Position numbers and translations under genes: made by a program. Below the pieces are notes generated by a model, which was given only the letters and a program-made list of their open reading frames with translations, had not been told where the DNA came from and did not search any database. Positions 1-64,000 of a stretch of DNA of 64,000 nucleotides are shown in pieces; positions within the stretch are counted from its first letter, which is position 1, and each line of letters starts with the position of its first letter. The stretch spans positions 186,001-250,000 of the forward strand of contig NZ_BMKK01000009.1 of assembly GCF_014644295.1 (NCBI RefSeq). Reading direction: 5' to 3'. This DNA comes from Emticicia aquatilis. GTDB lineage: Bacteria; Bacteroidota; Bacteroidia; Cytophagales; Spirosomataceae.

Positions 1-120
1 AGCAAAGCAATTTACATTCACGTGATAGGCCATTTGGTCCCAGCCGTAATAATCTCTGAGTTCTCTTACTATTCTTTCGAGCGTAATGCCGTGCAGCGGA
101 TTGTTGGGTTGTTCGTTCAT
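1..120 (-). CDS. VF530-like (DUF2132) small DNA-binding protein, 3' end cut by window
   Basis: The gene reads leftward from an ATG at 120 and runs off the window edge, so only the first 40 residues are visible. They begin MNEQPNNPLHGITLERIV and continue to a VNCF-like stretch. This matches my memory of the VF530/DUF2132 family, small (about 70-75 residue) proteins with a conserved NPLHGxTLExIL start and a YGWxxL/INCF segment. The family is described as double-stranded-DNA binding from a structural study; the cellular role is unknown. It lies downstream of the helicase gene on the same strand, separated by a 134-bp repeat-rich gap, so co-transcription is possible but unsupported. Confidence 0.7.
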   Translation of the reverse strand, partial: MNEQPNNPLHGITLERIVRELRDYYGWDQMAYHVNVNCFA

Positions 121-132
121 TGATGGTGACTC

Positions 133-250
133 GTTACTGGTTATTGGGAAATCAGTTATCGGGAAATTGGTTACTTATTATTAGGAAGCTAATTTCTATA
201 ACTTTCCAATAACTAATTCCCTAATTTTCCTATAACCAGTTTTCCAATCA
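133..250. repeat. Degenerate heptad repeat tract in inverted arrangement
   Basis: The gap between the helicase stop and the VF530-like gene is built of short units such as GGTTATTGGGAAATCA and GTTATCGGGAAATTG (about 133-175), then their reverse-complement style (CCAATAACTA, TATAACCAGTTTTCCAATCA) at about 203-250. Spacing between related words is mostly 7 or a multiple of it. It appears related to the cleaner heptad tracts at 5417, 42319 and 45286. The two halves could pair as an imperfect hairpin. Confidence 0.5.
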
Positions 251-254
251 ATAA

Positions 255-1502
255 TTATTTTTTCTTCTTTTTTGTCTTTTTCTTTAATGCGTCCAATTCT
301 TCGGCTTCTTTGAGCAAAGCTTTCAAATCATAATTGGTTGTATCTTTCGAGAAATCAATCGTTTCGTTGTATTCTTGCTTGTCAAGCTCCAAAACTCTGA
401 TTTTCTTACCCATAAAGCCTTCGATTTCGTCGAGAATCGGTTTTTCTTCAGTTGCACAAAACGAAACTGCCAAACCTTTTTGCATTCCTCGACCCGTACG
501 CCCTACCCTATGCACGTAGTTTTCTGGCACATCGGGCAAATCATAATTTACTACATAATCTACATTCGGAATATCAATTCCTCTGGCACTTACATCAGTG
601 GCTATCAGTATTTTAACTTCACCACTTCTGAATTTATCTAACACCGATAGGCGGTCGAGTTGCTCTTTATCGCCATGAATTGTTTCACTTTCAATTCCCA
701 CTCTTTGCATGGCAGATTTGACTCTTTCAGCACGCACTTTCGTACGCACAAAAACCAAAATCTTACTTTCGGGATTTTCGTTAATGACTCTTTCCAAGAA
801 GAAACGTTTATCATCCATTTCCACGAAAGCTACCGAGTGCTTGATATTTTTGGCAACAGGGTCTTTAGGCGATAGTTGAATACGGATAGCATTTCTGACC
901 AACGAGTAAGCTACTTTTTTGATTTGCTCGTTGATGGTTGCCGAAAAGAATAGCGTTTGATGAAATTTGGGCAAAAACTTCTTTACATCCTGAATATCTT
1001 TGATAAAACCCAAATCAAGCATGTGGTCTGCTTCATCAAGCACTAAGATTTCAACGCCAGTGATTTTTAGGTGTTTTTGGTAAATCAAATCAAACATTCG
1101 GCCTGGGGTAGCAATCAGAATATCAACGCCTTTCACGAGTTTATCTACTTGAGGAGCTTGGTCAACACCACCAAAAAGGCAAAGCGTTTCAACTTTTGTA
1201 CCTTTTGCCATTTTCTGAAAAACTTCGGTTACTTGTAAAGCCAGCTCACGGGTTGGCTCAAGCACAATGCACTTTACGCCTTCTTCGTATCGCACCGAGT
1301 GCTTCATTTCTTGCAAAATACTGATTATCGGAATGGCAAAAGCAGCGGTTTTTCCTGTACCTGTTTGAGCAATTGCTAACACATCTTCACCTTTCAGAAT
1401 CGGTGGAATAGACTTAAACTGAATATCAGTCGGGCGTTTGAAGCCTAATTCAGCAATATTTTTTTTGAGTTCGTGCGAAATACTATAATCGTCGAATTTC
1501 AT
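255..1502 (-). CDS. DEAD-box ATP-dependent RNA helicase (RhlE-like)
   Basis: This is a 415-residue superfamily 2 helicase with all hallmark motifs in order: Q motif ending at Gln28, Walker A AQTGTGKT at 45-52, PTREL at 83-87, TPGR at 132-135, DEAD at 156-159, SAT at 187-189, ARGIDIP near 306-312 and HRVGRTGR at 331-338. The C-terminus is a short Lys-rich tail typical of RhlE-type enzymes that bind RNA non-specifically. It uses ATP to unwind short RNA duplexes, probably in ribosome assembly or cold adaptation. The start ATG overlaps the stop of the upstream RRM gene by 4 bp, which indicates translational coupling. The subfamily assignment is inference; the DEAD-box call is certain. Confidence 0.95.
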   Translation of the reverse strand: MKFDDYSISHELKKNIAELGFKRPTDIQFKSIPPILKGEDVLAIAQTGTGKTAAFAIPIISILQEMKHSVRYEEGVKCIVLEPTRELALQVTEVFQKMAKGTKVETLCLFGGVDQAPQVDKLVKGVDILIATPGRMFDLIYQKHLKITGVEILVLDEADHMLDLGFIKDIQDVKKFLPKFHQTLFFSATINEQIKKVAYSLVRNAIRIQLSPKDPVAKNIKHSVAFVEMDDKRFFLERVINENPESKILVFVRTKVRAERVKSAMQRVGIESETIHGDKEQLDRLSVLDKFRSGEVKILIATDVSARGIDIPNVDYVVNYDLPDVPENYVHRVGRTGRGMQKGLAVSFCATEEKPILDEIEGFMGKKIRVLELDKQEYNETIDFSKDTTNYDLKALLKEAEELDALKKKTKKKKK

Positions 1503-1852
1503 CGTTTTCCTCGTTTATCTATTCCTTTGAAAGGTTTGTAAGTGTCTTTCACAAATAACTTTCCTTGCGAATTTAACTTTGGTGCTTTAGTAGATTTTGC
1601 TTTTGACTTATCTTTTTTCTCCGATAAACTCACTTCAATATTACGCCCCATTATCTCGAAACCATTTAACTCAAATATGGCCTTACGTACTTCTTCTTCA
1701 TTGGGCATATCCACAAACCCAAAACCTTTATTTTGGCGTGTAGATTTACTTTTTACAATTTTGGCCGATGTTACTTCTCCAAACTTTTCAAAAAGTTCTT
1801 TTAATTCTTTCTCTTTGAGTTTGAAAGGTAAACTGCCTACAAAAATATCCAT
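1499..1852 (-). CDS. RNA-recognition-motif (RRM) protein
   Basis: This 117-residue protein carries one RRM at residues 2-78. RNP2 (IFVGSL) sits at 3-8 and RNP1 (KGFGFVDM) at 42-49, both with the aromatic residues that stack on RNA bases. It is followed by a basic, low-complexity tail rich in Lys. Bacterial RRM proteins of this size bind single-stranded RNA and are often cold-induced. It overlaps the downstream helicase gene by ATGA, so the two are very likely one operon supplying an RNA binder and an RNA unwinder. A TACTTTTG element lies 24 bp upstream of the start. Confidence 0.93.
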   Translation of the reverse strand: MDIFVGSLPFKLKEKELKELFEKFGEVTSAKIVKSKSTRQNKGFGFVDMPNEEEVRKAIFELNGFEIMGRNIEVSLSEKKDKSKAKSTKAPKLNSQGKLFVKDTYKPFKGIDKRGKR

Positions 1853-1875
1853 CGTTTGTTTTTATTATTATTTTA

Positions 1876-1883
1876 CAAAAGTA
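1876..1883 (-). promoter_or_regulatory. Putative -7 element (TACTTTTG) for RRM-helicase operon
   Basis: The minus-strand sequence TACTTTTG fits the Bacteroidota -7 consensus TAnnTTTG and lies about 24 bp upstream of the RRM start codon. No clear -33 TTTG was found at the usual spacing, so the call rests on the -7 box alone. Confidence 0.5.
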
Positions 1884-1967
1884 CGGATTTTTGAATGAAA
1901 TCTTTGATTTTACAGGAAAAGAGGAAAATAGCAAGGTATTTCATTAAATATTTATCATTATACCTCT

Positions 1968-2855
1968 CTATACTTCATAGAATTTAATACCATTTTGAGC
2001 CAAAAATGATTTGATAATATCTACGTGAATACAATGCCCAACGTGCAGAAAAGGCTGATTATTAACTTTGATAGTTTTGCCGTTTACGTTGTGCGAAGCA
2101 TTGTGCATATCGAAACCTAAGTGAAGAGCATTGGTTTTGCTTTGCATGCCACAAACCACACCATTTCGGTCGAAAAGTGGGCCACCGCTTTGTCCACGCA
2201 AGCCTGGGGTGCTTAGTTCAACGCCATAAAGTTCGTTATTTTCGACTAAATGCCTTGTCAACATTCCATCAATCGGGAAGCGTGGTGTGCCGATGATTCC
2301 GCTGTTTGTCCACGAAATTTCGTCAGCTTCGGGATTGTATTGAAAGTTGGTAAATTCGGGAAATGGATAACCGAGTCGGCAAAGCGACTTTCCTTGCTTC
2401 AAACCCGAACTATCTTTCATAAATCGAGCGTAAGACTGATACAATGGCTGCTGAAACTGCTCAAAAATAATAATTGCTAAATCATATTTTGGGTGGTTTA
2501 TCCAGCGAAAACGAAGCGTTGGGTCGGCTGTGCAATCAAGAAAACGTTCGTTGAGTTCAACAATCGTTTCGGGTGTATAATCATACTTATTTTCGAGTCC
2601 TTTGATAAATTTTTGGTATTGATGATTGCGAGGAATGGCGGCACGCTCTCGACGAAAATTAGCATATTTTTGATTGATATTCGTGCGATTTCCAATCAAA
2701 TCAATGACGTGCTTGCAGGTAACGGCACAAGAAAATTCGTTGACAAAAAACATGGTAGCCGCCCCAGGCGACACGATTGTTTCGTTATAATTTCTTGAAA
2801 TAAACTGAATCGGACGAGTAAATCGACCAACTTCTTCGATGGCATCAACAAACAT
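1968..2855 (-). CDS. Trypsin-like serine protease, no signal peptide
   Basis: This 295-residue protein shows a chymotrypsin-fold catalytic triad. His49 is in TCKHV, Asp125 in YDLAI, and Ser223 in GQSGGPLF, the classical GxSGGP nucleophile motif. I chose the ATG at 2855; an in-frame TTG at 2891 would add 12 unlikely residues. There is no signal peptide, PDZ domain or transmembrane segment, so it looks cytoplasmic, unlike DegP/HtrA enzymes. Its neighbours (LysR regulator, RRM/helicase operon) do not suggest a substrate. Solitary trypsin-like proteases in bacteria are sometimes parts of conflict or signalling systems, but no partner gene is seen here. Confidence 0.8.
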   Translation of the reverse strand: MFVDAIEEVGRFTRPIQFISRNYNETIVSPGAATMFFVNEFSCAVTCKHVIDLIGNRTNINQKYANFRRERAAIPRNHQYQKFIKGLENKYDYTPETIVELNERFLDCTADPTLRFRWINHPKYDLAIIIFEQFQQPLYQSYARFMKDSSGLKQGKSLCRLGYPFPEFTNFQYNPEADEISWTNSGIIGTPRFPIDGMLTRHLVENNELYGVELSTPGLRGQSGGPLFDRNGVVCGMQSKTNALHLGFDMHNASHNVNGKTIKVNNQPFLHVGHCIHVDIIKSFLAQNGIKFYEV

Positions 2856-2955
2856 AATTTTTAATAAAGCAGTAAAGCCACAAAGTAACAAAGAGAATTC
2901 TTGAAAACGATAATTTTATCACAAAAAAAGAGCCAAACATAAGATAAAACGTGTA

Positions 2956-3879
2956 TCAAAATTTTTCAAACCACTCAAATCTTTCGTGAACGATAGCTTC
3001 TTTCTGTTCATTGATATATTTCAAAAATGCAGCGGCTACGGGTGAGAAGCTTTTATTTTTCATCCAAACTAAATTCCAAACCGAAGTAATTGGGAAGTTT
3101 TTTACTGGAATAATTTGTAAATCACCGTGTAGAAGTTCGTTTTTGATACCAATCAATGGCATAATCGAGCAGCCCAATCCCGCAATAACGGCCTGTTTCA
3201 CGGCTTCGTTTGAGGTCAATTCCATTTTTTTTCTGACAGGTAATTTGTTTTCTTCGATAAACCGCTCCATCACAAGTCTTGTACCAGAGCCTTGTTCTCG
3301 GTAAATAAGTGGTAATTCCTCAAAAATATTTTTATCGTATATTTTCTTAGCAAACTTAGTTTTGGTATTAGCCACCAAGAATAATTTATTTCGTAATAGT
3401 TCAATATTTTCAACTTTCAGATTGTCGGGTAGCACCGAAACCAACGAAAAATCCACTTCGTTTTTCTCCAAACTTTCAATCACTTTTGCCCGATTTGTCA
3501 CATCCATCATCAATTCTATACCTTCATTTCGGGTAATAAAATCTGATAAAAAATAAGGCATTACATATTTTCCAGTCGAAACAACCGAGATTTTCAGGCG
3601 GCCTGTTAGCTTGCCTTTGTGTGCCATTGTTTTGTAATTAATGGCATATACTTCGTTCAGAATCTTCTCGGCTGCTTCGGCTATTTCTATACCAAAATCT
3701 GTGATAAATAGCTTTCTACCAACCACTTCCGTGAGTGGAATCTCAAATTGGTCTTGCAGGTTTTTTAGCTGAATTGATACAGCTGGCTGAGTGAGATAAA
3801 GTTCTTCGGCAGCCTTTGTGATGCTCTGTGTTTGCGTGATTTTCAGAAACACCTGTAATTGATGCAGTGTATAATTCAT
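2956..3879 (-). CDS. LysR-family transcriptional regulator
   Basis: The 307-residue protein has an N-terminal winged helix-turn-helix (residues 1-60, with the typical SITKAAEELYLTQPAVS helix-turn-helix) and a periplasmic-binding-protein-like effector domain from about 90 to 295. LysR regulators usually activate a divergent target and repress themselves in response to a small metabolite. Here the divergent neighbour, 95 bp away, is isocitrate dehydrogenase, which makes regulation of the TCA branch point a reasonable inference. The effector domain resembles the CbbR/CysB side of the family, but the ligand cannot be read from sequence. Confidence 0.92.
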   Translation of the reverse strand: MNYTLHQLQVFLKITQTQSITKAAEELYLTQPAVSIQLKNLQDQFEIPLTEVVGRKLFITDFGIEIAEAAEKILNEVYAINYKTMAHKGKLTGRLKISVVSTGKYVMPYFLSDFITRNEGIELMMDVTNRAKVIESLEKNEVDFSLVSVLPDNLKVENIELLRNKLFLVANTKTKFAKKIYDKNIFEELPLIYREQGSGTRLVMERFIEENKLPVRKKMELTSNEAVKQAVIAGLGCSIMPLIGIKNELLHGDLQIIPVKNFPITSVWNLVWMKNKSFSPVAAAFLKYINEQKEAIVHERFEWFEKF

Positions 3880-3903
3880 AATAATAGTTTATGTATATCA
3901 TTA

Positions 3904-3911
3904 CAAATATA
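3904..3911 (-). promoter_or_regulatory. Putative -7 element (TATATTTG) for LysR gene
   Basis: The minus-strand TATATTTG matches TAnnTTTG and lies 25 bp upstream of the LysR start. It sits inside the AT-rich 95-bp divergent region shared with the isocitrate dehydrogenase gene, where a LysR site would be expected. No convincing T-N11-A palindrome was assigned. Confidence 0.45.
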
Positions 3912-3974
3912 AATAAAAACAAATGAATTTTTGTTCAGAATTTTGCAGCGTTAAATCAAAATAATCAAAACGCA

Positions 3975-5411
3975 ATGACAAAAATTACAGTAGCAAAAGG
4001 TGACGGAATCGGTCCAGAAATTATGGATGCCACGCTTGAAATTTTGATGGCAGCAGGAGCAAAAATCGAAGTCGAAGAAATTGAGGTAGGTGAAAAAGTG
4101 TATTTGGCTGGTAACACTGCGGGTATTGCCAAAGAATCTTGGGACGTAATCAGACGCAACAAGGTTTTCTTGAAAGCACCAATCACAACGCCTCAAGGTG
4201 GTGGTTATAAAAGTTTGAACGTAACGACCCGAAAATTTTTGGGGCTTTACTCAAACGTGCGTCCGTGCATGAGCTTGCATCCTTTTGTGGCTACCAAACA
4301 CCCGATTATGGATGTGGTTATTGTGCGTGAAAACGAAGAAGATTTATACGCAGGAATTGAACATCAACAAACCGATGAGGTGGTTCAGTGCTTGAAACTT
4401 ATCAGCCGCCCAGGTTGCGAAAAAATCGTGCGTTATGCTTTCGAGTACGCTAAACACTACGGCCGTAAGAAAGTTACGTGCTTCACGAAAGATAATATTA
4501 TGAAGCAAACTGATGGCTTGTTCCACCACGTTTTCGATGAAATTGCGAAAGAATACCCAGAAATTGAAAATGAGCATTGGATTATTGATATTGGTGCAGC
4601 AAAAATGGCTGACACGCCCGAAGCTTTTGATGTAATCGTGATGCCAAATCTTTATGGCGATGTACTCTCCGATGTGGCTGCTCAAATTGCTGGTTCGGTA
4701 GGTTTGGCTGGTTCGGCCAACATCGGTGAAGAATGTGCCATGTTTGAGGCAATCCACGGTTCAGCTCCTCGTAGAGCAGGACAAAATTTGGCCAATCCGT
4801 CGGGACTTTTGCAAGGAGCTATTATGATGCTTAACCACATCGGACAAACCAAAGTTGCTGAAAAAGTACAAAACGCTTGGCTAAAAACTATCGAAGATGG
4901 TATCCATACTTACGATGTTTTTAAAGAAGGAGTAAGTAAAGAAAAAGTTGGTACGAAAGAGTTTGCCCAAGCAGTAATTGCCAATCTTGGACAAGAACCA
5001 AAGCTTTTAAAATCAGTAAGTTATGCCGAAAACGCTACGCTTAACCTACCAAAATATGAGCGAAAAGCCCCAGCCAAAAAAGAGTTGGTCGGTGTTGATT
5101 TATTCGTTCACTGGACAGGTAAAAGTCCAGATGAGTTGGCTGCTATCGTACAAACACTCGACAGCAACGAAGTGAAACTTTCGATGATAACCAACCGTGG
5201 AATCAAAGTTTGGCCAGAAGGTTTTGAAGAAACTTTCTGCACTGACCACTGGCGTTGTAGATTCAAGCCTACCGAAGGTAATCAGATGAGCAAAGAAGCC
5301 ATTATTCAGCTGCTCAATGGTGCTATCGAAAAAGGTATTGATACCGTAAAAACCGAAAATCTTTATACGTTCGATGGTAAAATGGGCTTCTCGTTGGGTC
5401 AAGGACAATAA
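3975..5411 (+). CDS. icd: Isocitrate dehydrogenase, long (Thermus-like) type
   Basis: The 478-residue protein begins with the isocitrate/isopropylmalate dehydrogenase signature KGDGIGPEIM. It keeps the substrate-binding arginines in the S-x-N-VRPCMSL region, the metal-binding Asp-rich stretch in MPNLYGDVLSDVAAQIAGS and the nucleotide-binding HGSAPR motif. About 140 residues after the catalytic core form the C-terminal extension known from the Thermus thermophilus enzyme. It oxidatively decarboxylates isocitrate to 2-oxoglutarate in the TCA cycle. NADP use is usual for this group but is not proven from the residues I can read. It is divergent from the LysR gene. Confidence 0.93.
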   Translation: MTKITVAKGDGIGPEIMDATLEILMAAGAKIEVEEIEVGEKVYLAGNTAGIAKESWDVIRRNKVFLKAPITTPQGGGYKSLNVTTRKFLGLYSNVRPCMSLHPFVATKHPIMDVVIVRENEEDLYAGIEHQQTDEVVQCLKLISRPGCEKIVRYAFEYAKHYGRKKVTCFTKDNIMKQTDGLFHHVFDEIAKEYPEIENEHWIIDIGAAKMADTPEAFDVIVMPNLYGDVLSDVAAQIAGSVGLAGSANIGEECAMFEAIHGSAPRRAGQNLANPSGLLQGAIMMLNHIGQTKVAEKVQNAWLKTIEDGIHTYDVFKEGVSKEKVGTKEFAQAVIANLGQEPKLLKSVSYAENATLNLPKYERKAPAKKELVGVDLFVHWTGKSPDELAAIVQTLDSNEVKLSMITNRGIKVWPEGFEETFCTDHWRCRFKPTEGNQMSKEAIIQLLNGAIEKGIDTVKTENLYTFDGKMGFSLGQGQ

Positions 5412-5416
5412 TTTAT

Positions 5417-5444
5417 CAGTCAATAGTTGGCAGTCAACAGTCAT
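5417..5444. repeat. Heptad repeat, four clean 7-bp units
   Basis: Just after the icd stop there are four adjacent heptads: CAGTCAA, TAGTTGG, CAGTCAA and CAGTCAT (5417-5444). Read on the other strand they are rotations of GTTGACT, the same unit seen inside the reading frame at 42319. Confidence 0.75.
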
Positions 5445-5524
5445 CTAAAACACTCATTTTCAAACAAATATGGGTTTTAAAACTGTCGACTAAATACTTA
5501 CAACCAATTAAACCTACATTTTAG

Positions 5525-5764
5525 ATGAATATACAACTTATTCAAGGGCAGTTTGGTGGTAAAGAGGCCATCGAACTAATAACTCAGATGATTCATGCGA
5601 AAGTGAAATTTCACGAAAATATCATCGGTAATAACGATAACGAAGAAGATATAAAAATGCGTGAAAATCGAATAAAGCAACTCCAAAAAGACTTATTCGA
5701 TGCACGACAATACATCGAAAAGAAAGGCGAAAACGTAAATATAAACGCTTCAATAGAAATCTAA
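5525..5764 (+). CDS. Small helical conserved hypothetical protein
   Basis: This is a 79-residue, charged, probably all-helical soluble protein with no signal peptide, Cys or recognised motif. It begins MNIQLIQGQFGGKEAIELI and has a long helix around residues 40-70 (RENRIKQLQKDLFDARQYIEKK). I recall similar short proteins annotated as hypothetical in Cytophagales. It lies 113 bp after icd and is followed at once by a strong terminator, so it could be the last gene of the icd transcript. No function can be assigned. Confidence 0.7.
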   Translation: MNIQLIQGQFGGKEAIELITQMIHAKVKFHENIIGNNDNEEDIKMRENRIKQLQKDLFDARQYIEKKGENVNINASIEI

Positions 5765-5773
5765 GTCAATCAA

Positions 5774-5808
5774 AATCGCAGAGTCAGCAGGCTCTGCGAT
5801 TCTTTTTT
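5774..5808 (+). terminator. Rho-independent terminator
   Basis: A perfect 10-bp stem (AATCGCAGAG / CTCTGCGATT) with an 8-nt loop is followed by CTTTTTT. It closes the icd/79-residue gene transcript. Confidence 0.92.
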
Positions 5809-5882
5809 ATAGTCAGTTTGATACATATTTTCTGCAATAATTTCTTAGCTTTACTTCCGAAAATATCTACTTGTTTTTAATC

Positions 5883-6449
5883 ATGACCGAACTTATCATC
5901 AGTCTTGCCGTAGGAATTGCCCTGAGTGCATGCTCGGGTTTTCGGGTATTTGTACCGATGTTGGTAGCTAATTTGGCTACTCGATTTCATGCACTTGACC
6001 TTTCTAACGGTTTTGAATGGTTGAGTAGCCCAACAGCTACGTACATTTTGGGAGCAGCTACAGTGGCCGAAATCATGGCGTATTATATTCCTGTCGTTGA
6101 TAATTTGCTCGATACCATCACAACGCCCGCTTCATTTGTGGCAGGAACAATACTAACGACTTCATTTCTGAAAATAGATTCACCCGAACTCCAATGGACA
6201 CTCGGAATTCTGGCTGGCGGTGGCGTGGCTGGCACAATCCAAGCAGGAACTGGACTTCTGAGACTTGCTTCTACTAAATTTACGGGCGGTTTTGGCAATG
6301 CCTTCTTTGCTACCTTTGAGAATTCGATTGCGGTTATTTTCTCTCTTCTTACGCTTTGGTTACCCGTTTTGGTTGCCGTTCTTGGAGTTTTACTCTTTGT
6401 ATTTTTACTAAAAAAGGTTTTGAAACGTCTTCAAACAAAGAATAAGTAA
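5883..6449 (+). CDS. DUF4126 membrane protein
   Basis: This 188-residue integral membrane protein has about five hydrophobic segments. The pattern ACSGFRVFVPMLVANLA near the start, then VDNLLDTI and ASTKFTGGFGN, is typical of DUF4126. The ATG at 5883 was chosen over an upstream in-frame TTG because the family begins with this MTELI-type start. The family function is unknown. It stands alone downstream of a terminator, ahead of the MFS gene. Confidence 0.88.
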   Translation: MTELIISLAVGIALSACSGFRVFVPMLVANLATRFHALDLSNGFEWLSSPTATYILGAATVAEIMAYYIPVVDNLLDTITTPASFVAGTILTTSFLKIDSPELQWTLGILAGGGVAGTIQAGTGLLRLASTKFTGGFGNAFFATFENSIAVIFSLLTLWLPVLVAVLGVLLFVFLLKKVLKRLQTKNK

Positions 6450-6522
6450 ATTTTTAATTAAAATAATTATAATTTACCATCAAAAAACCTTAACTTCCAC
6501 ACACAATCTAAACCTAAGCCTC

Positions 6523-7854
6523 ATGGAAACCAAACCTTCACTACGCTATGCGTGGTATGTTGTGGGTGTGCTTTTGCTTGCCTATATCTCTTCATTTATT
6601 GACCGCCAAATCATTTCACTACTCGTAAAGCCAATCAAAGCTTCTTTTGGTATTTCAGATACACAAATGGGTGTTTTAATGGGGTTAAGTTTTGCAGTTC
6701 TTTATACTTTAGTAGGTATTCCGATTGGTTTAATGGCCGACCAAATGAATAGAAAACGCATCATTAGCTGGGGAATTTTGGTTTGGAGTATTATGACTGT
6801 TTTTTGTGGAATGGCTGGTAGTTATTCATTGTTTTTTCTCGCAAGAGTTGGTGTTGGTATAGGCGAAGCCGCCCTTTCGCCAGCGGCATACTCAATTATT
6901 TCTGATTATTTTCCGAAGAAAAAACTGGCAACTGCACTAAGTGTTTATAACATGGGTATTTATTTAGGTTCGGGCTTATCAATTTTAATTGGTGCTGCTC
7001 TCAGAACCATGATTGGAAAAGAAAACATAGTATTGCCATTCGTTGGCGAAATTTTTTCATGGCAAATGATTTTCTTTTACATTGGTTTGCCAGGAATATT
7101 GATTGTTTTTCTTGTTCAGACTATCAAAGAACCCAAACGAGTTGAATTTGATTCTGAAAAAGAAATAAACGAAACAAGCAGTTTCAAAGAGATTATTGCC
7201 TACTTTAAAGCCAATCGACAAACTTTTTCATACTTAAATTTTAGTATGGCATTCATGGCTTTTGCTACTTATGCGGGTATCTATTGGGTGCCAACAATGC
7301 TCGGTAGAGTGCATGGTTGGGCAGATACCAAAGCTGGCGTAACATTTGGAATTTTGGTGACTGTGTTTTCAACTTTGGGTGTAATTTCAGGCGGAAAGTA
7401 TGCTGATTATTTAACAAAAAGAGGTGTGGTTCAGGCCAAAATGTTGGCAGGATTTAGAGGAATGATAGCTGCCTCTCTCTGTACAGTTGGTTTATTGATT
7501 GAAGACATCAACATTGGAATATACTTTATTGCAGGATTTTGCTTTTTTAGTTCGTTTCCTTACGGTTCGGCAACGGCGGCTATTCAAGAAATTGTACCTA
7601 ACAAAATGCGGGCAATTTTCTCAGCATTTTTCTTATTTGTGGTCAATATTATCGGACTTGGTTTTGGCCCGCTCACCGTTGGTCTTCTCAATGATGCTGT
7701 TTATAACGACCCAAATAAAATTCACTATTCAATCTTTATTACGCAACTTTTAGGCTATTCATTATCGGCATTGTGTTTGTATTTGGGTCTGAAACCTTTT
7801 GTCAGAAGTGTTGATTATTTGAAAAAATACTTGGCAGTTTCAAACCAAAATTGA
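6523..7854 (+). CDS. MFS transporter, spinster-like
   Basis: The 443-residue protein has about 12 transmembrane segments. Between segments 2 and 3 is the MFS motif A-like GLMADQMNRKRI. The segment GVGIGEAALSPAAYSIISDY is typical of the spinster family (organic anion or lipid export/uptake). The second half is preceded by a cytoplasmic loop rich in charged residues around 200-225. The substrate is unknown. No pathway genes are adjacent, so the context does not help. Confidence 0.9.
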   Translation: METKPSLRYAWYVVGVLLLAYISSFIDRQIISLLVKPIKASFGISDTQMGVLMGLSFAVLYTLVGIPIGLMADQMNRKRIISWGILVWSIMTVFCGMAGSYSLFFLARVGVGIGEAALSPAAYSIISDYFPKKKLATALSVYNMGIYLGSGLSILIGAALRTMIGKENIVLPFVGEIFSWQMIFFYIGLPGILIVFLVQTIKEPKRVEFDSEKEINETSSFKEIIAYFKANRQTFSYLNFSMAFMAFATYAGIYWVPTMLGRVHGWADTKAGVTFGILVTVFSTLGVISGGKYADYLTKRGVVQAKMLAGFRGMIAASLCTVGLLIEDINIGIYFIAGFCFFSSFPYGSATAAIQEIVPNKMRAIFSAFFLFVVNIIGLGFGPLTVGLLNDAVYNDPNKIHYSIFITQLLGYSLSALCLYLGLKPFVRSVDYLKKYLAVSNQN

Positions 7855-7898
7855 GTCTTTTGTGTTGGTGAATTTGACGGTTGATTGAAAGAAAAACT

Positions 7899-7933
7899 AT
7901 GGACTGCCGACCGTCGTCCGTTGATTATTAATT
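7899..7933. repeat. Heptad repeat directly abutting a start codon
   Basis: Five consecutive heptads (ATGGACT, GCCGACC, GTCGTCC, GTTGATT, ATTAATT) fill 7899-7933 and end exactly before the ATG at 7934. They form the leader of the zinc-ribbon gene. A less regular TTGACGG TTGATTG pair precedes them at about 7873-7887. Confidence 0.65.
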
Positions 7934-8203
7934 ATGAGTGAAATAAAGATTTGTTGCCCAAAATGTAAATGGGAACCCGATGGTGGAGAATATTGGCAAT
8001 GCGATTGCGGCCACATCTGGGATACTTTCAAGACAATTGCACGCTGCCCAGCTTGCCACAAACAACATCAATATACAGCCTGTGTTCCGCACGCAGGAGG
8101 TTGTGAAGCACATTCTCTGCACCTTGATTGGTATGAAGGTTTAGATAAAATCATTGAAGATTTGAAAGAAGAAGTGCTTGAAAATCAGGAGGTTTTTATT
8201 TGA
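7934..8203 (+). CDS. Cys-rich zinc-ribbon-like small protein
   Basis: This 89-residue protein has three zinc-knuckle-like Cys pairs: C8-x2-C11, C23-x-C25 and C38-x2-C41. Further Cys residues are at 7, 50 and 57 and His at 27, 42, 45 and 53. After this metal-binding part comes a short acidic helix (residues 66-87). It looks like a rubredoxin/zinc-ribbon adaptor, perhaps protein-protein or nucleic-acid binding. I recognise it only as a conserved hypothetical of Bacteroidota. Its stop overlaps nothing real, and the next ATG is at 8230 in another frame, so co-transcription is likely. Confidence 0.75.
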   Translation: MSEIKICCPKCKWEPDGGEYWQCDCGHIWDTFKTIARCPACHKQHQYTACVPHAGGCEAHSLHLDWYEGLDKIIEDLKEEVLENQEVFI

Positions 8204-8229
8204 TATTATTTTACCCAAAATACACTTTT

Positions 8230-9171
8230 ATGAAGCACACTTTGCTTTTACTGTTGTTAATAAATACATTTTCTACTTTTGCACAAATTGATACGGTTTA
8301 TTTTTCAGATGAACACACACCAATCGTTTTTTCTGATGATGCACAATATTTTGCATTAAACTCGCTAAAACAAGATGGAGAAGTTACACTTTTCAACATT
8401 AAAACATCTCATAAATTCGTAACATATCAATATGTAAGTAATGCTAAGGAGGGTTATTTATCAGCAAATGGAAGTGCAACTTATTTTTATCCAAATGGTA
8501 ATGTAAAATACGAAGGAACTTATAAAGATAATTTTAAAGTTGACATTTGGAAAGCTTATGATGAGAATGGAAAACCCAAAGAAACAATTCAAATATTTTC
8601 TAAATTTAACGATTATGAAAAGAATTTATTTGAATATAAAATTTTAGATAATTGGGACAATTTTGGGAGGAAAGTAATAGATAAAGGAAATGGTTTATAT
8701 CAATACTCAGACTCTTTAACTACTTTGGTTGTTAACTTAAAAAATGGTTTGCCAGACGGAGAGTGTAAAGGTAAATACAAAGGCCATAGTTTTAGTGAAC
8801 AATATAAGAAAGGGGAACTTCTGAAAGGAGAAATTTTAGTCGATAACAAGAAAATTATCTACGATAAAATTAAAGAAAGTCCATCTTTTATTGGAGGAAA
8901 AAAAAGTATGTATGAGTTTATTTCAGCAAATTTGAAATATCCAGCCTCAGCTCAAAGATATAACAGACAAGGCAAAGTCTTTATCAAATTTTCTATTAAA
9001 ACAGACAATTCGCTTTCAGATATTAGTGTATTAAAAGGAATTTATCAGGATTGTGACTCAGAAGCTATCAGAGTTGTTAAGTTAATGGATGGCAATTGGA
9101 ATTGTGGTAAAACAAGAGGAATTAAAGAGGATTATTGGTTTACAATGCCCTTTAATTTTGTTTTAGAATAA
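8230..9171 (+). CDS. Secreted MORN-repeat protein with C-terminal TonB_C domain
   Basis: The protein is 313 residues from the ATG at 8230; an upstream in-frame TTG at 8200 is rejected because the ATG gives a clean signal peptide ending FSTFAQ near residue 19. MORN-like/YwqK repeats (YPNGNVKYEGTYKDN, then KNGLPDGECKGKYKG) occupy roughly 70-200. The C-terminal 95 residues match a TonB C-terminal domain: FIGGKKSMYEFI, LKYPASAQ, GKVFIKFSI, then a DCDSEAIRVV helix. Fusions of this kind are common in Bacteroidota and probably link surface sensing to the envelope. The gene converges with the glycosyltransferase and overlaps it by 20 bp. Confidence 0.85.
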   Translation: MKHTLLLLLLINTFSTFAQIDTVYFSDEHTPIVFSDDAQYFALNSLKQDGEVTLFNIKTSHKFVTYQYVSNAKEGYLSANGSATYFYPNGNVKYEGTYKDNFKVDIWKAYDENGKPKETIQIFSKFNDYEKNLFEYKILDNWDNFGRKVIDKGNGLYQYSDSLTTLVVNLKNGLPDGECKGKYKGHSFSEQYKKGELLKGEILVDNKKIIYDKIKESPSFIGGKKSMYEFISANLKYPASAQRYNRQGKVFIKFSIKTDNSLSDISVLKGIYQDCDSEAIRVVKLMDGNWNCGKTRGIKEDYWFTMPFNFVLE

Positions 9172-10129
9172 CTTCTCCTTTAAGAAACTTTTCCTGCATA
9201 AAACCAAAGCCATAGCCCATTAACTGAATAAAGCATGCAATTACGCTCAAAAAGCCTATTTTTAGGCTTTTATTATGAACTGCTGAGTCAATCACTATCA
9301 TCATAATATAGAGTAAGAGCAGGAAAACGGCAATAAAGAATAATATTTTGTCGATAAAGAAGATTATCGGAATAGCTAAAACTCCGAGTGTGAAAAGCAT
9401 CGGAAAATAATGCACCAATTTGAGCTCCGAAGGAAACATTCTGGCAAGATTGATACGCCCACGACCAAAGAAATGCAATTGTTTGAAGAACTGACCAAAA
9501 TCAGTTCTTCTTTTATGATAAATGAAGGCTTCTTCAATCAAGCCAACTTTAAAGCCTTTCGATAAAATTCTGATACTAAACTCAATATCTTCGGCCATGC
9601 GAGTCATGGTATAGCCCCCAGTTTCCTCCCAAACTTTACGTGAGATTCCAAAATTAAAACTGCGTGGATGAAACTGTCCACCAGCATTGTTTTTCTTGCC
9701 TCTGATTCCGCCAGTTGTAAAAACTGATGTCATCGAATAATTGATGGCTTTCTGAACATCGGTAAAACTTTTGTGAGCGGCATCGGGGCCACCGTAGGCA
9801 TCTAACCAGCTGGCTTTCAAAGAATTATCTGCAATTTCGAAATATTTTTCGGGAATAATCGCATCAGAATCGAGTTGTACAAAATAATCGCCTGTTGCTC
9901 GCTCGAAGCCGTAGTTTCGAGAAAAACCTTGTCCAGAATTTGGTTTGAAAAAATATTTCAAATCAAGTTTTTCTTCAAACGCCGCACATACCTCATCACA
10001 CTTCAAAGTCGAGCCATCTTCGATGATGATTACTTCAAAGTTTTTATAAGTCTGTTTGCTCAAACTTTCAAGCAATTCTCTAACTTCTTCGGGGCGGTTA
10101 TATACGGGGGTTATTACTGAATACTTCAT
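9152..10129 (-). CDS. Family 2 glycosyltransferase with C-terminal membrane segments
   Basis: The 325-residue protein has a GT-A domain in residues 1-230. VITPVYNRPEEV at the start binds nucleotide, DSD (VQLDSDA) near 90 binds metal and nucleotide-sugar, and an E-D acid motif (MAEDIEFS) follows near 180. Residues 245-310 contain two or three hydrophobic segments that anchor it in the inner membrane. It probably transfers a sugar onto a lipid carrier or polysaccharide, but no other polysaccharide genes are nearby. Its 3' end overlaps the opposing MORN/TonB_C gene by 20 bp. Confidence 0.93.
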   Translation of the reverse strand: MKYSVITPVYNRPEEVRELLESLSKQTYKNFEVIIIEDGSTLKCDEVCAAFEEKLDLKYFFKPNSGQGFSRNYGFERATGDYFVQLDSDAIIPEKYFEIADNSLKASWLDAYGGPDAAHKSFTDVQKAINYSMTSVFTTGGIRGKKNNAGGQFHPRSFNFGISRKVWEETGGYTMTRMAEDIEFSIRILSKGFKVGLIEEAFIYHKRRTDFGQFFKQLHFFGRGRINLARMFPSELKLVHYFPMLFTLGVLAIPIIFFIDKILFFIAVFLLLLYIMMIVIDSAVHNKSLKIGFLSVIACFIQLMGYGFGFMQEKFLKGEVILKQN

Positions 10130-10151
10130 CGTTTTTTCATCAATTCTGAAC

Positions 10152-10267
10152 TATCCCTTAGGGATTGAATATAGATATGAAACTTCTCGGCGAAAATGTT
10201 TCATACCTACGGCATGATAAATGAATAGTGTTATATCTTTCTACCGATATTCAATCCCTACGGGATA
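10152..10267. repeat. Long palindromic intergenic element with inner hairpin
   Basis: Outer 21-bp arms at 10152-10172 and 10247-10267 are inverted copies with one mismatch (TATCCCkTAGGGATTGAATAT). Inside, ATGAAAC (10177-10183) pairs with GTTTCAT (10198-10204). The element fills most of the gap between the glycosyltransferase and hemL and looks like a folded, dispersed REP/MITE-like repeat. No flanking transposase is present. Confidence 0.8.
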
Positions 10268-10284
10268 AAAAAGGCTTAAATTAA

Positions 10285-11571
10285 TTATATCATACTCAAA
10301 ACTGCCTCATTAGCCGCCAAAACCTCAGCAATATTCTCTTGCGAAAGAGCCGTTGAAAGGAAAAGAGCTTCGTATTGAGATGGTGCAAGATAGATACCCT
10401 TATCAAGCATTCCGTGGAAATATTTACCAAATTTGGCGGTGTCTGATGTCTTTGCCGTTTCAAAATCTACCACTGGGGTTTCGGTAAAGAAAAGGCTATA
10501 CATCGAACCGACATGATTGATTTGGTAATTAAGATTCAGTTTATCAAGAATCGAACGAATACCTCCAACTATCTGGTTTCCAGTTGCTTCGAGTTGCGTA
10601 TAAACTTCTGGATGGTCGTTTAAGTGATGTAACATAGTAAGTCCTGCCGCCATTGCAATCGGGTTGCCTGAAAGTGTACCAGCTTGATAAACAGGCCCTT
10701 GTGGCGACACACAATTCATGATTTCTGCTTTTCCGCCATACGCACCAACTGGCATTCCACCACCGATAATTTTACCCAAAGTTGTCATATCGGGCGTTAC
10801 ACCGAAACGCTCCTGAGCTCCACCTTTTGCCAAACGGAAGCCTGTCATTACTTCATCAAAAATCAATACGATTCCTTCTTTTGTACAAATATTACGCAAG
10901 CCTTGTAAGTAACCTTCTTTTGGCAAAACACAACCCATATTTCCGACAACTGGCTCCAAAATTAAAGCAGCGATTTGTCCTTTGTTGGCATCGCAAAGCA
11001 TCTGAACGGCTTCCAAATTATTGTACGGAGCTGTCAAGGTATCATTTGCCACGCCTTTTGTTACACCTGGACTATCAGGTACACCCATCGTAACGGCACC
11101 ACTTCCTGCGGCAATCAAAAACGAATCGCCGTGACCATGATAGCAGCCTTCAAACTTAATGATTTTCTCTCTTCCTGTATAACCTCTTGCTACTCTGATA
11201 GCCGCCATTGTTGCTTCTGTACCAGAGTTTACCATTCTCACTTTTTCAATAGAAGGCACCATCGAAATAATCAATTCGGCCATTTCTACTTCACGACGCG
11301 TGGGAGCTCCAAACGAAAATGAGTTTTTGATGGCTTCACTCACTGCTTGCTCAACTGGTTCGAATGCATGACCTAAAATCATTGGTCCCCAAGAATTGAT
11401 AAGTTCAATGTATTGATTATCGTCTTCGTCGAAGATATAAGCACCTTTAGCTCTTTTGATAAAAATCGGATTTCCGCCTACCGAACGAAAGGCTCTCACT
11501 GGCGAGTTTACGCCCCCTGGAATGAAGTTTTTGGCTTTTGCGAAAAGTGCTTCGCTTGTATTTGTGGTCAT
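10285..11571 (-). CDS. hemL: Glutamate-1-semialdehyde 2,1-aminomutase
   Basis: The 428-residue PLP enzyme matches the family length. NSGTEATMAAIRVARG (116-130) binds PLP phosphate, IFDEVMTGFR (237-246) holds the PLP-ring Asp, and Lys267 in TTLGKIIGGGMPVGAYGG is the Schiff-base lysine. It converts glutamate-1-semialdehyde to 5-aminolevulinate in the C5 route of tetrapyrrole synthesis, acting in the cytoplasm. Tetrapyrrole demand fits the c-type haem protein at 41421, but no other hem gene is nearby. A small palindrome (ATAGGGTTTACCCTAT) lies 20 bp upstream of its start. Confidence 0.97.
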   Translation of the reverse strand: MTTNTSEALFAKAKNFIPGGVNSPVRAFRSVGGNPIFIKRAKGAYIFDEDDNQYIELINSWGPMILGHAFEPVEQAVSEAIKNSFSFGAPTRREVEMAELIISMVPSIEKVRMVNSGTEATMAAIRVARGYTGREKIIKFEGCYHGHGDSFLIAAGSGAVTMGVPDSPGVTKGVANDTLTAPYNNLEAVQMLCDANKGQIAALILEPVVGNMGCVLPKEGYLQGLRNICTKEGIVLIFDEVMTGFRLAKGGAQERFGVTPDMTTLGKIIGGGMPVGAYGGKAEIMNCVSPQGPVYQAGTLSGNPIAMAAGLTMLHHLNDHPEVYTQLEATGNQIVGGIRSILDKLNLNYQINHVGSMYSLFFTETPVVDFETAKTSDTAKFGKYFHGMLDKGIYLAPSQYEALFLSTALSQENIAEVLAANEAVLSMI

Positions 11572-11590
11572 TATTAGTAAAGTTTATAAC

Positions 11591-11606
11591 ATAGGGTTTA
11601 CCCTAT
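11591..11606. promoter_or_regulatory. Palindrome just upstream of hemL
   Basis: ATAGGG TTTA CCCTAT is a perfect 6-bp inverted repeat in the leader of hemL, with TTTATAAC-like words on either side. It could be an operator or a leader hairpin; nothing in the sequence identifies the regulator. Confidence 0.3.
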
Positions 11607-11616
11607 TTAATGAAAA

Positions 11617-11644
11617 AAACATGAATACCTTCTGATTCATGTTT
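11617..11644 (-). terminator. Terminator of the first Uma2 gene
   Basis: A 10-bp perfect stem (AAACATGAAT / ATTCATGTTT, loop 8 nt) is followed on the minus strand by a run of T. It lies between the Uma2 stop and the hemL start, so hemL probably has its own promoter. Confidence 0.8.
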
Positions 11645-11685
11645 ATATAACGTTTATAACAGTATTTTGGATTAAAATCTTTTAC

Positions 11686-12300
11686 TTACTCAACTACAAT
11701 TCCTTTTTTATCAAGAAACTTTCCAATATTAAAAAACTGATTATCAATCAATTGAATATCTTTATTCCAATTAAAAGTTTCGATTTTTTCGGAAGTAGCC
11801 ACAATCACCACCTGAGCAGCTGTTAACACCCAAAAAACTGTTTCTGTACCGAAACTAAGTAGTTTTTGAGTTTTCTTGTAAATGTACCCCGACTCGCCTA
11901 AGTCTTCAATATCAGCTGCAATATCTACTTCTATGGCAATTTTAGGTGGAACATCGGCATATTTTTTATTGATTTTATCGGGAGTCAAAATTGTGTTATC
12001 AAAAATCGCAATATCGTTTGCCAAATTATTGCGATGGTCTAAATGCAAACCTGCTTCACCAGTAAGCACAGTAAATTTGTCTTCATCAATAAACTTCCCA
12101 ATAAAACTTACCAAATAATAAATGATGATTGATTGCAAACTACTTGCTCCCATGATTTCCTCAAAAGTTTTTTTATTCAAAAGCACTTCTCGATACCCAC
12201 GATAATAGATGGGTTTTCCGTCCATTATTTCATAAACGAGATGGGCAGGAATATTCCGAGGCGGACGTTTGGCTGGTTTTGGCTCACGTAGTGCAATCAT
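11686..12300 (-). CDS. Uma2-family (DUF820) putative endonuclease
   Basis: The 204-residue protein fits the Uma2 fold, a PD-(D/E)xK nuclease-like family expanded in cyanobacteria and Bacteroidota. The candidate active-site residues are Asp in NLANDIAIF, Glu in PPKIAIEVD and Lys in YIYKKTQKLLSFGTETVFWVL. The extended N-terminus (AKRPPRNIPAHLVYEIMDGKPIYYRGYREVL) is characteristic of the Bacteroidota branch. The biological role is unresolved; DNA cleavage is only predicted. A second, shorter and divergent member lies at 36996. Confidence 0.88.
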   Translation of the reverse strand: MIALREPKPAKRPPRNIPAHLVYEIMDGKPIYYRGYREVLLNKKTFEEIMGASSLQSIIIYYLVSFIGKFIDEDKFTVLTGEAGLHLDHRNNLANDIAIFDNTILTPDKINKKYADVPPKIAIEVDIAADIEDLGESGYIYKKTQKLLSFGTETVFWVLTAAQVVIVATSEKIETFNWNKDIQLIDNQFFNIGKFLDKKGIVVE

Positions 12301-12317
12301 TTCCTTATTATTTTGGA

Positions 12318-12325
12318 CAAAGATA
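12318..12325 (-). promoter_or_regulatory. Putative -7 element (TATCTTTG) for Uma2 gene
   Basis: The minus-strand TATCTTTG matches TAnnTTTG 18 bp upstream of the Uma2 ATG and directly follows the DUF5686 stop. Confidence 0.45.
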
Positions 12326-12342
12326 AAAACTTATGCACGATT

Positions 12343-14934
12343 CTAAAAATTAACCCCCGACTTAATCGGTAAATAAACCCTAAAGCCTGTATGAGAATAT
12401 CGTTTTTGATTGAAAATGCTGTAAACCTCAGCATTGAAGAGTCCAAAAAGACCTTTTATACCATATCCCAACTCATAATGTTTAATTTGGTTGGTCAGTA
12501 AAACGTTTCCGTAGAGACGTTCTTCCCAGCCTTTTCGTTGGAGATACGGAATATTGGTCAGGAATAATCTTTTGAAATCGACTTTGGTAAATAATTGGGC
12601 ATAGCCACCATCTGTACTGTACTGATAATAAGGCAAATCTCGGAAATCTTGGTGGGTTTGAATAAAAGTTTCGTTGCCATTAAAGTGCTTATAATCAAGA
12701 AAATAAGTAGGTTTATTGCCATAATAAGTTCCGATTTCTGCTCTCAATGAAACCTTTCGCAATTTCCAGTCAAAATCATGGTTCATGCCCAATTCTACAC
12801 GATTGAAGCCTGTTTCTCCAAATGCAGAAAGATTTTCGAGACGGAACGTTGGGCCGTAAGTCTGCACATAACGATTCCCGTTATAGATTCTTACCCTCGA
12901 AAATGGTCTGTAAGTCAGCACCGCATTGAATCGGGTTTGTGTGTGGGTATCAAAGGCAGTTGTCTTGAAATCCTGATGAATTGGGTCGTTCGATTCGTAA
13001 TATCTATCGGCTATTTTTCTGAAACCTTGCTTCTCAATATTAGTCAAGCGGTATCGCTCAGCAAATTGCAAATAGGTGCGGAACGTGATGTTATCATTAA
13101 TACGTGGGCTAAAATTGATTCGTACATACTTCTGCTCATAAAACTTTCCAAAATGACGATTATCCAGCAAAGCATAAGCCGCATTGACTAAATTATTAAT
13201 GGGTTCTTCGTTATTCATCTGAAATACTTTACGCCCTGCTTCGGCTCCAATGCTAAACTTTTTCTGTCCATAACCAATCCCAACCGAGCCATTGAGTCTT
13301 TCTCTTTGAATTGAATAATGCGGCTTAACATTCATCGAAAACGAACCAAGCGAATCAATTCTGTGGCGATAACTTAACCTCGGAAAACCGATATTTATAC
13401 CCTCAACTGCATTGTACCGAGTATCTTCTTTCCAATTTCCAATCGTAAAATAGTCTTTATAGCCTTTCTTTTTATCGTTTTTGTCTATTGGATTAAAAGG
13501 GTATGAATTACCCGACATCAAATGCCCAAACTTAAATTTGGCAGGACGTGCTTTTTTTAGCGAGTCTTCTTTGATTTTCACACTGATTTTAGTTGCATTT
13601 ACGGCATAAATACTATCAGCTCGCTGATAACCTTTTACCTCAATTTCAGTCAGCGGCACTTGGCGTTCTTCAGCCCAAAAATCTTCGGTGCGTTTGCGTG
13701 CGAGGGTATCTTCCGAGCGAGAATAATTCGAGGCAATAATCTCCTCTTTTTTCTCTTTCTTTTCTTTTACCTCTTCTTTTTCGAGGTCTTTCGAGATTTT
13801 TTTGAGTTGTTTAAGTGTTATCTCCTTCTGTTCGAGAATGGTCTTTGTATCCAGTTTCTTACGGTTAAGGTCTTTAGCTTCGGTCTTGAAAATCTTATCG
13901 TCCAACACTTGTGGTTTGATGGTAGCATACTTTGGATTCTTGACCAATTGATAGTTTTTAAAAGAAGTAACCACTCGTGCTGAGCCTTCTATTCCAAAAG
14001 CATCAATTGTGCTAAATACATCGGCCTGTACGGGCATCCAAATATCTTCAATTGGTGAAAAAATTACTTTCATTTTAACTTTACCAATCTGTTCTTCCGA
14101 CTCAAAATCTACGCTGTGCAGACTCCACGTTCCATCAATAATATTCATCGTACCACGATAAAGCCCAGGCGACTTTACTTTCGGAATTACTTTTATTTTA
14201 TTGATATACAGCCCTTTATCTTGAAAAAATCCTTCATAAACATATTTATAATTGATTGCTCCTTTAGCTGTAATCGGTGATTCAGCATTAGATGGATTAT
14301 AAAAATTAATTCGGCTAAACGAAATACTCTCTGCCCCTTTCATGGTTGGCGGAATATTCGAGCGAACCGAAAGTACTCTTTCACTAAGGCTGTTAGGCTG
14401 CTTAAATTTTATTTCATTAACCGACTCCAAAACATACGTTTGTCCCTCTTTAATGAAGTTTTTTTCCATTTCTTTCTTTAAAATAAACGGAACATCATCC
14501 ACCTTAAAAGAGCCACGAACATAATTGCGGAGCGAATAACTTTCTACTTCTTTGTGATGAATCGGCGACATGGCGATAGTTTTTCGCATGATTGTGAGGG
14601 CGGGGTCTTCATTGTTGTTAGAAACCTTCACGCCTCCCAACTCAATGCTCACTTCTTTCATCGTGATATTGAGTGTCTGTACGTTTTCATCAATATCAAC
14701 TTTTTTCGTGACTGACTGATAGCCAATGTATTGAAAAACAATTTCATAAGAACCAGCTTTGAGTTTGATTTCATAGTCGCCATTTTCGTTGGCCATTGTA
14801 CCGATTTCTGTACCTTTCACCAGTACCGAAGCGTAGGGCATCGCTTCACCTTTTTCATTTTTGATTTTACCCCTAATACCAGCAGCAAATAGATTTTGAG
14901 TAATAAATAATAGTAGTAATAGTTTTTTCAGCAT
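12343..14934 (-). CDS. DUF5686 outer-membrane protein with carboxypeptidase-regulatory domain
   Basis: The 863-residue protein starts with a signal peptide (MLKKLLLLLFITQNLFAAG). Residues 20-105 form a CarboxypepD_reg-like beta-sandwich domain (GEAMPYASVLVKGTEIGTM, NENGDYEI). The remainder is DUF5686: an N-terminal periplasmic part, a Lys/Glu-rich linker at about 385-410, and many amphipathic strands consistent with a C-terminal beta-barrel ending in the aromatic-rich YSHTGFRVYLPIKSGVNF. The family is Bacteroidota-specific and of unknown function, possibly export or surface assembly. It stands alone between repeat-rich gaps. Confidence 0.9.
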   Translation of the reverse strand: MLKKLLLLLFITQNLFAAGIRGKIKNEKGEAMPYASVLVKGTEIGTMANENGDYEIKLKAGSYEIVFQYIGYQSVTKKVDIDENVQTLNITMKEVSIELGGVKVSNNNEDPALTIMRKTIAMSPIHHKEVESYSLRNYVRGSFKVDDVPFILKKEMEKNFIKEGQTYVLESVNEIKFKQPNSLSERVLSVRSNIPPTMKGAESISFSRINFYNPSNAESPITAKGAINYKYVYEGFFQDKGLYINKIKVIPKVKSPGLYRGTMNIIDGTWSLHSVDFESEEQIGKVKMKVIFSPIEDIWMPVQADVFSTIDAFGIEGSARVVTSFKNYQLVKNPKYATIKPQVLDDKIFKTEAKDLNRKKLDTKTILEQKEITLKQLKKISKDLEKEEVKEKKEKKEEIIASNYSRSEDTLARKRTEDFWAEERQVPLTEIEVKGYQRADSIYAVNATKISVKIKEDSLKKARPAKFKFGHLMSGNSYPFNPIDKNDKKKGYKDYFTIGNWKEDTRYNAVEGINIGFPRLSYRHRIDSLGSFSMNVKPHYSIQRERLNGSVGIGYGQKKFSIGAEAGRKVFQMNNEEPINNLVNAAYALLDNRHFGKFYEQKYVRINFSPRINDNITFRTYLQFAERYRLTNIEKQGFRKIADRYYESNDPIHQDFKTTAFDTHTQTRFNAVLTYRPFSRVRIYNGNRYVQTYGPTFRLENLSAFGETGFNRVELGMNHDFDWKLRKVSLRAEIGTYYGNKPTYFLDYKHFNGNETFIQTHQDFRDLPYYQYSTDGGYAQLFTKVDFKRLFLTNIPYLQRKGWEERLYGNVLLTNQIKHYELGYGIKGLFGLFNAEVYSIFNQKRYSHTGFRVYLPIKSGVNF

Positions 14935-15338
14935 AACGGTTGGTGTGTTTTTGTGGAATGGATATCAATTATACTACGGATGTAGAGACGTAATATTGTA
15001 ATGTAGATGCAGAAAGAGGTGGAAAAGTTGCAGAGAGAATATCTTTATCATAAAGAACACAAAATATGTGTCATCCCGAATATGATTTAAAAAATACTCA
15101 TTGCCGTCTGCTTTAGCTGACGGACTACAGCAAAAGATAGAACAAATCCGACTTTAGTCTAACCTTTTATTTAGACTAAAGTCAAATTTGATTGTATAGA
15201 TTGTATATAAGTATCCGTCAGCTAAAGCAGACGGCAATGAATAAAACTCTTAGTCATTTTATTTTTAAAATACCAATTAAGTTTTTTAAAAATTAGGGAT
15301 GTCTCATTTTTCTGTAGATAAATGGCAAAAATGGAGTT
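14935..15338. other. Gap holding one large palindromic repeat
   Basis: This 404-bp gap contains no plausible coding frame. It holds the 143-bp double palindrome at 15098-15240 described separately; the rest is AT-rich sequence in which I see no further structure. Confidence 0.6.
15098..15240. repeat. Double palindromic element, perfect 27-bp arms
   Basis: Outer arms at 15098-15124 and 15214-15240 are perfect 27-bp inverted copies with core GCCGTCTGCTTTAGCTGACGG. Each arm is partly self-complementary (GTCWGC...GCTGAC). An inner perfect 13-bp pair, GACTTTAGTCTAA (15150-15162) and its complement (15171-15183), forms a second hairpin. The RNA would fold into a tall stem with a nested stem. This is the signature of a dispersed MITE/REP-like element. 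Confidence 0.88.
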
Positions 15339-17474
15339 TTAAGCCATCAATTCCTTCAAAATCTTCTGAGCGGCTACCGAAATGACCGTTCCAGGTCCAA
15401 AAACTCCTTTTACGCCTGCATCATAGAGATACTGATAATCTTGGGCAGGAATTACGCCCCCAGCAATGACCATAATATCTTCTCGACCCAGTTTTTTGAG
15501 TTCTTCGATGAGTTGCGGAACGAGCGTTTTATGTCCAGCCGCCAAACTTGATGCTCCAACAATATGCACATCGTTTTCGGCTGCTTGGCGAGCGGTTTCT
15601 TCTGACGTTTGGAAAAGTGGGCCTATATCTACATCAAAACCCAAATCGGCAAAGCTTGTAGCAATTACTTTTGCTCCACGGTCGTGACCGTCTTGTCCCA
15701 TTTTGGCAACCATAATTCTTGGGCGACGACCTTCGATTTCGGCAAATTGTTCGGCCATTTCTTTGGCTATTCTGAAATTTTCATCGTCAGAAACTTCCGC
15801 TTGATACACTCCCGAAATCGAACGGATAACCGCCTTGTGGCGACCAGCTACTTTTTCCATGGCATAAGATATTTCGCCCAAAGTGGTACGTTTACGTGCA
15901 GCATCGACAGCAAGGGAGAGGAGATTTTCAACTTTATTCCCTCTCGCTACTTCAGTAATCTTCTCCAAAATCGCTTGCACTTCTGCTTCGTTTCTTTCGG
16001 CTTTTACTTTTTCGAGTTTTTCGATTTGCTTTCTTCTAACCTCCTGATTATCAATATCCAATACATCAATAATCGTTTCAGTATCAGTTCTGTATTTATT
16101 TACACCAACAATTATATCTTTTCCCGAATCAATTCTGGCTTGCTTTCGGGCTGCTGCTTCTTCGATTCTCATTTTTGGCAAACCAGTTTCTATCGCTTTG
16201 GTCATTCCACCCAATGCTTCTACTTCTTCAATCAATGCCCATGCTTTTTCTACCAATTCTTTGGTGAGATATTCTACATAATACGAGCCTCCCCACGGGT
16301 CAACTACTCGACAAATTTCGGTTTCGTGTTGAAGATACAACTGTGTATTACGAGCAATTCTGGCTGAAAAATCGGTCGGTAAAGCAATGGCTTCATCAAG
16401 AGAATTGGTGTGGAGCGATTGCGTATGCCCTAATGCAGCGGCCATTGCTTCGATGGCAGTTCTGGCAACATTATTGAATGGGTCTTGCTCGGTCAGTGAC
16501 CAACCAGAAGTTTGGCAGTGTGTGCGTAAAGCCAAAGATTTAGCACTTTTAGGATTAAACTGCTTCACGATTTTCGACCAAAGCAAACGCCCAGCTCGCA
16601 TTTTAGCAATTTCCATGAAATGATTCATGCCAATTCCCCAAAAAAACGATAGACGTGGAGCAAAACTATCAATATCCATTCCTGCCGCAATTCCCGTTCG
16701 GATATACTCTAATCCATCGGCAAGCGTATAGGCCAACTCTAAATGTGCGGGAGCTCCTGCTTCGTGAATATGATAGCCCGAAATCGAAATCGAGTTGAAT
16801 TTCGGCATATTTTTCGAGGTATAAGCGAAAATATCACCCACGATTCGCATCGAGAACTCTGGTGGATATATGTAAGTGTTTCGCACCATAAATTCTTTCA
16901 GAATATCGTTTTGAATTGTTCCAGAAAGTTTTTCGGGTGAAACACCTTGCTCTTCGGCCGCTACAATATAAAATGCCATGATTGGTAAAACTGCCCCATT
17001 CATAGTCATCGAAACCGACATTTCGTCAAGTGGAATTTGGTCGAAGAGAATTTTCATATCTTCGACCGAATCAATGGCAACTCCTGCTTTTCCGACATCG
17101 CCAGTTACACGTGGGTGGTCAGAATCATAACCTCGGTGCGTAGCCAAATCGAAAGCTACCGAAAGTCCTTTTTGTCCAGCCGCTAAGTTTCTACGATAAA
17201 AAACATTCGATTCCTCGGCCGTTGAAAAACCAGCATATTGACGAATCGTCCACGGCTGCATGATATACATTGTGCTATACGGCCCACGCAAAAACGGAGG
17301 AATACCAGCCGAAAAATGCAAATGCTCGGCCGATTCAATATCTTTTGCGGTGAATCTTGGTTTTACGTTGATGCCCTCAGCTGTACGAAAATAAGTCGAA
17401 GTTTCCGATTGGGTTTCGTTTGTATGAAGCGATGTGCTTGACTCTAAGGATATTTTCGAGAAGTCTGGTTTCAT
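15339..17474 (-). CDS. scpA: Methylmalonyl-CoA mutase, large subunit
   Basis: The 711-residue protein has the (beta/alpha)8 substrate barrel in residues 1-550 and a B12-binding domain at the C-terminus. There His597 in the DxHxxG motif ([12 protein letters not shown]) ligates cobalt, followed by the conserved SxL (GASSLAAG) and GG (VIAGGVIP) motifs. It interconverts methylmalonyl-CoA and succinyl-CoA, linking propionate metabolism to the TCA cycle. The small subunit gene (mutA), usually next to it in heterodimeric systems, is not in the window: upstream lies only an HTH fragment. A TAAATTTG element is 53 bp upstream. Confidence 0.96.
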
Positions 17475-17526
17475 TGATGAAAGAAGCGGTAATCTACAGA
17501 ATGATTTTTCTATAGATATTTCTAAG

Positions 17527-17534
17527 CAAATTTA
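17527..17534 (-). promoter_or_regulatory. Putative -7 element (TAAATTTG) for scpA
   Basis: The minus-strand TAAATTTG matches TAnnTTTG about 53 bp upstream of the scpA ATG. Confidence 0.4.
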
Positions 17535-17586
17535 CCCAAGAAATCAGATTAGTCCAGTATTTTCTTGCTAAATTAAAATAGCCTTT

Positions 17587-17620
17587 TCAGTCAACAGTAG
17601 ATGGCCTGCAAGTCCACAGA
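17587..17620. repeat. Weak heptad repeat tract
   Basis: CAGTCAA, CAGTAGA, TGGCCTG, CAAGTCC can be read as successive 7-bp units starting near 17587. The first two match the family consensus; the others are decayed. Confidence 0.4.
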
Positions 17621-17718
17621 AAAAATAGGCAATAAACGGCGTAGTTATTCACAAAAAAAGCCTACCACTAATAGCAGCAGACTTTCTGAATAAAAAAAGT
17701 AGATTTGTTTCAAAAGCT

Positions 17719-17994
17719 TTAGTTATAAATCAAAGATTTTTCGTTGAGTGAGTTATTATTCATCTTAGGTAAATCTTTCAAACCGAATACGCCACGTTCT
17801 TCCCAAGCATCAAGCCAGTTAGTTATTGTACCACGGCTTACTTCAAAAATATCAGATAAAACAGTTACATTGTATCCTTTGTAACTCAATAAAATTGCTT
17901 TTGCTCGTTCACGTTCACGATAATTACGACTGCGACGTGACACTTCTCTTAAATGTTCAACTTGTTCCTCAGTTATCTTTCTTACGTAACGCAT
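17719..17994 (-). pseudogene. IS630-type transposase N-terminal fragment (HTH only)
   Basis: The 91-residue frame from the ATG at 17994 contains a helix-turn-helix at residues 35-65 (SYKGYNVTVLSDIFEVSRGTI then NWLDAWEERG), matching the N-terminal DNA-binding domain of IS630/Tc1-mariner transposases. These normally continue for about 250 more residues with a DDE catalytic core. Here the frame ends after GVFGLKDLPKMNNNS and no DDE region follows downstream to the left. It is probably a truncated relic. A short stand-alone HTH protein recruited from a transposase is the alternative. Confidence 0.6.
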
Positions 17995-18149
17995 TGTTCT
18001 CAAGTTTAAATACGTTTTTTCATAATTTTTCGTCTAATAATGCTCTATAATTACTAAGACGACAAATTAATTTGAAACGCTGTGAGATTATTTATTTATT
18101 TTTTGAGATACGTTTTATTTAAGAAAAAGGTTGAGTTTTTGGCATAAAA

Positions 18150-18182
18150 AAGCCCGATTAGTATAAATGTCTAATCGGGCTT
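18150..18182 (-). terminator. Terminator of the YHYH-YbhB operon
   Basis: A perfect 12-bp stem (AAGCCCGATTAG / CTAATCGGGCTT) with a 9-nt loop is followed on the minus strand by TTTT. It lies 18 bp after the YbhB stop. Confidence 0.92.
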
Positions 18183-18199
18183 CTGCTCTCTTGACTTCA

Positions 18200-18742
18200 T
18201 CAAGGTCGAGTATAACTCACCGATAATTCTGACTTTGCTAAAGTAGTTGATTTGATGGCATCTAAGACTACATCCATCGTTACTTTTGTGGTAGAAGCTG
18301 GTATAACTGGCTCAGCAGAAAGAGCATAGGCCGTAATGATATAAATCTTTGCACCTGGCCCTTGTGAACACGGCGGTGTATAACTATTTTTCCCGTTGAC
18401 AGTATTTACGCCAAACGAACCTATGCTTGTGTTGTTTTCGGGTAGAGAGGTTACCGTCGATGGTAATTTATATACCACATAATACACGTGTTTATCTCCC
18501 GTTGGTGGAATATGGTGCATTAGTACGGCAAAAGATTTTGTGCCAGTAGGTATATTTTTCCATGCCAATGGCGGAGCAAAACTTTGTCCATCGCAGGTGT
18601 ATTTTTTATCTAAAACACCATTGACTACGCCCGAACTCTCTAAAGTAAAAACTCCAGTATTGGTTGGTGTTTCGACCTCTTCTTTTGCACAATTTATTAG
18701 TAAAATACTACAAAAGGCTATTAAAAACTGTATTTTCTTCAT
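18200..18742 (-). CDS. YbhB/YbcL-type (Raf kinase inhibitor-like) lipoprotein
   Basis: The 180-residue protein begins MKKIQFLIAFCSILLINC, a signal peptide with a lipobox that makes Cys18 the lipidated residue. The rest is a PEBP fold: CDGQSFAPPLAWKNIPTGTKSFAVLMHH, then HVYYVVYKLP, then YTPPCSQGPGAKIYIITAYAL, which are the conserved CR1/CR2-type segments of bacterial YbhB/YbcL. The exact function is unknown; eukaryotic homologues bind phospholipid or kinases. It follows the YHYH gene by 6 bp and shares its terminator, so the two are an operon. Confidence 0.92.
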   Translation of the reverse strand: MKKIQFLIAFCSILLINCAKEEVETPTNTGVFTLESSGVVNGVLDKKYTCDGQSFAPPLAWKNIPTGTKSFAVLMHHIPPTGDKHVYYVVYKLPSTVTSLPENNTSIGSFGVNTVNGKNSYTPPCSQGPGAKIYIITAYALSAEPVIPASTTKVTMDVVLDAIKSTTLAKSELSVSYTRP

Positions 18743-18748
18743 TTTTAT

Positions 18749-20107
18749 TTATTTCTTAGTGTATTGGGTTGTTGTTGATTTACCATCTATGCCGATAAAT
18801 GTAAAGGTGTAAACACCTTTAGTATCCCAAGCATAATTTACATAGGCTTTTTTGCTATCAAGTGTATATTCAAGTGAATAAGCATTTGTTCCAGTGGCTT
18901 TAAAATTGGTAATACTTGCCCCTTTCAAAGCAGTTAAAGCTGGACGAACACCTGCCGATTTTGCCTGTGGAAGTATCTGATTTTCGGGAGCTGGGGTACT
19001 TGGGTCAAGGCTTACTTTTCCTCGCATCGCAGCCATAAAATACGGATACTTGGTATCGGTGTGATAATGATAAGTATTGCTGTAATTATGTCCATGGTAT
19101 TCATCCAAGGTTTTCATGGCGGTGCCATCGGGTTCTTTCGTTCCATAAATGGCAAAACCATCAAGAGCCATGGCAATCGGATTATTACCAGCGGTAGCCT
19201 CAAAATGAAGCGGTGCTATATGATAATGGTAATCATCGGCACGACCACAATGCCCGCCCCATTGGTCTAACTCGCCAATGGCAAAAGCATCTTCACCTCG
19301 GTTATTGAGTGGATTGAAAATCGGGATACCATTGGGGGCTATGGCTACCGCTCCTTTCATAAAATTGGTTTTAAAACTCAAAGGCGAAGCAGCAAATTCT
19401 GGTTTGAGCGGAATCGACCACGCATTTGAGCCTGTATAGCCCTGCGGAATCGGCACTTGTTGTTGCCAGCTCGTAATGCCAACCATCATATTGTGAGTCT
19501 GTGGAATACCCTCGGTTTCGACATAAAAATAGGTATCATCAAAGCGTGTTTTCACTTCTGATTTGTATGGTGTAAAAACCTTTTCAATAAAACTTGGGTC
19601 GGTTTTGCTCAAAGTTGGAGTAGTGTTAGTGGTCGAGGTAGTTGGTTCGGCTTCATTGGTTTTACAAGCATAAAAAAACAACATAAAACTCCCCAAGAAA
19701 TAAGCCATTTTGGGGTTTTGGTTTTGTTTCTTCATCAGAATAATAAAACCAAGAATACCAATGAAGAGGAAAACATAAATAGACTGATAATCAGTTGATT
19801 CGGTATTTTTAGTAAATTTCCCCACTACTCGATTTTCAGTATTTATTTGCTTCAAAAAAGCAATTTTCTTACTCAAGGAAGCTTGATTTGAAAAAGAAAA
19901 ATCATTCAAATCTGCCGAAATGATTTTGCCGTTTTCTTGTTCGATAAAAACCTTTCCCTCACGTTCCATCAGGAAATGCCCTTCAACTTGCTTACCCTTA
20001 ATTGTGTAAATCACACTTTTTGTGTTTGAATGCTCGCCTACGTGAGCAAGCAACGACCCCGAATGAGCCAAACTGAGCAACAACAGGCAATATTTTATAA
20101 ATTTCAT
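18749..20107 (-). CDS. YHYH-domain protein with two-segment membrane anchor
   Basis: The 452-residue protein has a signal peptide (1-21), a small extracytoplasmic domain (22-109), a transmembrane segment at 110-125, a positive loop (KKQNQNPK), and a second segment at 135-147 ending in FYAC with Cys148 in lipobox-like context. From about 165 on is the YHYH domain, with GGHCGRADDYHYH and later YHGHNYSNTYHYHTD, a His-rich, probably metal-binding pattern. Topology would place both N- and C-terminal domains outside the cytoplasm. YHYH proteins are poorly characterised. The downstream partner is the YbhB lipoprotein, 6 bp away. Confidence 0.85.
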   Translation of the reverse strand: MKFIKYCLLLLSLAHSGSLLAHVGEHSNTKSVIYTIKGKQVEGHFLMEREGKVFIEQENGKIISADLNDFSFSNQASLSKKIAFLKQINTENRVVGKFTKNTESTDYQSIYVFLFIGILGFIILMKKQNQNPKMAYFLGSFMLFFYACKTNEAEPTTSTTNTTPTLSKTDPSFIEKVFTPYKSEVKTRFDDTYFYVETEGIPQTHNMMVGITSWQQQVPIPQGYTGSNAWSIPLKPEFAASPLSFKTNFMKGAVAIAPNGIPIFNPLNNRGEDAFAIGELDQWGGHCGRADDYHYHIAPLHFEATAGNNPIAMALDGFAIYGTKEPDGTAMKTLDEYHGHNYSNTYHYHTDTKYPYFMAAMRGKVSLDPSTPAPENQILPQAKSAGVRPALTALKGASITNFKATGTNAYSLEYTLDSKKAYVNYAWDTKGVYTFTFIGIDGKSTTTQYTKK

Positions 20108-20153
20108 AAGGGATTGGGTGATTAGGTTTTTATTAGTGGCTAATAACTATCAA

Positions 20154-20522
20154 CTACTTTTCATCACAATAACTTTTTTTATCGAGTTCCATGTTTTGTC
20201 TGCCCCATTGATACATACTATCAATTATCGGTAATAAGGTACTTCCATAAGGCGTAATTTTGTATTCTACTCTTGGTGGAATTTCTGGGTAAATTATTCT
20301 TTCAATAATGCCGTCAGCCTCTAATTCACGTAATTGATTGGTTAGTGTTTGTTTACTAATTTCTGTAATGTTTTTTAGTAAAATACTATATCTATTTCTG
20401 TCGGTTCGTATCATGTGAATAATGCTTGGCTTCCATTTTCCACCAATAATATTCATACAATAAACTACTGGACAATTGCCCGGTGTAAAATCTTTTGTCT
20501 TTCTAAGTGTTGTATTTTCCAT
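20154..20522 (-). CDS. HxlR-family transcriptional regulator
   Basis: This 122-residue winged helix-turn-helix protein shows the HxlR pattern: CPVVYCMNIIGGKWKPSIIHMI at 18-39, recognition helix ISKQTLTNQLRELEADGII, then the wing YPEIPPRVEYKITPYG. Cys18 and Cys23 precede the DNA-binding domain, in the position where redox/electrophile-sensing HxlR regulators carry their sensor Cys. It diverges from the muconolactone-isomerase-like gene at 20623, its most likely target. It may also affect the YHYH gene downstream on the same strand (47 bp). Confidence 0.92.
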   Translation of the reverse strand: MENTTLRKTKDFTPGNCPVVYCMNIIGGKWKPSIIHMIRTDRNRYSILLKNITEISKQTLTNQLRELEADGIIERIIYPEIPPRVEYKITPYGSTLLPIIDSMYQWGRQNMELDKKSYCDEK

Positions 20523-20576
20523 TAGTCTAAAATTTTAGCCTATACACATAATTTTTATCTATACTAAATTAATAGT

Positions 20577-20584
20577 CAAAGATA
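20577..20584 (-). promoter_or_regulatory. Putative -7 element (TATCTTTG) for HxlR gene
   Basis: Minus-strand TATCTTTG lies 55 bp upstream of the HxlR start, back to back with a plus-strand TAATTTTG at 20586. Direct repeats GTATAG spaced 19 bp (minus strand, about 20540-20566) lie between it and the gene and could be regulator half-sites. Confidence 0.4.
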
Positions 20585-20585
20585 A

Positions 20586-20593
20586 TAATTTTG
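20586..20593 (+). promoter_or_regulatory. Putative -7 element (TAATTTTG) for isomerase-like gene
   Basis: TAATTTTG fits TAnnTTTG, 30 bp upstream of the ATG at 20623 and adjacent to the divergent HxlR promoter, so one bound regulator could block both. Confidence 0.45.
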
Positions 20594-20622
20594 CCATGAA
20601 ATAAATTTTAACGACTAATTAT

Positions 20623-20889
20623 ATGAAAAGAATCACAGTATTAATTACAATGCACTTCGATAACTCGAAAGGGAATTTTGAAGAATTAAGAAAGCAAGAA
20701 ATGGCTCATATTATGCAGTGGAAAGAAGCAGGTATTTTAGAGAATTTCTACATCAAATCTGAAAAAGATGGAGCTATGCTTATTTTTAAAGATACAGAAA
20801 TGCCAGAAGTTGTTAAAAACATTGAACACTTACCTCTATTCCCTTTCATGGGAAAAGTGGAGTATTTGAACTTTGATAAAATGTTTTAA
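20623..20889 (+). CDS. Muconolactone-isomerase/YciI-like small protein
   Basis: The 88-residue protein has a ferredoxin-like alpha/beta pattern. MKRITVLITMHF forms the first strand, a helix rich in charged residues leads to MQWKEAGILENFYIKSEKDGAMLIF, and the LPLFPFMGKVEYLNF end is typical of the muconolactone delta-isomerase fold (stress-responsive dimeric alpha/beta barrel). It probably acts on a small aromatic or quinone-like compound or as a stress protein; an actual isomerase role is not supported by neighbouring aromatic-degradation genes. Divergence from an HxlR regulator suggests electrophile-responsive expression. Confidence 0.8.
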   Translation: MKRITVLITMHFDNSKGNFEELRKQEMAHIMQWKEAGILENFYIKSEKDGAMLIFKDTEMPEVVKNIEHLPLFPFMGKVEYLNFDKMF

Positions 20890-20957
20890 TCTTGAATACA
20901 GCTTGAATGCAATAAAATATTTAATTCAAGATTCTTTTTAACGTTTTCAAGCTGTAT
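20888..20957. terminator. Convergent terminator with two crossing inverted repeats
   Basis: AATCTTGAAT (20888-20897) pairs with ATTCAAGATT (20924-20933), followed by CTTTTT on the plus strand. A second, interleaved pair, ATACAGCTTGAA (20896-20907) with TTCAAGCTGTAT (20946-20957), serves the minus-strand MORN gene. The two helices overlap by 2 bp at the left arm, so the structures are mutually exclusive or form a knot. Confidence 0.75.
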
Positions 20958-20981
20958 CAATTGAATTTATTAAGTATTCTA

Positions 20982-21527
20982 TCAATGCCCAACAGGAATG
21001 CAACTTTTAACCGAAACTACTCCGTAAATTCTTCTATTTTTGATAACGTAGTTTGAAATCAATTTACTGTTTTCATCCCAAACCCTTTGTGTACCTTCTT
21101 TTTCTCCCAACTGATAATTACTTTCTTCTCTGACTTTCCCATTCGGAAAATAAACCAATTGTTTTCCATCAAATTGGTCATATTTATAATGAAACAAATA
21201 CCTTAACCTCCCATTTGGCCACCATTGCTTAAACACACCTTCTTTTTTGCCATTAATAAAAATACGTTCTAATAATTTTTCTCCTGTATTATACCAACCT
21301 TTTGCTAAACCTTGCTCTCGTCCTTCGGCAATAGGTAATTGATAAACCACCCTATTTTCTTCTTTTTCAATCATATAACCCGAAAAAGGCTGCCCTTTAT
21401 AAAGCCAGCCTCTATCAGTTTGTTTTAGGTTAGTATCAACGTTTAAAACATTACTTTTTGCTTTTCTTTCATGACATGCCAATACAAGAAAAGCAAAAAA
21501 TAAGCTCACTATGTGCTTAAAATTCAA
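20982..21527 (-). CDS. MORN/YwqK-repeat lipoprotein (TTG start)
   Basis: I place the start at a TTG (21527), which gives MNFKHIVSLFFAFLVLAC, a clean lipoprotein signal with the lipidated Cys at residue 18. An ATG 72 bp further up would overlap the multicopper oxidase gene and give a nonsense N-terminus. The body (181 residues in total) contains about four MORN-like repeats of the form GWYNTGEKLLERIF, WWPNGRLRYLFHY, YFPNGKVREESNY, as in YwqK-family proteins. These often accompany surface or toxin-related proteins, but no toxin partner is recognised. It follows the multicopper oxidase by 11 bp. Confidence 0.8.
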   Translation of the reverse strand: MNFKHIVSLFFAFLVLACHERKAKSNVLNVDTNLKQTDRGWLYKGQPFSGYMIEKEENRVVYQLPIAEGREQGLAKGWYNTGEKLLERIFINGKKEGVFKQWWPNGRLRYLFHYKYDQFDGKQLVYFPNGKVREESNYQLGEKEGTQRVWDENSKLISNYVIKNRRIYGVVSVKSCIPVGH

Positions 21528-21538
21528 AATAGTAATAT

Positions 21539-23005
21539 TTATTGGGTTACTAAAAACTGCCCCATCAGTCCCGCATCTTCGTGGTTCGGGAAGTGGCAAT
21601 GATACATAAATGGATTGGTGTTACTCGCAAAATCGTCGTATTTTGCTACTACGGAAACTGTTTCACCAGTTCGGATATAAAAAGTATCTTTCCAACCAGA
21701 TTCGTAATTGGCAATAGCTCCTGAGCTTCGAGAAACAATCTTAAATTGAATATCATGGATATGAAATGAATGCCCAAAGATATTATTATTTACAATCGTC
21801 CATTTTTCAATGGCATTTAGTTTCACGGTTTGGTTAATGGTTGTGAAACCATAAGTATTATTATCAAACGTAAAAGCTGACCCCGCTTGTCCGCCAGTTA
21901 TCTTGATTGTTCGGGTGCTGGTAGCGTCCGATTCTTTCCAATAAGTGTTTGTTGTCAACTTTGCAGGAACGGCTGTAATTGCATTTGATGTAGCAGCTTT
22001 TACATTGATATGTAGCACATTAAAATCTTTATTATTTAATAAACTACCAAATTGGCCAGTAGTTTGTGGCTCGCTACCACCAAAACCAAATTCTTGATTG
22101 GCATTATAGGCTTTCATATCTAAGCTTGCACCAACGGCATCTTTACTCAAATCAACCAAGATTTCGGCACGCTCGCCTACGGCTAATTTTACTCGTGTTA
22201 CTTCAACTGGAGCATCGAGCAAGCCACCGTCATTGGTAATAACATAAAAACTACGGTTATCGCTAAAGCCAAGATTATATGCACGTTCGGTTTCGGCATT
22301 TAAAATTCTGAAACGAACAAATTGTTTGGGCAAACTAATTTGAGCATCATGGGTGCCATTGGCCATTGCATAATCGCCATAAGCGTGTTCGGTTGTAGTA
22401 AACGAATTATCAGAGTTATACCTTCTGCTGGTCAAGACCAACGGAATATCATCAGTCCCATAAGTTCGGGGTAACGCCAAAGCCGACTCAATCGGGTCTT
22501 TGATAATAATAAGCCCGCCTGCACCGTAGGTTAGTTGTTGAAATGTTTTTTCGTGTAAATGAGGGTGATACCAATAAGTACCTGCGTTATTTTTTATTTC
22601 GAAAGATGGCTTCCAAGTTGTGTTGGGTTCAATCATCTGATGAGGGCCACCATCCATAATGGCAGGAATATGAAAACCATGCCAATGGGTTGTGGTAGTT
22701 TCAGAAAGATTGTTGGTAACATTCATCTGAACAAAATCACCTTTGTTCATAATCAATGTTGGCCCCCAAAACTCAGCACCATTATAGCCATAAGTAGCGG
22801 TTTTAGCTCCTGTACGCAGTTGTTTGCTTGATTTTGCTAATGTTAAATCAAAAGTTTTGCCCGTAATGGTAGGCGGAATCCAGAGGTCGTTGTAGCTTGA
22901 ACTCGTGGTCGTGGTACTTGGCGTAACTGTTATATCATCTGATTTACTGCAACCATAAGCAACGATGAAAATAAGTGTGGCTAAAAAAAGTGCTACTTTT
23001 GTCAT
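21539..23005 (-). CDS. Multicopper oxidase lipoprotein (CueO/CotA-like)
   Basis: The protein is 488 residues from the ATG at 23005, which gives a lipoprotein signal ending VAYGC (Cys19). The four copper motifs are present: HWHGFHIP (from residue 97), YHPHLHEKT (from 136), HSFHIHD near 400 and the C-terminal HCHFPNHEDAGLM. In the last, Cys470 links type-1 and trinuclear copper, with His475 and Met481 as type-1 ligands. It oxidises phenols, bilirubin-like compounds or Cu(I) with reduction of O2 to water in the periplasm or at the cell surface. No Met-rich CueO segment was noticed. It is flanked closely by the MORN lipoprotein and the beta-lactamase-like gene on the same strand. Confidence 0.95.
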   Translation of the reverse strand: MTKVALFLATLIFIVAYGCSKSDDITVTPSTTTTSSSYNDLWIPPTITGKTFDLTLAKSSKQLRTGAKTATYGYNGAEFWGPTLIMNKGDFVQMNVTNNLSETTTTHWHGFHIPAIMDGGPHQMIEPNTTWKPSFEIKNNAGTYWYHPHLHEKTFQQLTYGAGGLIIIKDPIESALALPRTYGTDDIPLVLTSRRYNSDNSFTTTEHAYGDYAMANGTHDAQISLPKQFVRFRILNAETERAYNLGFSDNRSFYVITNDGGLLDAPVEVTRVKLAVGERAEILVDLSKDAVGASLDMKAYNANQEFGFGGSEPQTTGQFGSLLNNKDFNVLHINVKAATSNAITAVPAKLTTNTYWKESDATSTRTIKITGGQAGSAFTFDNNTYGFTTINQTVKLNAIEKWTIVNNNIFGHSFHIHDIQFKIVSRSSGAIANYESGWKDTFYIRTGETVSVVAKYDDFASNTNPFMYHCHFPNHEDAGLMGQFLVTQ

Positions 23006-23075
23006 AAAGTTTTCTTTAAATTTATTTATCCTTTTGGATGCTAAAAACTTTATAAACTTGCACAATCAGTAAAAA

Positions 23076-23960
23076 TTATTTTACCAACTCATAAATCATC
23101 TCCGAAACTTCGGCTAAAACCTTCACGCCAGCATCGGCATTTTTAAGTTTTTTTGAGAGTAGCACCAGCACATATTTTCTTCCATCGGGCAAATAAACAA
23201 TGCCAGAGTCGTGCTGAACACCCGTAATTGAGCCCGTTTTATGAGCAACTTTTACTGTTTTTGGAAGCTTTTCGGGAATGATTTCATTGAATTTTTGGTC
23301 GAATAAAATCTTACGCATTTCCTCGCACGATTTCTTATCAATCACTTTGTTTTGGGCGATTTTTTCAAAAATCAACATCAAATCATAGGCTGTGGTTGTA
23401 TTACTCAACCCTTTATCAAATGCCTTTTGGTCTTCTACGCCTCGCAAAACTTGAATGTCTTTTGCACCCAATGCTCTCATGCTTTGGTTAGCATTTTTCG
23501 CATCGACTAAATCAATCAAAATGTTAGTAGCCAGATTACTACTTACAATAATCATCTGATAAGTCAGGTCATAAATGGTCATTTTTTTACCAATCATTTT
23601 ATACATACCATCTCCGCTATCATCGGCAATATCCATGCTGTATGGGCTACCATCAACAATGCTCTTAAACTCATTTTTCACCAAAATCGAATCTGTCAAC
23701 TTAAATTTTCCTGCTTTTGCTTGTTTGAAAACTTCAATCATTACAGGTGTTTTCATAGTGCTGGCAGCGTGGAAATTTTCTTTTTCGTTGATAAACAAAG
23801 TTTTGCCCGTCTGTAAATCTTTGAATGCTACGGCAAATTCACCCTCAACGCTTTTTAGTTTTGTTTCGATAGCTGATTTTAGGTTTTCGATAGTTGGTTT
23901 TTGAGCAGAAATTTCCAGTAGCATGACCGAAAAAATAAGGGTAAAAAATAGTTTTTGCAT
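23076..23960 (-). CDS. Class A beta-lactamase-like serine hydrolase
   Basis: The 294-residue protein has a signal peptide (MQKLFFTLIFSVMLLEISAQ). Penicillin-recognising motifs are present: S67-T-M-K70, SSN at 140-142 (in place of SDN) and KTG at 241-243. The omega loop lacks the textbook ExxLN; only Glu176 in RGVEDQKAF lies near the position of the general-base Glu166. It could hydrolyse beta-lactams or be a housekeeping esterase/peptidase of the Beta-lactamase2 family. It is in a same-strand run with the lamin-tail protein (30 bp upstream) and the multicopper oxidase (70 bp downstream). Confidence 0.85.
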   Translation of the reverse strand: MQKLFFTLIFSVMLLEISAQKPTIENLKSAIETKLKSVEGEFAVAFKDLQTGKTLFINEKENFHAASTMKTPVMIEVFKQAKAGKFKLTDSILVKNEFKSIVDGSPYSMDIADDSGDGMYKMIGKKMTIYDLTYQMIIVSSNLATNILIDLVDAKNANQSMRALGAKDIQVLRGVEDQKAFDKGLSNTTTAYDLMLIFEKIAQNKVIDKKSCEEMRKILFDQKFNEIIPEKLPKTVKVAHKTGSITGVQHDSGIVYLPDGRKYVLVLLSKKLKNADAGVKVLAEVSEMIYELVK

Positions 23961-23990
23961 TTTATTCTATAATGAAGATTAGGTTTTCAC

Positions 23991-25709
23991 TTAAAATCTA
24001 CCACCCACAACAACTTTTCCTTTGTAGTGTTTTTTATCGCCGTTGGTGTTGAAAAGTTCGGCCAGTAAAATATAGTATCCAACAGGCACAACTTCATTAT
24101 TAGTAGCTTTCCCGTCCCATTCAAAGCTTACATTATTGCCAAGTAATTGATTTTGAGCAAGTTGACGAACCAATCGGCCATTGGCATCAAAGATTTGAAT
24201 ATTGGCAATATACGCACTCTGGTCGAGTTGAAAAATGAACTTTGTGGCTTCGTCTTGGCCATCGCCATCGGGCGTAAAAACTTCAGGTTCGATTTTGAAA
24301 ACACTTTCCTGACTATCAACCAAAAGCTGAGAATTGGCATAACCAGGCGTAGCAAAACCTTCGGTCGAAGCGGCTGACTGCCAATTAGTTGGGTCGGCAG
24401 AGGTTTTGTTATAATCTATTTTTTCGAGCGAAACTCCCTCTTTATCGTCAACCAAAGGATGGTGCATTCTTTCGGAATAATCGAATCGGTCGAAAACTTT
24501 TTGGGTTTCGTTCAGTAAAACAACCGAGCCTTCATCATCAGGAAATGATGGCATTGATGCAAGCTGTAAAAAATTAGCTTTTACGGCCTTGAAATATTGA
24601 TTTTGTATAGCACTGGCAGTTCGACAAAGTACCAAAAATTGTTTCGGTTGCAAGACAAAATCGGTCGTAGAAATGGTGCGAATATTGGCAATTTTTTCAG
24701 TAGCATCAACATTGGCCAAAGCCCAGTTTTTGAGAGAAATTAGTTTATCAGTTCGGTTATAAATTTCCACAAAATCTTCTCCCCCACTTCGTGGATTAAA
24801 CAATACTTCGTTTAACACCACATTCCCCGAGTCGGCAGGTTTTAGATTTCCTAAAAGAGCCTGTACCGAAAGCAATACATTGCCCGAACAATCGGCTATA
24901 TTTTTGGCAGTGAGCGTGTAAAGCGTATTTTCTTGTAATGCCGAACCCAGTGTTAGATTTACATTCGTATTTTGCGGAGACTCTATAGATATAGTATTGA
25001 TTTTCAATCCTTTATCTAAACTATACGCATTGATACTTACGGCCGAAAGGCTATCGAGCTTTTCGGAGAAAATCAACTTTACATTCGTTCCACCCGAAAT
25101 CTCAAAGCGACTCAATGATGGTGGTGTAAGATCTGGTTTTGAGGCTTTTACGGCATTTTCTTTGGCGGGTGTGCCTTGCAATACTGCCGAAGACGAAGTC
25201 CAATTACCTTCTTCTACGCAGGGAAAATTGGTATCAATCATTTCGAGCGAATAACCTTGGTCTTTGCCTTTTTCGTACCATTTATCAGAATAGGTTACAG
25301 AGAAGATTGTCTTGTTTTGTGGATTCCGAATAGTGAGCGTTGTACCTGTATTGAGGAGCGAAAAACTCGTGAGAGCTACCACATTTCCATAAGGCTTAAA
25401 ATCAGCTTCGTTGGTGCGGCTCGTGACAATCACGTAGCTTTTGGGCTGCAATAAAAAACTCGGAAAAATTACGGTGGTGGTATTGTAGGTAAGTTTGAAA
25501 CGATTAAGGTCAATTACTTTATCGCTTCGATTATAGAGTTCGATATACTCTTTTTCGGGCAAACCCTTTGTAGGAGTTGGGTCGGCCATTATTTCGCTGA
25601 TAATCAACTCATTGATATTTTGAGCCGATACCCTAAACGAAATAAAAAAAATGGTGCAAGCCAATGCTGCTGCTACTTGAAAAATATTTGACTTACACCA
25701 TTTTCTCAT
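23991..25709 (-). CDS. Secreted lamin-tail-domain protein with FlgD-like C-terminus
   Basis: The 572-residue protein has a signal peptide to about residue 30 (ending FRVSAQ). Two lamin-tail domains follow: one at about 32-150 (LIISEIMADPTPTKGLPEKE, YIELYNRSDKVIDL), the other at about 300-430 (VVLNEVLFNPRSGGEDFVEI then NRTDKLI). A bacterial Ig-like segment lies between them. The C-terminal 90 residues (FTPDGDGQDE then FDANGRLVRQL and PVGYYILLAEL) resemble the FlgD/gliding-motility-type Ig fold. It is probably surface-exposed or exported; any link to an export system is inference. It starts 3 bp after the stop of the Lys-rich gene, so the two are co-transcribed. Confidence 0.88.
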   Translation of the reverse strand: MRKWCKSNIFQVAAALACTIFFISFRVSAQNINELIISEIMADPTPTKGLPEKEYIELYNRSDKVIDLNRFKLTYNTTTVIFPSFLLQPKSYVIVTSRTNEADFKPYGNVVALTSFSLLNTGTTLTIRNPQNKTIFSVTYSDKWYEKGKDQGYSLEMIDTNFPCVEEGNWTSSSAVLQGTPAKENAVKASKPDLTPPSLSRFEISGGTNVKLIFSEKLDSLSAVSINAYSLDKGLKINTISIESPQNTNVNLTLGSALQENTLYTLTAKNIADCSGNVLLSVQALLGNLKPADSGNVVLNEVLFNPRSGGEDFVEIYNRTDKLISLKNWALANVDATEKIANIRTISTTDFVLQPKQFLVLCRTASAIQNQYFKAVKANFLQLASMPSFPDDEGSVVLLNETQKVFDRFDYSERMHHPLVDDKEGVSLEKIDYNKTSADPTNWQSAASTEGFATPGYANSQLLVDSQESVFKIEPEVFTPDGDGQDEATKFIFQLDQSAYIANIQIFDANGRLVRQLAQNQLLGNNVSFEWDGKATNNEVVPVGYYILLAELFNTNGDKKHYKGKVVVGGRF

Positions 25710-25712
25710 AGG

Positions 25713-26210
25713 TTATTCTTTAGTTTCGACTGGTTCTTTCTTCACAACCTTTGCTGGAGCAACAGGTTTTGGTTTAGTAGGAGTCTTCGCTGGAGCTGCC
25801 TTTTTCGTAACTGTCGGCTTTGGTGCAACCGCTGGTTTTGGAGCTACGGGTTGAGCCACTACCGCTACTTCTTTCTCTGCTTTTTTAGCCTTCTTTTCAG
25901 CTTTTTTACTTGCCTTTTTGTCGGCTTTCTTTTCAGCTTTTTTTTCGAGTTTTTTGGCAGTTTTTTTAGCTTCTTTTTCAGCTTCTTTCTCGGCCTTTTT
26001 CAATGCTTTTTTTATTTCTTCCTCAGCTTTCTTTGCTGCTTTTTTCTCTTTCTTTTCAGCATCTTTCTTAATCTCAGCAACTTCTTTTGCTAATTTTTCG
26101 GCCGATTTTTCAATAGCTTTCCTAATTTTTTTGTTAGTAGATTCGCCACTAACTACTGCTGCTAAGGCAGTTGCAATTTCGGTAGCTTGTTGTTTGATTT
26201 CGGATTTCAT
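25713..26210 (-). CDS. Lys/Ala-rich histone H1-like protein
   Basis: This 165-residue protein is dominated by Lys, Ala and Glu. Residues 1-40 are a mixed helix, 45-110 are a long KKAEK/KKAEKEA-type repetitive helix, and 115-165 are a Pro/Ala/Lys tail (APKPTVTKKAAPAKTPTKPKP) like those of histone H1-like and AlgP-type bacterial proteins. It probably binds DNA or another polyanion. The alternating E and K also permit a single-alpha-helix spacer role. It lies 3 bp upstream of the secreted lamin-tail gene, an odd pairing for a nucleoid protein. Confidence 0.8.
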   Translation of the reverse strand: MKSEIKQQATEIATALAAVVSGESTNKKIRKAIEKSAEKLAKEVAEIKKDAEKKEKKAAKKAEEEIKKALKKAEKEAEKEAKKTAKKLEKKAEKKADKKASKKAEKKAKKAEKEVAVVAQPVAPKPAVAPKPTVTKKAAPAKTPTKPKPVAPAKVVKKEPVETKE

Positions 26211-26399
26211 TTTTTTGTATGTTTAATATTAACTTTTCGTTAAATTAATGTTATATAATTATAACGCAAAGACACTAAACATTGCACAAAAAAACAAAAA
26301 AATCGTGTTAAGTTTTTCAAAAGTTCGTAAAACTTAATATTACTGCAGAATGTTTGAGAATAATTATACATTTGAATTTACAAAAGAAAGTCTAAAAAT

Positions 26400-27041
26400 A
26401 TGAATTTTATCACTGAAGATATTATCAAATTACTTATTTCGGCAGGCACTGGGGCGATTATCGGGCTTGAGCGAGAATATCACAGCAAATCGGCTGGTTT
26501 ACGTACCATGATTCTGATTTGCTTGGGTTCGACACTCTTCACAATTATTTCAATGAAACTCGGCTCTGACCCTGCCCGTATTGCGGCAAATATCGTAACT
26601 GGAATTGGCTTTGTGGGCGGAGGAATCATATTCAGAGATAACTCAAACGGACGTATTACTGGCATCACTACGGCAGCAGCAGCTTGGGTAACGGCGGCAT
26701 TGGGTATGTGTGTAGGCTTTGGCGATGGTCTTTACGAAACAGGCTTTGTGGCCATGATTTTTGTGGTTTTTGCATTATACTCGCTCGTTCCGATTCAGCA
26801 GATTATTAAACGCAAAAACACTATTCGTACCTATAGAATTGTATGTAAATTCAGAAACAAATCTTTGAAACACTACGAAGAAAAATTCGAGCAATTTGGC
26901 CTCGATGCCGAACGTGGCACACAGAGCAAAACTCAAGAAGCAATCAGCGGTATTTGGATTGTAAAAGGCCCAGAAAAAAACCACGAAAAAGCAATCAAAA
27001 ATCTAATGAATGACCCCGAAATTATAGAATTTGATTTCTGA
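26400..27041 (+). CDS. MgtC/SapB-family membrane protein
   Basis: The 213-residue protein has four to five membrane segments in residues 1-130 with the family signature GAIIGLEREYHSKSAGLRTM, IGFVGGGIIFRDN and GITTAAAAWVTAALGM. A C-terminal cytoplasmic ACT-like domain covers about 140-213. MgtC proteins help growth at low Mg2+ and, in pathogens, modulate the F-ATPase. Divergent from the Lys-rich gene across a 189-bp AT-rich gap in which I see no other feature. Confidence 0.94.
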   Translation: MNFITEDIIKLLISAGTGAIIGLEREYHSKSAGLRTMILICLGSTLFTIISMKLGSDPARIAANIVTGIGFVGGGIIFRDNSNGRITGITTAAAAWVTAALGMCVGFGDGLYETGFVAMIFVVFALYSLVPIQQIIKRKNTIRTYRIVCKFRNKSLKHYEEKFEQFGLDAERGTQSKTQEAISGIWIVKGPEKNHEKAIKNLMNDPEIIEFDF

Positions 27042-27100
27042 TTCCAACCATTTCAAAACTTTTGGAATCACTATAGCATAAACAGAGGATATTTAATACG

Positions 27101-27490
27101 ATGAAAATGCTATTAATCATCATGCTATCAATCTTAGTGAATACTTGCACTAACGAAGCCGAAGATAATACTGCTCCGCTTATGGAAGCCAATGCCATTA
27201 TTTTCAATAATAATTTGCCAGTTGATGGATGTGCCGAGCATATATCTTTAATAGATGCAAAGGGAGATAGAATAAAAGATGTCTTACCAACCGAAGCAAG
27301 TAGTGCCATGTTTAAAAGTTTGCTGAACGCTGAAATTGCTAAACTTCCAGAAAACACCTACACAGGAAACCTCAGTTTCCCAGTAATTTTGAAATACAAA
27401 ACTACTCAAGAAAAAGGAGAATTGATATGTGGTTGGGGAAGTAAATCGACAGTTGAAAAAATTGAAATTGTAAACATTACAAAAAAATGA
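27101..27490 (+). CDS. Small putative lipoprotein A
   Basis: The 129-residue protein begins MKMLLIIMLSILVNTC, a short signal peptide with Cys16 in a lipobox-like context. The mature part has two further Cys (CAEH near 47 and ICGWG near 108) that could form a disulfide, and several predicted strands. I do not recognise a family. Its stop overlaps the start of the next lipoprotein gene by 4 bp (ATGA), so the two are co-translated and may work together. Confidence 0.75.
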   Translation: MKMLLIIMLSILVNTCTNEAEDNTAPLMEANAIIFNNNLPVDGCAEHISLIDAKGDRIKDVLPTEASSAMFKSLLNAEIAKLPENTYTGNLSFPVILKYKTTQEKGELICGWGSKSTVEKIEIVNITKK

Positions 27491-27921
27491 AAACAGCTTT
27501 TTTTATTATCTTTACGTTATTTCTGATGGCTTGCCAAGTTGGGAATGAGAGTATAATCGAACCATCATTGACTAAAATAAGTGGCCAATGGCAACTTACT
27601 AAAACGAGTATTGGTTATCCAGCACCCAATAGTCCAACCGAGATAAAAGCCACCAATACAGAAATTATCAGTTTTGATTCTAATAATAAAACGTTTACTC
27701 GAACCGTAAATGGGAAAGTTACGGAAACGACCGATTTTGATGTGCAAAAGGTAAGCTATAATGGTTCGGAGCCGAGAGAAGCAGTTGTATTTACTAAAAC
27801 ACAATATTATGCTTTCCTTACTTTTGATGATGCCAATTCGTCAATTATTCTCTACGAAAAAGCACCAATTGGAGCTATTTTAGCCGATGGCAATAGTTAT
27901 CATTATCAGAAAGTGAAGTAA
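27487..27921 (+). CDS. Small lipocalin-like lipoprotein B
   Basis: The 144-residue protein starts MKTAFFIIFTLFLMAC with the lipidated Cys at residue 16. The pattern SGQWQLTKTSIGYPAPN at about 31-47, followed by alternating strands (EIISFDSNNKTFTRTVNG, then YAFLTFDDANSSIILYEK), resembles the lipocalin-like META/DUF-type small barrel proteins frequent in Cytophagales. The ligand is unknown. It is translationally coupled to the upstream lipoprotein gene. Confidence 0.78.
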   Translation: MKTAFFIIFTLFLMACQVGNESIIEPSLTKISGQWQLTKTSIGYPAPNSPTEIKATNTEIISFDSNNKTFTRTVNGKVTETTDFDVQKVSYNGSEPREAVVFTKTQYYAFLTFDDANSSIILYEKAPIGAILADGNSYHYQKVK

Positions 27922-27985
27922 AATTTTATATTTTGCGGCTTATTTAATAAATTGCAGGCAGAATTAAAAAACTAATAAATATATC

Positions 27986-28168
27986 ATGGCAAATCATTCA
28001 AGTTCTCAACCCCTTCCAGACTGGCTCATGTTGATTATCTTTTTAGTAATCATGGCAGTATTATTTTTCTTGGGCGATACTTTCACATTCATAATAGGTC
28101 TATTCGTTATGATTGGTATTTTTGCGGGTGGCTATAACAATAACCCTGCAAATCACGAACATCACTAA
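27986..28168 (+). CDS. Small two-segment membrane protein
   Basis: This 60-residue protein has two hydrophobic segments (about 13-29 and 32-48) and a His-rich end (ANHEHH). It has a proper ATG start and lies on the same strand as the two lipoproteins, 64 bp downstream. No family is recognised; it resembles the many small hypothetical membrane proteins of the phylum. Confidence 0.55.
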   Translation: MANHSSSQPLPDWLMLIIFLVIMAVLFFLGDTFTFIIGLFVMIGIFAGGYNNNPANHEHH

Positions 28169-28178
28169 GATTAAATAA

Positions 28179-28202
28179 TAGTCCACGGTCAATTGCAGGC
28201 GG
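28179..28202. repeat. Weak heptad repeat tract
   Basis: TAGTCCA, CGGTCAA, TTGCAGG and a trailing CGG follow 7-bp spacing from 28179. The first two match the AGTC-containing consensus; the rest is decayed. Confidence 0.4.
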
Positions 28203-28285
28203 AGTACCACTTAGTAGGCCTCAGTAATTACTCACTTGATGCCTTGGAGTAAAGCTATTAATTTCTTCAATAAGAACTGATATTC

Positions 28286-28317
28286 AAAAGCACATTCCGA
28301 AACGAGTGTGCTTTTTT
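28286..28317. terminator. Bidirectional terminator
   Basis: AAAAGCACA (28286-28294) pairs with TGTGCTTTT (28307-28315) with T runs on both strands. It separates the plus-strand lipoprotein group from the convergent PspC gene. Confidence 0.85.
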
Positions 28318-28516
28318 ATTGTACTTGGTCTTCTTTTGGCATGATAAACAGCATAATGAAATAAATCAGAATTGGTGTACCAAAACCAAAAATCGTCAGA
28401 ATCGCCCACAGAATTCTGACCAAAGCCGCATCGACGTCTACGTATTTGGCTACGCCACCACAAACTCCGAAAAACATTTTTTCGTTACCTACGGTTCTAC
28501 TAAGTTTTTTTGCCAT
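28316..28516 (-). CDS. PspC-domain membrane protein
   Basis: The 66-residue protein is a bare PspC domain: KLSRTVGNEKMFFGVCGGVAKYVDVDAALVRI, then one hydrophobic helix (LWAILTIFGFGTPILIYFIMLFIM) and a short tail. PspC domains in Bacteroidota are thought to respond to envelope stress. The gene has no PspA/B partners here. It is separated from the upstream Fe-S carrier gene by a terminator, so it probably has its own promoter in the 28517-28542 gap or is expressed by read-through. Confidence 0.93.
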   Translation of the reverse strand: MAKKLSRTVGNEKMFFGVCGGVAKYVDVDAALVRILWAILTIFGFGTPILIYFIMLFIMPKEDQVQ

Positions 28517-28542
28517 TTTCAGATTGTTTATGTATCAAAAAT

Positions 28543-28574
28543 AAAAACCATCTGCTTCGCAACAGATGGTTTTT
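28543..28574 (-). terminator. Terminator of the A-type Fe-S carrier gene
   Basis: A perfect 12-bp stem (AAAAACCATCTG / CAGATGGTTTTT) with an 8-nt loop and a U-rich end on the minus strand lies 37 bp after the Fe-S carrier stop. Confidence 0.88.
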
Positions 28575-28610
28575 GTATAAATATCGTTAAAAACTTTTCA
28601 AGCGGTCATT

Positions 28611-28937
28611 TTACACCGAGAAGCTTTCGCCACAACCACAAGTGCGGGTTGCATTTGGATTTTTGAACTGAAAACCTTTTCCGTTAAGACCATCTGAAAA
28701 ATCAAGTTCTGTACCGATTAGATACAAAAGGCTCTTTTTATCAACAAAAACTTTGATACCGTTATCTTCAAAAACATGGTCGGTTGGGCGTTGTTCACCA
28801 TCAAATTGCAAATCATACATCAAACCCGAACAACCTCCACCTTCAACAGCCACTCTGATACCGTGATTTTCGGTGATTCCTTCTTTGGCTTTTAGCTCTA
28901 TGATTTTATTTTTTGCTATTTCTGTTACTGTTACCAT
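28611..28937 (-). CDS. A-type iron-sulfur cluster carrier (IscA/ErpA/HesB)
   Basis: The 108-residue protein carries the three invariant cysteines: Cys36 in GGGCSGL, and Cys100 and Cys102 in TCGCGESF. It accepts and hands on [2Fe-2S]/[4Fe-4S] clusters to target apoproteins in the cytoplasm. Full length matches the family. No suf or isc genes are adjacent in the window. Whether it is orthologous to IscA, SufA or ErpA cannot be decided from sequence alone. Confidence 0.95.
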   Translation of the reverse strand: MVTVTEIAKNKIIELKAKEGITENHGIRVAVEGGGCSGLMYDLQFDGEQRPTDHVFEDNGIKVFVDKKSLLYLIGTELDFSDGLNGKGFQFKNPNATRTCGCGESFSV

Positions 28938-29025
28938 AATTTTAATCTATGAATGAGTGATTTGGCTTGAAGACCACTATATTTGCTTTGCAATTAATAA
29001 ACGAAAACCAAGCTTCAAAAGTTTC

Positions 29026-29643
29026 ATGGCGATTTCATTACCTAACCGAAAAATCTTAGATGAGATGTTTCCGCAAAAAGGATTTCGTGAAAACCTAAAA
29101 AACTATGAAGTCAATCGGGATAGTTTTCAAACTGGCGATTTGATTTTCTTCTCGGGTAATCATTGGCTTTCAAACCTCATCAGGATTCGCTCAAAAGGTG
29201 CATGGAGCCACGTAGGGGTTGTCGTGAAAATCGAAGAAATTAACCGTTTGTTTTTGGTAGAAAGTATATTGGAGGTTGGCGTAAGAATGATTCCGCTCTC
29301 GTTTCTGGTAAAAAATTATGATGGCCACTACCATCATTACAATGGGCGAATCGCTTGGGCAAGATATGAGCATTTATCAACCGAACAAGCACTTGTTATC
29401 AAAGAATTTGCACTCGATAATCTTTCAAAGCAATACGATAAAAAAGAATATTATCGAATCTTATGGCGAACCATTGTTGGAAAAGAAAAGGTTTTTCATG
29501 ATGATAAATACACTTGCTCTGAATACGTAAGAGAAGCCTTCAAACACGCAGGTATCTATTTGAAGTACGAAAGAGGTGATTTTATTTCGCCCTCAGCAAT
29601 TTGGAGTAATCAAGAAATTATACTCAAAGACATGATTATTTAG
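29026..29643 (+). CDS. YiiX/YebB-like permuted papain-fold hydrolase
   Basis: The protein is 205 residues from the ATG at 29026 (an upstream GTG at 28957 is less likely). It shows the permuted NlpC/P60-like order: TGDLIFFSG near 31-39, catalytic His in GAWSHVGVVV near 58, and catalytic Cys in YTCSEYVREAF near 165. Such enzymes cleave peptide, lipid or amide bonds; the YiiX branch is sometimes linked to lipid or peptidoglycan substrates. No signal peptide is visible. It precedes the mlaEFD operon by about 100 bp on the same strand, so a lipid-related job is possible. Confidence 0.82.
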   Translation: MAISLPNRKILDEMFPQKGFRENLKNYEVNRDSFQTGDLIFFSGNHWLSNLIRIRSKGAWSHVGVVVKIEEINRLFLVESILEVGVRMIPLSFLVKNYDGHYHHYNGRIAWARYEHLSTEQALVIKEFALDNLSKQYDKKEYYRILWRTIVGKEKVFHDDKYTCSEYVREAFKHAGIYLKYERGDFISPSAIWSNQEIILKDMII

Positions 29644-29742
29644 GATTTTTTATCGCTTCTTTCTTGGTTTATGTATATTCTTCGAGGGCTGGCACGTTTT
29701 TTTAGTATTATTTTATAAAGTTTTACAGTCCACAACCCCATC

Positions 29743-30522
29743 ATGAGTTCACGGCAAAATTTAATTTCTCCCAAAATCGACAACTGGCTGATTGGCTTCA
29801 AAGATGGAGCCGATTTCATTGCGATGTTTTTCAAAGAAGCCTTTAGTCGAGATTTTGAATTTAAAGAATTCATCAATCAGTGTTATCGCATCGGCAATAG
29901 TTCGTTAGTTCTTATTTCGCTGACGGGATTCGTCACAGGCTTCGTTTTCACCAAACAATCTCGCCCTTCGCTCGAAACTTTCGGGGCTACTTCATGGCTT
30001 CCTTCACTCGTTACGATTGCAGTCATTCGTGCTTTAGCTCCATTAGTTACATCATTGATTTGTGCAGGAAAAGTTGGGTCGAGTATCGGTGCAGAATTAG
30101 GCTCAATGAAAGTGACCGAGCAAATTGATGCCATGGAAGTTTCGGCCGTAAATCCAGTCAGATTTTTGGTCGTGACGAGAGTTTTAGCATCAACCGTTAC
30201 GATTCCCCTACTCTCTTTCTATTGTGCCTTAATGGCATTGGCAGGTGTTTTTCTGAACGTTACGACCAACGAAGAAACTAATTTTTCGGCATTTGTTGAG
30301 CAAGCCTTCAATAATATCATTTTTCTCGACCTCTGGACGGCCATCATCAAAGCTGTTGCTTATGGCTTTACGATTGGTATAGTTGGGTGTTATAAAGGCT
30401 ACAATGCCAGCAATGGCACTTTAGGTGTCGGAAAAGCCGCTAATGCTTCGGTCGTTATGTCGATGTTTTTGATTTTCATCGAAGAAGTTTTCATCGTTCA
30501 AGTAACCAATTGGTTTAGATAG
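29743..30522 (+). CDS. mlaE: MlaE-type ABC transporter permease (lipid transport)
   Basis: The 259-residue permease has about five membrane segments and the MlaE signature: LTGFVTGFVFTKQ, then GKVGSSIGAELGSMKVTEQIDAMEV (coupling region) and FLVVTRVLASTVTIPLL. With MlaF (ATPase) and MlaD (MCE protein) encoded just downstream it forms the inner-membrane complex that moves phospholipids between the inner membrane and the cell envelope. MlaB and MlaC are not found here, as is common in Bacteroidota. Confidence 0.95.
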   Translation: MSSRQNLISPKIDNWLIGFKDGADFIAMFFKEAFSRDFEFKEFINQCYRIGNSSLVLISLTGFVTGFVFTKQSRPSLETFGATSWLPSLVTIAVIRALAPLVTSLICAGKVGSSIGAELGSMKVTEQIDAMEVSAVNPVRFLVVTRVLASTVTIPLLSFYCALMALAGVFLNVTTNEETNFSAFVEQAFNNIIFLDLWTAIIKAVAYGFTIGIVGCYKGYNASNGTLGVGKAANASVVMSMFLIFIEEVFIVQVTNWFR

Positions 30523-30525
30523 TTA

Positions 30526-30557
30526 GGCGATGGCCCACAGTCGGCAGGCAATAGCAG
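30526..30557. repeat. Weak heptad repeat in mlaE-mlaF gap
   Basis: CGATGGC, CCACAGT, CGGCAGG and CAATAGC read as four 7-bp units between mlaE and mlaF. Only CCACAGT and CAATAGC resemble the family core, so this is a decayed member. Confidence 0.35.
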
Positions 30558-30629
30558 AAAAAAAGCAATTTTGGTTTCGTAATGCTTAATAACCATTATA
30601 CCAATAACCAATACACCAGTAAAACACTC

Positions 30630-31376
30630 ATGAATAAAGTTATCGAAATAGAGCATTTATATAAATCATTTGGAGATAGAGATATTTTGGTCGATGCCAA
30701 TATTGATGTTTATCAGGGCGAAAATTTGGTAGTTTTGGGGAGGTCTGGCACAGGAAAATCGGTTTTGATAAAAATCATTGCGGGTTTGCTCATGGCCGAT
30801 AAAGGAAACGTAAAAGTTCTGAACCAAAGTCTGATAAATATTAGCAAAAAAGAACTCAATGCTCTCCGATTAAAAATTGGTTTTTCGTTTCAGAATAGTG
30901 CTTTGTATGATAGCATGACCGTACAAGAAAACTTAGAGTTTCCGTTGGTCAGAAATATCAAAAACATGAGCCGAAAAGAGATTGACAAAGCTGTGCATGA
31001 TGTACTCGAATCGGTGGGTTTGCTGCAAGCTATTCACCAAATGCCGTCGGAGCTTTCGGGTGGTCAGAAAAAACGCATCGGTATTGCTCGCACGCTAATT
31101 ATGAACCCAGAAATTATGCTTTATGATGAGCCAACGGCTGGCCTCGACCCTATTACTTGTATCGAAATCAACGAGCTAATCAATGAAGTAAAAGAAAAAT
31201 ATCATACGAGTTCAATCATCATTACTCACGACCTCACCTGTGCCAAAGAAGTTGGCGACCGAGTAGCGGTTTTGTTTGATGGCAGTTTCAAATTTCAAGG
31301 TACTTTCGAGGAGGTTTTTAAAGATAAAGACCCTCGAATCAAGAGTTTTTATGATTATAATTTTATCGAAAATTAA
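30630..31376 (+). CDS. mlaF: MlaF-type ABC transporter ATPase
   Basis: The protein is 248 residues from the ATG at 30630, chosen because it begins the usual VIEIEHLYKSFGD strand; an upstream in-frame ATG at 30582 would add 16 unlike residues. Walker A is GRSGTGKS (37-44), the Q loop is FSFQNSALYDSMTV, the signature is LSGGQKKR, and Walker B is IMLYDEPTAGLD with the H loop IITHD. The signature and QNSALYDSMTVQENL segment are characteristic of MlaF/Mkl ATPases. It powers the MlaE permease. Confidence 0.95.
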   Translation: MNKVIEIEHLYKSFGDRDILVDANIDVYQGENLVVLGRSGTGKSVLIKIIAGLLMADKGNVKVLNQSLINISKKELNALRLKIGFSFQNSALYDSMTVQENLEFPLVRNIKNMSRKEIDKAVHDVLESVGLLQAIHQMPSELSGGQKKRIGIARTLIMNPEIMLYDEPTAGLDPITCIEINELINEVKEKYHTSSIIITHDLTCAKEVGDRVAVLFDGSFKFQGTFEEVFKDKDPRIKSFYDYNFIEN

Positions 31377-31387
31377 AAAGAAAATAT

Positions 31388-32407
31388 ATGTCTAACCCAC
31401 AATCTTCACAAAGAATTTCAGCAAAAGTAGGACTTTTTATATTGATTGGCATCCTTATTTTGGCGGCGGGAATCCTAACTCTCGGCACCATGCGGAAAAG
31501 TTTTATTTCCAGAATTGATGCTTCTGCCACCTTTCAGAGCGTAAACGGACTCACAAAAGGCAATAATGTGTGGTTTGCGGGTGTGAAGGTCGGAACTGTC
31601 CGACAAATCACTTTCACACCTGATTCGAAAGTGCAAGTTGAGTTTAGTATTGAGGCCGAATCTCAGAAGTTTATCAAGCAAGATGCCATGGTAAGAGTAA
31701 GCTCCGACGGGCTCATCGGAAACCCAATTATCTTGATTTCGGGCGGCTCTCCGACAGCACCAATGATTGAAACTGGCCATAAGTTTAGAATAGAAAAAGA
31801 AGAATCGACGCAAGAAATGATGAAGACCTTGCAGGCAAATAATAAAAATATTCTGTCGATTACCGAAGATTTGAAAAGTTTAGTAGCTGATATTCGTGCT
31901 GGGCAGGGTTCGATTGGTAAATTGATGAAAGACGAAACCATGTACGCCAATCTGACAAAATCTTTAGCAACGGTTGAAGCTGCCACTCGTGATTTGAAAC
32001 AAGGAGCATCGGGTTTGGCTACACTCACCAATAAATTGAATGCCGAGGGAAATTTTGTTAATTCGATTGCAACCGATAAGGAGATTTACCCATCCATAAA
32101 AAATACAATATCGACCCTACAAACTACTGCCGACAATCTCAAACAAACATCGTTGGCAGCTAAACAGATGGCCGATAATTTGGAACAAACATCAAAGACT
32201 ATCAATAAAATGACGAGCAACACGACATCGCCCGTTGGAGTTTTATTGCACGATGAAAAAACTGCCAAAGACATCAAAGAAACTATCAGTAATTTAGAAA
32301 GCAGCAGTGCCAAGCTCGACCAAAACATGGAGGCGTTGAAGCACAATATCTTTTTCAGAAGATATTTCAAGAAACAAGCAAAAGAGCAGGAAACGAAGAA
32401 GGAGTAA
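31388..32407 (+). CDS. mlaD: MCE-domain protein (MlaD-type)
   Basis: The 339-residue protein has one N-terminal transmembrane helix (about 13-30) and an MCE domain at about 38-120 (ASATFQSVNGLTKGNNVWFAG, VGTVRQITF, VRVSSDGLIGNPIILISGG). A long helical C-terminus follows (150-339), rich in LAT, NLKQT and MADNLEQTSKT heptads, that can form a coiled-coil needle or tube. It is 11 bp after mlaF, so the three genes are one operon. It hands lipids between the MlaE/F complex and the outer envelope. Confidence 0.95.
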   Translation: MSNPQSSQRISAKVGLFILIGILILAAGILTLGTMRKSFISRIDASATFQSVNGLTKGNNVWFAGVKVGTVRQITFTPDSKVQVEFSIEAESQKFIKQDAMVRVSSDGLIGNPIILISGGSPTAPMIETGHKFRIEKEESTQEMMKTLQANNKNILSITEDLKSLVADIRAGQGSIGKLMKDETMYANLTKSLATVEAATRDLKQGASGLATLTNKLNAEGNFVNSIATDKEIYPSIKNTISTLQTTADNLKQTSLAAKQMADNLEQTSKTINKMTSNTTSPVGVLLHDEKTAKDIKETISNLESSSAKLDQNMEALKHNIFFRRYFKKQAKEQETKKE

Positions 32408-32415
32408 TAAGCTAA

Positions 32416-32457
32416 AGACCTCATCCCAAACCCTTCTACTCGAAAGAGAAGGACTTT
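32416..32457. repeat. Decayed CCCAACCCCT/AGGGG-type intergenic repeat
   Basis: The stretch CTCATCCCAAACCCTTCT followed by AGAAGGACTTT has a CCTTCT/AGAAGG hairpin (32432-32452). It resembles in layout the CCCCCAACCCC(TAAA)GGGGAG element at 59421 and is probably the same kind of dispersed repeat in a mutated state. Confidence 0.45.
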
Positions 32458-32489
32458 AAAATTAGTGGCAATTTGCGTTCTTATAAACA

Positions 32490-32517
32490 AAAAGCCCCAC
32501 CGAAAGGTAGGGCTTTT
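32490..32517. terminator. Terminator between mlaD and the coiled-coil gene
   Basis: AAAAGCCCCACC pairs with GGTAGGGCTTTT around a GAAA tetraloop with one mismatch (32490-32517), and T runs occur on both sides. It can end both convergent transcripts. Confidence 0.85.
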
Positions 32518-32529
32518 GTGCTTGGGTTG

Positions 32530-32913
32530 TTATAGATTTTCTGCTACAAACTGTGTAAAATCCTCTTTGAGCGATGCAAAAATTGGTTCAAAAACCTGCA
32601 CTTTATCTCGCAACTCGACATCATCTTCCAACTTTCGGTGGGTATATGCCACAGGATTTTCTTTAATGTTAGCTATTATTTGGTCTTCTGCTATGTTTAT
32701 GGAGTGTTTGAGGTGGTCTATTTCATTTTTTTGAATCACAAAGCGATTCTGAAATTGTTCAACTTTAATTTTGATGTCAGTATCAGTATTTTTGGCACTT
32801 ACCTCCGACAAACGATTGGTCATAATCTTCAATTCATCTTCATAAAATGTCAATTTTTTGTCCCATTCTTGGTGGTCTTGATGTAAGTCGGTGATATACT
32901 TTTGATTATCCAT
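32530..32913 (-). CDS. Coiled-coil hypothetical protein
   Basis: The protein is 127 residues from the ATG at 32913. It is charged, free of Cys, and predicted almost wholly helical, with a coiled-coil stretch about 25-85 (TFYEDELKIMTNRLSEVSA, IKVEQFQNRFVIQKNEIDHL). No signal peptide or membrane segment is present. I do not recognise the family. It stands alone between two terminators. Confidence 0.7.
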   Translation of the reverse strand: MDNQKYITDLHQDHQEWDKKLTFYEDELKIMTNRLSEVSAKNTDTDIKIKVEQFQNRFVIQKNEIDHLKHSINIAEDQIIANIKENPVAYTHRKLEDDVELRDKVQVFEPIFASLKEDFTQFVAENL

Positions 32914-33038
32914 AGTTGAATTATTGTATTTTTGTTTCCTCAAAAGTCAGCGTTTTCCTTGACTTCAACTATGATAATTATCAGCCCTCATCTTGCTTAA
33001 AATCAGTAGCCGAAAGTATCATTTACCTTTTAAAAGAA

Positions 33039-33070
33039 AAGAGACAACTCACCAAAGCAAGTTGTCTCTT
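33039..33070 (-). terminator. Terminator of aspS
   Basis: A perfect 11-bp stem (AAGAGACAACT / AGTTGTCTCTT) with a 10-nt loop is followed on the minus strand by TTCTTTT, 22 bp after the aspS stop. Confidence 0.9.
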
Positions 33071-33091
33071 CCAGAATAAATATGATTGGTG

Positions 33092-34840
33092 TTAAACTGT
33101 CGTTTTAATCTTCAATTCGTCCATTTGTTTGGCGTCGATTGTTGAAGGCGAGTCAATCATCATATCACGTCCTGAATTGTTTTTCGGGAACGCGATAAAG
33201 TCACGAATCGAATCGGCACCACCGAAGATTGAACACAGACGGTCAAAACCGAAAGCGATACCTGCGTGCGGTGGAGCTCCAAATTCAAAGGCATCCATCA
33301 AGAAACCGAATTGTTTTTTGGCTTCTTCGTCGGTAAATCCTAATACCTCAAACATTTTTTGTTGTAGAGGTCTTTGGAAAATACGCACCGAACCTCCACC
33401 AACTTCGGTCCCGTTGATAACCATATCGTAGGCATTTGCTCTTACTGCTCCTAAGTTTGTTTCGAGCAAAGGAATATCTTCTGGCTTCGGACTCGTGAAC
33501 GGGTGGTGCATTGCAAACCAACGGTCTTCTTCTTCGCCGTATTCTAAAAGCGGGAAATCTAACACCCAAAGTGCTTTAAACTCTTGTGGATTTCTTAAAC
33601 CCAAACGAGTTCCCATTTCTAAGCGAAGTTCGCTCATTTGTTTGCGAGCTTTATTTGCTTCTCCCGAAACAATCAAAATCAAATCACCTTTTTCGGCTCC
33701 GCAACGCTCAGCCCAAGCTTTTAAGTCTTCTTCTGAATAGAATTTATCAACCGAAGATTTTAATGTACCATCGGCATTATAACGTACATAAATCAAACCT
33801 TTTGCTCCGATTTGTGGGCGTTTCATCCATTCTGTTAGCTCATCAATTTGCTTACGAGTATATTCTGCACAACCTTTCGCATTGATAGCCACTACTAATT
33901 CGGCCGAATCGAAAACTGGGAAATCTTTTCCTTTGGCAAGGTCAGTCAATTCCACAAATTCCATTCCGAAACGAGTATCTGGCTTATCATTTCCGTACAA
34001 ACGCATCGCATCAGCATAAGTCATGCGAGGCACTTCTGGCATATCAATATTTTTTACTGTCTTGAATAAATGACGGATAAGCCCTTCAAACATATTCAAA
34101 ATATCTTCTTGCTCAACAAATGACATTTCACAGTCAATTTGTGTAAATTCGGGCTGGCGGTCAGCACGTAAATCTTCATCACGGAAACATTTTACGATTT
34201 GATAGTAACGGTCAAAACCACCTACCATCAATAATTGCTTAAATGTTTGCGGCGATTGCGGCAAAGCATAAAACTCACCTGGATTCATGCGGCTTGGCAC
34301 TACGAAATCTCTTGCACCTTCGGGCGTTGATTTTATCAAAACTGGCGTTTCAACTTCGATAAAATCTTGTGCATCCATGTAGATACGTGTTTGTTGTGCC
34401 ATTTTATGACGCAACTGAAGATTCTGACGCACTGCACTACGACGTAGGTCAAGATAACGATATTTCATGCGAATATCATCGCCTCCATCGGTTTCGTCTT
34501 GAATCAAAAACGGTGGTAATTTGGCAGGATTTAGCACTTCGAGTGAAGTAACTTTTATTTCAATATCTCCTGTTTCGATTTTATCATTTTTTGCAATACG
34601 CTCAACTACCTCGCCAGTAGCTTGAATTACAAACTCACGGCTCAAAGTACGTGCAGTTGAAATGGCGTTTGCATCGGTGCTATTTTCATTTAAAATCAAT
34701 TGTGTGATGCCATAACGGTCACGGAGGTCAACATAAATAATACCACCTTTATCACGAACAACTTGTACCCAACCGCTCAATGTAACGGTTTTGTTCACAT
34801 CAGAGATTCTTAGTTCTCCGCACGTATGAGTTCTTAACAT
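33092..34840 (-). CDS. aspS: Aspartyl-tRNA synthetase
   Basis: This is a 582-residue class II synthetase of the bacterial type. It has an N-terminal OB-fold anticodon-binding domain (1-105), class II motif 2 ([18 protein letters not shown]), a GAD insertion domain about 280-410, and motif 3 ([15 protein letters not shown]) near the C-terminus. It charges tRNA-Asp. Bacterial enzymes of this long type may be discriminating or not; the residue deciding Asn mischarging cannot be judged here, and no gatCAB genes are in view. A TACTTTTG element lies 68 bp upstream. Confidence 0.98.
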
Positions 34841-34907
34841 TATTCTTTATCAGTTAACAATTTTTGGTTATTAATGAGCAACTTTATTAAGCCCACTAAT
34901 TTTTCTG

Positions 34908-34915
34908 CAAAAGTA
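34908..34915 (-). promoter_or_regulatory. Putative -7 element (TACTTTTG) for aspS
   Basis: Minus-strand TACTTTTG, 68 bp upstream of aspS and immediately downstream of the palindromic element at 34929-34997, matches TAnnTTTG. Confidence 0.45.
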
Positions 34916-34928
34916 AGGATTTTTACTG

Positions 34929-34997
34929 AATAGTAGGACAATTTTCCAAATTGTCCTGAGCATTAATACGAACAATTTAGAAAATCGTTCTACTATT
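34929..34997. repeat. Four-arm nested palindrome overlapping a stop codon
   Basis: Outer 18-bp arms (34929-34946 and 34980-34997) match as inverted copies at 16 of 18 positions. Each half is itself a hairpin: AGGACAATTT-TCC-AAATTGTCCT and CGAACAATTT-AGA-AAATCGTTC. The right arm overlaps the stop codon (34996-34998) of the acyl-CoA dehydrogenase gene. The element lies between that gene and the aspS promoter and probably ends the upstream transcript. Confidence 0.85.
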
Positions 34998-36228
34998 ATT
35001 TAAAAGCCGCAATCCCAGTAATTGCATGACCCAAAATCAATAAATGAATATCGTGTGTGCCTTCGTAGGTTACAACCGATTCGAGATTCATTTGATGACG
35101 CATGATTGAATACTCACCCGTAATGCCCATTCCGCCGTGAATTTGGCGTGCTTCACGAGCAATATCTAAGGCCATAGCCACATTGTTTCTTTTTGCGAGC
35201 GAAATTTGTGCGGTTGTTGCTTTTCCTGCATTTTTCAGATTGCCCAATCGCCAGCAAACTAATTGTGCTTTGGTGATTTCGGTGAGCATTTCGGCCAATT
35301 TCTTTTGGACTAACTGAAATGAGGCAATTGGTTTATCGAACTGAATACGCTCCATTGCATATCTGCGTGCCGACTCGTAGCAGTCCATTGCTGCTCCTAA
35401 AGCTCCCCACGCAATGCCATAACGGGCATTATCAAGGCACGACATCGGTGCTTTTAGCCCATCGGCTTCGGGCAAAATATTCGATTTTGGTACTCGCACA
35501 TTATCAAAAACTAATTCTCCTGTGATGCTCGCACGCAACGACCATTTTCCGTGAATTTCGGGTGTTGAAAAACCTTCCATTCCTCGCTCAACTATAATTC
35601 CTTTGATGCGACCTTGCTCATTTTTTGCCCAAACTACCGCCACATCGGCTTTTGGGGAATTTGAAATCCACATTTTTGAGCCATTCAGAATCACGTGGTC
35701 GCCATCTTCTTTGAAATTGGTCGTCATGCCACTTGGATTTGAGCCAAAATCTGGTTCGGTCAATCCAAAACAGCCTAAATATTCTCCACTACTCAATTTT
35801 GGCAAAAACTTCATTTTTTGCTCTTCGCTACCATATTTATAAATCGGAAACATTACGAGTGAGCCTTGCACCGAGGCCGTTGAACGCATTCCCGAATCTC
35901 CTCTTTCAATTTCCTGCATCATTAAGCCATACGAAATATAATCGAGGCTTTGCCCGCCATATTCCAGCGGAATCGTCGGCCCGAAAACACCCATATCACC
36001 CATTTTTTTAACGATAAACTCAGGAAATTCACAGCGTTGTGCAGCATCTTCGATGATAGGTGAAATTTCTTTTTTCACGAAATCACGTACTGCCGAGCGA
36101 ATCATAAGTTGCTCTTCAGTAAATAAATCATCTATCTGATAAAAATCGGGCGATTCAAATTCATCTTTTTTGCTTGAATGCTTGAAGGTTTGTTGAGAAG
36201 GAGTCATAGTGACGAGATTTTGTTGCAT
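34996..36228 (-). CDS. Acyl-CoA dehydrogenase, glutaryl-CoA dehydrogenase-like
   Basis: This is a 410-residue FAD enzyme. FGLTEPDFGSNPSGM and MWISNSPKADVAVVWAK belong to the FAD/substrate-binding middle domain. The catalytic base is Glu389 in VVTYEGTHDIH, and the end ILGHAITGIAAF closely follows glutaryl-CoA dehydrogenases rather than short-chain types. The reaction would be glutaryl-CoA to crotonyl-CoA plus CO2 in lysine/tryptophan breakdown; the decarboxylating activity is inferred from similarity. The start may be the ATG at 36228 or at 36207. No other lysine-degradation genes are adjacent. Confidence 0.9.
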   Translation of the reverse strand: MQQNLVTMTPSQQTFKHSSKKDEFESPDFYQIDDLFTEEQLMIRSAVRDFVKKEISPIIEDAAQRCEFPEFIVKKMGDMGVFGPTIPLEYGGQSLDYISYGLMMQEIERGDSGMRSTASVQGSLVMFPIYKYGSEEQKMKFLPKLSSGEYLGCFGLTEPDFGSNPSGMTTNFKEDGDHVILNGSKMWISNSPKADVAVVWAKNEQGRIKGIIVERGMEGFSTPEIHGKWSLRASITGELVFDNVRVPKSNILPEADGLKAPMSCLDNARYGIAWGALGAAMDCYESARRYAMERIQFDKPIASFQLVQKKLAEMLTEITKAQLVCWRLGNLKNAGKATTAQISLAKRNNVAMALDIAREARQIHGGMGITGEYSIMRHQMNLESVVTYEGTHDIHLLILGHAITGIAAFK

Positions 36229-36311
36229 TAAATTTAATGCTCAAAAGTTTAACAATTTTGAGCAGAATCCATGCAAAAAAACAAAAAATTACTCTCTCTA
36301 ACAATGACTTA

Positions 36312-36860
36312 TCACATAATATTTATTGTGCCTTTCATGGTCGAAAAATGAAACATACACATATAATAAAGTGTACTTGGGGCATCCATCGGCACTTTAA
36401 AAATCAACTGACTATTTTGGGCATCTTGATTGGTAATACCAGTTGTAAAAGGACTTCCAAGACCTGCGTTTGAAGCTGTAATACGAAACGGATGTCCAGA
36501 AACCTGCACATTAAAAACGTAAGTAAAACCTCTATATAAAGTAAGTGTTGGGTTAGCATTATTACCCGAAACATAGTCAGTAGTAGCACCGATAAGATAA
36601 CTTGAAAAGCCTTGATTAGTTATATTAAAAACTATTGTAGGCGTACTTGATGATGTTGTAATACTAATCCAAGCAGAGCCATTCCAATACTTCATCAAAT
36701 TATCAGTATTATCAAAAAACATCGTCCCTGGCGTTGGATTTAGCGGAAACGTAGAATTAACAGGCACTACCACTTTTTCTGGGTGCATTTCCGAATGTTG
36801 TGCCTGCACAAGTAAGTAATTGAATAAGTAAATTGCGAAAAATAGAAGAAGTTTTTTCAT
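36312..36860 (-). CDS. Secreted cupredoxin-like protein
   Basis: The 182-residue protein has a signal peptide ending LLVQAQ (about 21). Residues 36-70 (FPLNPTPGTMFFDNTDNLM, YWNGSAWISI) are the short beta-hairpin motif found at the base of many Bacteroidota surface proteins. Residues 75-182 form a cupredoxin domain with a complete type-1 copper set: His123 (SGHPFRI), Cys168, His171 and Met175 (C-x2-H-x3-M in YYMCMFHFSTM). It probably shuttles electrons or binds copper outside the cell membrane. It is a single gene with no oxidase next to it, though two other copper proteins (21539, 41421) lie within 16 kb. Confidence 0.82.
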   Translation of the reverse strand: MKKLLLFFAIYLFNYLLVQAQHSEMHPEKVVVPVNSTFPLNPTPGTMFFDNTDNLMKYWNGSAWISITTSSSTPTIVFNITNQGFSSYLIGATTDYVSGNNANPTLTLYRGFTYVFNVQVSGHPFRITASNAGLGSPFTTGITNQDAQNSQLIFKVPMDAPSTLYYMCMFHFSTMKGTINIM

Positions 36861-36940
36861 AGCGTATATAGTTTAGAGAATTTAAACTAATACGAAAAAA
36901 AGGCTTAAAGGTTGTATTTGGTGTAATTTCTTAAATAAAA

Positions 36941-36969
36941 AGTGCCACTTCTGATTAGGAAGTGGCACT
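36941..36969 (-). terminator. Terminator of the second Uma2 gene
   Basis: A perfect 11-bp stem (AGTGCCACTTC / GAAGTGGCACT, loop 7) followed on the minus strand by TTTTTA ends the Uma2 transcript. Confidence 0.92.
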
Positions 36970-36995
36970 AAAGAAAATTTATATTGTCTTTGAAA

Positions 36996-37529
36996 TTATG
37001 CTGTAATATCGCTTACCTTCACTTCAAGTCCTTCAAGTAATTTTGATTTTACGATTTCATCATCTGTTCCTTTTGAGAAAATCTTGTATCCATCATTTTC
37101 CAATGAAAAAACCTCAATTGTATCATATTCTGGAAAAACTATCCAATATTCTTTTACACCGTATTTCTGATAAATTTCTTTTTTATCAACAGTATCAATA
37201 TAGAATGAGCCTTTTGAAACTACCTCAACCAATAAATCTGGCACTCCACGAATCCAATCTTTTATGATACCTTTGTTTTCGTCAGAAATATAAATCAAAT
37301 CTGGTTGAACTCGGTTTATGCCTTCTTCAAAAATTACATCGAGAGGTGAAATTAGAATTTTACCAAGCTTGTTTTTCTTTGCGAATGCTTTAAAAATATC
37401 ATTCAGTTCTGATAAAATAATTTGGTGTCTTGAAATAGGACTTGGCGACATAATTTCTTCCCCATTTATAATTTGAACTAAGTCCCAATCTTGCAGATTT
37501 TTAGTCTCAATACTTGCCAATAGTTCCAT
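36996..37529 (-). CDS. Uma2-family (DUF820) putative endonuclease, short form
   Basis: The protein is 177 residues from the ATG at 37529; the upstream in-frame TTG at 37550 is rejected. Candidate active-site residues are Asp in QPDLIYIS, Glu in PDLLVEVVS and Lys in KKEIYQKYGVKEYWIV. It is a canonical-length Uma2 protein, unlike the N-terminally extended member at 11686. The two are far diverged, so they are not a recent duplication. Role unknown. It is 32 bp downstream of lysA on the same strand. Confidence 0.9.
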   Translation of the reverse strand: MELLASIETKNLQDWDLVQIINGEEIMSPSPISRHQIILSELNDIFKAFAKKNKLGKILISPLDVIFEEGINRVQPDLIYISDENKGIIKDWIRGVPDLLVEVVSKGSFYIDTVDKKEIYQKYGVKEYWIVFPEYDTIEVFSLENDGYKIFSKGTDDEIVKSKLLEGLEVKVSDITA

Positions 37530-37561
37530 GATTTTCTGATTTTTAGTCAAATATAAGAAAT

Positions 37562-38782
37562 TTACAAATCAATCACCACTTGGTTTTTCAGAATATCCTC
37601 CATTGTTTCACGTTGACGGATAAGGTGCGTTTGTCCATTATAAATCAAAACTTCGGCTGGGCGAAAACGTGAATTATAATTTGATGCCATTGAAAACCCG
37701 TAAGCACCAGCATTTTTAATCACCATTATATCGCCTTCTTTGGTTTTTGGTAGCAATCGGTCTTTACCAAAAGTATCAGTTTCGCAGATATAGCCCACAA
37801 TATCATACATTTCTTTCTCTTCACCATCAAGATTTGAACCGTTGATAATTTTGTGGTAAGCATCATACATCATCGGGCGAATTAGGTGATTTAAACCCGA
37901 ATCTACGCCAATAAAATTACGAGCAGGGTTATGCTTCACCACATTGGCTCTTACTAATAAGTATCCACTTTCGCTTACCAAAAACTTGCCTGGCTCAAAC
38001 CAAAGTTCAACTTCACGTCCAAATTTCTGACAGAAATTATTGAAAACTTTCACCACTTCTTTGCCCAGTTTCTCCATATCAGTCACGTGGTCGTCTTCTT
38101 TGTAAGCTACCTTGAAACCCGAACCTAAATCTATGAACTGAATATTTGGAAAATACTTAAAAGTTAGGTCGAAAAGCTTTTCGGCGGCTTCAATGATTAC
38201 GTTGGCATTTTTGAAATCAGAACCTGTATGTTGGTGCAAACCCACCACATTGAGGTCATATTTCTGCACAATAGCGTTGATTTCTTCAGCTTGCTCAATC
38301 GAAATACCAAATTTAGAATCTTTATGTCCTGTCGAAATCTTGAGTGTTCCACCTGCCATGATATGAGGATTGATTCGCAAACAAATCGGGAAACAATTGC
38401 CGTAAGTTTGACCAAATTTTTCGAGCAATGGCAATGAATCAAGATTCATTCGTAGCCCCATTTCAACGGCTTCTTGCACTTCCGAAAAAGCCACTCCACT
38501 TGGTGTGTACTGAATCTGATGTGGCTCATAACCTGCCAAAATAGCCAAATGAGCTTCTTGCATCGAAACCACATCAATGTCAACGCCATTTTTACGCATC
38601 AATTTCATGATACTAACGTTGGTCAGTGCCTTACAAGCATATTTTATTTTAAGGTTTGTTCCTGCAAACGCAGTACGCATCTTTGCAATTTGCTCTTCGA
38701 TTTTATGCCCATCATAGACATAAACTGGTGTTCCGAATTGCTCGGCTAAGGCTTCAACGCCAATATTTTGTATTGAAAACAT
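37562..38782 (-). CDS. lysA: Diaminopimelate decarboxylase
   Basis: The protein is 406 residues from the ATG at 38782 (an upstream in-frame start would add 18 residues resembling nothing in the family). This is a fold-III PLP enzyme: Lys51 in IKYACKALTN forms the Schiff base, HQHTGSDF and LGSGFKV bind substrate and phosphate, and CETDTFGKDR and GAYGFSMASNYNSR near the end complete the active site from the partner subunit. It converts meso-diaminopimelate to L-lysine. It probably shares an operon with the Uma2 gene downstream. Confidence 0.97.
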   Translation of the reverse strand: MFSIQNIGVEALAEQFGTPVYVYDGHKIEEQIAKMRTAFAGTNLKIKYACKALTNVSIMKLMRKNGVDIDVVSMQEAHLAILAGYEPHQIQYTPSGVAFSEVQEAVEMGLRMNLDSLPLLEKFGQTYGNCFPICLRINPHIMAGGTLKISTGHKDSKFGISIEQAEEINAIVQKYDLNVVGLHQHTGSDFKNANVIIEAAEKLFDLTFKYFPNIQFIDLGSGFKVAYKEDDHVTDMEKLGKEVVKVFNNFCQKFGREVELWFEPGKFLVSESGYLLVRANVVKHNPARNFIGVDSGLNHLIRPMMYDAYHKIINGSNLDGEEKEMYDIVGYICETDTFGKDRLLPKTKEGDIMVIKNAGAYGFSMASNYNSRFRPAEVLIYNGQTHLIRQRETMEDILKNQVVIDL

Positions 38783-38873
38783 ACTAAATCTAATTTTCAA
38801 TGATTGATTGAGTGAGTGAATGATAGAATAAATCACTCAACAGAAGCATTGAATTTTTTAATTAAAAAAAACT

Positions 38874-38908
38874 ACCGTTACCTGAGCGAAGTCGAAGGTT
38901 AAAACGGT
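38874..38908 (-). terminator. Terminator formed by a CCTTCGACTTCGCTCAGG repeat
   Basis: On the minus strand ACCGTT (38903-38908) pairs with AACGGT (38874-38879), extended by ACC/GGT, then AGTTTTTTTT follows. The loop is CCTTCGACTTCGCTCAGG (plus-strand complement 38881-38898), the same dispersed word as in the hairpin at 56132. The left half of the hairpin starts inside the DUF3127 reading frame and overlaps its stop codon (38899-38901). Confidence 0.82.
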
Positions 38909-39285
38909 AAATCGTCTTTATCACCTTCAGCAGAAACAGCAAACTCTGAAGCTACCGAAGTTGGTTGAGCAGGAGCAGCTGCTCTATATGGTGCTGGAGC
39001 TGGGGCAGATTCTTCTCCGCTTCCTGCCAACTCAATTTTCCAAGCTTTTAAGTCTGTAAACCAACGACCATTATATTCACGACTTTCAGCATCGAATGAC
39101 ACTAAAAGTTCGTTTCCGATTGTCAAAAATGTTTCATTAAATTTATCTCCCCAAATCGTAAGACATACTTTCTTTGGGTATTGTCCGTCTGTTTCTATTA
39201 CAAAATCTTGTTTTTTCCAAGGTCCATTTTTGCCTTCGCCTGATTGCACAGCTAATACGTGAATAAGTCTTCCTTTGATTTCCAT
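38899..39285 (-). CDS. DUF3127 OB-fold protein with SSB-like C-terminal tip
   Basis: The 128-residue protein has a DUF3127 domain in residues 1-85 (MEIKGRLIHVLAVQSGEGKN, WKKQDFVIETDGQYPKKVCL, FDAESREYNGRWFTDLKAWKI), an OB-like fold. It is followed by an Ala/Pro-rich linker and the acidic tip DKDDLPF. The order OB domain, flexible linker, DDxPF tip is exactly that of single-stranded-DNA-binding protein, whose tip recruits repair enzymes. So a single-strand nucleic-acid role is a fair inference, though the family is uncharacterised. Promoter-like TACTTTTG lies 25 bp upstream. Confidence 0.9.
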   Translation of the reverse strand: MEIKGRLIHVLAVQSGEGKNGPWKKQDFVIETDGQYPKKVCLTIWGDKFNETFLTIGNELLVSFDAESREYNGRWFTDLKAWKIELAGSGEESAPAPAPYRAAAPAQPTSVASEFAVSAEGDKDDLPF

Positions 39286-39309
39286 TTTAAAATTTGATAA
39301 ATGTTTCTA

Positions 39310-39317
39310 CAAAAGTA
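39310..39317 (-). promoter_or_regulatory. Putative -7 element (TACTTTTG) for DUF3127 gene
   Basis: Minus-strand TACTTTTG, 25 bp upstream of the ATG, matches TAnnTTTG. Confidence 0.5.
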
Positions 39318-39486
39318 CGCCTAATCTTTGAAATGGAAAAGTAAAGAATAAAGGATATACGAATGAAGCTATAAATTGGAAGTTTTACAAAACATTAATA
39401 CAGGCTTTTGAAATAATCGTGTAAATTTGAATTGTTGTTACACTCCTTGTTTATTGAAGTGTGCTAAAAATTAACCAACCATCAGC

Positions 39487-40803
39487 ATGAGAAAAATCTT
39501 CCTTTTAGTTTTATCTACATTTATTCTGTCAATTTCTTCTTTCGCTCAAATCCAGTCAGGCCCAATGCTTGGTTACTCGGAAATGAAAGAAGTGTTGCTT
39601 TGGGTTCAAACTCAAAAAGAAGCCAGCGTAAAGTTTATTTATTGGGATAAAGAAAATCCAGCCGTAAAGTTTTCAACCGATGAAGTCAAAACCAATAAAA
39701 CCGATGTTTTTGTAGCAAAATTGATTGCTGATAAGGTTTTACCGGGCAAAAAATACGCTTATGAGGTTTATGTCGATAAAAAGAAAGTGAATTTTAGCTA
39801 TCCGCTTGAATTCCAAACGCAAACCCTTTGGCAATGGCGAACCGACCCACCAGCATTCAAATTTGCGGTTGGAAGTTGTGCTTATGTAAACGAAGAAGCT
39901 TATGACCGCCCTGGAAAACCGTATGGCTCAGAATACGAGATTTTTACGAGCATTTACAAATCGAAACCCGATTTTATGGTTTGGGGTGGAGATAATCTTT
40001 ACTTGAGAGAAGCAGATTGGAATACCAAAACAGGTATTTTACACCGATATACCCACACTCGCTCGTTGCCAGAAATGCAACCACTTTTGGCAAATGTACA
40101 TAACTACGCCATTTGGGACGACCACGATTTTGGCCCAAATGACTCTGACAGGGGTTTTGTGAGTAAGCAACAAACGCTCGATGCCTTCAAACTTTTTTGG
40201 GGAAATCTGAATTATGCTTTTGATAATGAAGGAGTTACAGGCTCTTTTCAGTGGGCTGACTGTCAGTTTTTCTTGGTTGACGACCGTTGGTGGCGAACGC
40301 CAAACGACCGTACGACTGGTTCGAGAGATTATTTTGGTCAAAAACAAATGCAATGGTTGATTGATGCGATGAAGTTCTCAAATGCACCATTCAAATTTGT
40401 CGTTGTGGGTGGGCAAGTTGGCAATCCTGCCAAGATTTTTGAAAACTATGCTAACTACGAAGAAGAGCGTAATCAGTTCTTTGATTTAATTACGAAAGAA
40501 AAAATCCCAGGTGTGATATTTATTAGCGGCGACCGCCACTGGACAGCCCTCTGCAAAACCGAGCGTGCAGGTACTTATCCGCTTTATGATTTGACGGTTT
40601 CAGCACTAACATCTGGACCATCAGGGCCAGTAAAAGAAGAAAAAGATACACCCTATGTGGAAGGTACAAGCGTGACCAAGCACAATTATGGTCTATTGGA
40701 AGTTTCTGGAAAAAGAAATGACCGAGTTCTGAAAATCAATGTGTTGGATAAGGATGGAAAAGAACTTTGGACAAAAGAAATTAAAGCAAGTGAATTGAAA
40801 TGA
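39487..40803 (+). CDS. PhoD-family alkaline phosphatase/phosphodiesterase
   Basis: The 438-residue protein has a signal peptide ending SISSFAQ (about 21), an N-terminal beta-sandwich (22-120) and a metallophosphatase core with FAVGSCAY, MVWGGDNLYL, IWDDHDFGPNDSD, VVVGGQVGNP and FISGDRHWTA, the PhoD metal-ligand blocks. It hydrolyses phosphate mono- or diesters outside the cytoplasmic membrane, depending on Ca/Fe in known PhoD enzymes. Its stop overlaps the start of the redoxin gene (ATGA), so the two are translated together. Confidence 0.93.
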   Translation: MRKIFLLVLSTFILSISSFAQIQSGPMLGYSEMKEVLLWVQTQKEASVKFIYWDKENPAVKFSTDEVKTNKTDVFVAKLIADKVLPGKKYAYEVYVDKKKVNFSYPLEFQTQTLWQWRTDPPAFKFAVGSCAYVNEEAYDRPGKPYGSEYEIFTSIYKSKPDFMVWGGDNLYLREADWNTKTGILHRYTHTRSLPEMQPLLANVHNYAIWDDHDFGPNDSDRGFVSKQQTLDAFKLFWGNLNYAFDNEGVTGSFQWADCQFFLVDDRWWRTPNDRTTGSRDYFGQKQMQWLIDAMKFSNAPFKFVVVGGQVGNPAKIFENYANYEEERNQFFDLITKEKIPGVIFISGDRHWTALCKTERAGTYPLYDLTVSALTSGPSGPVKEEKDTPYVEGTSVTKHNYGLLEVSGKRNDRVLKINVLDKDGKELWTKEIKASELK

Positions 40804-41417
40804 GACCAATTCAGTCGTTAAAATATTGTTGGCAAGTAGCCCACTACGGATATTATGCCAACAATATCCATCTATGTAGAGCTATAAACTTAACTTTAGT
40901 TTTGCTTTGCTTCTCATTTACCGTCTTTTCACAAAAACTTTATACTGATAAAGGTCAGGTATTTGACTTTAAAAGTTTGAAACAAAACAAGGCTTCAATA
41001 ATTGTTTTCTTCGACCCCGAGTGTCCCATTTGTCAGAAATACACAAAAAATTTGACTGAAATGGAGAAGAAATACAATAAAGAAGGAATTGAATTATACG
41101 TTATTTATCCTTTTAAGGTACTTGAAGCAAAATCATTGTCAGAGTTTAGAGAAGAATATAAGTTTGATTTGCCAATCATTTATGACCCAAACAGAAAGCT
41201 ACTCAAAAAACTGAAAGCCAATTATTCTCCCGAAGTTTTTCTGCTGGATAATAAGCGTAAAACACTATATCACGGGGCTATTGATAATTGGTTTTATGGT
41301 CTTGGTAGAAACCGTGCAGTACCAACAGAATTTTATTTATTAGATGCTATAAACGCATTCAAGAATAATCAAACTGTTAAGGTTAAGTATGTAGAACCAG
41401 TCGGCTGTATGCTCTAA
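40800..41417 (+). CDS. Redoxin (thioredoxin-fold) exported protein
   Basis: The 205-residue protein has a hydrophobic export/anchor segment at about 28-45 ending FSFTVFSQ after an unusually long polar N-terminus. It then has a redoxin domain with the vicinal pair Cys75-Pro-Ile-Cys78 (PECPICQKY), a cis-Pro region near SPEVFLLD, and a lone Cys203 in PVGCML. The C-terminal GC motif is common in Bacteroidota redoxins that sit beside cytochrome/copper-monooxygenase proteins. That is the case here: the convergent neighbour, 3 bp away, is such a protein. It is coupled to PhoD by a 4-bp overlap. Confidence 0.88.
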   Translation: MRPIQSLKYCWQVAHYGYYANNIHLCRAINLTLVLLCFSFTVFSQKLYTDKGQVFDFKSLKQNKASIIVFFDPECPICQKYTKNLTEMEKKYNKEGIELYVIYPFKVLEAKSLSEFREEYKFDLPIIYDPNRKLLKKLKANYSPEVFLLDNKRKTLYHGAIDNWFYGLGRNRAVPTEFYLLDAINAFKNNQTVKVKYVEPVGCML

Positions 41418-41420
41418 GGG

Positions 41421-42695
41421 CTATTTTTGTTCTATGTTTTCATCGCCTTCTTTATAATCAAGGTAATATAAAACTAAATTAAACATTTCATCTTTTGTTC
41501 CCCAACCGTAGCCAATATCTCGTGGTGGGTTATAAGGATTTTCGGGATTTTCGGCAGTATTATCGTACGTACCTTCAACTATAAATGTTGAGCCTGCGGG
41601 AATTTTCAGTAACTTCTTAAACTGATAAGTCATTTGCCAATTAAAGTCCCAACTATCAATCTTTACTAAGTTTACCACCTCTCCGTCGGGCGTAATCACA
41701 AATGCTCGGAATGTTTTGCCTATTAAGTGCATGTGCGGAAGCACCGAAATCAACGACATTGATTTATCAATCTTTTTCGAGATAAAGAAAGTGGCTTTTT
41801 GTCCTGCTTTTATCAAAAATGGTTTGTTTGAAATATCATTTTCACGTAATGTAAAATTCCTTACCTCACGTTCGATTTTATCTTTAGCAAAATACAGTTG
41901 AATCTCCGATTGGTCGGTGTCAGGTACAGGCGAAGGTGCATAGTGCATATTCAGCAGAAAATCGGCGTTTGCATTCAGTTTTACCCCAGTACCTTTCGGG
42001 AAATTGATTTTGTCATTTCCTGGTACCCATCCATACAGAAACTCTTCTTTTAAAGCGGTCTTTTGAAACTCATAAACTTTTGGGTCAGTTTCTGATAAAC
42101 CATCTATGCCTCTGATATTGTTGGTTGTATCAACCATCAATCGGCTATGATGAACCACTTTTTTATTTCCTGCCGTAAATCCGATAGCTGTAATATATTC
42201 GTCTCTCGGTGTTTTACTTGGCAAACTAAAAAATCGAAAATCTTCTAAATTCTCTCCCGAAATTGGGTATGGTTTATTCATTTTCAAAACCAAATCAGGT
42301 TTTACTAACTCTGATTCTATTGACTGTTGTCTATTATCTGTTGACTTCAAAATACCCTCTTTCATTCCACCTTCAATCCAAAGTTTTATTTTGGTTATTT
42401 CGCCTACTGTCAGTCCTCGCTCGTTTAGGTAAGCTTGAAATTTACGGTCTGCGGGAAACGGTGGCATATAACGAGTTTCGGTTACCTTACCAATAAATTT
42501 GGCTCGTTTCACAACGTCTTCGTAGGTTATCAAATTAAATGGCCCAGATTTGTTGGGCTGGTGGCAAGGTGTGCAATTTTTGTGGATAATGGGAGCTATA
42601 TGCTCATGAAAGTTAACTTCTATCGCTTTTTGGGCATCAACAAGCACGGAATATAATATTCCTACCACAAAAAAAGTATATCGAAAATTTCTCAT
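41421..42695 (-). CDS. Cytochrome c / copper type II monooxygenase-like fusion
   Basis: The 424-residue protein has a signal peptide to about residue 22. A haem-c site C41-T-P-C44-H45 with Met77 (RYMPPF) is the likely axial ligand set. From about 130 it follows the peptidylglycine-monooxygenase-type two-copper fold: CuH ligands His182, His183 (KKVVHHSRL) and His251 (NMHYAPSP), CuM ligands His321, His323 (LPHMHLIG) and Met404 (KDEMFNL). Residues 118-125 (STDNRQQS) are encoded by a heptad repeat and look like a recent insert between the two domains. It probably hydroxylates an unknown substrate outside the cell membrane with electrons fed through the haem. Confidence 0.85.
   Translation of the reverse strand: MRNFRYTFFVVGILYSVLVDAQKAIEVNFHEHIAPIIHKNCTPCHQPNKSGPFNLITYEDVVKRAKFIGKVTETRYMPPFPADRKFQAYLNERGLTVGEITKIKLWIEGGMKEGILKSTDNRQQSIESELVKPDLVLKMNKPYPISGENLEDFRFFSLPSKTPRDEYITAIGFTAGNKKVVHHSRLMVDTTNNIRGIDGLSETDPKVYEFQKTALKEEFLYGWVPGNDKINFPKGTGVKLNANADFLLNMHYAPSPVPDTDQSEIQLYFAKDKIEREVRNFTLRENDISNKPFLIKAGQKATFFISKKIDKSMSLISVLPHMHLIGKTFRAFVITPDGEVVNLVKIDSWDFNWQMTYQFKKLLKIPAGSTFIVEGTYDNTAENPENPYNPPRDIGYGWGTKDEMFNLVLYYLDYKEGDENIEQK
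42319..42346. repeat. In-frame heptad repeat inside a gene
   Basis: Four perfect-period heptads, ATTGACT, GTTGTCT, ATTATCT and GTTGACT (42319-42346), lie inside the copper monooxygenase gene. Twenty-eight bases are not a multiple of 3, yet the gene frame stays open, so flanking bases must compensate. The encoded stretch (minus strand) is KSTDNRQQSIES-like, at the haem/copper domain junction. Confidence 0.85.
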
Positions 42696-42707
42696 AAATA
42701 TTTAAAC

Positions 42708-42741
42708 GAAAGAGCAGACCATTGTAGTAGTCTGCTCTTTC
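42708..42741 (-). terminator. Terminator of the first SusC/SusD operon
   Basis: A perfect 12-bp stem (GAAAGAGCAGAC / GTCTGCTCTTTC, loop 10) lies 30 bp after the lipoprotein stop. The trailing T tract is weak (GTTTAAATATTT), so termination efficiency is uncertain. Confidence 0.75.
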
Positions 42742-42770
42742 AAAATTATACAATTTGTAATCAAATCCAA

Positions 42771-43487
42771 TTATTTAACACTAAATGCTAATTGGCAGTT
42801 AGAGTTAGCTTCAGAAACTGAAGTTGGGTCAGCACAAATTGAATCTGGATTCCAAGTATTAAATACTTGACCATCTGTTGTGTAAAGAATCCACGTTAAA
42901 ACAAATGAATCAGAAGCAACAGCACCATAAGTAGCCGTTTCTGCTGGTCTCAACCAAGCATTTGTTGGACGAGGTCGTGCAGGGTTGCTAAATACGTTTA
43001 CCGAATTTACTTTGTCATACTTCACAGTAGCTGTTTTGTAAGCATCATAAATTTGTTGAGGCGTAATGCTGAACGCATTCCATTGACGGTTAGCTGCAGG
43101 TGCAGAGATTGTCGCAATCAATTTACCTTTACCATTTCCGCTCAAATCAGCAACTTTAGGGTTGCCATCTGGGTCATTGTATGACTCCAACATTCTTACG
43201 TAGATTTCGATTTTGTTTACAGTCAATTTATTATCTAAAGAAACCCAACGAGTTTTGAAATCAATTTTTGCTGAATTTTGAGCTGCTTTTGGGAAAGTTT
43301 TTGCGTTGTCAACTTCATAAGGTTGAGGTCTTGCGAGCAAATTTCCGTTGAAAGCGATACCATCAAATACCGTAAATGCGTGTACACCCGGTAAGAATGT
43401 TGGTAATGGGTTCAATGATTCATCTCTACATGCACTGATTGCAAATAGTAGAGCACTAACTATTGTCAAACTTAATATTTTTTTCAT
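42771..43487 (-). CDS. Lipoprotein in SusC/SusD operon
   Basis: The protein is 238 residues from the ATG at 43487, which gives a lipoprotein signal ending LLFAISAC (Cys20). The mature part is beta-rich with no recognised enzyme motif (GVHAFTVFDGIAFNGNLL, then VNKIEIYVRMLESYNDPDGN). As the third gene after susC and susD, it occupies the place of SusE/SusF-like surface glycan-binding lipoproteins, so a role in binding the same nutrient is the natural inference; the ligand is unknown. A 12-bp inverted repeat lies in the gap to susD. Confidence 0.8.
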   Translation of the reverse strand: MKKILSLTIVSALLFAISACRDESLNPLPTFLPGVHAFTVFDGIAFNGNLLARPQPYEVDNAKTFPKAAQNSAKIDFKTRWVSLDNKLTVNKIEIYVRMLESYNDPDGNPKVADLSGNGKGKLIATISAPAANRQWNAFSITPQQIYDAYKTATVKYDKVNSVNVFSNPARPRPTNAWLRPAETATYGAVASDSFVLTWILYTTDGQVFNTWNPDSICADPTSVSEANSNCQLAFSVK

Positions 43488-43528
43488 TTTAAGTACCGTT
43501 TTAAAGTTTTTAATGAGATTTTGATTTA

Positions 43529-43570
43529 AGATATGAGACATTCATACGCTTGGTATTTTGTCTCATATCT
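43529..43570. promoter_or_regulatory. Intra-operon hairpin between susD and lipoprotein gene
   Basis: AGATATGAGACA (43529-43540) and TGTCTCATATCT (43559-43570) form a perfect 12-bp stem with an 18-nt loop. No T run follows, so it is more likely an RNA-stability or processing element lowering or protecting the downstream message than a terminator. Confidence 0.55.
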
Positions 43571-43587
43571 AATACCTCACATCTATT

Positions 43588-45267
43588 TTAGAATTCCCAT
43601 TTGAGTTTAACTTTATCCCAGAATACAGGGTCTCTGTCAAAGATAACTTCAGTTAATTTTGGAGTTGCATTTGAGTTCAAAGTACCTTCTTGTGAAGGAT
43701 AAGGTAAACGCAATGCATACTGTCTTGGTGGCTTAATAATTGGATTATTAACTTGTGAAGGGAAACCAGTACGACGCATTGAGTTCCAGATTTCCATACC
43801 TTGTCCCCAAGATGAGAACCATAACTGTTTCGCTACAACGTTTAATTTTGCAGTATTTGACGGAGCTGCATCATACAATTTCAATTGAGCCGCTACATAA
43901 TCATTGATATAAGCTGCAGTAGGAGCAACAGCATTAGCTGCATCAACTTTAGCACCGAGAGCAACTACACGAGCGATATGCTCTCTAATAGCAGCTTCAA
44001 AAATAGCTTTAGCATCACCAGCAGCACCACCATCTAAGATAGCTTCGATTTGATAATACTTCATGTTATTGCTTGTAAGCAATGGCCAAATACCATTACC
44101 TGAACCTCTACCACCTGTCAATGCTCTTGGAGTCACGTTACGGCCACCAAAAAGACCACCAGCAGGATAACAACCAGGAGCTGTACGCAACGCACCATCT
44201 TGTGGCACACCCGTGTTATCTCCTCTGTCACGACCAAAGAAACCCGCAATGTATTTCAAATCAGCAGCACTTGGAGCAGAACCGAATACAGTAGCCCATT
44301 TTGCTAAGAAAGATGGTTTACGCACCAAGTAAGTACCACCGTAAGGAATTGTACCTCTATCAGTTGGGTTACTTGGGTCAAGAATCGTTTCTGTCTGACG
44401 GTAGAAATAATAATCCAAACGAGGGTCTTTGTTGAAAATCATCTCTTCCATTAATTGGTGTGCTGGATAAGCAAAACCGTTATCAGCTAAATAAGCTGAT
44501 TGGAACCAAGGATGACGACCTTCTGGAGAAGACGCAGTACTGAAGTTATAAGTAAAGTCGTCAGCAGGAGCCGTAATATAACCACCAGCAGCAATGGCAG
44601 CAGCTAATTCAGCATTACCGTTTGTACGTCCTTTTCTTGCGTTCAATAATAATTTAATCTTAACCGATTTTGCAAATCTAATCCATTTTGCAGCCGAACC
44701 ACCGTACATAAAGTCAGCAGATGCCGCTAATGGGTCAGCAGTAGTTTTAGAAAGATTAGCTACTGCCTCATCACATAATTTAATCAAAGCCTCATAAATA
44801 TCTGAGTCTTTATCAAATTTAGGAGTTGTAATTGCATTCTCTGCATTTCCTTTCCATGCTTCTGAATAAGGGCAGTCGCCGAAAGTATCAACAAAATTAC
44901 CCATTGCAAAAGCTTTCATCGCTTGTGCTACACCCAAATAGTGTGGGCTATTTGCACTTGCATTGATGATAGCCTCAACGTTATTCATATTGCGGTAAAA
45001 GCTATTCCAAGTACCGTTATATGATTGGTTGTTTAGGTCAAAATTATCAGAACTACTCAATAATCCTGCAAAACCCATAGCATTATCATTCACAGCAGTA
45101 ATAGCATTTACTACTGCACTTTCAGCAGTTGGTAATAAAAGCTTTGCCGATGCTACTGTTGGACTGTTCGGGTCTTTATTGATGTCCAAATCTGTTAAAT
45201 CACAAGCACTCAACAAACTGATTAAGCCTGTAGTAAGTGCTATCTTCGATATGTATTTTAATTTCAT
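43588..45267 (-). CDS. SusD/RagB-type nutrient-binding lipoprotein (SusD-like_2)
   Basis: The 559-residue lipoprotein (signal ending ISLLSAC, Cys22) begins its mature part DLTDLDINKDPNSPTVA, typical of the PF12771-type SusD-like group, with TPR-like helices and the ending WDKVKLKWEF. It sits on the cell surface as a lid over the SusC pore and binds the transported nutrient. In the operon it follows susC (159-bp gap with heptad repeat) and precedes the extra lipoprotein. This SusD subgroup is often associated with non-glycan or unknown substrates; no polysaccharide-degrading enzymes flank it. Confidence 0.95.
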   Translation of the reverse strand: MKLKYISKIALTTGLISLLSACDLTDLDINKDPNSPTVASAKLLLPTAESAVVNAITAVNDNAMGFAGLLSSSDNFDLNNQSYNGTWNSFYRNMNNVEAIINASANSPHYLGVAQAMKAFAMGNFVDTFGDCPYSEAWKGNAENAITTPKFDKDSDIYEALIKLCDEAVANLSKTTADPLAASADFMYGGSAAKWIRFAKSVKIKLLLNARKGRTNGNAELAAAIAAGGYITAPADDFTYNFSTASSPEGRHPWFQSAYLADNGFAYPAHQLMEEMIFNKDPRLDYYFYRQTETILDPSNPTDRGTIPYGGTYLVRKPSFLAKWATVFGSAPSAADLKYIAGFFGRDRGDNTGVPQDGALRTAPGCYPAGGLFGGRNVTPRALTGGRGSGNGIWPLLTSNNMKYYQIEAILDGGAAGDAKAIFEAAIREHIARVVALGAKVDAANAVAPTAAYINDYVAAQLKLYDAAPSNTAKLNVVAKQLWFSSWGQGMEIWNSMRRTGFPSQVNNPIIKPPRQYALRLPYPSQEGTLNSNATPKLTEVIFDRDPVFWDKVKLKWEF

Positions 45268-45285
45268 TTCTATTTACGATTTTTG

Positions 45286-45328
45286 GTTAGCTTATTAGCT
45301 GTTAGTTGTTAGCAATTAGCTATTAGTC
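45286..45328. repeat. Heptad repeat tract, clearest intergenic copy
   Basis: Units GTTAGCT, (T), ATTAGCT, GTTAGTT, GTTAGCA, ATTAGCT, ATTAGTC run from 45286 to 45328 between susC and susD, with one extra T after the first unit. All match RTTAGYW. It lies in the transcribed region of the operon. Confidence 0.9.
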
Positions 45329-45426
45329 ATAAAAACAATTATCTCTTCAAGCCTAACTATATTATTAAATTTGGCTTATATCATTTCTAACTAAACGCTT
45401 TACTTATATCTAAAAGCCCAAATAAA

Positions 45427-48400
45427 TTAGAACGATACTGATAAGTTAGCACCAAAACGACGAGTTGATGGAGCTGCACCTAAGTCGAAACCTTGGATGT
45501 TTGAATCAGCAAAGTTTGACAATACTTCTGGGTCGAAGTTCAAGCCTGTCAACATGTTTGGAGATTTAAACCACAAGTTTCTTCCTGATAACGAAACTCT
45601 CAAGCCACCAATAAATGGTAATGTTTTCTTCAAGAAAGCTTTAGGAACGTTGTATCCTAATGAAACTTCACGCAAACGAATGGTTGTAATATCATAGATG
45701 TTAGTTTCGTCAGCACCATAAGCACCGTATCCGTTTGAGAAGTGCGATTGGAACGCAGTCATTGGAATTGTGTTCTTAATAGTTTTACCTGACTCATCCA
45801 ACAATGGTTTGTATGTTTGAGGGTCACCTAAGATACCTGGAATTACACGCATACCTTCACGGTCTTCAGAGAATTTCAATTGACCTCTCAATAATAATGA
45901 AGCAGCAGTTGCTGAGAACATACTTCCACCAGCACGGTAATCCATCAATACTGACAAGTTAAATCCTTTGAAGCTAAATGTGTTTGTCCAACCAACAGTA
46001 AATTTAGGAGCAGGGTTTGCTAAGATTTGTGACGTTGGCTCTTGTAATGGTAAACCAGTAGTTGGGCTAATCAATACATTACCTTGGTCGTCACGAGCAT
46101 TACGTGAACCGTAAATCATACCATAAGGGAAACCATTGCGGTGCATTGTACCAGTAGAAGAAAGACCTGTACCACCTAAGAATAACTCACCTGATGGACC
46201 TGCATCAACAACTTCTGAACGAAGACGAGTGTAAGCAATGAAAGAGTTCCAAGTGAAGCCATTGTTTAATTTAACAGGTACTAAGTTCAAGCCTAATTCC
46301 CAACCTCTGTTGATGATTTTACCTGCGTTAGTTGCTTTGAAGTCAAAACCTGATGATGTTGGGATACGAGCCGTTACAATCAAGTCAGTTGAAACACGAT
46401 TGAAGTAAGCAAGGTCAACACCAATTCTGTTTTTGAAGAATTGTAATTCTGTACCAATTTCATACTCAGTAGTAAACTCTGGTTTCAAGTTAGCGTTGCT
46501 AAGCGTAGATGGTAGTCTCGTAGCAGAAATCGGAGCAGCATTGTAGTATTGTACTGCAAAGTTATATGAAGTAAATACTTGATATGGGTCTGCATCTTTA
46601 CCAACTTTCGCAACGTTTGCACGGATTTTACCAAAGCTCAAAATATTTGTTGGTAATTTAAACGCTTCAGTGAAGATGAATGAACCACTTACTGATGGGT
46701 AGAAATAGCTATTATTAGCAGCTGGTAATGTAGAAGAGTGGTCATTACGGATAGTTGCTGTCAAGAAAGCATAGTTGTTATACGATGCACCGTATTCAGC
46801 AAAGAAACCATAAAGACGACGTTTGCTTTGGAATTCTGAAGCAAATTGAGTGTTTGTACCACCCAAAATCAACAAGTTAGGGTCAATGATTGTTTGTCCT
46901 AATAAGCTACTGATATTTCTGTAACGTTGGTTAGCATTGAAACCAGCTAATAAACGCATGTTGATTTTCTCACTGATATCTTTGTTGGCTGATGCTAAGA
47001 AAGTGAAATCTAATTCTGTATTAGTAATGTCACGACGAGTAACCTGACCTAATGGAACTGAGTTACCACCTGGACGATAAACCTCTCTACGAGTTTCGTC
47101 ATACGTATTGATACCACCTTTAGCTGTTAAGTTCAACCAAGGAGCTACATCATAAGTCAAAGCCATGTTACCAAATACACGATTTACCTTACTTGTATAA
47201 GTATTGTATTTAGCTGTCCAAAGTGGGTTGTCTAATGCACGATAGAATACGTTTGCACCAGTTACTGGGTTTTCGAATGGAAGACCATTCAAATCGAAGT
47301 TACGTGGTAAGTAGAACAAACGAGAGTAGATTGAACCAGAAGCAGCCAAACCACCGTAGTCAGCAAAATAACCAGCACCCGATTGTGGTGAGTTTTGGTT
47401 GGTGCTTACGTAGTTAACGTTACCGCTCAAATTTAATTTATTAGCCAAAGTAGCGTTTCCACCGAAGTTCAAAGTAGTACGGTCAGCACCTGAGTTTGGA
47501 ATGATACCTTGGTTAGTCATACGTGAAGCACCTGCACTGATAGTAGTTTTATCGCCAGTTGAGCTGATGTTAAAGCTATTTTCGATTACATGACCACGTT
47601 TGAAGAATCCACCAATAATATCATAAGGCTTCAATTCATAAGGAACAGCATTTCCGTTTGCATCTAATAATTCAGGGAAAGCTGATTTATAACGAGCCGC
47701 ACCATAAGCAACACCAACAATTGGGTTTGGTACAAATCCAGCTGCATAATTACCATCAATAATTTTTGAATAACGCTCAAAACCTAAAGCTTGGTTAACA
47801 CGGTCAACCTCAGCAGGGAATACAGAACCCCAGTTACCGATGAATCCACCATTGTAAGTTTGGTTAGAACCTTGAGTGTATGTATTTTGGTAATCTGGAA
47901 CGGTAGAGATTTTTTCAGTAGAATATGAAGAGTTATAAGTTACTTCTAAACCTTTCTTAGCATTTTTGCTACCAGCTTTAGTCGTGATTACAACCACACC
48001 GTTAGCAGCACGTGAACCATAAAGAGCAGATGCCGCAGCACCTTTCAAGATAGTCATTGACTCTACGTTGTTAGGGTCAATATCATAAGCACGGTTCGAA
48101 GTTACTGTATTTTGGTTAAAACCATCAGTAGCATTTACCGAGTTATCGAAAGGAATACCATCCACAACGAATAATGGTTGGTTATTTCCAGTAAATGAGT
48201 TTGCACCACGAATCGTGATACGAGTTGCTTGACCTGGAGCACCACCACCCGAAATAATGTTTACACCTGGTACTTTACCATTCAAGGCACGCAAAGCATC
48301 TGGCTCCGAACGTTGTTGAAGAGACTCTGCGTTTACGTTAGATACCGCATAAGCCAAAGCTTTTTTCTCACGTTGGATACCGATAGCCGTTACAACAACT

Positions 48401-48708
48401 TCAGATAATTGTTTTGTGTCAGCACCTAACGAGATGTTTACAACTGACTGGCTTCCAAGTTTTACTTCTTGGGTGTTCATACCCACAAAACTGAACACTA
48501 ATGTACTTCCTGAGGCAGCTTCAATAGAGTAATTACCCTCTATGTCAGTCTGTGACCCTTTTGAAGTACCTTTTACTTGTACCGTTACACCCGGCAATCC
48601 TGAGCCATCATCCGATGACGTTACTTTACCAGTTATCTTCTTGCCTTGTGCCATTACAGCAAAAGACATGATGACACCCAGCAAACTAAGAAGTAGATTC
48701 TTCTTCAT
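45427..48708 (-). CDS. SusC/RagA-type TonB-linked outer-membrane transporter (1)
   Basis: The protein is 1093 residues from the ATG at 48708 (another ATG two codons up at 48714; the second matches the start of the paralogue). Signal peptide to about 21, then a carboxypeptidase-regulatory domain at 24-105 (KITGKVTSSDDGSGLPGVTV), a plug domain about 115-240 (PDALRALNGKVPGVNI, FVVDGIPF, AASALYGSRAANGVVVITTK) and a C-terminal beta-barrel ending TRRFGANLSVSF. It moves a large nutrient across the outer membrane using TonB energy. The first 60 residues are nearly identical to the second SusC (51056). Promoter-like TATTTTTG lies 42 bp upstream. Confidence 0.97.
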   Translation of the reverse strand: MKKNLLLSLLGVIMSFAVMAQGKKITGKVTSSDDGSGLPGVTVQVKGTSKGSQTDIEGNYSIEAASGSTLVFSFVGMNTQEVKLGSQSVVNISLGADTKQLSEVVVTAIGIQREKKALAYAVSNVNAESLQQRSEPDALRALNGKVPGVNIISGGGAPGQATRITIRGANSFTGNNQPLFVVDGIPFDNSVNATDGFNQNTVTSNRAYDIDPNNVESMTILKGAAASALYGSRAANGVVVITTKAGSKNAKKGLEVTYNSSYSTEKISTVPDYQNTYTQGSNQTYNGGFIGNWGSVFPAEVDRVNQALGFERYSKIIDGNYAAGFVPNPIVGVAYGAARYKSAFPELLDANGNAVPYELKPYDIIGGFFKRGHVIENSFNISSTGDKTTISAGASRMTNQGIIPNSGADRTTLNFGGNATLANKLNLSGNVNYVSTNQNSPQSGAGYFADYGGLAASGSIYSRLFYLPRNFDLNGLPFENPVTGANVFYRALDNPLWTAKYNTYTSKVNRVFGNMALTYDVAPWLNLTAKGGINTYDETRREVYRPGGNSVPLGQVTRRDITNTELDFTFLASANKDISEKINMRLLAGFNANQRYRNISSLLGQTIIDPNLLILGGTNTQFASEFQSKRRLYGFFAEYGASYNNYAFLTATIRNDHSSTLPAANNSYFYPSVSGSFIFTEAFKLPTNILSFGKIRANVAKVGKDADPYQVFTSYNFAVQYYNAAPISATRLPSTLSNANLKPEFTTEYEIGTELQFFKNRIGVDLAYFNRVSTDLIVTARIPTSSGFDFKATNAGKIINRGWELGLNLVPVKLNNGFTWNSFIAYTRLRSEVVDAGPSGELFLGGTGLSSTGTMHRNGFPYGMIYGSRNARDDQGNVLISPTTGLPLQEPTSQILANPAPKFTVGWTNTFSFKGFNLSVLMDYRAGGSMFSATAASLLLRGQLKFSEDREGMRVIPGILGDPQTYKPLLDESGKTIKNTIPMTAFQSHFSNGYGAYGADETNIYDITTIRLREVSLGYNVPKAFLKKTLPFIGGLRVSLSGRNLWFKSPNMLTGLNFDPEVLSNFADSNIQGFDLGAAPSTRRFGANLSVSF

Positions 48709-48749
48709 GTACATTTTAGTTTAGGTTATTAAATGATAATTAACTGTTA

Positions 48750-48757
48750 CAAAAATA
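48750..48757 (-). promoter_or_regulatory. Putative -7 element (TATTTTTG) for susC 1
   Basis: Minus-strand TATTTTTG matches TAnnTTTG. The block TTTAAAATAAGTATTTTTGT around it reappears with small changes upstream of the second susC, supporting a shared promoter. Confidence 0.6.
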
Positions 48758-49537
48758 CTTATTTTAAATAGAGAATAAAACAGTACTCGTGTAGTTTCTT
48801 GAATTAAACATATAACAATTTTCAGAAACGGCGAAATAAATTTAGTATTTTTCAGAACATTCTTAATATAGTTAATTTTATTATAAAATAAATACAATAC
48901 TTATCATATATTTCACAATTTATCCAATACCCCAAATATATTTTGGCATATACCTTATAATACCTAATTTTTATACGAGTCATAATGTCAAAATTAAGTA
49001 CTTTTACTCAAATCTATATAAGCACAAAAATTCTTAGAAAAATACAATTAAAAAAAGTTTCAAATTAGTATGCAAAACGACTATTATATAATATTATTTC
49101 GACAAAACTACTTTTTCCATATATATCATTTTAAAAAAAATAGACAATACTAAGGTAATATTCTGTACGTATAGATAAGCAATCATAAAATACTTCAAGA
49201 TTAGTCTTTGATTTTTCGGACAAATACCTAAATTGTACTTTTCTAAGATTCACCAAAACCTTCCCTTAGTCAATAGCACCTATTTTGGAGGCTCTTTTAG
49301 GAGAAAATGATTAGACTAAAAACGACATTTTTATAGCCTGTTAAAATCTAAAAAATGCGTTCCTGATTATCTAAATGCGTTTCTTAGTATTTTATAATAT
49401 GGTATTATTTTATCTTTTCAAAATGGTTTAATGTGCGAAAAGTATTATTTTTTTATTTCATTATTGAAAACTTTAATTTGTACTATTTCTAAAGACGTTT
49501 TTGTGATTATAGGTAAAAAGACTCGCTTAAAAACAAA
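48758..49537. other. Long AT-rich region upstream of susC 1, no gene seen
   Basis: About 780 bp between the susC 1 promoter and the terminator of susD 2 contains no credible coding frame on either strand. Structure seen: a direct repeat, ATCTAAA(AA)ATGCGTTCCT at 49346-49364 and ATCTAAATGCGTTTCT at 49369-49384, period about 22 bp; and a short TTAGTC...GACTAA pair near 49266-49318. An unannotated small RNA or a distal regulator site is possible. Confidence 0.5.
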
Positions 49538-49568
49538 AAAACGCCGTATGAGCTTCATACGACGTTTT
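49538..49568 (-). terminator. Terminator of the second SusC/SusD operon
   Basis: AAAACGcCGTATGA pairs with TCATACGaCGTTTT (one internal mismatch, 3-nt loop) with T-rich sequence after it on the minus strand, 27 bp downstream of the susD 2 stop. Confidence 0.85.
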
Positions 49569-49594
49569 AAAACGAATTTTATTTACAATTCCTA

Positions 49595-51037
49595 TTAAGG
49601 ATTCTGTACGCAGTCTTTATTCACGGCTAATTCGGTTGTTGGAATTGGCCAAACATACTCCGACTGGCTTGGTGAAACAGCATTTACAGGGCCTTTTGCA
49701 GGGAATGGTGAGCCTGTACGAGTAATATCGAACGAACGTACACCTTCACCCAAAAACTCAATTCTTCTTTCAGTCAAGATAGCTGTAATTAAATCAGCTT
49801 TAGTTGCTGGAGCTAAAACTGAGCCTTTTGAACGACCACGAACAGCATTCAACAATGCTACCGCAGAAGCATCAACACCTGTTGCTAAACGAGCTTTTGC
49901 TTCAGCATAACTCAATAAAACTTCAGCATAACGCATCACTGGCACCCAGTCAATATAAGGAGAAGCACCTGGGAATTTGGTCAAATAAATACGTGTACCA
50001 CTCGTCGAAGTAAGTTTCTTACGGTCGTCGGTATCTGCAAAACTTGCCGAACCATAGATTCCTGTTGGGTTCAACGAAAACTCGCCACCACCAGTTGGGC
50101 CAGGTAAATAGTAGAATGCCAATTGGTTTTGAGTACCTGGTACGTCGTTAGTAGCCATTGGCATCGACAAGATAGACTCAAGCGTACGGTAATTTGTAAA
50201 GATTGCAGCAAAGTTTGCATTCAATTCATGTCCTACACCCGTAGCTGCTTTGAACGGAGCAGCCGCTGGGACAATTTTAGCAGCTTCGGTTGCTAATTCA
50301 GCATATTTACCCATGGCCAAATACACTTTTACTTTTAAAGCAATAGCAGTATTTTTATGAGCTCTCGTTACGTTCAAATCTTGCAAAGCATAGCTTGCTG
50401 GTAAATTAGTTTCAGCAAAATTCAAATCATCTAAGATTTGAGCATATACTTCAGCAACCGTCGAACGCTTCAAGTTATTCGAATTACCCGCACCTGTTTC
50501 GCCTTTCAAACGTAATGGTAAACCAAGCGATGCACCATTATCTTTAGTATATGGCTGTGCATAGATATTCAACAAAGAGAAATAACTCAATGCTCTCAAG
50601 AAACGAGCTTCTCCTTTGTAGTTAGCCACTTTATCAGTAGCAATTTTTGCTGGAGCTGCATCAACTTTATCCAAGAATAAATTCATGTTGTTGATAGCTG
50701 CATAAGCACTTGACCAAAGGTTGTTTACTTCGTTTGAAGAAGCATTGATGGTGAAGTTCCAAGTCTGAAGACCAGTTACACCATTGTTTGTTTGGTTCAA
50801 AAACTCTTCACCTCTGATGTCATTATAGATAAAATAACGACCACCCAAGAAGTTACCATTTTTTACACCACGATAAAGTCCATTCACTAATGATTCGATT
50901 CTATCAGGCGTATCGTAAGCACTCAAATCTGACACCGATGTTTTCGGAACTGGGTCGAGTAAATCTTCCTTACAGCTACTTATCGACAATGCCAACAGGG
51001 CAGTGACGAGTAGTTTTGTATATATTGTATTTTTCAT
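49595..51037 (-). CDS. SusD/RagB-family nutrient-binding lipoprotein (2)
   Basis: The 480-residue lipoprotein (signal ending LSISSC, Cys22) has the classical RagB/SusD layout: N-terminal TPR part (FLDKVDAAPAKIATDKVANYKG, EARFLRALSYFSLLNIYAQPY), then the C-terminal region with VMRYAEVLLSYAEAKAR and ILTERRIEFLGEGVRSFDITR. It caps the second SusC transporter. The gene starts 18 bp after susC 2. No hydrolase, ECF sigma or anti-sigma gene accompanies the pair, so substrate and control are not visible. Confidence 0.96.
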   Translation of the reverse strand: MKNTIYTKLLVTALLALSISSCKEDLLDPVPKTSVSDLSAYDTPDRIESLVNGLYRGVKNGNFLGGRYFIYNDIRGEEFLNQTNNGVTGLQTWNFTINASSNEVNNLWSSAYAAINNMNLFLDKVDAAPAKIATDKVANYKGEARFLRALSYFSLLNIYAQPYTKDNGASLGLPLRLKGETGAGNSNNLKRSTVAEVYAQILDDLNFAETNLPASYALQDLNVTRAHKNTAIALKVKVYLAMGKYAELATEAAKIVPAAAPFKAATGVGHELNANFAAIFTNYRTLESILSMPMATNDVPGTQNQLAFYYLPGPTGGGEFSLNPTGIYGSASFADTDDRKKLTSTSGTRIYLTKFPGASPYIDWVPVMRYAEVLLSYAEAKARLATGVDASAVALLNAVRGRSKGSVLAPATKADLITAILTERRIEFLGEGVRSFDITRTGSPFPAKGPVNAVSPSQSEYVWPIPTTELAVNKDCVQNP

Positions 51038-51055
51038 AATATTAAATTTCGATAA

Positions 51056-54000
51056 TTAGAATGTTAGACTTAAACCACAAGAAAGTGTTCTTGCTTGAGG
51101 AATTGAGTTACGGTCGATACCTGGAGCCAAGTTTGAGTTACCATTTGATGATGTCTCAGGGTCAGTACCAGAGTATTTCGTAAGCATGAAAGCATTCGTA
51201 ACTTGAGCAAATACTCTTGCATTTGTCAACTTGATTTTGTTGATAACATTAGCTGGTAAGTTATAACCTAAAGCAATGTTACGGCATTTGATAAAGTCAC
51301 CTTTCTCAACGTTGTTTGAGATTGGGAATGATGAACCATTAGAAATATTATCACCATAAACTACTCTTGGCCATGAACCATTCGTGTTAGTTTCTGTCCA
51401 ACGGTCTAAGATATCAGATGCGTTGTTCCAGAAACGTTGGTCATGCAAACCTGCTTTTGTTCCGTTATAAACATAGAATCCTGCCGAGTAAATCAAGCTA
51501 ATTGACAAGTCGAATTTCTTGTAGCTAAAGTTATTATCCCATCCACCGTAGAATTTAGGAATAGTATTACCCATGATTTTAGAATCAGCAGCAGCCGTGA
51601 TAGCTGGTGCAGTTGTTCCATCAAGGAATGTCCAACGGCTCTTGCCAGTAGCAACCGCATGAGAATATTGTACTTCTTGGCCTTTACCATTAACATAGAT
51701 ACGTTGACCAGTTGCTGGGTTCACTCCTCTTGTTTCTACAACATATAAACTACCGAGAGCATAACCAACTCTTGTGATATTGGCAGTCTCTAACTGAGTT
51801 ACACCAAAAATATCTGAGTTACCTTCTGCTAAAGCCGTAACTTCGTTTTTCTGAGTTGCGAAGTTCAAAGTTGTATTCCATCTGAATGCTTTGTTATTGA
51901 TAACTGCACCGCTAATCGAGAATTCAACACCTTGATTATACATTGAACCAACGTTTTTAGCTACTGAGTTACCCGGTACACCCATTGATGGAGACAATGG
52001 AGAGTTCAAAATCAAACCGTCGATATTGTTTTTGTAGTAAGTCAACTCACCAGTAATTCTGTCTTTCAAGAATCCGAAGTTCAAACCGATATCTAATTTT
52101 GTACTTGTTTCCCATTTCAAATCAGGGTTACCTGCTTGTGAGAAATACAAAGCTGGAGCCGAACCACCGTAGTTGCTGAAATCATATAAGCTTAAAGAAG
52201 CGTAATCGCTGATACCTGCATTACCTACTTTACCATAACTTGTTCTTAATTTCAAAGTAGAGATTTTATCACCGAGAGCATCTTTAAAGAATGTTTCTTC
52301 TGAAAGGTTCCAACCAGCAGATACACCGTAGAAGTTACCAAATTTCTTACCAGCTGCTAATGCCGATAAACCATCACGACGTAAACTTGCTGTGAAATAA
52401 TAACGTTTAGCGAAGTCATAAGTCACACGACCAAAGTATGATTGGAAACCATTCTCTGTAAAGAAGTTGAACGGTGGGTTGTTGTTTACCGTGTAATTTC
52501 CTTCGTAAGTATCAAAGAATGGGTCAGCTACTGTCTGACGTGAACCACTCCACATATTACGTTTTGTATATTGTTGTTCTGTACCAAGCGTTGCACTTAC
52601 AGTGTGTTTGTCAGCAAACTTTTGGTTGTAGTTTACATAATTTTGCCAAGTCCAACGTGTGCTTTTATAAAGGTAGTTACTTGCAACACCTTTTGCAGCA
52701 AAACCATCACCGTGAATTGGGTTATTGAATGTACGTGAATCAACAGTTTGATTATCAATACCATAATCAGTACGGAACGACAAGTTTTTAGTGAAATTGT
52801 AAGTAGCATAGATATTAGACAAGAAACGGTCAGTTTGAGCTGTTGCTTTATCTAAATCGAGTAATACAACTGGGTTATAAAAACCACTACGGTCTTTGTT
52901 CAATAAGTTACCTGGCGTATTGGCCAATGCACCAGTAGTATTGATATTATACGAACCATCTGGCAAGAATGCAGGAACGTTCGGAGCAGTAACTAAAGGC
53001 ACACGACCCAAACCACCTGTGTTAAAGTTTGTACCTTGTAATGAACCACTGTTTGGAGCGAAAGCATCTGACGAGCTATAAGTTACGTTTGCACCAAAAA
53101 TCAATTTCTCAGTTACGTTGTGGCTGATATTCAAACGAGCATTTTTACGTTCAAAAGTATTCTTTTTCAAGAAACCTTCTTGGTTTGTATAACCACCCGA
53201 GAAATAGTATGAAGACTTAGGCGTAGCACCAGAAATGTTGATGTTATGACTTTGTTGGAAACCTGTTTGGAAAACATAATCATACCAGTTAGTATCATAA
53301 GGTTTGCCATTCGGGTCTAAGTTTTCAAAATAAAGTGGGCTATACGTTTGGCCTGCCAATGTCGCTCTGTTTTTCTCAGCTTCGTTTTTCATCATGATGT
53401 ATTCTGAAGCATTCAACAAATCGAAAGTTCTGTACGGTTTTGTCCAACCGAAGTTTGAGTCATACGTAATCGTTGCTTTACCTGCTTTACCTTTTTTAGT
53501 AGTGATTACCAATACACCATTGGCAGCACGTGAACCATAGATAGCCGTAGCCGCTGCATCTTTCAAGATGTCGATAGTTTCGATATCGTTTGGATTGATG
53601 TCTGACAATGGGTTTGCAGCAATACCTCCTGGCCCAACTGAACCTGCATCTTGTGAGAATACGATTACTCCATCAACAACAATTAATGGATAAGAACTCG
53701 AAGTGATTGAGTTAAAACCACGTACACGAATAACTGGAGGGTTATTCAATAAACCATTAGGAATATTGATATTTACACCCGCAGCTTTACCCGAAAGTAA
53801 TTGGTCGAATGATTGAGCTGGAATTGATTTGATTGCATCGCCTTTGATAGTCGAAACCGCCGATGTCACATCTTTACGGTTTTGAGTACCGTAACCTACT
53901 ACTACCAATTGCTCTAACTGTACGCCATCATTGGCCAATGTGACGTTGATTACAGTTTTGCCACCTACTGGCACTTCTGAAGTTTGCATACCAATAAAAC

Positions 54001-54220
54001 TGAAAACCAAAGTTTCGTTGGCGTTGACGTCAATCGCAAAATTGCCGTCGTTATTTGTTTGTGTACCCTTTGTTGTACCTTTTACCTGTACTGATACACC
54101 CGGCAATGCCGAACCATCATCCGATGATGTTACCTTGCCAGTAACCCTTTTGCTTTGTGCCAATACGGCAAAAGAAAAGAGTAATCCCAGCATACTAAGA
54201 AGTAGCTTTTTCTTCTTCAT
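51056..54220 (-). CDS. SusC/RagA-type TonB-linked outer-membrane transporter (2)
   Basis: The protein is 1054 residues from the ATG at 54220 (a TTG-type extension to 54271 is rejected because the ATG starts the signal peptide MKKKKLLLSMLGLLFSFAV). Carboxypeptidase-regulatory domain at 24-105, plug at about 115-230 (VVGYGTQNRKDVTSAVSTI, SFDQLLSGKAAGVNI, DAAATAIYGSRAANGVLVITT), then the beta-barrel ending RTLSCGLSLTF. It imports a nutrient together with SusD 2. The N-terminal coding DNA and promoter region closely match susC 1, consistent with an old duplication or gene conversion of the 5' end. Confidence 0.97.
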   Translation of the reverse strand: MKKKKLLLSMLGLLFSFAVLAQSKRVTGKVTSSDDGSALPGVSVQVKGTTKGTQTNNDGNFAIDVNANETLVFSFIGMQTSEVPVGGKTVINVTLANDGVQLEQLVVVGYGTQNRKDVTSAVSTIKGDAIKSIPAQSFDQLLSGKAAGVNINIPNGLLNNPPVIRVRGFNSITSSSYPLIVVDGVIVFSQDAGSVGPGGIAANPLSDINPNDIETIDILKDAAATAIYGSRAANGVLVITTKKGKAGKATITYDSNFGWTKPYRTFDLLNASEYIMMKNEAEKNRATLAGQTYSPLYFENLDPNGKPYDTNWYDYVFQTGFQQSHNINISGATPKSSYYFSGGYTNQEGFLKKNTFERKNARLNISHNVTEKLIFGANVTYSSSDAFAPNSGSLQGTNFNTGGLGRVPLVTAPNVPAFLPDGSYNINTTGALANTPGNLLNKDRSGFYNPVVLLDLDKATAQTDRFLSNIYATYNFTKNLSFRTDYGIDNQTVDSRTFNNPIHGDGFAAKGVASNYLYKSTRWTWQNYVNYNQKFADKHTVSATLGTEQQYTKRNMWSGSRQTVADPFFDTYEGNYTVNNNPPFNFFTENGFQSYFGRVTYDFAKRYYFTASLRRDGLSALAAGKKFGNFYGVSAGWNLSEETFFKDALGDKISTLKLRTSYGKVGNAGISDYASLSLYDFSNYGGSAPALYFSQAGNPDLKWETSTKLDIGLNFGFLKDRITGELTYYKNNIDGLILNSPLSPSMGVPGNSVAKNVGSMYNQGVEFSISGAVINNKAFRWNTTLNFATQKNEVTALAEGNSDIFGVTQLETANITRVGYALGSLYVVETRGVNPATGQRIYVNGKGQEVQYSHAVATGKSRWTFLDGTTAPAITAAADSKIMGNTIPKFYGGWDNNFSYKKFDLSISLIYSAGFYVYNGTKAGLHDQRFWNNASDILDRWTETNTNGSWPRVVYGDNISNGSSFPISNNVEKGDFIKCRNIALGYNLPANVINKIKLTNARVFAQVTNAFMLTKYSGTDPETSSNGNSNLAPGIDRNSIPQARTLSCGLSLTF

Positions 54221-54258
54221 GTAGTTTGTTGTTTTGGTTAATAAAAAAAATACTAACA

Positions 54259-54266
54259 CAAAAATA
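54259..54266 (-). promoter_or_regulatory. Putative -7 element (TATTTTTG) for susC 2
   Basis: Minus-strand TATTTTTG with upstream TTTAAAATAGTGAG, nearly the same as at susC 1. It lies about 40 bp upstream of the ATG. Confidence 0.6.
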
Positions 54267-54545
54267 CTCACTATTTTAAATAAAATTATTAAATCTTAAT
54301 TTTTTCTAATGAAATTCTAATATAGAAACCGTTTGTTAATATAAAAAAATTATATATAGTTACGTATTTATTAAAATCACAAAACAATAATAGGTCGATT
54401 AATAAAAACACGAAATAAAAGAAGGCAATAATAATAAAACGCAAAAATCGAAGTTTGGCGGGTCTGATTACAAACCATGAAGCAGAATAATAACGGAGGG
54501 ATAATAATAACGCTAATCAACAAAAAAAGATTTCAATAAATTAGA
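54267..54545. other. AT-rich divergent region, no gene seen
   Basis: About 280 bp between the divergent susC 2 and McrB-like promoters are very AT-rich with poly-A/T tracts and no credible reading frame or hairpin. Confidence 0.5.
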
Positions 54546-54553
54546 TACTTTTG
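54546..54553 (+). promoter_or_regulatory. Putative -7 element (TACTTTTG) for McrB-like gene
   Basis: TACTTTTG matches TAnnTTTG, 55 bp upstream of the ATG at 54608. No -33 TTTG at regular spacing was seen. Confidence 0.45.
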
Positions 54554-54607
54554 CGTATTGTATAATCACAACAAATTATTGACAAATCTTAAAAGAGTAT
54601 TATTTAG

Positions 54608-56131
54608 ATGAGTAACCTTACCGAACAAAAAGACATACTTTTTAAGAAAATACAAGAAATAAACGACCGTGAGGCTTGCTTGAAATTCTTTGTGTTGCTA
54701 CAAGAACTTATCGAAATCGCCAATGTTGATATTGATGACCCTCGTATTGCGTTTTCGGTCAGAAAAGATAAAGGTATTACGGCCAATATAAATTTCTATG
54801 CGGCACTCAAACTCTACCGCCAAAGTGGTGTATGGCTCGAACTGATGTTTTTTAAACGTGACCAGCCTCTTTTCAATAAATACAAAGAAGTAAAAGTCTT
54901 GACACTCTCTGATAGTTCTGACTTTATCACGGTCAAGATTCCTTCTGAAAATAAACGTATTCTTGATGATACTAAAATCATGAGTGCGTGGCAACATTGC
55001 TTAGAAGAACTCAAGGCAACGGCCGCTTCAAGCAAAAAGAAAGAATCGCACAACCATTTTATGTATCAAATAGCCGAAAACGAAAGTCTTCGGAATGAGT
55101 TTTTCTGGGAAATTGCCAATCCAGATAGCGAAAAAGGATACATCGAAGAACTGGAGATTTTGCAGGAAGAAGAATCCATTTACAGGAAAAAACTCAATAT
55201 TCCGCTCAATCTCATATATGTAGGCCCACCAGGAACTGGCAAAACCTATGAGGTTCAACAACTTACTCAACAAGCTGATTTTCAATTCATTACCTTCCAC
55301 CAATCATATAGTTATGAAGAATTCATGGAAGGTATTCGGCCAATCAGCAAAAACGGCCAAGTGTTTTATGAAGTAGTAAAAGGGATTTTTTATAAGTCTT
55401 GTTTATCAGCTCTACAAAAAGCTGGCTATCAATCTTTTGCGGAATGTGAAGCGGATTCTAAAGAAAACAGAGAAACGAATTTTAGAAATGCAGGAAGCCA
55501 ACTTTTGGTAATTGACGAAATTAATCGTGCCAATATTTCAAAAGTTTTTGGAGAACTAATCACTCTTATAGAAGACAACAAAAGGCTCGGTGCAAAAGAT
55601 GAACTTTGGCTTACGCTCCCCTACTCGCAAGAAAAATTTGGGGTGCCAGCCAACCTACACATAGTCGGCACTATGAACACCACCGACCGCTCAATTGCTC
55701 TGCTCGATTTGGCACTTCGCCGACGTTTCGAGTTTAAGGAAATGAATCCTCAACTACATTTATTGCAGGATATTGAAGAGATTAATGTCGAAAAACTCAT
55801 TAGTAAAATCAACCAACGCATCGAATTTCTGATTGATAAAGAGCATTGCATAGGCCATGCTTATTTCATTGATTGTCAGCAACTTTCTGATTTTTATCAA
55901 ATTTTTTCGGGTAAAATTATTCCTTTATTACAAGAATATTTTAATAACGATTGGGAGAAAATCAGACTCGTAATCGGCAATGAATTAATCCTTCGAGAAT
56001 CGCTCAAAACCAAACAGATTTTTGGGCAAATCTTAGATGAATTTGAAGACGAAACTTATAAATATACAATCAACCCCGACTTAATTTCGGGCGAAATTGA
56101 TAAAGAAGTTTTCTTGAGAATTTATCAATAA
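54608..56131 (+). CDS. Orphan McrB-like AAA+ NTPase
   Basis: The 507-residue protein has an N-terminal domain (1-140) of unrecognised fold, with strands around [18 protein letters not shown] and [20 protein letters not shown], a linker, then an AAA+ module. Walker A is GPPGTGKT (206-213), Walker B is [15 protein letters not shown] (299-313), and the McrB-type sensor/GTP-specific motif is [19 protein letters not shown] (356-374). MNTxD is the hallmark of McrB, the GTP-driven motor of the McrBC modification-dependent restriction enzyme. The partner nuclease gene mcrC, normally immediately downstream, is absent: the next gene is convergent ATP-grasp after a hairpin. So it may be a stand-alone motor, a remnant, or rely on a distant McrC. 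Confidence 0.88.
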
Positions 56132-56181
56132 TTTTCTTGTTGCGTTCCCTTCGACTACGCTCAGGGAACGGAACAAGAAAA
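56132..56181. terminator. Bidirectional terminator from a palindromic dispersed repeat
   Basis: Arms of 19 bp with one mismatch (TTTTCTTGTTgCGTTCCCT / AGGGAACGgAACAAGAAAA) enclose TCGACTACGCTC. The hairpin starts right after the McrB-like stop and ends 2 bp before the ATP-grasp stop, filling the whole convergent gap. Its top, CCCTTCGACTACGCTCAGGG, is the same word family as at 38881. Confidence 0.88.
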
Positions 56182-56183
56182 CT

Positions 56184-57200
56184 TCACCCAAAATGCCCCT
56201 TAACGATTGCCAAAATATCGCCAAATGGAAGAGGTTTTATTCCACTCTTTTGGTTCATGATACTAATATTGGCGGCACGTTTCCAGTGCCACATGAGGTC
56301 ACGGTAAGCTTGCCATAAATAATAGCGAGGGTCGTAGATATGTCCAGGGTCGGAGCTTACGCCATTTAGCTCCATTACTCTAATATTTTTCCCTTCATAC
56401 AAATCTTCAATACTCGCAACCTTCATATCAAAACGACCATAGAAAAACCCATCAAACCCTTCTGACACCCTCGTAAAAACCTCATGCAATTGACTATTAA
56501 TCAAATGATTGGCATTTACAAACTTGGTTCCTCGGCAATGATTCCCGATTGGCTCAAGTAAACGATTTTCACCAAAAGGTACTATTTCTTGCATTTTACT
56601 TCCGAGTCTTTTTTGTAAACTTTCCAGCTGGAATCTCGCACGAGTATTTTGCAAAACCAACTCCTCAATCGTAGATTTTCCGTCGCCCGTAACGCTCAAA
56701 AACTCTTTTAAGGTTACCGACGAAACTTTACCAATTTTCTCATTTGGCATTCTACTAAAAAGTACTCCTAACTCAATCGGATACGTAATAAACTCTTGAA
56801 TCAAATAATCAGCATTGGCCGACTCATGATATTGACGAAGTTCGTCTTCTGAATGAATTTTTGACACCGAAGTACCACGTTCGCCCACATTGGGCTTTGC
56901 GATAATGGGATAGCCTAATTCATTATTTATCAACAACTTAGGCAACTCGTTGAATACGGCACCTAAAGGAATAAATATCGTTTTAGCCAAATATTCGGGC
57001 GAAATATGTTTCATGATTTCGGTTTTATGCTCGCCATAAAAACCTCCTGCCTCAATCCCAGGATTGACCGCCGTAAAGAAAGTCAACGACTTAGCTCTAA
57101 TGGCCTGATAAATCCAGTAGGGAGTCATGGGCAAATAAAACAGCCACCACGGCCAATATTCATAATTGAAAACTTTGACTAAAAACAAAGGTATTCGCAT
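56184..57200 (-). CDS. ATP-grasp ligase-like protein
   Basis: This 338-residue protein has the N-terminal segment WPWWLFYLPMTPYWIYQAIRA, an ATP-grasp core with AKPNVGERGTSVSKI (ATP-binding loop) and LIQEFITYPIELGVLF, and a C-terminal metal-binding part (YGRFDMKVASIEDL, RVMELNGVSSDPGHIYDP). These fit the D-ala-D-ala ligase/RimK-type superfamily, which forms acyl-phosphate intermediates to make amide bonds. The substrates are unknown. It is in a closely spaced run with the DoxX gene (15 bp), both on the minus strand. Confidence 0.88.
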   Translation of the reverse strand: MRIPLFLVKVFNYEYWPWWLFYLPMTPYWIYQAIRAKSLTFFTAVNPGIEAGGFYGEHKTEIMKHISPEYLAKTIFIPLGAVFNELPKLLINNELGYPIIAKPNVGERGTSVSKIHSEDELRQYHESANADYLIQEFITYPIELGVLFSRMPNEKIGKVSSVTLKEFLSVTGDGKSTIEELVLQNTRARFQLESLQKRLGSKMQEIVPFGENRLLEPIGNHCRGTKFVNANHLINSQLHEVFTRVSEGFDGFFYGRFDMKVASIEDLYEGKNIRVMELNGVSSDPGHIYDPRYYLWQAYRDLMWHWKRAANISIMNQKSGIKPLPFGDILAIVKGHFG

Positions 57201-57214
57201 AATTTTTTGAGCAA

Positions 57215-57613
57215 TTAATGTGTACTTTTATTGAGTAAATTCTTCGTAATTGTTACAATTTTAGCACGTTCGTAAATTACCACAACTAAGCAACATACAA
57301 AAGTAATAAGAGCCATATAAAACAACTGTCCGCCATCATTTCTTACATCTATACCTAAAACCGTGAGGTGAGAGATTATCGCTCCAGCCATTACGCCCAA
57401 ACCCATGAATGCACCTATCCAAGCGGTAGTAGGTATAAGTAATAGTATCGACGCAATCAATTCAGCAACTCCAGAACCGATACGTCCAGAAGGCTCAATA
57501 CCGAGTGTTGAAAAAATATAAACACTTTCGGGATGTGCCGTAAATTTAAAATAAAGCGTCTGCAACATAATAGCAGCGGCAATAATTCGTGCAACTAACT
57601 GTAATATTTTCAT
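57215..57613 (-). CDS. DoxX-like membrane protein
   Basis: The 132-residue protein has four hydrophobic segments and the DoxX-like pattern QTLYFKFTAHPESVYIFSTLGIEPSGRIGSG near the start, then VAELIASILLLIPTTAWIGAFMGLGVM. Roles given to the family are quinone-linked or thiol-stress related and remain loose. It lies 15 bp upstream of the ATP-grasp gene and 25 bp downstream of the YHS gene on the same strand, suggesting an operon YHS-DoxX-ATP-grasp. Confidence 0.85.
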   Translation of the reverse strand: MKILQLVARIIAAAIMLQTLYFKFTAHPESVYIFSTLGIEPSGRIGSGVAELIASILLLIPTTAWIGAFMGLGVMAGAIISHLTVLGIDVRNDGGQLFYMALITFVCCLVVVIYERAKIVTITKNLLNKSTH

Positions 57614-57638
57614 TTTTGAGGAAGGTTTAACGGTTAAA

Positions 57639-58094
57639 TTATTTGTAAATTTTTTGCCAATTAGTATCGGCTTGTTTTTTTAGTTTTGTTTCTTCTTTAT
57701 TCCACTCATCGAGTGTATTAGAAAAGAAACTTTTATAAAATAGATTCAAAGCACCATTGACAATTTTATAGTTTTCGGGGTCAACTTCTACTTTTTCACC
57801 TTTTGCACCCATTGCATACGCACACCAACCACCGTAGGCTGGCTCATATTTAGCAGGATTTTTCTTGAAAGTTTCCAAATTAGCCGCTGATGCAAACTTA
57901 TACGTGATTCCAGCATTCGTATAAGCAATTTTGCCTTTTTGGGGTTTCCCCGAAAAATAACTTACAGGGTCATAGCCACTGATGGCCACACCTTTTTCAA
58001 TCAAAAAATGTTTCTGACGAAGAGCAGGATTTACGGCATCTTGTGCAAAGAGATTAAAGGAAATTAGTACAAATAACAAGCTTAATTTTTTCAT
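57639..58094 (-). CDS. Secreted YHS-domain protein
   Basis: The protein is 151 residues from the ATG at 58094, which starts a signal peptide ending SFNLFAQ. The YHS-like core is VAISGYDPVSYFSGKPQKGK, TYKFASAANLETFKKNPAKYEP, AYGGWCAYAMG. YHS domains bind metal (often copper or iron) in some proteins; the Cys in GGWCAYAM is the likely ligand. An upstream extension overlapping the LysE end is not credible. It is probably the first gene of the YHS-DoxX-ATP-grasp operon. Confidence 0.88.
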   Translation of the reverse strand: MKKLSLLFVLISFNLFAQDAVNPALRQKHFLIEKGVAISGYDPVSYFSGKPQKGKIAYTNAGITYKFASAANLETFKKNPAKYEPAYGGWCAYAMGAKGEKVEVDPENYKIVNGALNLFYKSFFSNTLDEWNKEETKLKKQADTNWQKIYK

Positions 58095-58168
58095 TGGAGT
58101 ATGTTTTTGATTTATTGAAACAAAGGTAGCGGATGAGAATCGAGCAAATTGTCGGCAAAATGACCAAT

Positions 58169-58792
58169 TCAAGTAAAAACCTTAACAATTTGCATTAAGG
58201 CTAAAGCAATAAATAGGTAACCCATCAGCCGATTCACCGAAAAGCTTCTCAATAATTGATTAATGTATGATTTATACCGATGAGCCAAATAAGCAAACAA
58301 CGCTAAAATGGCAAAAGCCCCCATACCAGTACCTAAAACGAAAGCATATTTGGCCGATAAGTCATTGATAGAAAAGTATTTACCCAAGAATATCAACATA
58401 AAAAACCAAAAAGGCAATAACTGAGGATTGAGCATTCCGAGCGAAAATCCTTTCAGAAAATCGAGTTTATTTTTGCCAACCATTGGCATTTTATCTGTAT
58501 TATTCGACTGTTTCTGAAACAAATAAACCAAACCCATCAGCAAAAAAACTGGAATGATAAGCATATTGAGCCACGATAATAAAAACTGGTTATCTTTCAA
58601 GAAAAAGACACCTTTCAAGGCGATAAATGAATAAATAAATTCGGGAATACTTCCGCCAAAGGCCACCAAAATTCCAGCAGAGATATTTCGATTTAGCGTA
58701 GCTTGCACAACAGCCAAATTGACTGCCCCAATATGAATCGACCCCGCAAAACTGATTGCTGCCACCACAAGAAAAATTATCAAATCCATCAT
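58169..58792 (-). CDS. LysE-family exporter
   Basis: The protein is 207 residues from the ATG at 58792 (58789 is equally possible), with six hydrophobic segments. The N-terminal GSIHIGAVNLAVVQATLNRN and GGSIPEFIYSFIALKG segments match LysE/RhtB-type exporters, where amino acids or small metabolites are pumped out. Substrate not predictable. 75 bp upstream of the YHS gene on the same strand. Confidence 0.9.
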   Translation of the reverse strand: MMDLIIFLVVAAISFAGSIHIGAVNLAVVQATLNRNISAGILVAFGGSIPEFIYSFIALKGVFFLKDNQFLLSWLNMLIIPVFLLMGLVYLFQKQSNNTDKMPMVGKNKLDFLKGFSLGMLNPQLLPFWFFMLIFLGKYFSINDLSAKYAFVLGTGMGAFAILALFAYLAHRYKSYINQLLRSFSVNRLMGYLFIALALMQIVKVFT

Positions 58793-58873
58793 AGTTTTTG
58801 TTTTCTGATACAAAGTACGGCGACTTTCAACGAACGAAACGTCTGCTCGCCGACATAAATCAGCAGTTTTTAA

Positions 58874-58881
58874 TAACTTTG
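58874..58881 (+). promoter_or_regulatory. Putative -7 element (TAACTTTG) for TrmH-type gene
   Basis: TAACTTTG matches TAnnTTTG, 22 bp upstream of the ATG at 58903. Confidence 0.5.
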
Positions 58882-58902
58882 CAAAAAAAGAAGAAGTAAG
58901 GC

Positions 58903-59436
58903 ATGAGAAAACTCCAAATGGAAGAACTGAACCGTTTGTCGGTTGAAGATTTTAAAGAAACCAATAAAAATAATTTCTGTATTATTCTGGATGATATCAG
59001 AAGCATGAATAATGTAGGCTCGGCATTCCGCACGGCCGATGCTTTTTTGGTAGAGAAAATTTATTTGTGTGGCATAACTGCAACTCCACCACACCGAGAA
59101 ATCGAAAAAACTGCCCTTGGCTCTACTGAATCAGTTGCGTGGGAACACCGAGAAAACGTAGTTGATTTAGTAAAAGAACTACAAGCCAACGGTTATGTTG
59201 TCTTGGCGGTCGAGCAAGTAGAAAATAGCTTGAAACTAAATAATTTTCAGCCCGAACCTAATCAAAAGTATGCTTTTGTATTTGGAAATGAAGTTTTTGG
59301 TGTAAACCAGGAAGTAGTAGAAACAGCCAATAATTGCTTAGAAATTCCACAATTCGGCACAAAACATTCACTCAATATCTCAGTAACGGTTGGAATCATT
59401 TGTTGGGATTTTGTGAGTAAAGCCCCCAACCCCTAA
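58903..59436 (+). CDS. SPOUT RNA methyltransferase (TrmH/SpoU family)
   Basis: The 177-residue protein carries the three SPOUT motifs: NVGSAFRTADAF (about 37-48), FVFGNEVFGV (about 125-134) and IPQFGTKHSLNISVTVGI (about 149-166), which form the trefoil knot that binds S-adenosylmethionine. It probably 2'-O-methylates a ribose in tRNA or rRNA; the target is undetermined. The final residues (KAPNP) and stop codon are provided by the dispersed repeat starting at 59421, so the natural end may once have differed. Confidence 0.93.
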   Translation: MRKLQMEELNRLSVEDFKETNKNNFCIILDDIRSMNNVGSAFRTADAFLVEKIYLCGITATPPHREIEKTALGSTESVAWEHRENVVDLVKELQANGYVVLAVEQVENSLKLNNFQPEPNQKYAFVFGNEVFGVNQEVVETANNCLEIPQFGTKHSLNISVTVGIICWDFVSKAPNP

Positions 59437-59548
59437 AGGGGAGCTAAAAACAAAAAAAGGAAATTTTCATTAATGAAAATTTCCTTTTTTTGTTGAGTCT
59501 GTACAACAACTTCCCTTTAGGGAAGGTCCGACGATTCGGCGGGGGGCG
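59421..59548. repeat. Inverted pair of CCCCCAACCCCTAAAGGGG-type repeats around a terminator
   Basis: AGCCCCCAACCCCTAAAGGGGAGCT (25 bp, 59421-59445; written in two parts, AGCCCCCAACCCC and TAAAGGGGAGCT) and the opposite-oriented TTCCCTTTAGGGAAG...CGGGGGGC (59510-59548) belong to one family and flank the terminator at 59452. The left copy supplies the last codons of the methyltransferase; the right copy reaches to 3 bp from the pheS stop. Confidence 0.7.
59452..59491. terminator. Perfect 40-bp palindromic bidirectional terminator
   Basis: A7-GGAAATTTTCATT (59452-59471) is directly followed by its exact complement (59472-59491), giving a 20-bp stem with T7 on both strands, suited to end the convergent methyltransferase and pheS transcripts. 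Confidence 0.95.
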
Positions 59549-59550
59549 AC

Positions 59551-60585
59551 TTACGCTCCCTCAAACTGTCTTAAAAATCTTACATCATTCTCAAAGAAAA
59601 GACGTAAATCCTTCACTCCGTAGCGAAGCATCGTAATACGCTCGATTCCCATTCCGAAAGCAAAACCTGTATATTCTTCAGAATCAATACCGCTATTTTC
59701 TAAAACATTAGGGTCAACCATTCCCGAACCCGCAATTTCTACCCAACCCGAATGTTTACAGATATTACAACCCGAACCTTTACAGATAAAGCACGAAATG
59801 TCAATTTCGGCACTTGGCTCAGTAAAAGGGAAATAGCTCGGACGCAGACGAATCTTGGTGTCTTTGTCGAACATTTCTTTCGCAAAATGATATAATGTAT
59901 CTTTTAAGTCTTTGAAACTTACTTTTTTATCAACATAAAGTCCCTCAATCTGGTGAAACTGACAGTGAGCTCGGGCCGAGATGGCTTCGTTACGATACAC
60001 ACGACCAATCATTAATGAGCGAATCGGCGGCTTCTTGTGTTCCATCAATCGCACTTGCACGTTGGATGTATGCGTACGAAGTAAAACATCATCTTTTTGT
60101 ACGGCTTTCTTTTCTACGAAAAACGTATCTTGCATTTCACGGGCAGGATGGTCTTCTGGAAAATTTAAAGCCGTGAAGTTATACCAATCGGTTTCAACTT
60201 CTGGGCCATCTTCGTGATTAAAACCCATACGAGCAAAAATCTCCAACACTCGCTGACGAGTAAGTGTAAGCGGGTGAATCGAACCAGCAAAATTCGGAGC
60301 AACTGGCAATGTCAAATCAATGCCACTTGCCTTTGAGTCGCCAGCACTTTGCTCAAGAGCTTCCGTAAAATCTCTTAGTTTTTGCTCAGCAAGATTTTTG
60401 AGTTTGTTGAGTTCTTGTCCAACGGCACGTTTCTGCTCATTGGCTACTGTTTTAAACTCATCAAAAAGGTCGTTGAGTATCCCTTTTCGGCTAATATATT
60501 TAATCCGAAATTTTTCTAAGTCATCTTTGCTATTGACCACAACAGCATCAACTTCGCCTAATAATTCTTGAATCTTATCTAACAC
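59551..60585 (-). CDS. pheS: Phenylalanyl-tRNA synthetase alpha subunit
   Basis: The 344-residue alpha subunit has an N-terminal coiled-coil arm (1-90) and the class II catalytic core: LLRTHTSNVQVR, GRVYRNEAISARAHCQFHQIEGLYVD (motif 2) and GFAFGMGIERITMLRYG (motif 3). A CxxC/CxxC-like set (CFICKGSGCNICKHSGW) near 265-285 can bind zinc. Together with PheT it charges tRNA-Phe; pheT is not in the window. Translation starts at GTG (60585); no in-frame ATG exists between it and an upstream stop. Confidence 0.97.
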   Translation of the reverse strand: MLDKIQELLGEVDAVVVNSKDDLEKFRIKYISRKGILNDLFDEFKTVANEQKRAVGQELNKLKNLAEQKLRDFTEALEQSAGDSKASGIDLTLPVAPNFAGSIHPLTLTRQRVLEIFARMGFNHEDGPEVETDWYNFTALNFPEDHPAREMQDTFFVEKKAVQKDDVLLRTHTSNVQVRLMEHKKPPIRSLMIGRVYRNEAISARAHCQFHQIEGLYVDKKVSFKDLKDTLYHFAKEMFDKDTKIRLRPSYFPFTEPSAEIDISCFICKGSGCNICKHSGWVEIAGSGMVDPNVLENSGIDSEEYTGFAFGMGIERITMLRYGVKDLRLFFENDVRFLRQFEGA

Positions 60586-60612
60586 CCGAGTACCGTTTAA
60601 TAAATTTTAGTG

Positions 60613-60620
60613 CAAAGATA
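60613..60620 (-). promoter_or_regulatory. Putative -7 element (TATCTTTG) for pheS
   Basis: Minus-strand TATCTTTG, 28 bp upstream of the GTG start, matches TAnnTTTG. Confidence 0.5.
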
Positions 60621-60644
60621 TGAATAATGTCAGATTCTCCCATA

Positions 60645-60780
60645 TTTTTACGTTGTAAATACTAAAAAGAATACCCGTAAAAACACTTGTTTCATTAGGG
60701 GTTTTTACGCATTATTAGTTTTATAATCCATATAACTGATTGACTATCAAGACCTTAAATATTTTACGTATTTTTACGTA
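60645..60780. promoter_or_regulatory. Cluster of five TTTTACG boxes upstream of the LytTR gene
   Basis: TTTTTACG occurs at 60645-60652, 60702-60709 and 60771-60778, ATTTTACG at 60761-60768, and the complement CGTAAAAA at 60676-60683. The pair at 60676/60701 is an inverted repeat (CGTAAAAAC...GTTTTTACG); the pair at 60762/60772 is a tandem repeat with a 10-bp period. LytTR regulators bind direct repeats of about 9 bp, so this is a plausible operator array for the gene 55 bp downstream. Confidence 0.6.
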
Positions 60781-60835
60781 AACTTGATTTATGTCGATTA
60801 GGAGTTATGTTTGTTGAAACAAAACTCTGAAAACC

Positions 60836-61228
60836 ATGAAGAATTTAGACCATACATCAAACTGCATAGTAACTAAAAGCGACAAACTAAAAAAGAGCCA
60901 GATAAAGTTACACTGTTCTAATAAGTTTGTAAATGTACCCGTGGATAAAATCGTGAGACTGGAAGGTGACTGCAATTATACCGTTGTACATACGCAAAAT
61001 AAAAAATACATTTCGGCCAGAACCTTGAAGCACTATGAAGGCATCTTAGACGACAGCTACTTTATCAGAGTTCATAAGTCGCACCTTGTAAATATACTTT
61101 ATGCAAAAGGATTAGATATTCAGGCAAGCAGTAGTGCGATAGCATTTGATGGTGGTAAGAACATAGAGATTTCTCGTCGTAAAGTAAAAGCAGTTATCGA
61201 GAAATTTGATTTTTATAAGAAGTCATAA
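60836..61228 (+). CDS. Stand-alone LytTR DNA-binding protein
   Basis: The 130-residue protein is one LytTR domain from about 25 to 125: VPVDKIVRLEGDCNYTVVHT, the KKYISARTLKHYEGILDDSYFIRVHKSHLVN segment with the conserved HKSxLVN, then IEISRRKVKAVIEKF. It has no receiver domain or membrane part, so activity must be set by its level or a partner. TTTTACG boxes lie in the 250-bp divergent region before it. It is followed by a terminator, and the next genes are on the other strand. Confidence 0.93.
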   Translation: MKNLDHTSNCIVTKSDKLKKSQIKLHCSNKFVNVPVDKIVRLEGDCNYTVVHTQNKKYISARTLKHYEGILDDSYFIRVHKSHLVNILYAKGLDIQASSSAIAFDGGKNIEISRRKVKAVIEKFDFYKKS

Positions 61229-61313
61229 TTGAATGCTTTTAGGGCATTTTAATATAAAGATTATTGGTATTATACTCTTTTCATAATACTTTTTAGTGGT
61301 TAGGTGATTAATA

Positions 61314-61352
61314 AAGCAACTGTCTTCTGGATAGTTGCTTTTTGCTTTTTTA
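61314..61352 (+). terminator. Terminator of the LytTR gene
   Basis: AAAGCAACT (61314-61322) pairs with AGTTGCTTT (61334-61342), with a few more weak pairs inside, followed by TTGCTTTTTT. It overlaps the VanX-type stop codon region on the other strand. Confidence 0.88.
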
Positions 61353-62114
61353 CTCCACAATTTTATATAAACTTTTGGCTCTTGCTCTTGAGATTGCATT
61401 GAAATGCCACCATTCACTTTCTATTCTCATATATCCTACGCTCGCCATCGCTTCACGCAATACAATTCGATTGGCCAGCTGTTCTTTGCTTAGTTTCCCT
61501 TCTTTTAGCATTTTGTATTCTAAGCGAGGATATGCCAAATCGCCAAAGAAATCGTACTTCGTACCCATATCAAGTGGTTGTTTTGTTGTCAGGTCATAAA
61601 CGGTAAGGTCAACCGCCGAACCAAAATTATGAATCGAAGCAATAGTAGGGCTTGCAACAAAGTCTTCTCGTTTTTTTGGGGGAATCGTATCTAATAAGTT
61701 CCAAAGTGTATGCTGAACTGTAAGCGGGCGAGCGGCATCATAAACCAACAATCTATAATTAGGATATTTTTTTTGGAGAGCTATACTGGCTTTTACGAGC
61801 ATTTCAGCGGCTTTGGGTTGTAAATAAGCACGGGTTAAATCGCCGTAAACATCGGTTTTTACAAAATTATCAGTCGTAGAGTATTTCAATTCAACCATTA
61901 TTGTCGAATCGAGGGTTTGAATATCAACCAAACCTTGCTCAATCATTCTTTGCTCAACTTCGGGAATAATATTCTTTGGTTCAAGTGCAATAGTATCTTT
62001 TTTTGTAATTATGTTATCTACCTTTTTTTCTTCCTTGGTTTTTTGTTGTTGGCAACTCCACAATCCAAGTAATAATAATATATATGATAGTAAAACTCTA
62101 TTTTTAAGCATCAT
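61350..62114 (-). CDS. D-alanyl-D-alanine dipeptidase (VanX/DdpX family) lipoprotein
   Basis: The protein is 254 residues from the ATG at 62114, giving a lipoprotein signal ending LLGLWSC (Cys21). Peptidase M15D motifs are present: LLVYDAARPLTVQ, the zinc site SIHNFGSAVDLTVYD (His and Asp) and ESEWWHFNAIS (catalytic Glu and third zinc ligand His). It cleaves D-Ala-D-Ala, probably for cell-wall recycling or turnover in the envelope; no vanHA genes are near, so glycopeptide resistance is not indicated. An upstream in-frame extension to 62195 has no sensible content. Confidence 0.93.
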   Translation of the reverse strand: MMLKNRVLLSYILLLLGLWSCQQQKTKEEKKVDNIITKKDTIALEPKNIIPEVEQRMIEQGLVDIQTLDSTIMVELKYSTTDNFVKTDVYGDLTRAYLQPKAAEMLVKASIALQKKYPNYRLLVYDAARPLTVQHTLWNLLDTIPPKKREDFVASPTIASIHNFGSAVDLTVYDLTTKQPLDMGTKYDFFGDLAYPRLEYKMLKEGKLSKEQLANRIVLREAMASVGYMRIESEWWHFNAISRARAKSLYKIVE

Positions 62115-62221
62115 TTTGGATGAAAATTTCGGCGTAATCGAATCAAATTTGTAGTAAAAACTCGAAAAATCATGGTTTATCCTTAAATTAGCCACAAATC
62201 TAAACTTAAACCGTCAAATTT

Positions 62222-63457
62222 ATGGCATTAAACTATATTTGGGTAGCTTTTTTTCTGATTGCATTTGTCGTTGCATTATTCAAACTCATTTTTTTGGGCG
62301 ATACCGAGATTTTCAAAATCATCATCGAAGGAATGTTCGATTCCTCAAAAATTGCCGTCATGGATATTGCCTTGCCACTGGCGGGTGTAATGACTTTTTT
62401 CTTAGGTATTCTGAAAATTGGTGAAGAAGCAGGTGTTATTCGTCGCATGGCTCGCATCATTGCTCCGTTTTTTAGCAAACTGTTCCCAGAAGTTCCGAAA
62501 GACCATCCAGCCAACGGACAAATGATTATGAATTTTTCGGCAAATATGCTCGGTCTGGATAATGCCGCAACCCCGTTTGGTTTAAGTGCAATGCAAAGTT
62601 TACAAGAGCTGAATCCGAGCAAAGATACAGCTTCAAATGCCCAAATTATGTTTATGGTGCTACACAGTGCAGGGCCTGTGCTTATTCCATTGAGTATTAT
62701 GGCTCAGCGTGCCATCTATAATGCCGCCGACCCTGCCGATATTTTTATACCAGCTTTGATTTCGGTATATGTGGCCACCCTTACGGGTATGCTTTTTGTG
62801 GGAATCAAACAACGAATCAATTTCTTTGACAAAACCCTGCTTTCATGGCTTTTGGGACTTACTGGCTTCATTGGCTTCGTACTTTGGTATTTTTCTCGTT
62901 TACCAAAAGAAGAAATCGAAGTGACATCGAAAGTTATAAGTAACATGATTTTGTTTGTGTTCATCATAGGTTTTGTAGGTGGAGCAGTCTATAAAAAAGT
63001 GAATATTTTTCCTGTTTTTATTGAAGGAGCAAAAATGGGTTTTGAAACATCAATCAAAGTACTACCTTACTTAGTTGGGCTTTTGGTTGCCATTGGTGCA
63101 TTCCGCAATTCGGGTGCATTAACTTATATTGTAGATGCTTTGAAGTGGATTTTCAGTTTGACGGGCATGAATACCGACTTCACTGATGCTCTACCAACTG
63201 CTCTCATGCACCCTTTGAGCGGCAGTGGCTCAAGAGCGATGATGATTGACTCGATGAAAACCTTTGGAGCTGACTCATTTGTTGGGCGTTTATCGTGTGT
63301 GTTTCAGGCTTGTTCTGATACTATTTTATATGTATTGGCTCTATATTTTGGTTCTGTCAATATCAAAAACACACGTTATACGCTCGTAGCTGGGCTTTTG
63401 GCCGATTTGGCAGGGGTCATTACGGCCATCATCGTTTCGTATATATTCTTTTATTGA
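62222..63457 (+). CDS. SpmA/SpmB-like fused nucleoside-recognition membrane protein
   Basis: This 411-residue membrane protein has two homologous halves, each with the Gate (nucleoside recognition) domain. The first half contains VMDIALPLAGVMTFFLGIL, NFSANMLGLDNAATPFGLSAMQSL; the second half has GFETSIKVLPYLVGLLVAIGAF and HPLSGSGSRAMMIDSM. In Bacillus the halves are separate genes, spmA and spmB, for spore-core dehydration; the Bacteroidota fusion is found in non-sporing cells and its role is unknown. It diverges from the VanX-type gene. Confidence 0.92.
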   Translation: MALNYIWVAFFLIAFVVALFKLIFLGDTEIFKIIIEGMFDSSKIAVMDIALPLAGVMTFFLGILKIGEEAGVIRRMARIIAPFFSKLFPEVPKDHPANGQMIMNFSANMLGLDNAATPFGLSAMQSLQELNPSKDTASNAQIMFMVLHSAGPVLIPLSIMAQRAIYNAADPADIFIPALISVYVATLTGMLFVGIKQRINFFDKTLLSWLLGLTGFIGFVLWYFSRLPKEEIEVTSKVISNMILFVFIIGFVGGAVYKKVNIFPVFIEGAKMGFETSIKVLPYLVGLLVAIGAFRNSGALTYIVDALKWIFSLTGMNTDFTDALPTALMHPLSGSGSRAMMIDSMKTFGADSFVGRLSCVFQACSDTILYVLALYFGSVNIKNTRYTLVAGLLADLAGVITAIIVSYIFFY

Positions 63458-63467
63458 TTTGCAGGCT

Positions 63468-63512
63468 CTTTGTGGTATATCTTTATTAATTTGATGTGCC
63501 ACAAAGATTTTT
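63468..63512 (+). terminator. Terminator of the SpmA/B-like gene
   Basis: CTTTGTGG (63468-63475) pairs with CCACAAAG (63499-63506), followed by ATTTTT. The 23-nt loop is long, so it is moderate evidence. Confidence 0.7.
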
Positions 63513-63538
63513 CAAGCACCGAAAGTCGTTAATTAACC

Positions 63539-64000
63539 ATGAAACTAAAACTTATCTCCTTATTACTATTATTAGTAAGCTTTCGTCTTGCGGCCCAAGA
63601 TAAAAGCCAAGGAGATGTGATTTTATATGATGGTACGTGGCGAGAACTTGAACTACCCGAAGGTATCTACTACCTACCCGAACTAACCGAAGCGTATTCG
63701 ATTGAAAAATTAGCCAACTTCCCGCAAGTTTATCAATTTCAAAAAGCAAAAGGTAGTGTTCCTACTTATTGGGCTGGTGGCCGACCCTATTGGTTTCGGA
63801 TTGAGCTGAAAAATACGACCAATATGATTCAAGATTTGCTTGTTCATTTACATCTTTCGCTTTATGATAATGTAGAATTTTATGTAGTAGAGAAAAAACA
63901 AGTAATCGACCACCAAACATTAAACTGGAAAATACCGCAACAAAATCGCCGCATCAAACACCGTGATTTTATATTTCCTACAACTATACAGCCTCGTCAG
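63539..64000 (+). CDS. 7TMR-DISM sensor protein, 5' part
   Basis: A frame from the ATG at 63539 stays open to the window end (154 residues). Signal peptide about 1-20 (ISLLLLLVSFRLAAQ). Residues 25-154 (YLPELTEAYSIEKLANFPQVY, PTYWAGGRPYWFRIELKN, LLVHLHLSLYDNVEFYVV) match the 7TMR-DISMED2 extracellular domain. The rest, outside the window, is expected to be seven transmembrane helices and a kinase, cyclase or LytTR output. The output domain cannot be known from here. Confidence 0.85.
   Translation, partial: MKLKLISLLLLLVSFRLAAQDKSQGDVILYDGTWRELELPEGIYYLPELTEAYSIEKLANFPQVYQFQKAKGSVPTYWAGGRPYWFRIELKNTTNMIQDLLVHLHLSLYDNVEFYVVEKKQVIDHQTLNWKIPQQNRRIKHRDFIFPTTIQPRQ

Follow-up and report, generated by a model that had tools for sequence, protein, structure and literature searches.

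The gap between a SusD-like gene and a gene for a SusC-like TonB-dependent receptor in Emticicia aquatilis carries a run of about six degenerate 7-bp units (positions 45286–45328), and the question raised by this locus is whether such a tract is a free-standing microsatellite or a part of something larger. The window, i.e., the whole stretch of 64,000 nucleotides that was analysed, lies on contig C9 of the 6.75-Mb assembly of this bacterium, designated G000; other G numbers denote relatives, and L numbers denote loci. Our main reading, to which we assign a probability of about 70%, is that a small inverted-repeat element underlies the heptad tracts, which form its terminal arms, and that the gene-bearing version of this element encodes a four-helix-bundle protein of the PF05635 family (23S rRNA-intervening-sequence protein, S23). 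The window tract is probably one arm of a gene-less S23 element and probably not a free-standing microsatellite.

The window tract and its gap

Direct reading of the sequence gave the units GTTAGCT(T), ATTAGCT, GTTAGTT, GTTAGCA, ATTAGCT and ATTAG, a tract of TTRGCNN words with 16 of 21 matches at a lag of 7 bp. The tract described in the original prediction is present, but its period is not strict, as the first step is 8 bp. It belongs to a 159-bp intergenic gap (45268–45426) and starts 18 bp upstream of the start of the susD-like gene (43588–45267, minus strand; PF12771, E = 2.1e-47), the downstream neighbour, the product of which is 84–96% identical across four other Emticicia loci; the upstream neighbour is the susC-like gene (45427–48714, minus strand; PF07715, PF00593 and PF13715). 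Its site between these two genes lies outside the 23S rRNA genes in which intervening sequences (IVS) with S23 are found. The tract would represent the 5′ arm, on the plus strand, of a probable gene-less element of the S23 type: the window copy contains no S23 gene, and no significant mirrored partner of the tract was found in G000, so arms on both sides are not seen here. No Rfam match at the gathering score was obtained for the window and seven loci.

G000 and G004 have identical tracts, that of G006 shows two changes, and G007 has no such tract. At the same site in G005, G009, and G010, other arms of the TTAGC/TTAGG type appear mirrored by eye, with mirrored scores of 16, 14, and 12, respectively, all under the 95th percentile of the null distribution (17); a score of 24 was reached when the tract-bearing half of the G000 gap was paired with the right half of its G009 counterpart. 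As to length differences among close relatives, proposed earlier as a comparison, tract content varies at the orthologous gap, and the number of units is the same in the three species that share the tract (G000, G004, and G006).

Similar heptads had also been listed at several other places in the window, where 10 to 14 of 21 positions matched at lag 7, as counted without a significance test. Two of these places are weakly periodic, namely a CAGTCAA-type arm at 5405–5445 (listed as 5417; 13/21 at lag 7 and 14/21 at lag 14, mirrored score 12, partner not significant) and a GACTGCC-type tract without a partner at 7880–7920 (listed as 7899; 14/21 at lag 7, mirrored score 6). Places 17587, 28179, and 30526 gave 10, 10, and 11 of 21 matches, the last one fitting a period of 15 better (17 matches), and place 42319, with 14/21, lies not in a gap but inside the open reading frame 41421–42695. 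The inverted heptads reported at 133–250 form a mirrored pair of another word family (GGTTATTGGGAAATT / AATTCCC..AATAACC), with 14/21 matches at lag 7, a mirrored score of 20 against a null 95th percentile of 17, and a best period of 15.

Heptad tracts and mirrored pairs in gene gaps

Tracts were counted in 36 stretches of G000 (764 kb, with 442 gap segments amounting to 83 kb), made up of the window and 35 others selected irrespective of hits; five of the first 20 stretches had been picked for hits and were excluded from this unbiased set. The gaps contained 21 period-7 tracts, one of them contributed by the window, which was not blindly chosen. Twenty dinucleotide shuffles gave 0.4 tracts on average and never more than 1, and the predicted excess over shuffled gap sequence is confirmed. 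Periods 5, 6, and 9–13 yielded 0–1 tracts each in the same gaps, and periods 4, 8, 14, 16, and 21 yielded 5, 9, 8, 5, and 4 tracts, respectively, also above their own shuffles. A genome-wide search of G000 with the pattern TTRGC... returned 25 matches, overlapping ones being counted separately, versus one for the reversed control. The global autocorrelation of gap sequence is a cruder measure and a poor detector, since lags 7 (z = 4.1) and 21 (z = 5.1) are accompanied by prominent lags 3 (z = 9.0), 4 (z = 6.0), 11, and 12. At a looser threshold, 40 tracts were found in 33 of 447 gaps of at least 30 bp. Scaled to the whole genome, this would correspond to about 290 tract-bearing gaps versus the three PF05635 genes found in G000, and gene-less copies probably outnumber gene-bearing ones.

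The original prediction did not notice that the tracts often constitute inward-facing mirrored pairs. A mirrored partner within 150 bp, scoring above the 95th percentile of flanks from other loci, was identified for 17 of the 40 tracts (2 expected) and was lacking for 23. Close TTRGCNN pairs, drawn from the genome-wide pattern loci and the fetched stretches, face inward in ten cases out of ten, with spacers of 10–118 bp. The spacers of these G000 pairs seem unrelated to each other as judged by eye, and a mobile element with a conserved spacer was rejected on this basis. Mirrored arms also follow a strand rule, which is the same with and without a gene: G exceeds C in the 5′ arms of 33 of 36 gene-bearing loci and in seven of eight gene-less 5′ arms, and the mirror rule is obeyed by eight of nine gene-less 3′ arms. 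The median arm length is about five units in both forms (4.9 among S23 arms of at least 28 bp, 37 out of 64, and 5.2 among the 40 tracts), a value partly set by the detection floor of four units.

The suggestion that every tract arose by expansion of a seed of its own is not upheld, since the words largely recur between loci and species, the unit number of the window tract is unchanged across three species, and the arm word goes with the S23 lineage in gene-bearing loci. Words recurring at unlinked loci include TTRGCNN, GACTGTC, GAATTAA, GAGTTCT, AGACAAG, GATTTAC, GGTTATT, and a 4/8-bp GANT family. Members of the latter (e.g., GAATGATTGAGTGATA), located at L041:11360–11445 and at L146, behave like heptads, and the family brackets one of the S23 genes of G000.

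Plain microsatellites, in which polymerase slippage favours 7-nt units with neither an element nor a protein involved, would be the simplest explanation of the tracts. Among genomes rich in long repeats, most have heptads as the most frequent class, according to the passages of PMC4679880 covered here; perfect longer arrays are present in the relatives G037 and G050, copies whose interiors are nearly identical differ in the length and words of their arms, and the 23 tracts lacking a significant partner are in line with this explanation. However, slippage does not give inward mirrored pairs, the rule of the G-rich 5′ arm, recurrent words, or the association with S23 genes described below, and it is at odds with the constant unit number of the window tract in three species. 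We therefore consider slippage an improbable origin of the tracts, although it probably reshapes the arms after their birth.

S23 genes between heptad arms

The three PF05635 genes found in G000 are each bracketed by mirrored arms with a different word, of period 7 in two cases and of period 4/8 in the third, and the open reading frames of L144, L145, L146, and L147 scored above the Pfam cut-off for this family. PF05635 matches were present in 48 of 58 genomes, G000 included, and exceeded in number the loci sampled. The set consisted of the three G000 loci, 29 loci of relatives (one best match per genome), and 18 further chosen matches, from which three repeats, one locus with unread bases in a flank, and one with a 25-bp flank were removed, leaving 45 loci of Cytophagales, not all independent (L153/L154, L184/L185, and L145/L187 are close kin). 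Mirrored flanks, defined by a score above 15 (the 95th percentile of controls), were observed in 36 of these loci, nine falling short; both flanks were of period 7 in 21 loci and either flank in 28. The corresponding numbers for 193 control genes, taken from G000 alone and with flanks measured from ORF ends rather than from the ends of profile matches as for S23, were 0 for both flanks and 14 for either.

In the first 32 loci, from 30 genomes, both flanks were of period 7 in 13, either flank in 18, and mirroring was above the control 95th percentile in 24; compared with the flanks of other S23 loci, 20 of the 32 exceeded the 95th percentile. Period 7 was the best period in 24 of these 32 loci versus 26 of the 193 controls, and some S23 arms have a period of 8 or 9. 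Among the 36 mirrored loci, arm similarity tracks the similarity of S23 proteins (r = 0.26, reached by none of 2000 permutations), also for pairs under 60% identity (r = 0.14, p = 0.0125), which fits either cognate arms or simple common descent.

The association extends to plasmids. In 16 of the 24 plasmid records found with S23 genes (15 cyanobacterial and one gemmatimonad, with L201/L212 and L208/L210 being close kin), both flanks were of period 7 in eight, either flank in 14, and mirrored flanks were detected in nine, seven lacking them at the threshold used. For 82 control ORFs of four of these plasmids, the respective numbers were 0, 5, and 1, the sole mirrored control being annotated as a four-helix-bundle protein. 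At L199 and L209, both on cyanobacterial plasmids, the S23 gene is located between cas6 and cas4 inside a CRISPR operon, and at L202, also on a cyanobacterial plasmid, between cas10 and a cmr3-type gene inside such an operon. Heptanucleotide repeats of cyanobacteria are known under the name STRR; the period is shared with the tracts described here, whereas the host is different, Emticicia belonging to the Bacteroidota and not to the filamentous cyanobacteria. The likeness to these repeats, noted at the outset, gains substance from cyanobacterial S23 genes bearing the same kind of arms, and both this comparison and the existence of a heptad-tract family in gaps have stronger support than was known when they were proposed.

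A graded series from gene-bearing to gene-less copies was observed in the relative G037, where the word pattern, with up to two mismatches allowed, occurs 88 times if overlapping matches are counted separately. At L144, arms surround an intact ORF of 121 amino acids (1016–1381; PF05635, E = 3.7e-35). At L130, L131, L135, L136, and L143, both ends of the gene are preserved around a nested heptad hairpin that replaces its middle, and at L138, L139, and L140 only heptad arrays are present. The five gene-broken copies share 89–98% identity over alignments of 238–266 bp, while their outer arms differ in the number and order of heptads; the gene-broken form was therefore copied to several places, and the arms change faster than the interiors. 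At L131 (G037:C5), a near-perfect (TAGCTAA)n array adjoins the arm of the gene-broken element, as if the arm had recently expanded.

Differences in gene content, which may reflect either gain or loss, also occur at orthologous gaps within Emticicia. The L145 gap in G000 is 479 bp long and contains the arms TTATTGG...CCAATAA and an S23 gene, while G004 has a 109-bp hairpin of the same word without a gene, and G006 another inverted repeat. At the site of L147, G006 shares the arms of G000 and has a shortened copy, and in G004 the site is taken by a periodic hairpin of another word without a gene. The terminal inverted repeats, the missing gene, and the existence of a related gene-bearing form, as in the G037 series and the G000/G004 pair at L145, resemble the situation in MITEs; no recombinase was seen between the arms of the gene-bearing copies. 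A gene-less example is the gap at L045:9290, which is 115 bp long with a TTRGCNN pair in G000, 6–7 bp long in G006 and G007, and occupied by a different periodic tract in G005 and G009; no target-site duplication was visible by eye at this one near-empty site. Two further gaps, L041:18348–18416 and L041:8628–8702, have heptad arms in G000 versus G/C-rich inverted repeats of the CCCCC..GGGGG type in some of G004, G005, and G006. The segment L045:11403–11447 contains a stretch of about 33 bp that has numerous counterparts, with 85–100% identity and in both orientations, in G004 and G006.

Alternatively, S23 elements might exist as such and only become inserted into heptad hairpins that were already present and had another origin. 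Most heptad tracts of G000 are gene-less, and the G037 group with a heptad hairpin inside the remnant of an S23 gene indicates that hairpins and genes can recombine. Against this stand the position of the arms, usually close to the gene ends in the loci inspected, the dependence of the word on the S23 lineage, and the identity of the strand rule with and without a gene. Such secondary insertion is unlikely, and the reading of the tracts as arms of the S23 element itself is preferred.

Arrays near start codons could also serve as binding sites of a host regulator, as was proposed for TAACTGA repeats of Beggiatoaceae in the part of PMC4679880 covered here, and the window tract does start 18 bp from the susD-like gene. 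Nevertheless, the presence of many words per genome, in both orientations and in all types of gaps, together with turnover at orthologous gaps, makes this explanation very improbable.

Transcription terminators or mRNA hairpins maintained by selection are likewise a very improbable explanation. The tracts can form hairpins, sit in gaps, in some cases directly after stop codons, and are densest per kb in convergent gaps (0.65, compared with 0.45 in co-directional and 0.25 in divergent ones). However, counted per gap, the three types carry tracts about equally often (5/67, 22/288, and 6/92, respectively), presence varies at orthologous gaps, no Rfam match reached the gathering score in the window and seven loci, and compensatory changes between arms were not detected. 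The similarity of arms within an element (17.3) does not exceed that between elements (19.1), and no co-evolution across species was found (p = 0.39) in 11 orthologous tract-bearing gaps, which were chosen by hand, as were the species for most of them; only one locus (G010 at L041:1742) seemed compensatory. Arm co-evolution as a proof of an RNA hairpin was rejected, both tests being negative. Since the pairing of the arms is not tuned, it gives no support for selection on a hairpin and fits the reading of repeated, half-conserved words by a ring.

REPIN/BIME elements consist of inverted palindrome arms around a variable spacer, and their copies are moved in trans by RAYT. This layout is similar to that of the heptad pairs, and RAYT-type (Y1_Tnp) genes are present in five of five genomes tested, with ten matches in G000, but an origin of the heptad tracts from this system is contradicted for these five genomes by the flanks of the Y1_Tnp genes, which are palindromes rather than heptad arrays, and can practically be dismissed. 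Of 33 listed matches, 18 strong ones were examined; flanks were mirrored above 15 in eight of these, while both flanks were of period 7 in none and either flank in one. It follows that the period, and not mirroring alone, is specific to S23. Mirrored palindromes such as ACTCCGTTAGGAGT are frequent beside the RAYT-type genes of Emticicia and G037 (L219, L227, L232, and others) and constitute a separate REP-like system.

Putative mechanism and relation to known repeats

The proposed element would consist of a G-rich arm of about five degenerate heptads, followed by an S23 gene of about 120 codons or a short unrelated spacer, and then the mirrored arm, and would reside in gene gaps, often between co-directional genes. 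S23 is described as a toroidal homopentamer in the passages covered of PMC4990558, which cites the Xanthomonas campestris structure, and the L145 protein matches a solved X. campestris structure (2gsc, five chains; E = 5e-8). One could hypothesise that the pentameric ring binds the heptad array with about one heptad per subunit. A parallel is provided by TRAP, which reads spaced triplets. With the help of host enzymes, S23 might then mobilise gene-less copies in trans as well as its own element in cis. Once transcribed, the arms may pair and become substrates of RNase III, as happens in the rRNA IVS, so that operons could tolerate the insertions, and the arms would afterwards drift through slippage and point changes until only one is left. 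We are less sure of the binding and movement steps than of the element itself.

The PF05635 family is reported to be homologous to Avd of diversity-generating retroelements (PMC10053308, in the part covered). Matches to the reverse transcriptase profile PF00078 numbered two in G000, four in G037, and none in G004, G006, and G010, the latter three having five, five, and three PF05635 matches, respectively. Retro-transposition with an Avd-like role of S23 was rejected because PF00078 is absent in G004 (81% complete), G006, and G010 (94% complete) despite the presence of PF05635; judging from these genomes, the elements do not seem to require a reverse transcriptase in this genus.

The closest known counterpart is the 23S rRNA IVS with S23 of Coxiella and Leptospira. 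As described in passages of PMC4990558, the Coxiella IVS has GACAGAT heptamers, two or three depending on the strain, upstream of the S23 ORF, and is excised by RNase III in vitro; inverted terminal repeats, the protein family, and the position of the heptamers are shared with the elements considered here, and the IVS is called a selfish element there. The IVS, however, lies inside 23S rRNA genes, whereas the present elements occupy gaps between protein-coding genes, are multi-copy and mostly gene-less, and use many words.

The heptanucleotide repeats of cyanobacteria (Calothrix PCC 7601, cited in PMC4692102) are likewise 7-nt tandem arrays, and such arrays flank cyanobacterial S23 genes; the literature passages covered state no link of these repeats to a gene. 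In Xanthomonas, degenerate GGGAATC tracts, (GGGANTN)n with mostly four units, number 186 in X. campestris and 183 in X. axonopodis, with 70 and 75 convergent nearby pairs, respectively, and mobile elements were generally not found beside them, according to the part of PMC4692102 covered. They share degeneracy, G-richness, and convergent pairing with the tracts of Emticicia; a text search of that paper found no mention of S23, although X. campestris has an S23 protein (2gsc). TAACTGA heptads were reported in Beggiatoaceae, Cyanobacteria, and five Bacteroidetes in passages of PMC4679880, which supplies the Bacteroidota counterpart that the original prediction was not aware of. These repeats are also 7-nt tandems in gaps with a scattered distribution, and their author considered that a repeat-binding protein might be the mobile element, but they comprise one word, nearly all in direct orientation, and S23, four-helix bundle, and intervening sequence were not mentioned in a text search of the paper. 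Among the open-licence papers searched, as far as their passages were covered, none was found to tie intergenic heptad repeats to S23 genes.

More tentatively, and with the odds somewhat against so broad a claim, the heptanucleotide repeats of Bacteroidota, Cyanobacteria, Xanthomonas, and Beggiatoaceae might all be relics of a single class of mobile DNA that lacks its own recombinase. In it, the S23 pentameric ring would read about five heptads, one per subunit, and host enzymes would help it to move the gene-bearing element as well as gene-less copies, the rRNA IVS being a special case that landed in a 23S gene. The element may represent the IVS kind outside rRNA and unify several unexplained repeat families.

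Two old puzzles, the heptanucleotide repeats of bacteria and the function of the S23 protein of rRNA intervening sequences, come together at these loci. If the link holds, it would provide an origin for the repeats, a testable substrate for S23, and a further type of selfish DNA that is small and seems to be common, and S23 elements could explain part of the turnover of gene gaps in these bacteria.
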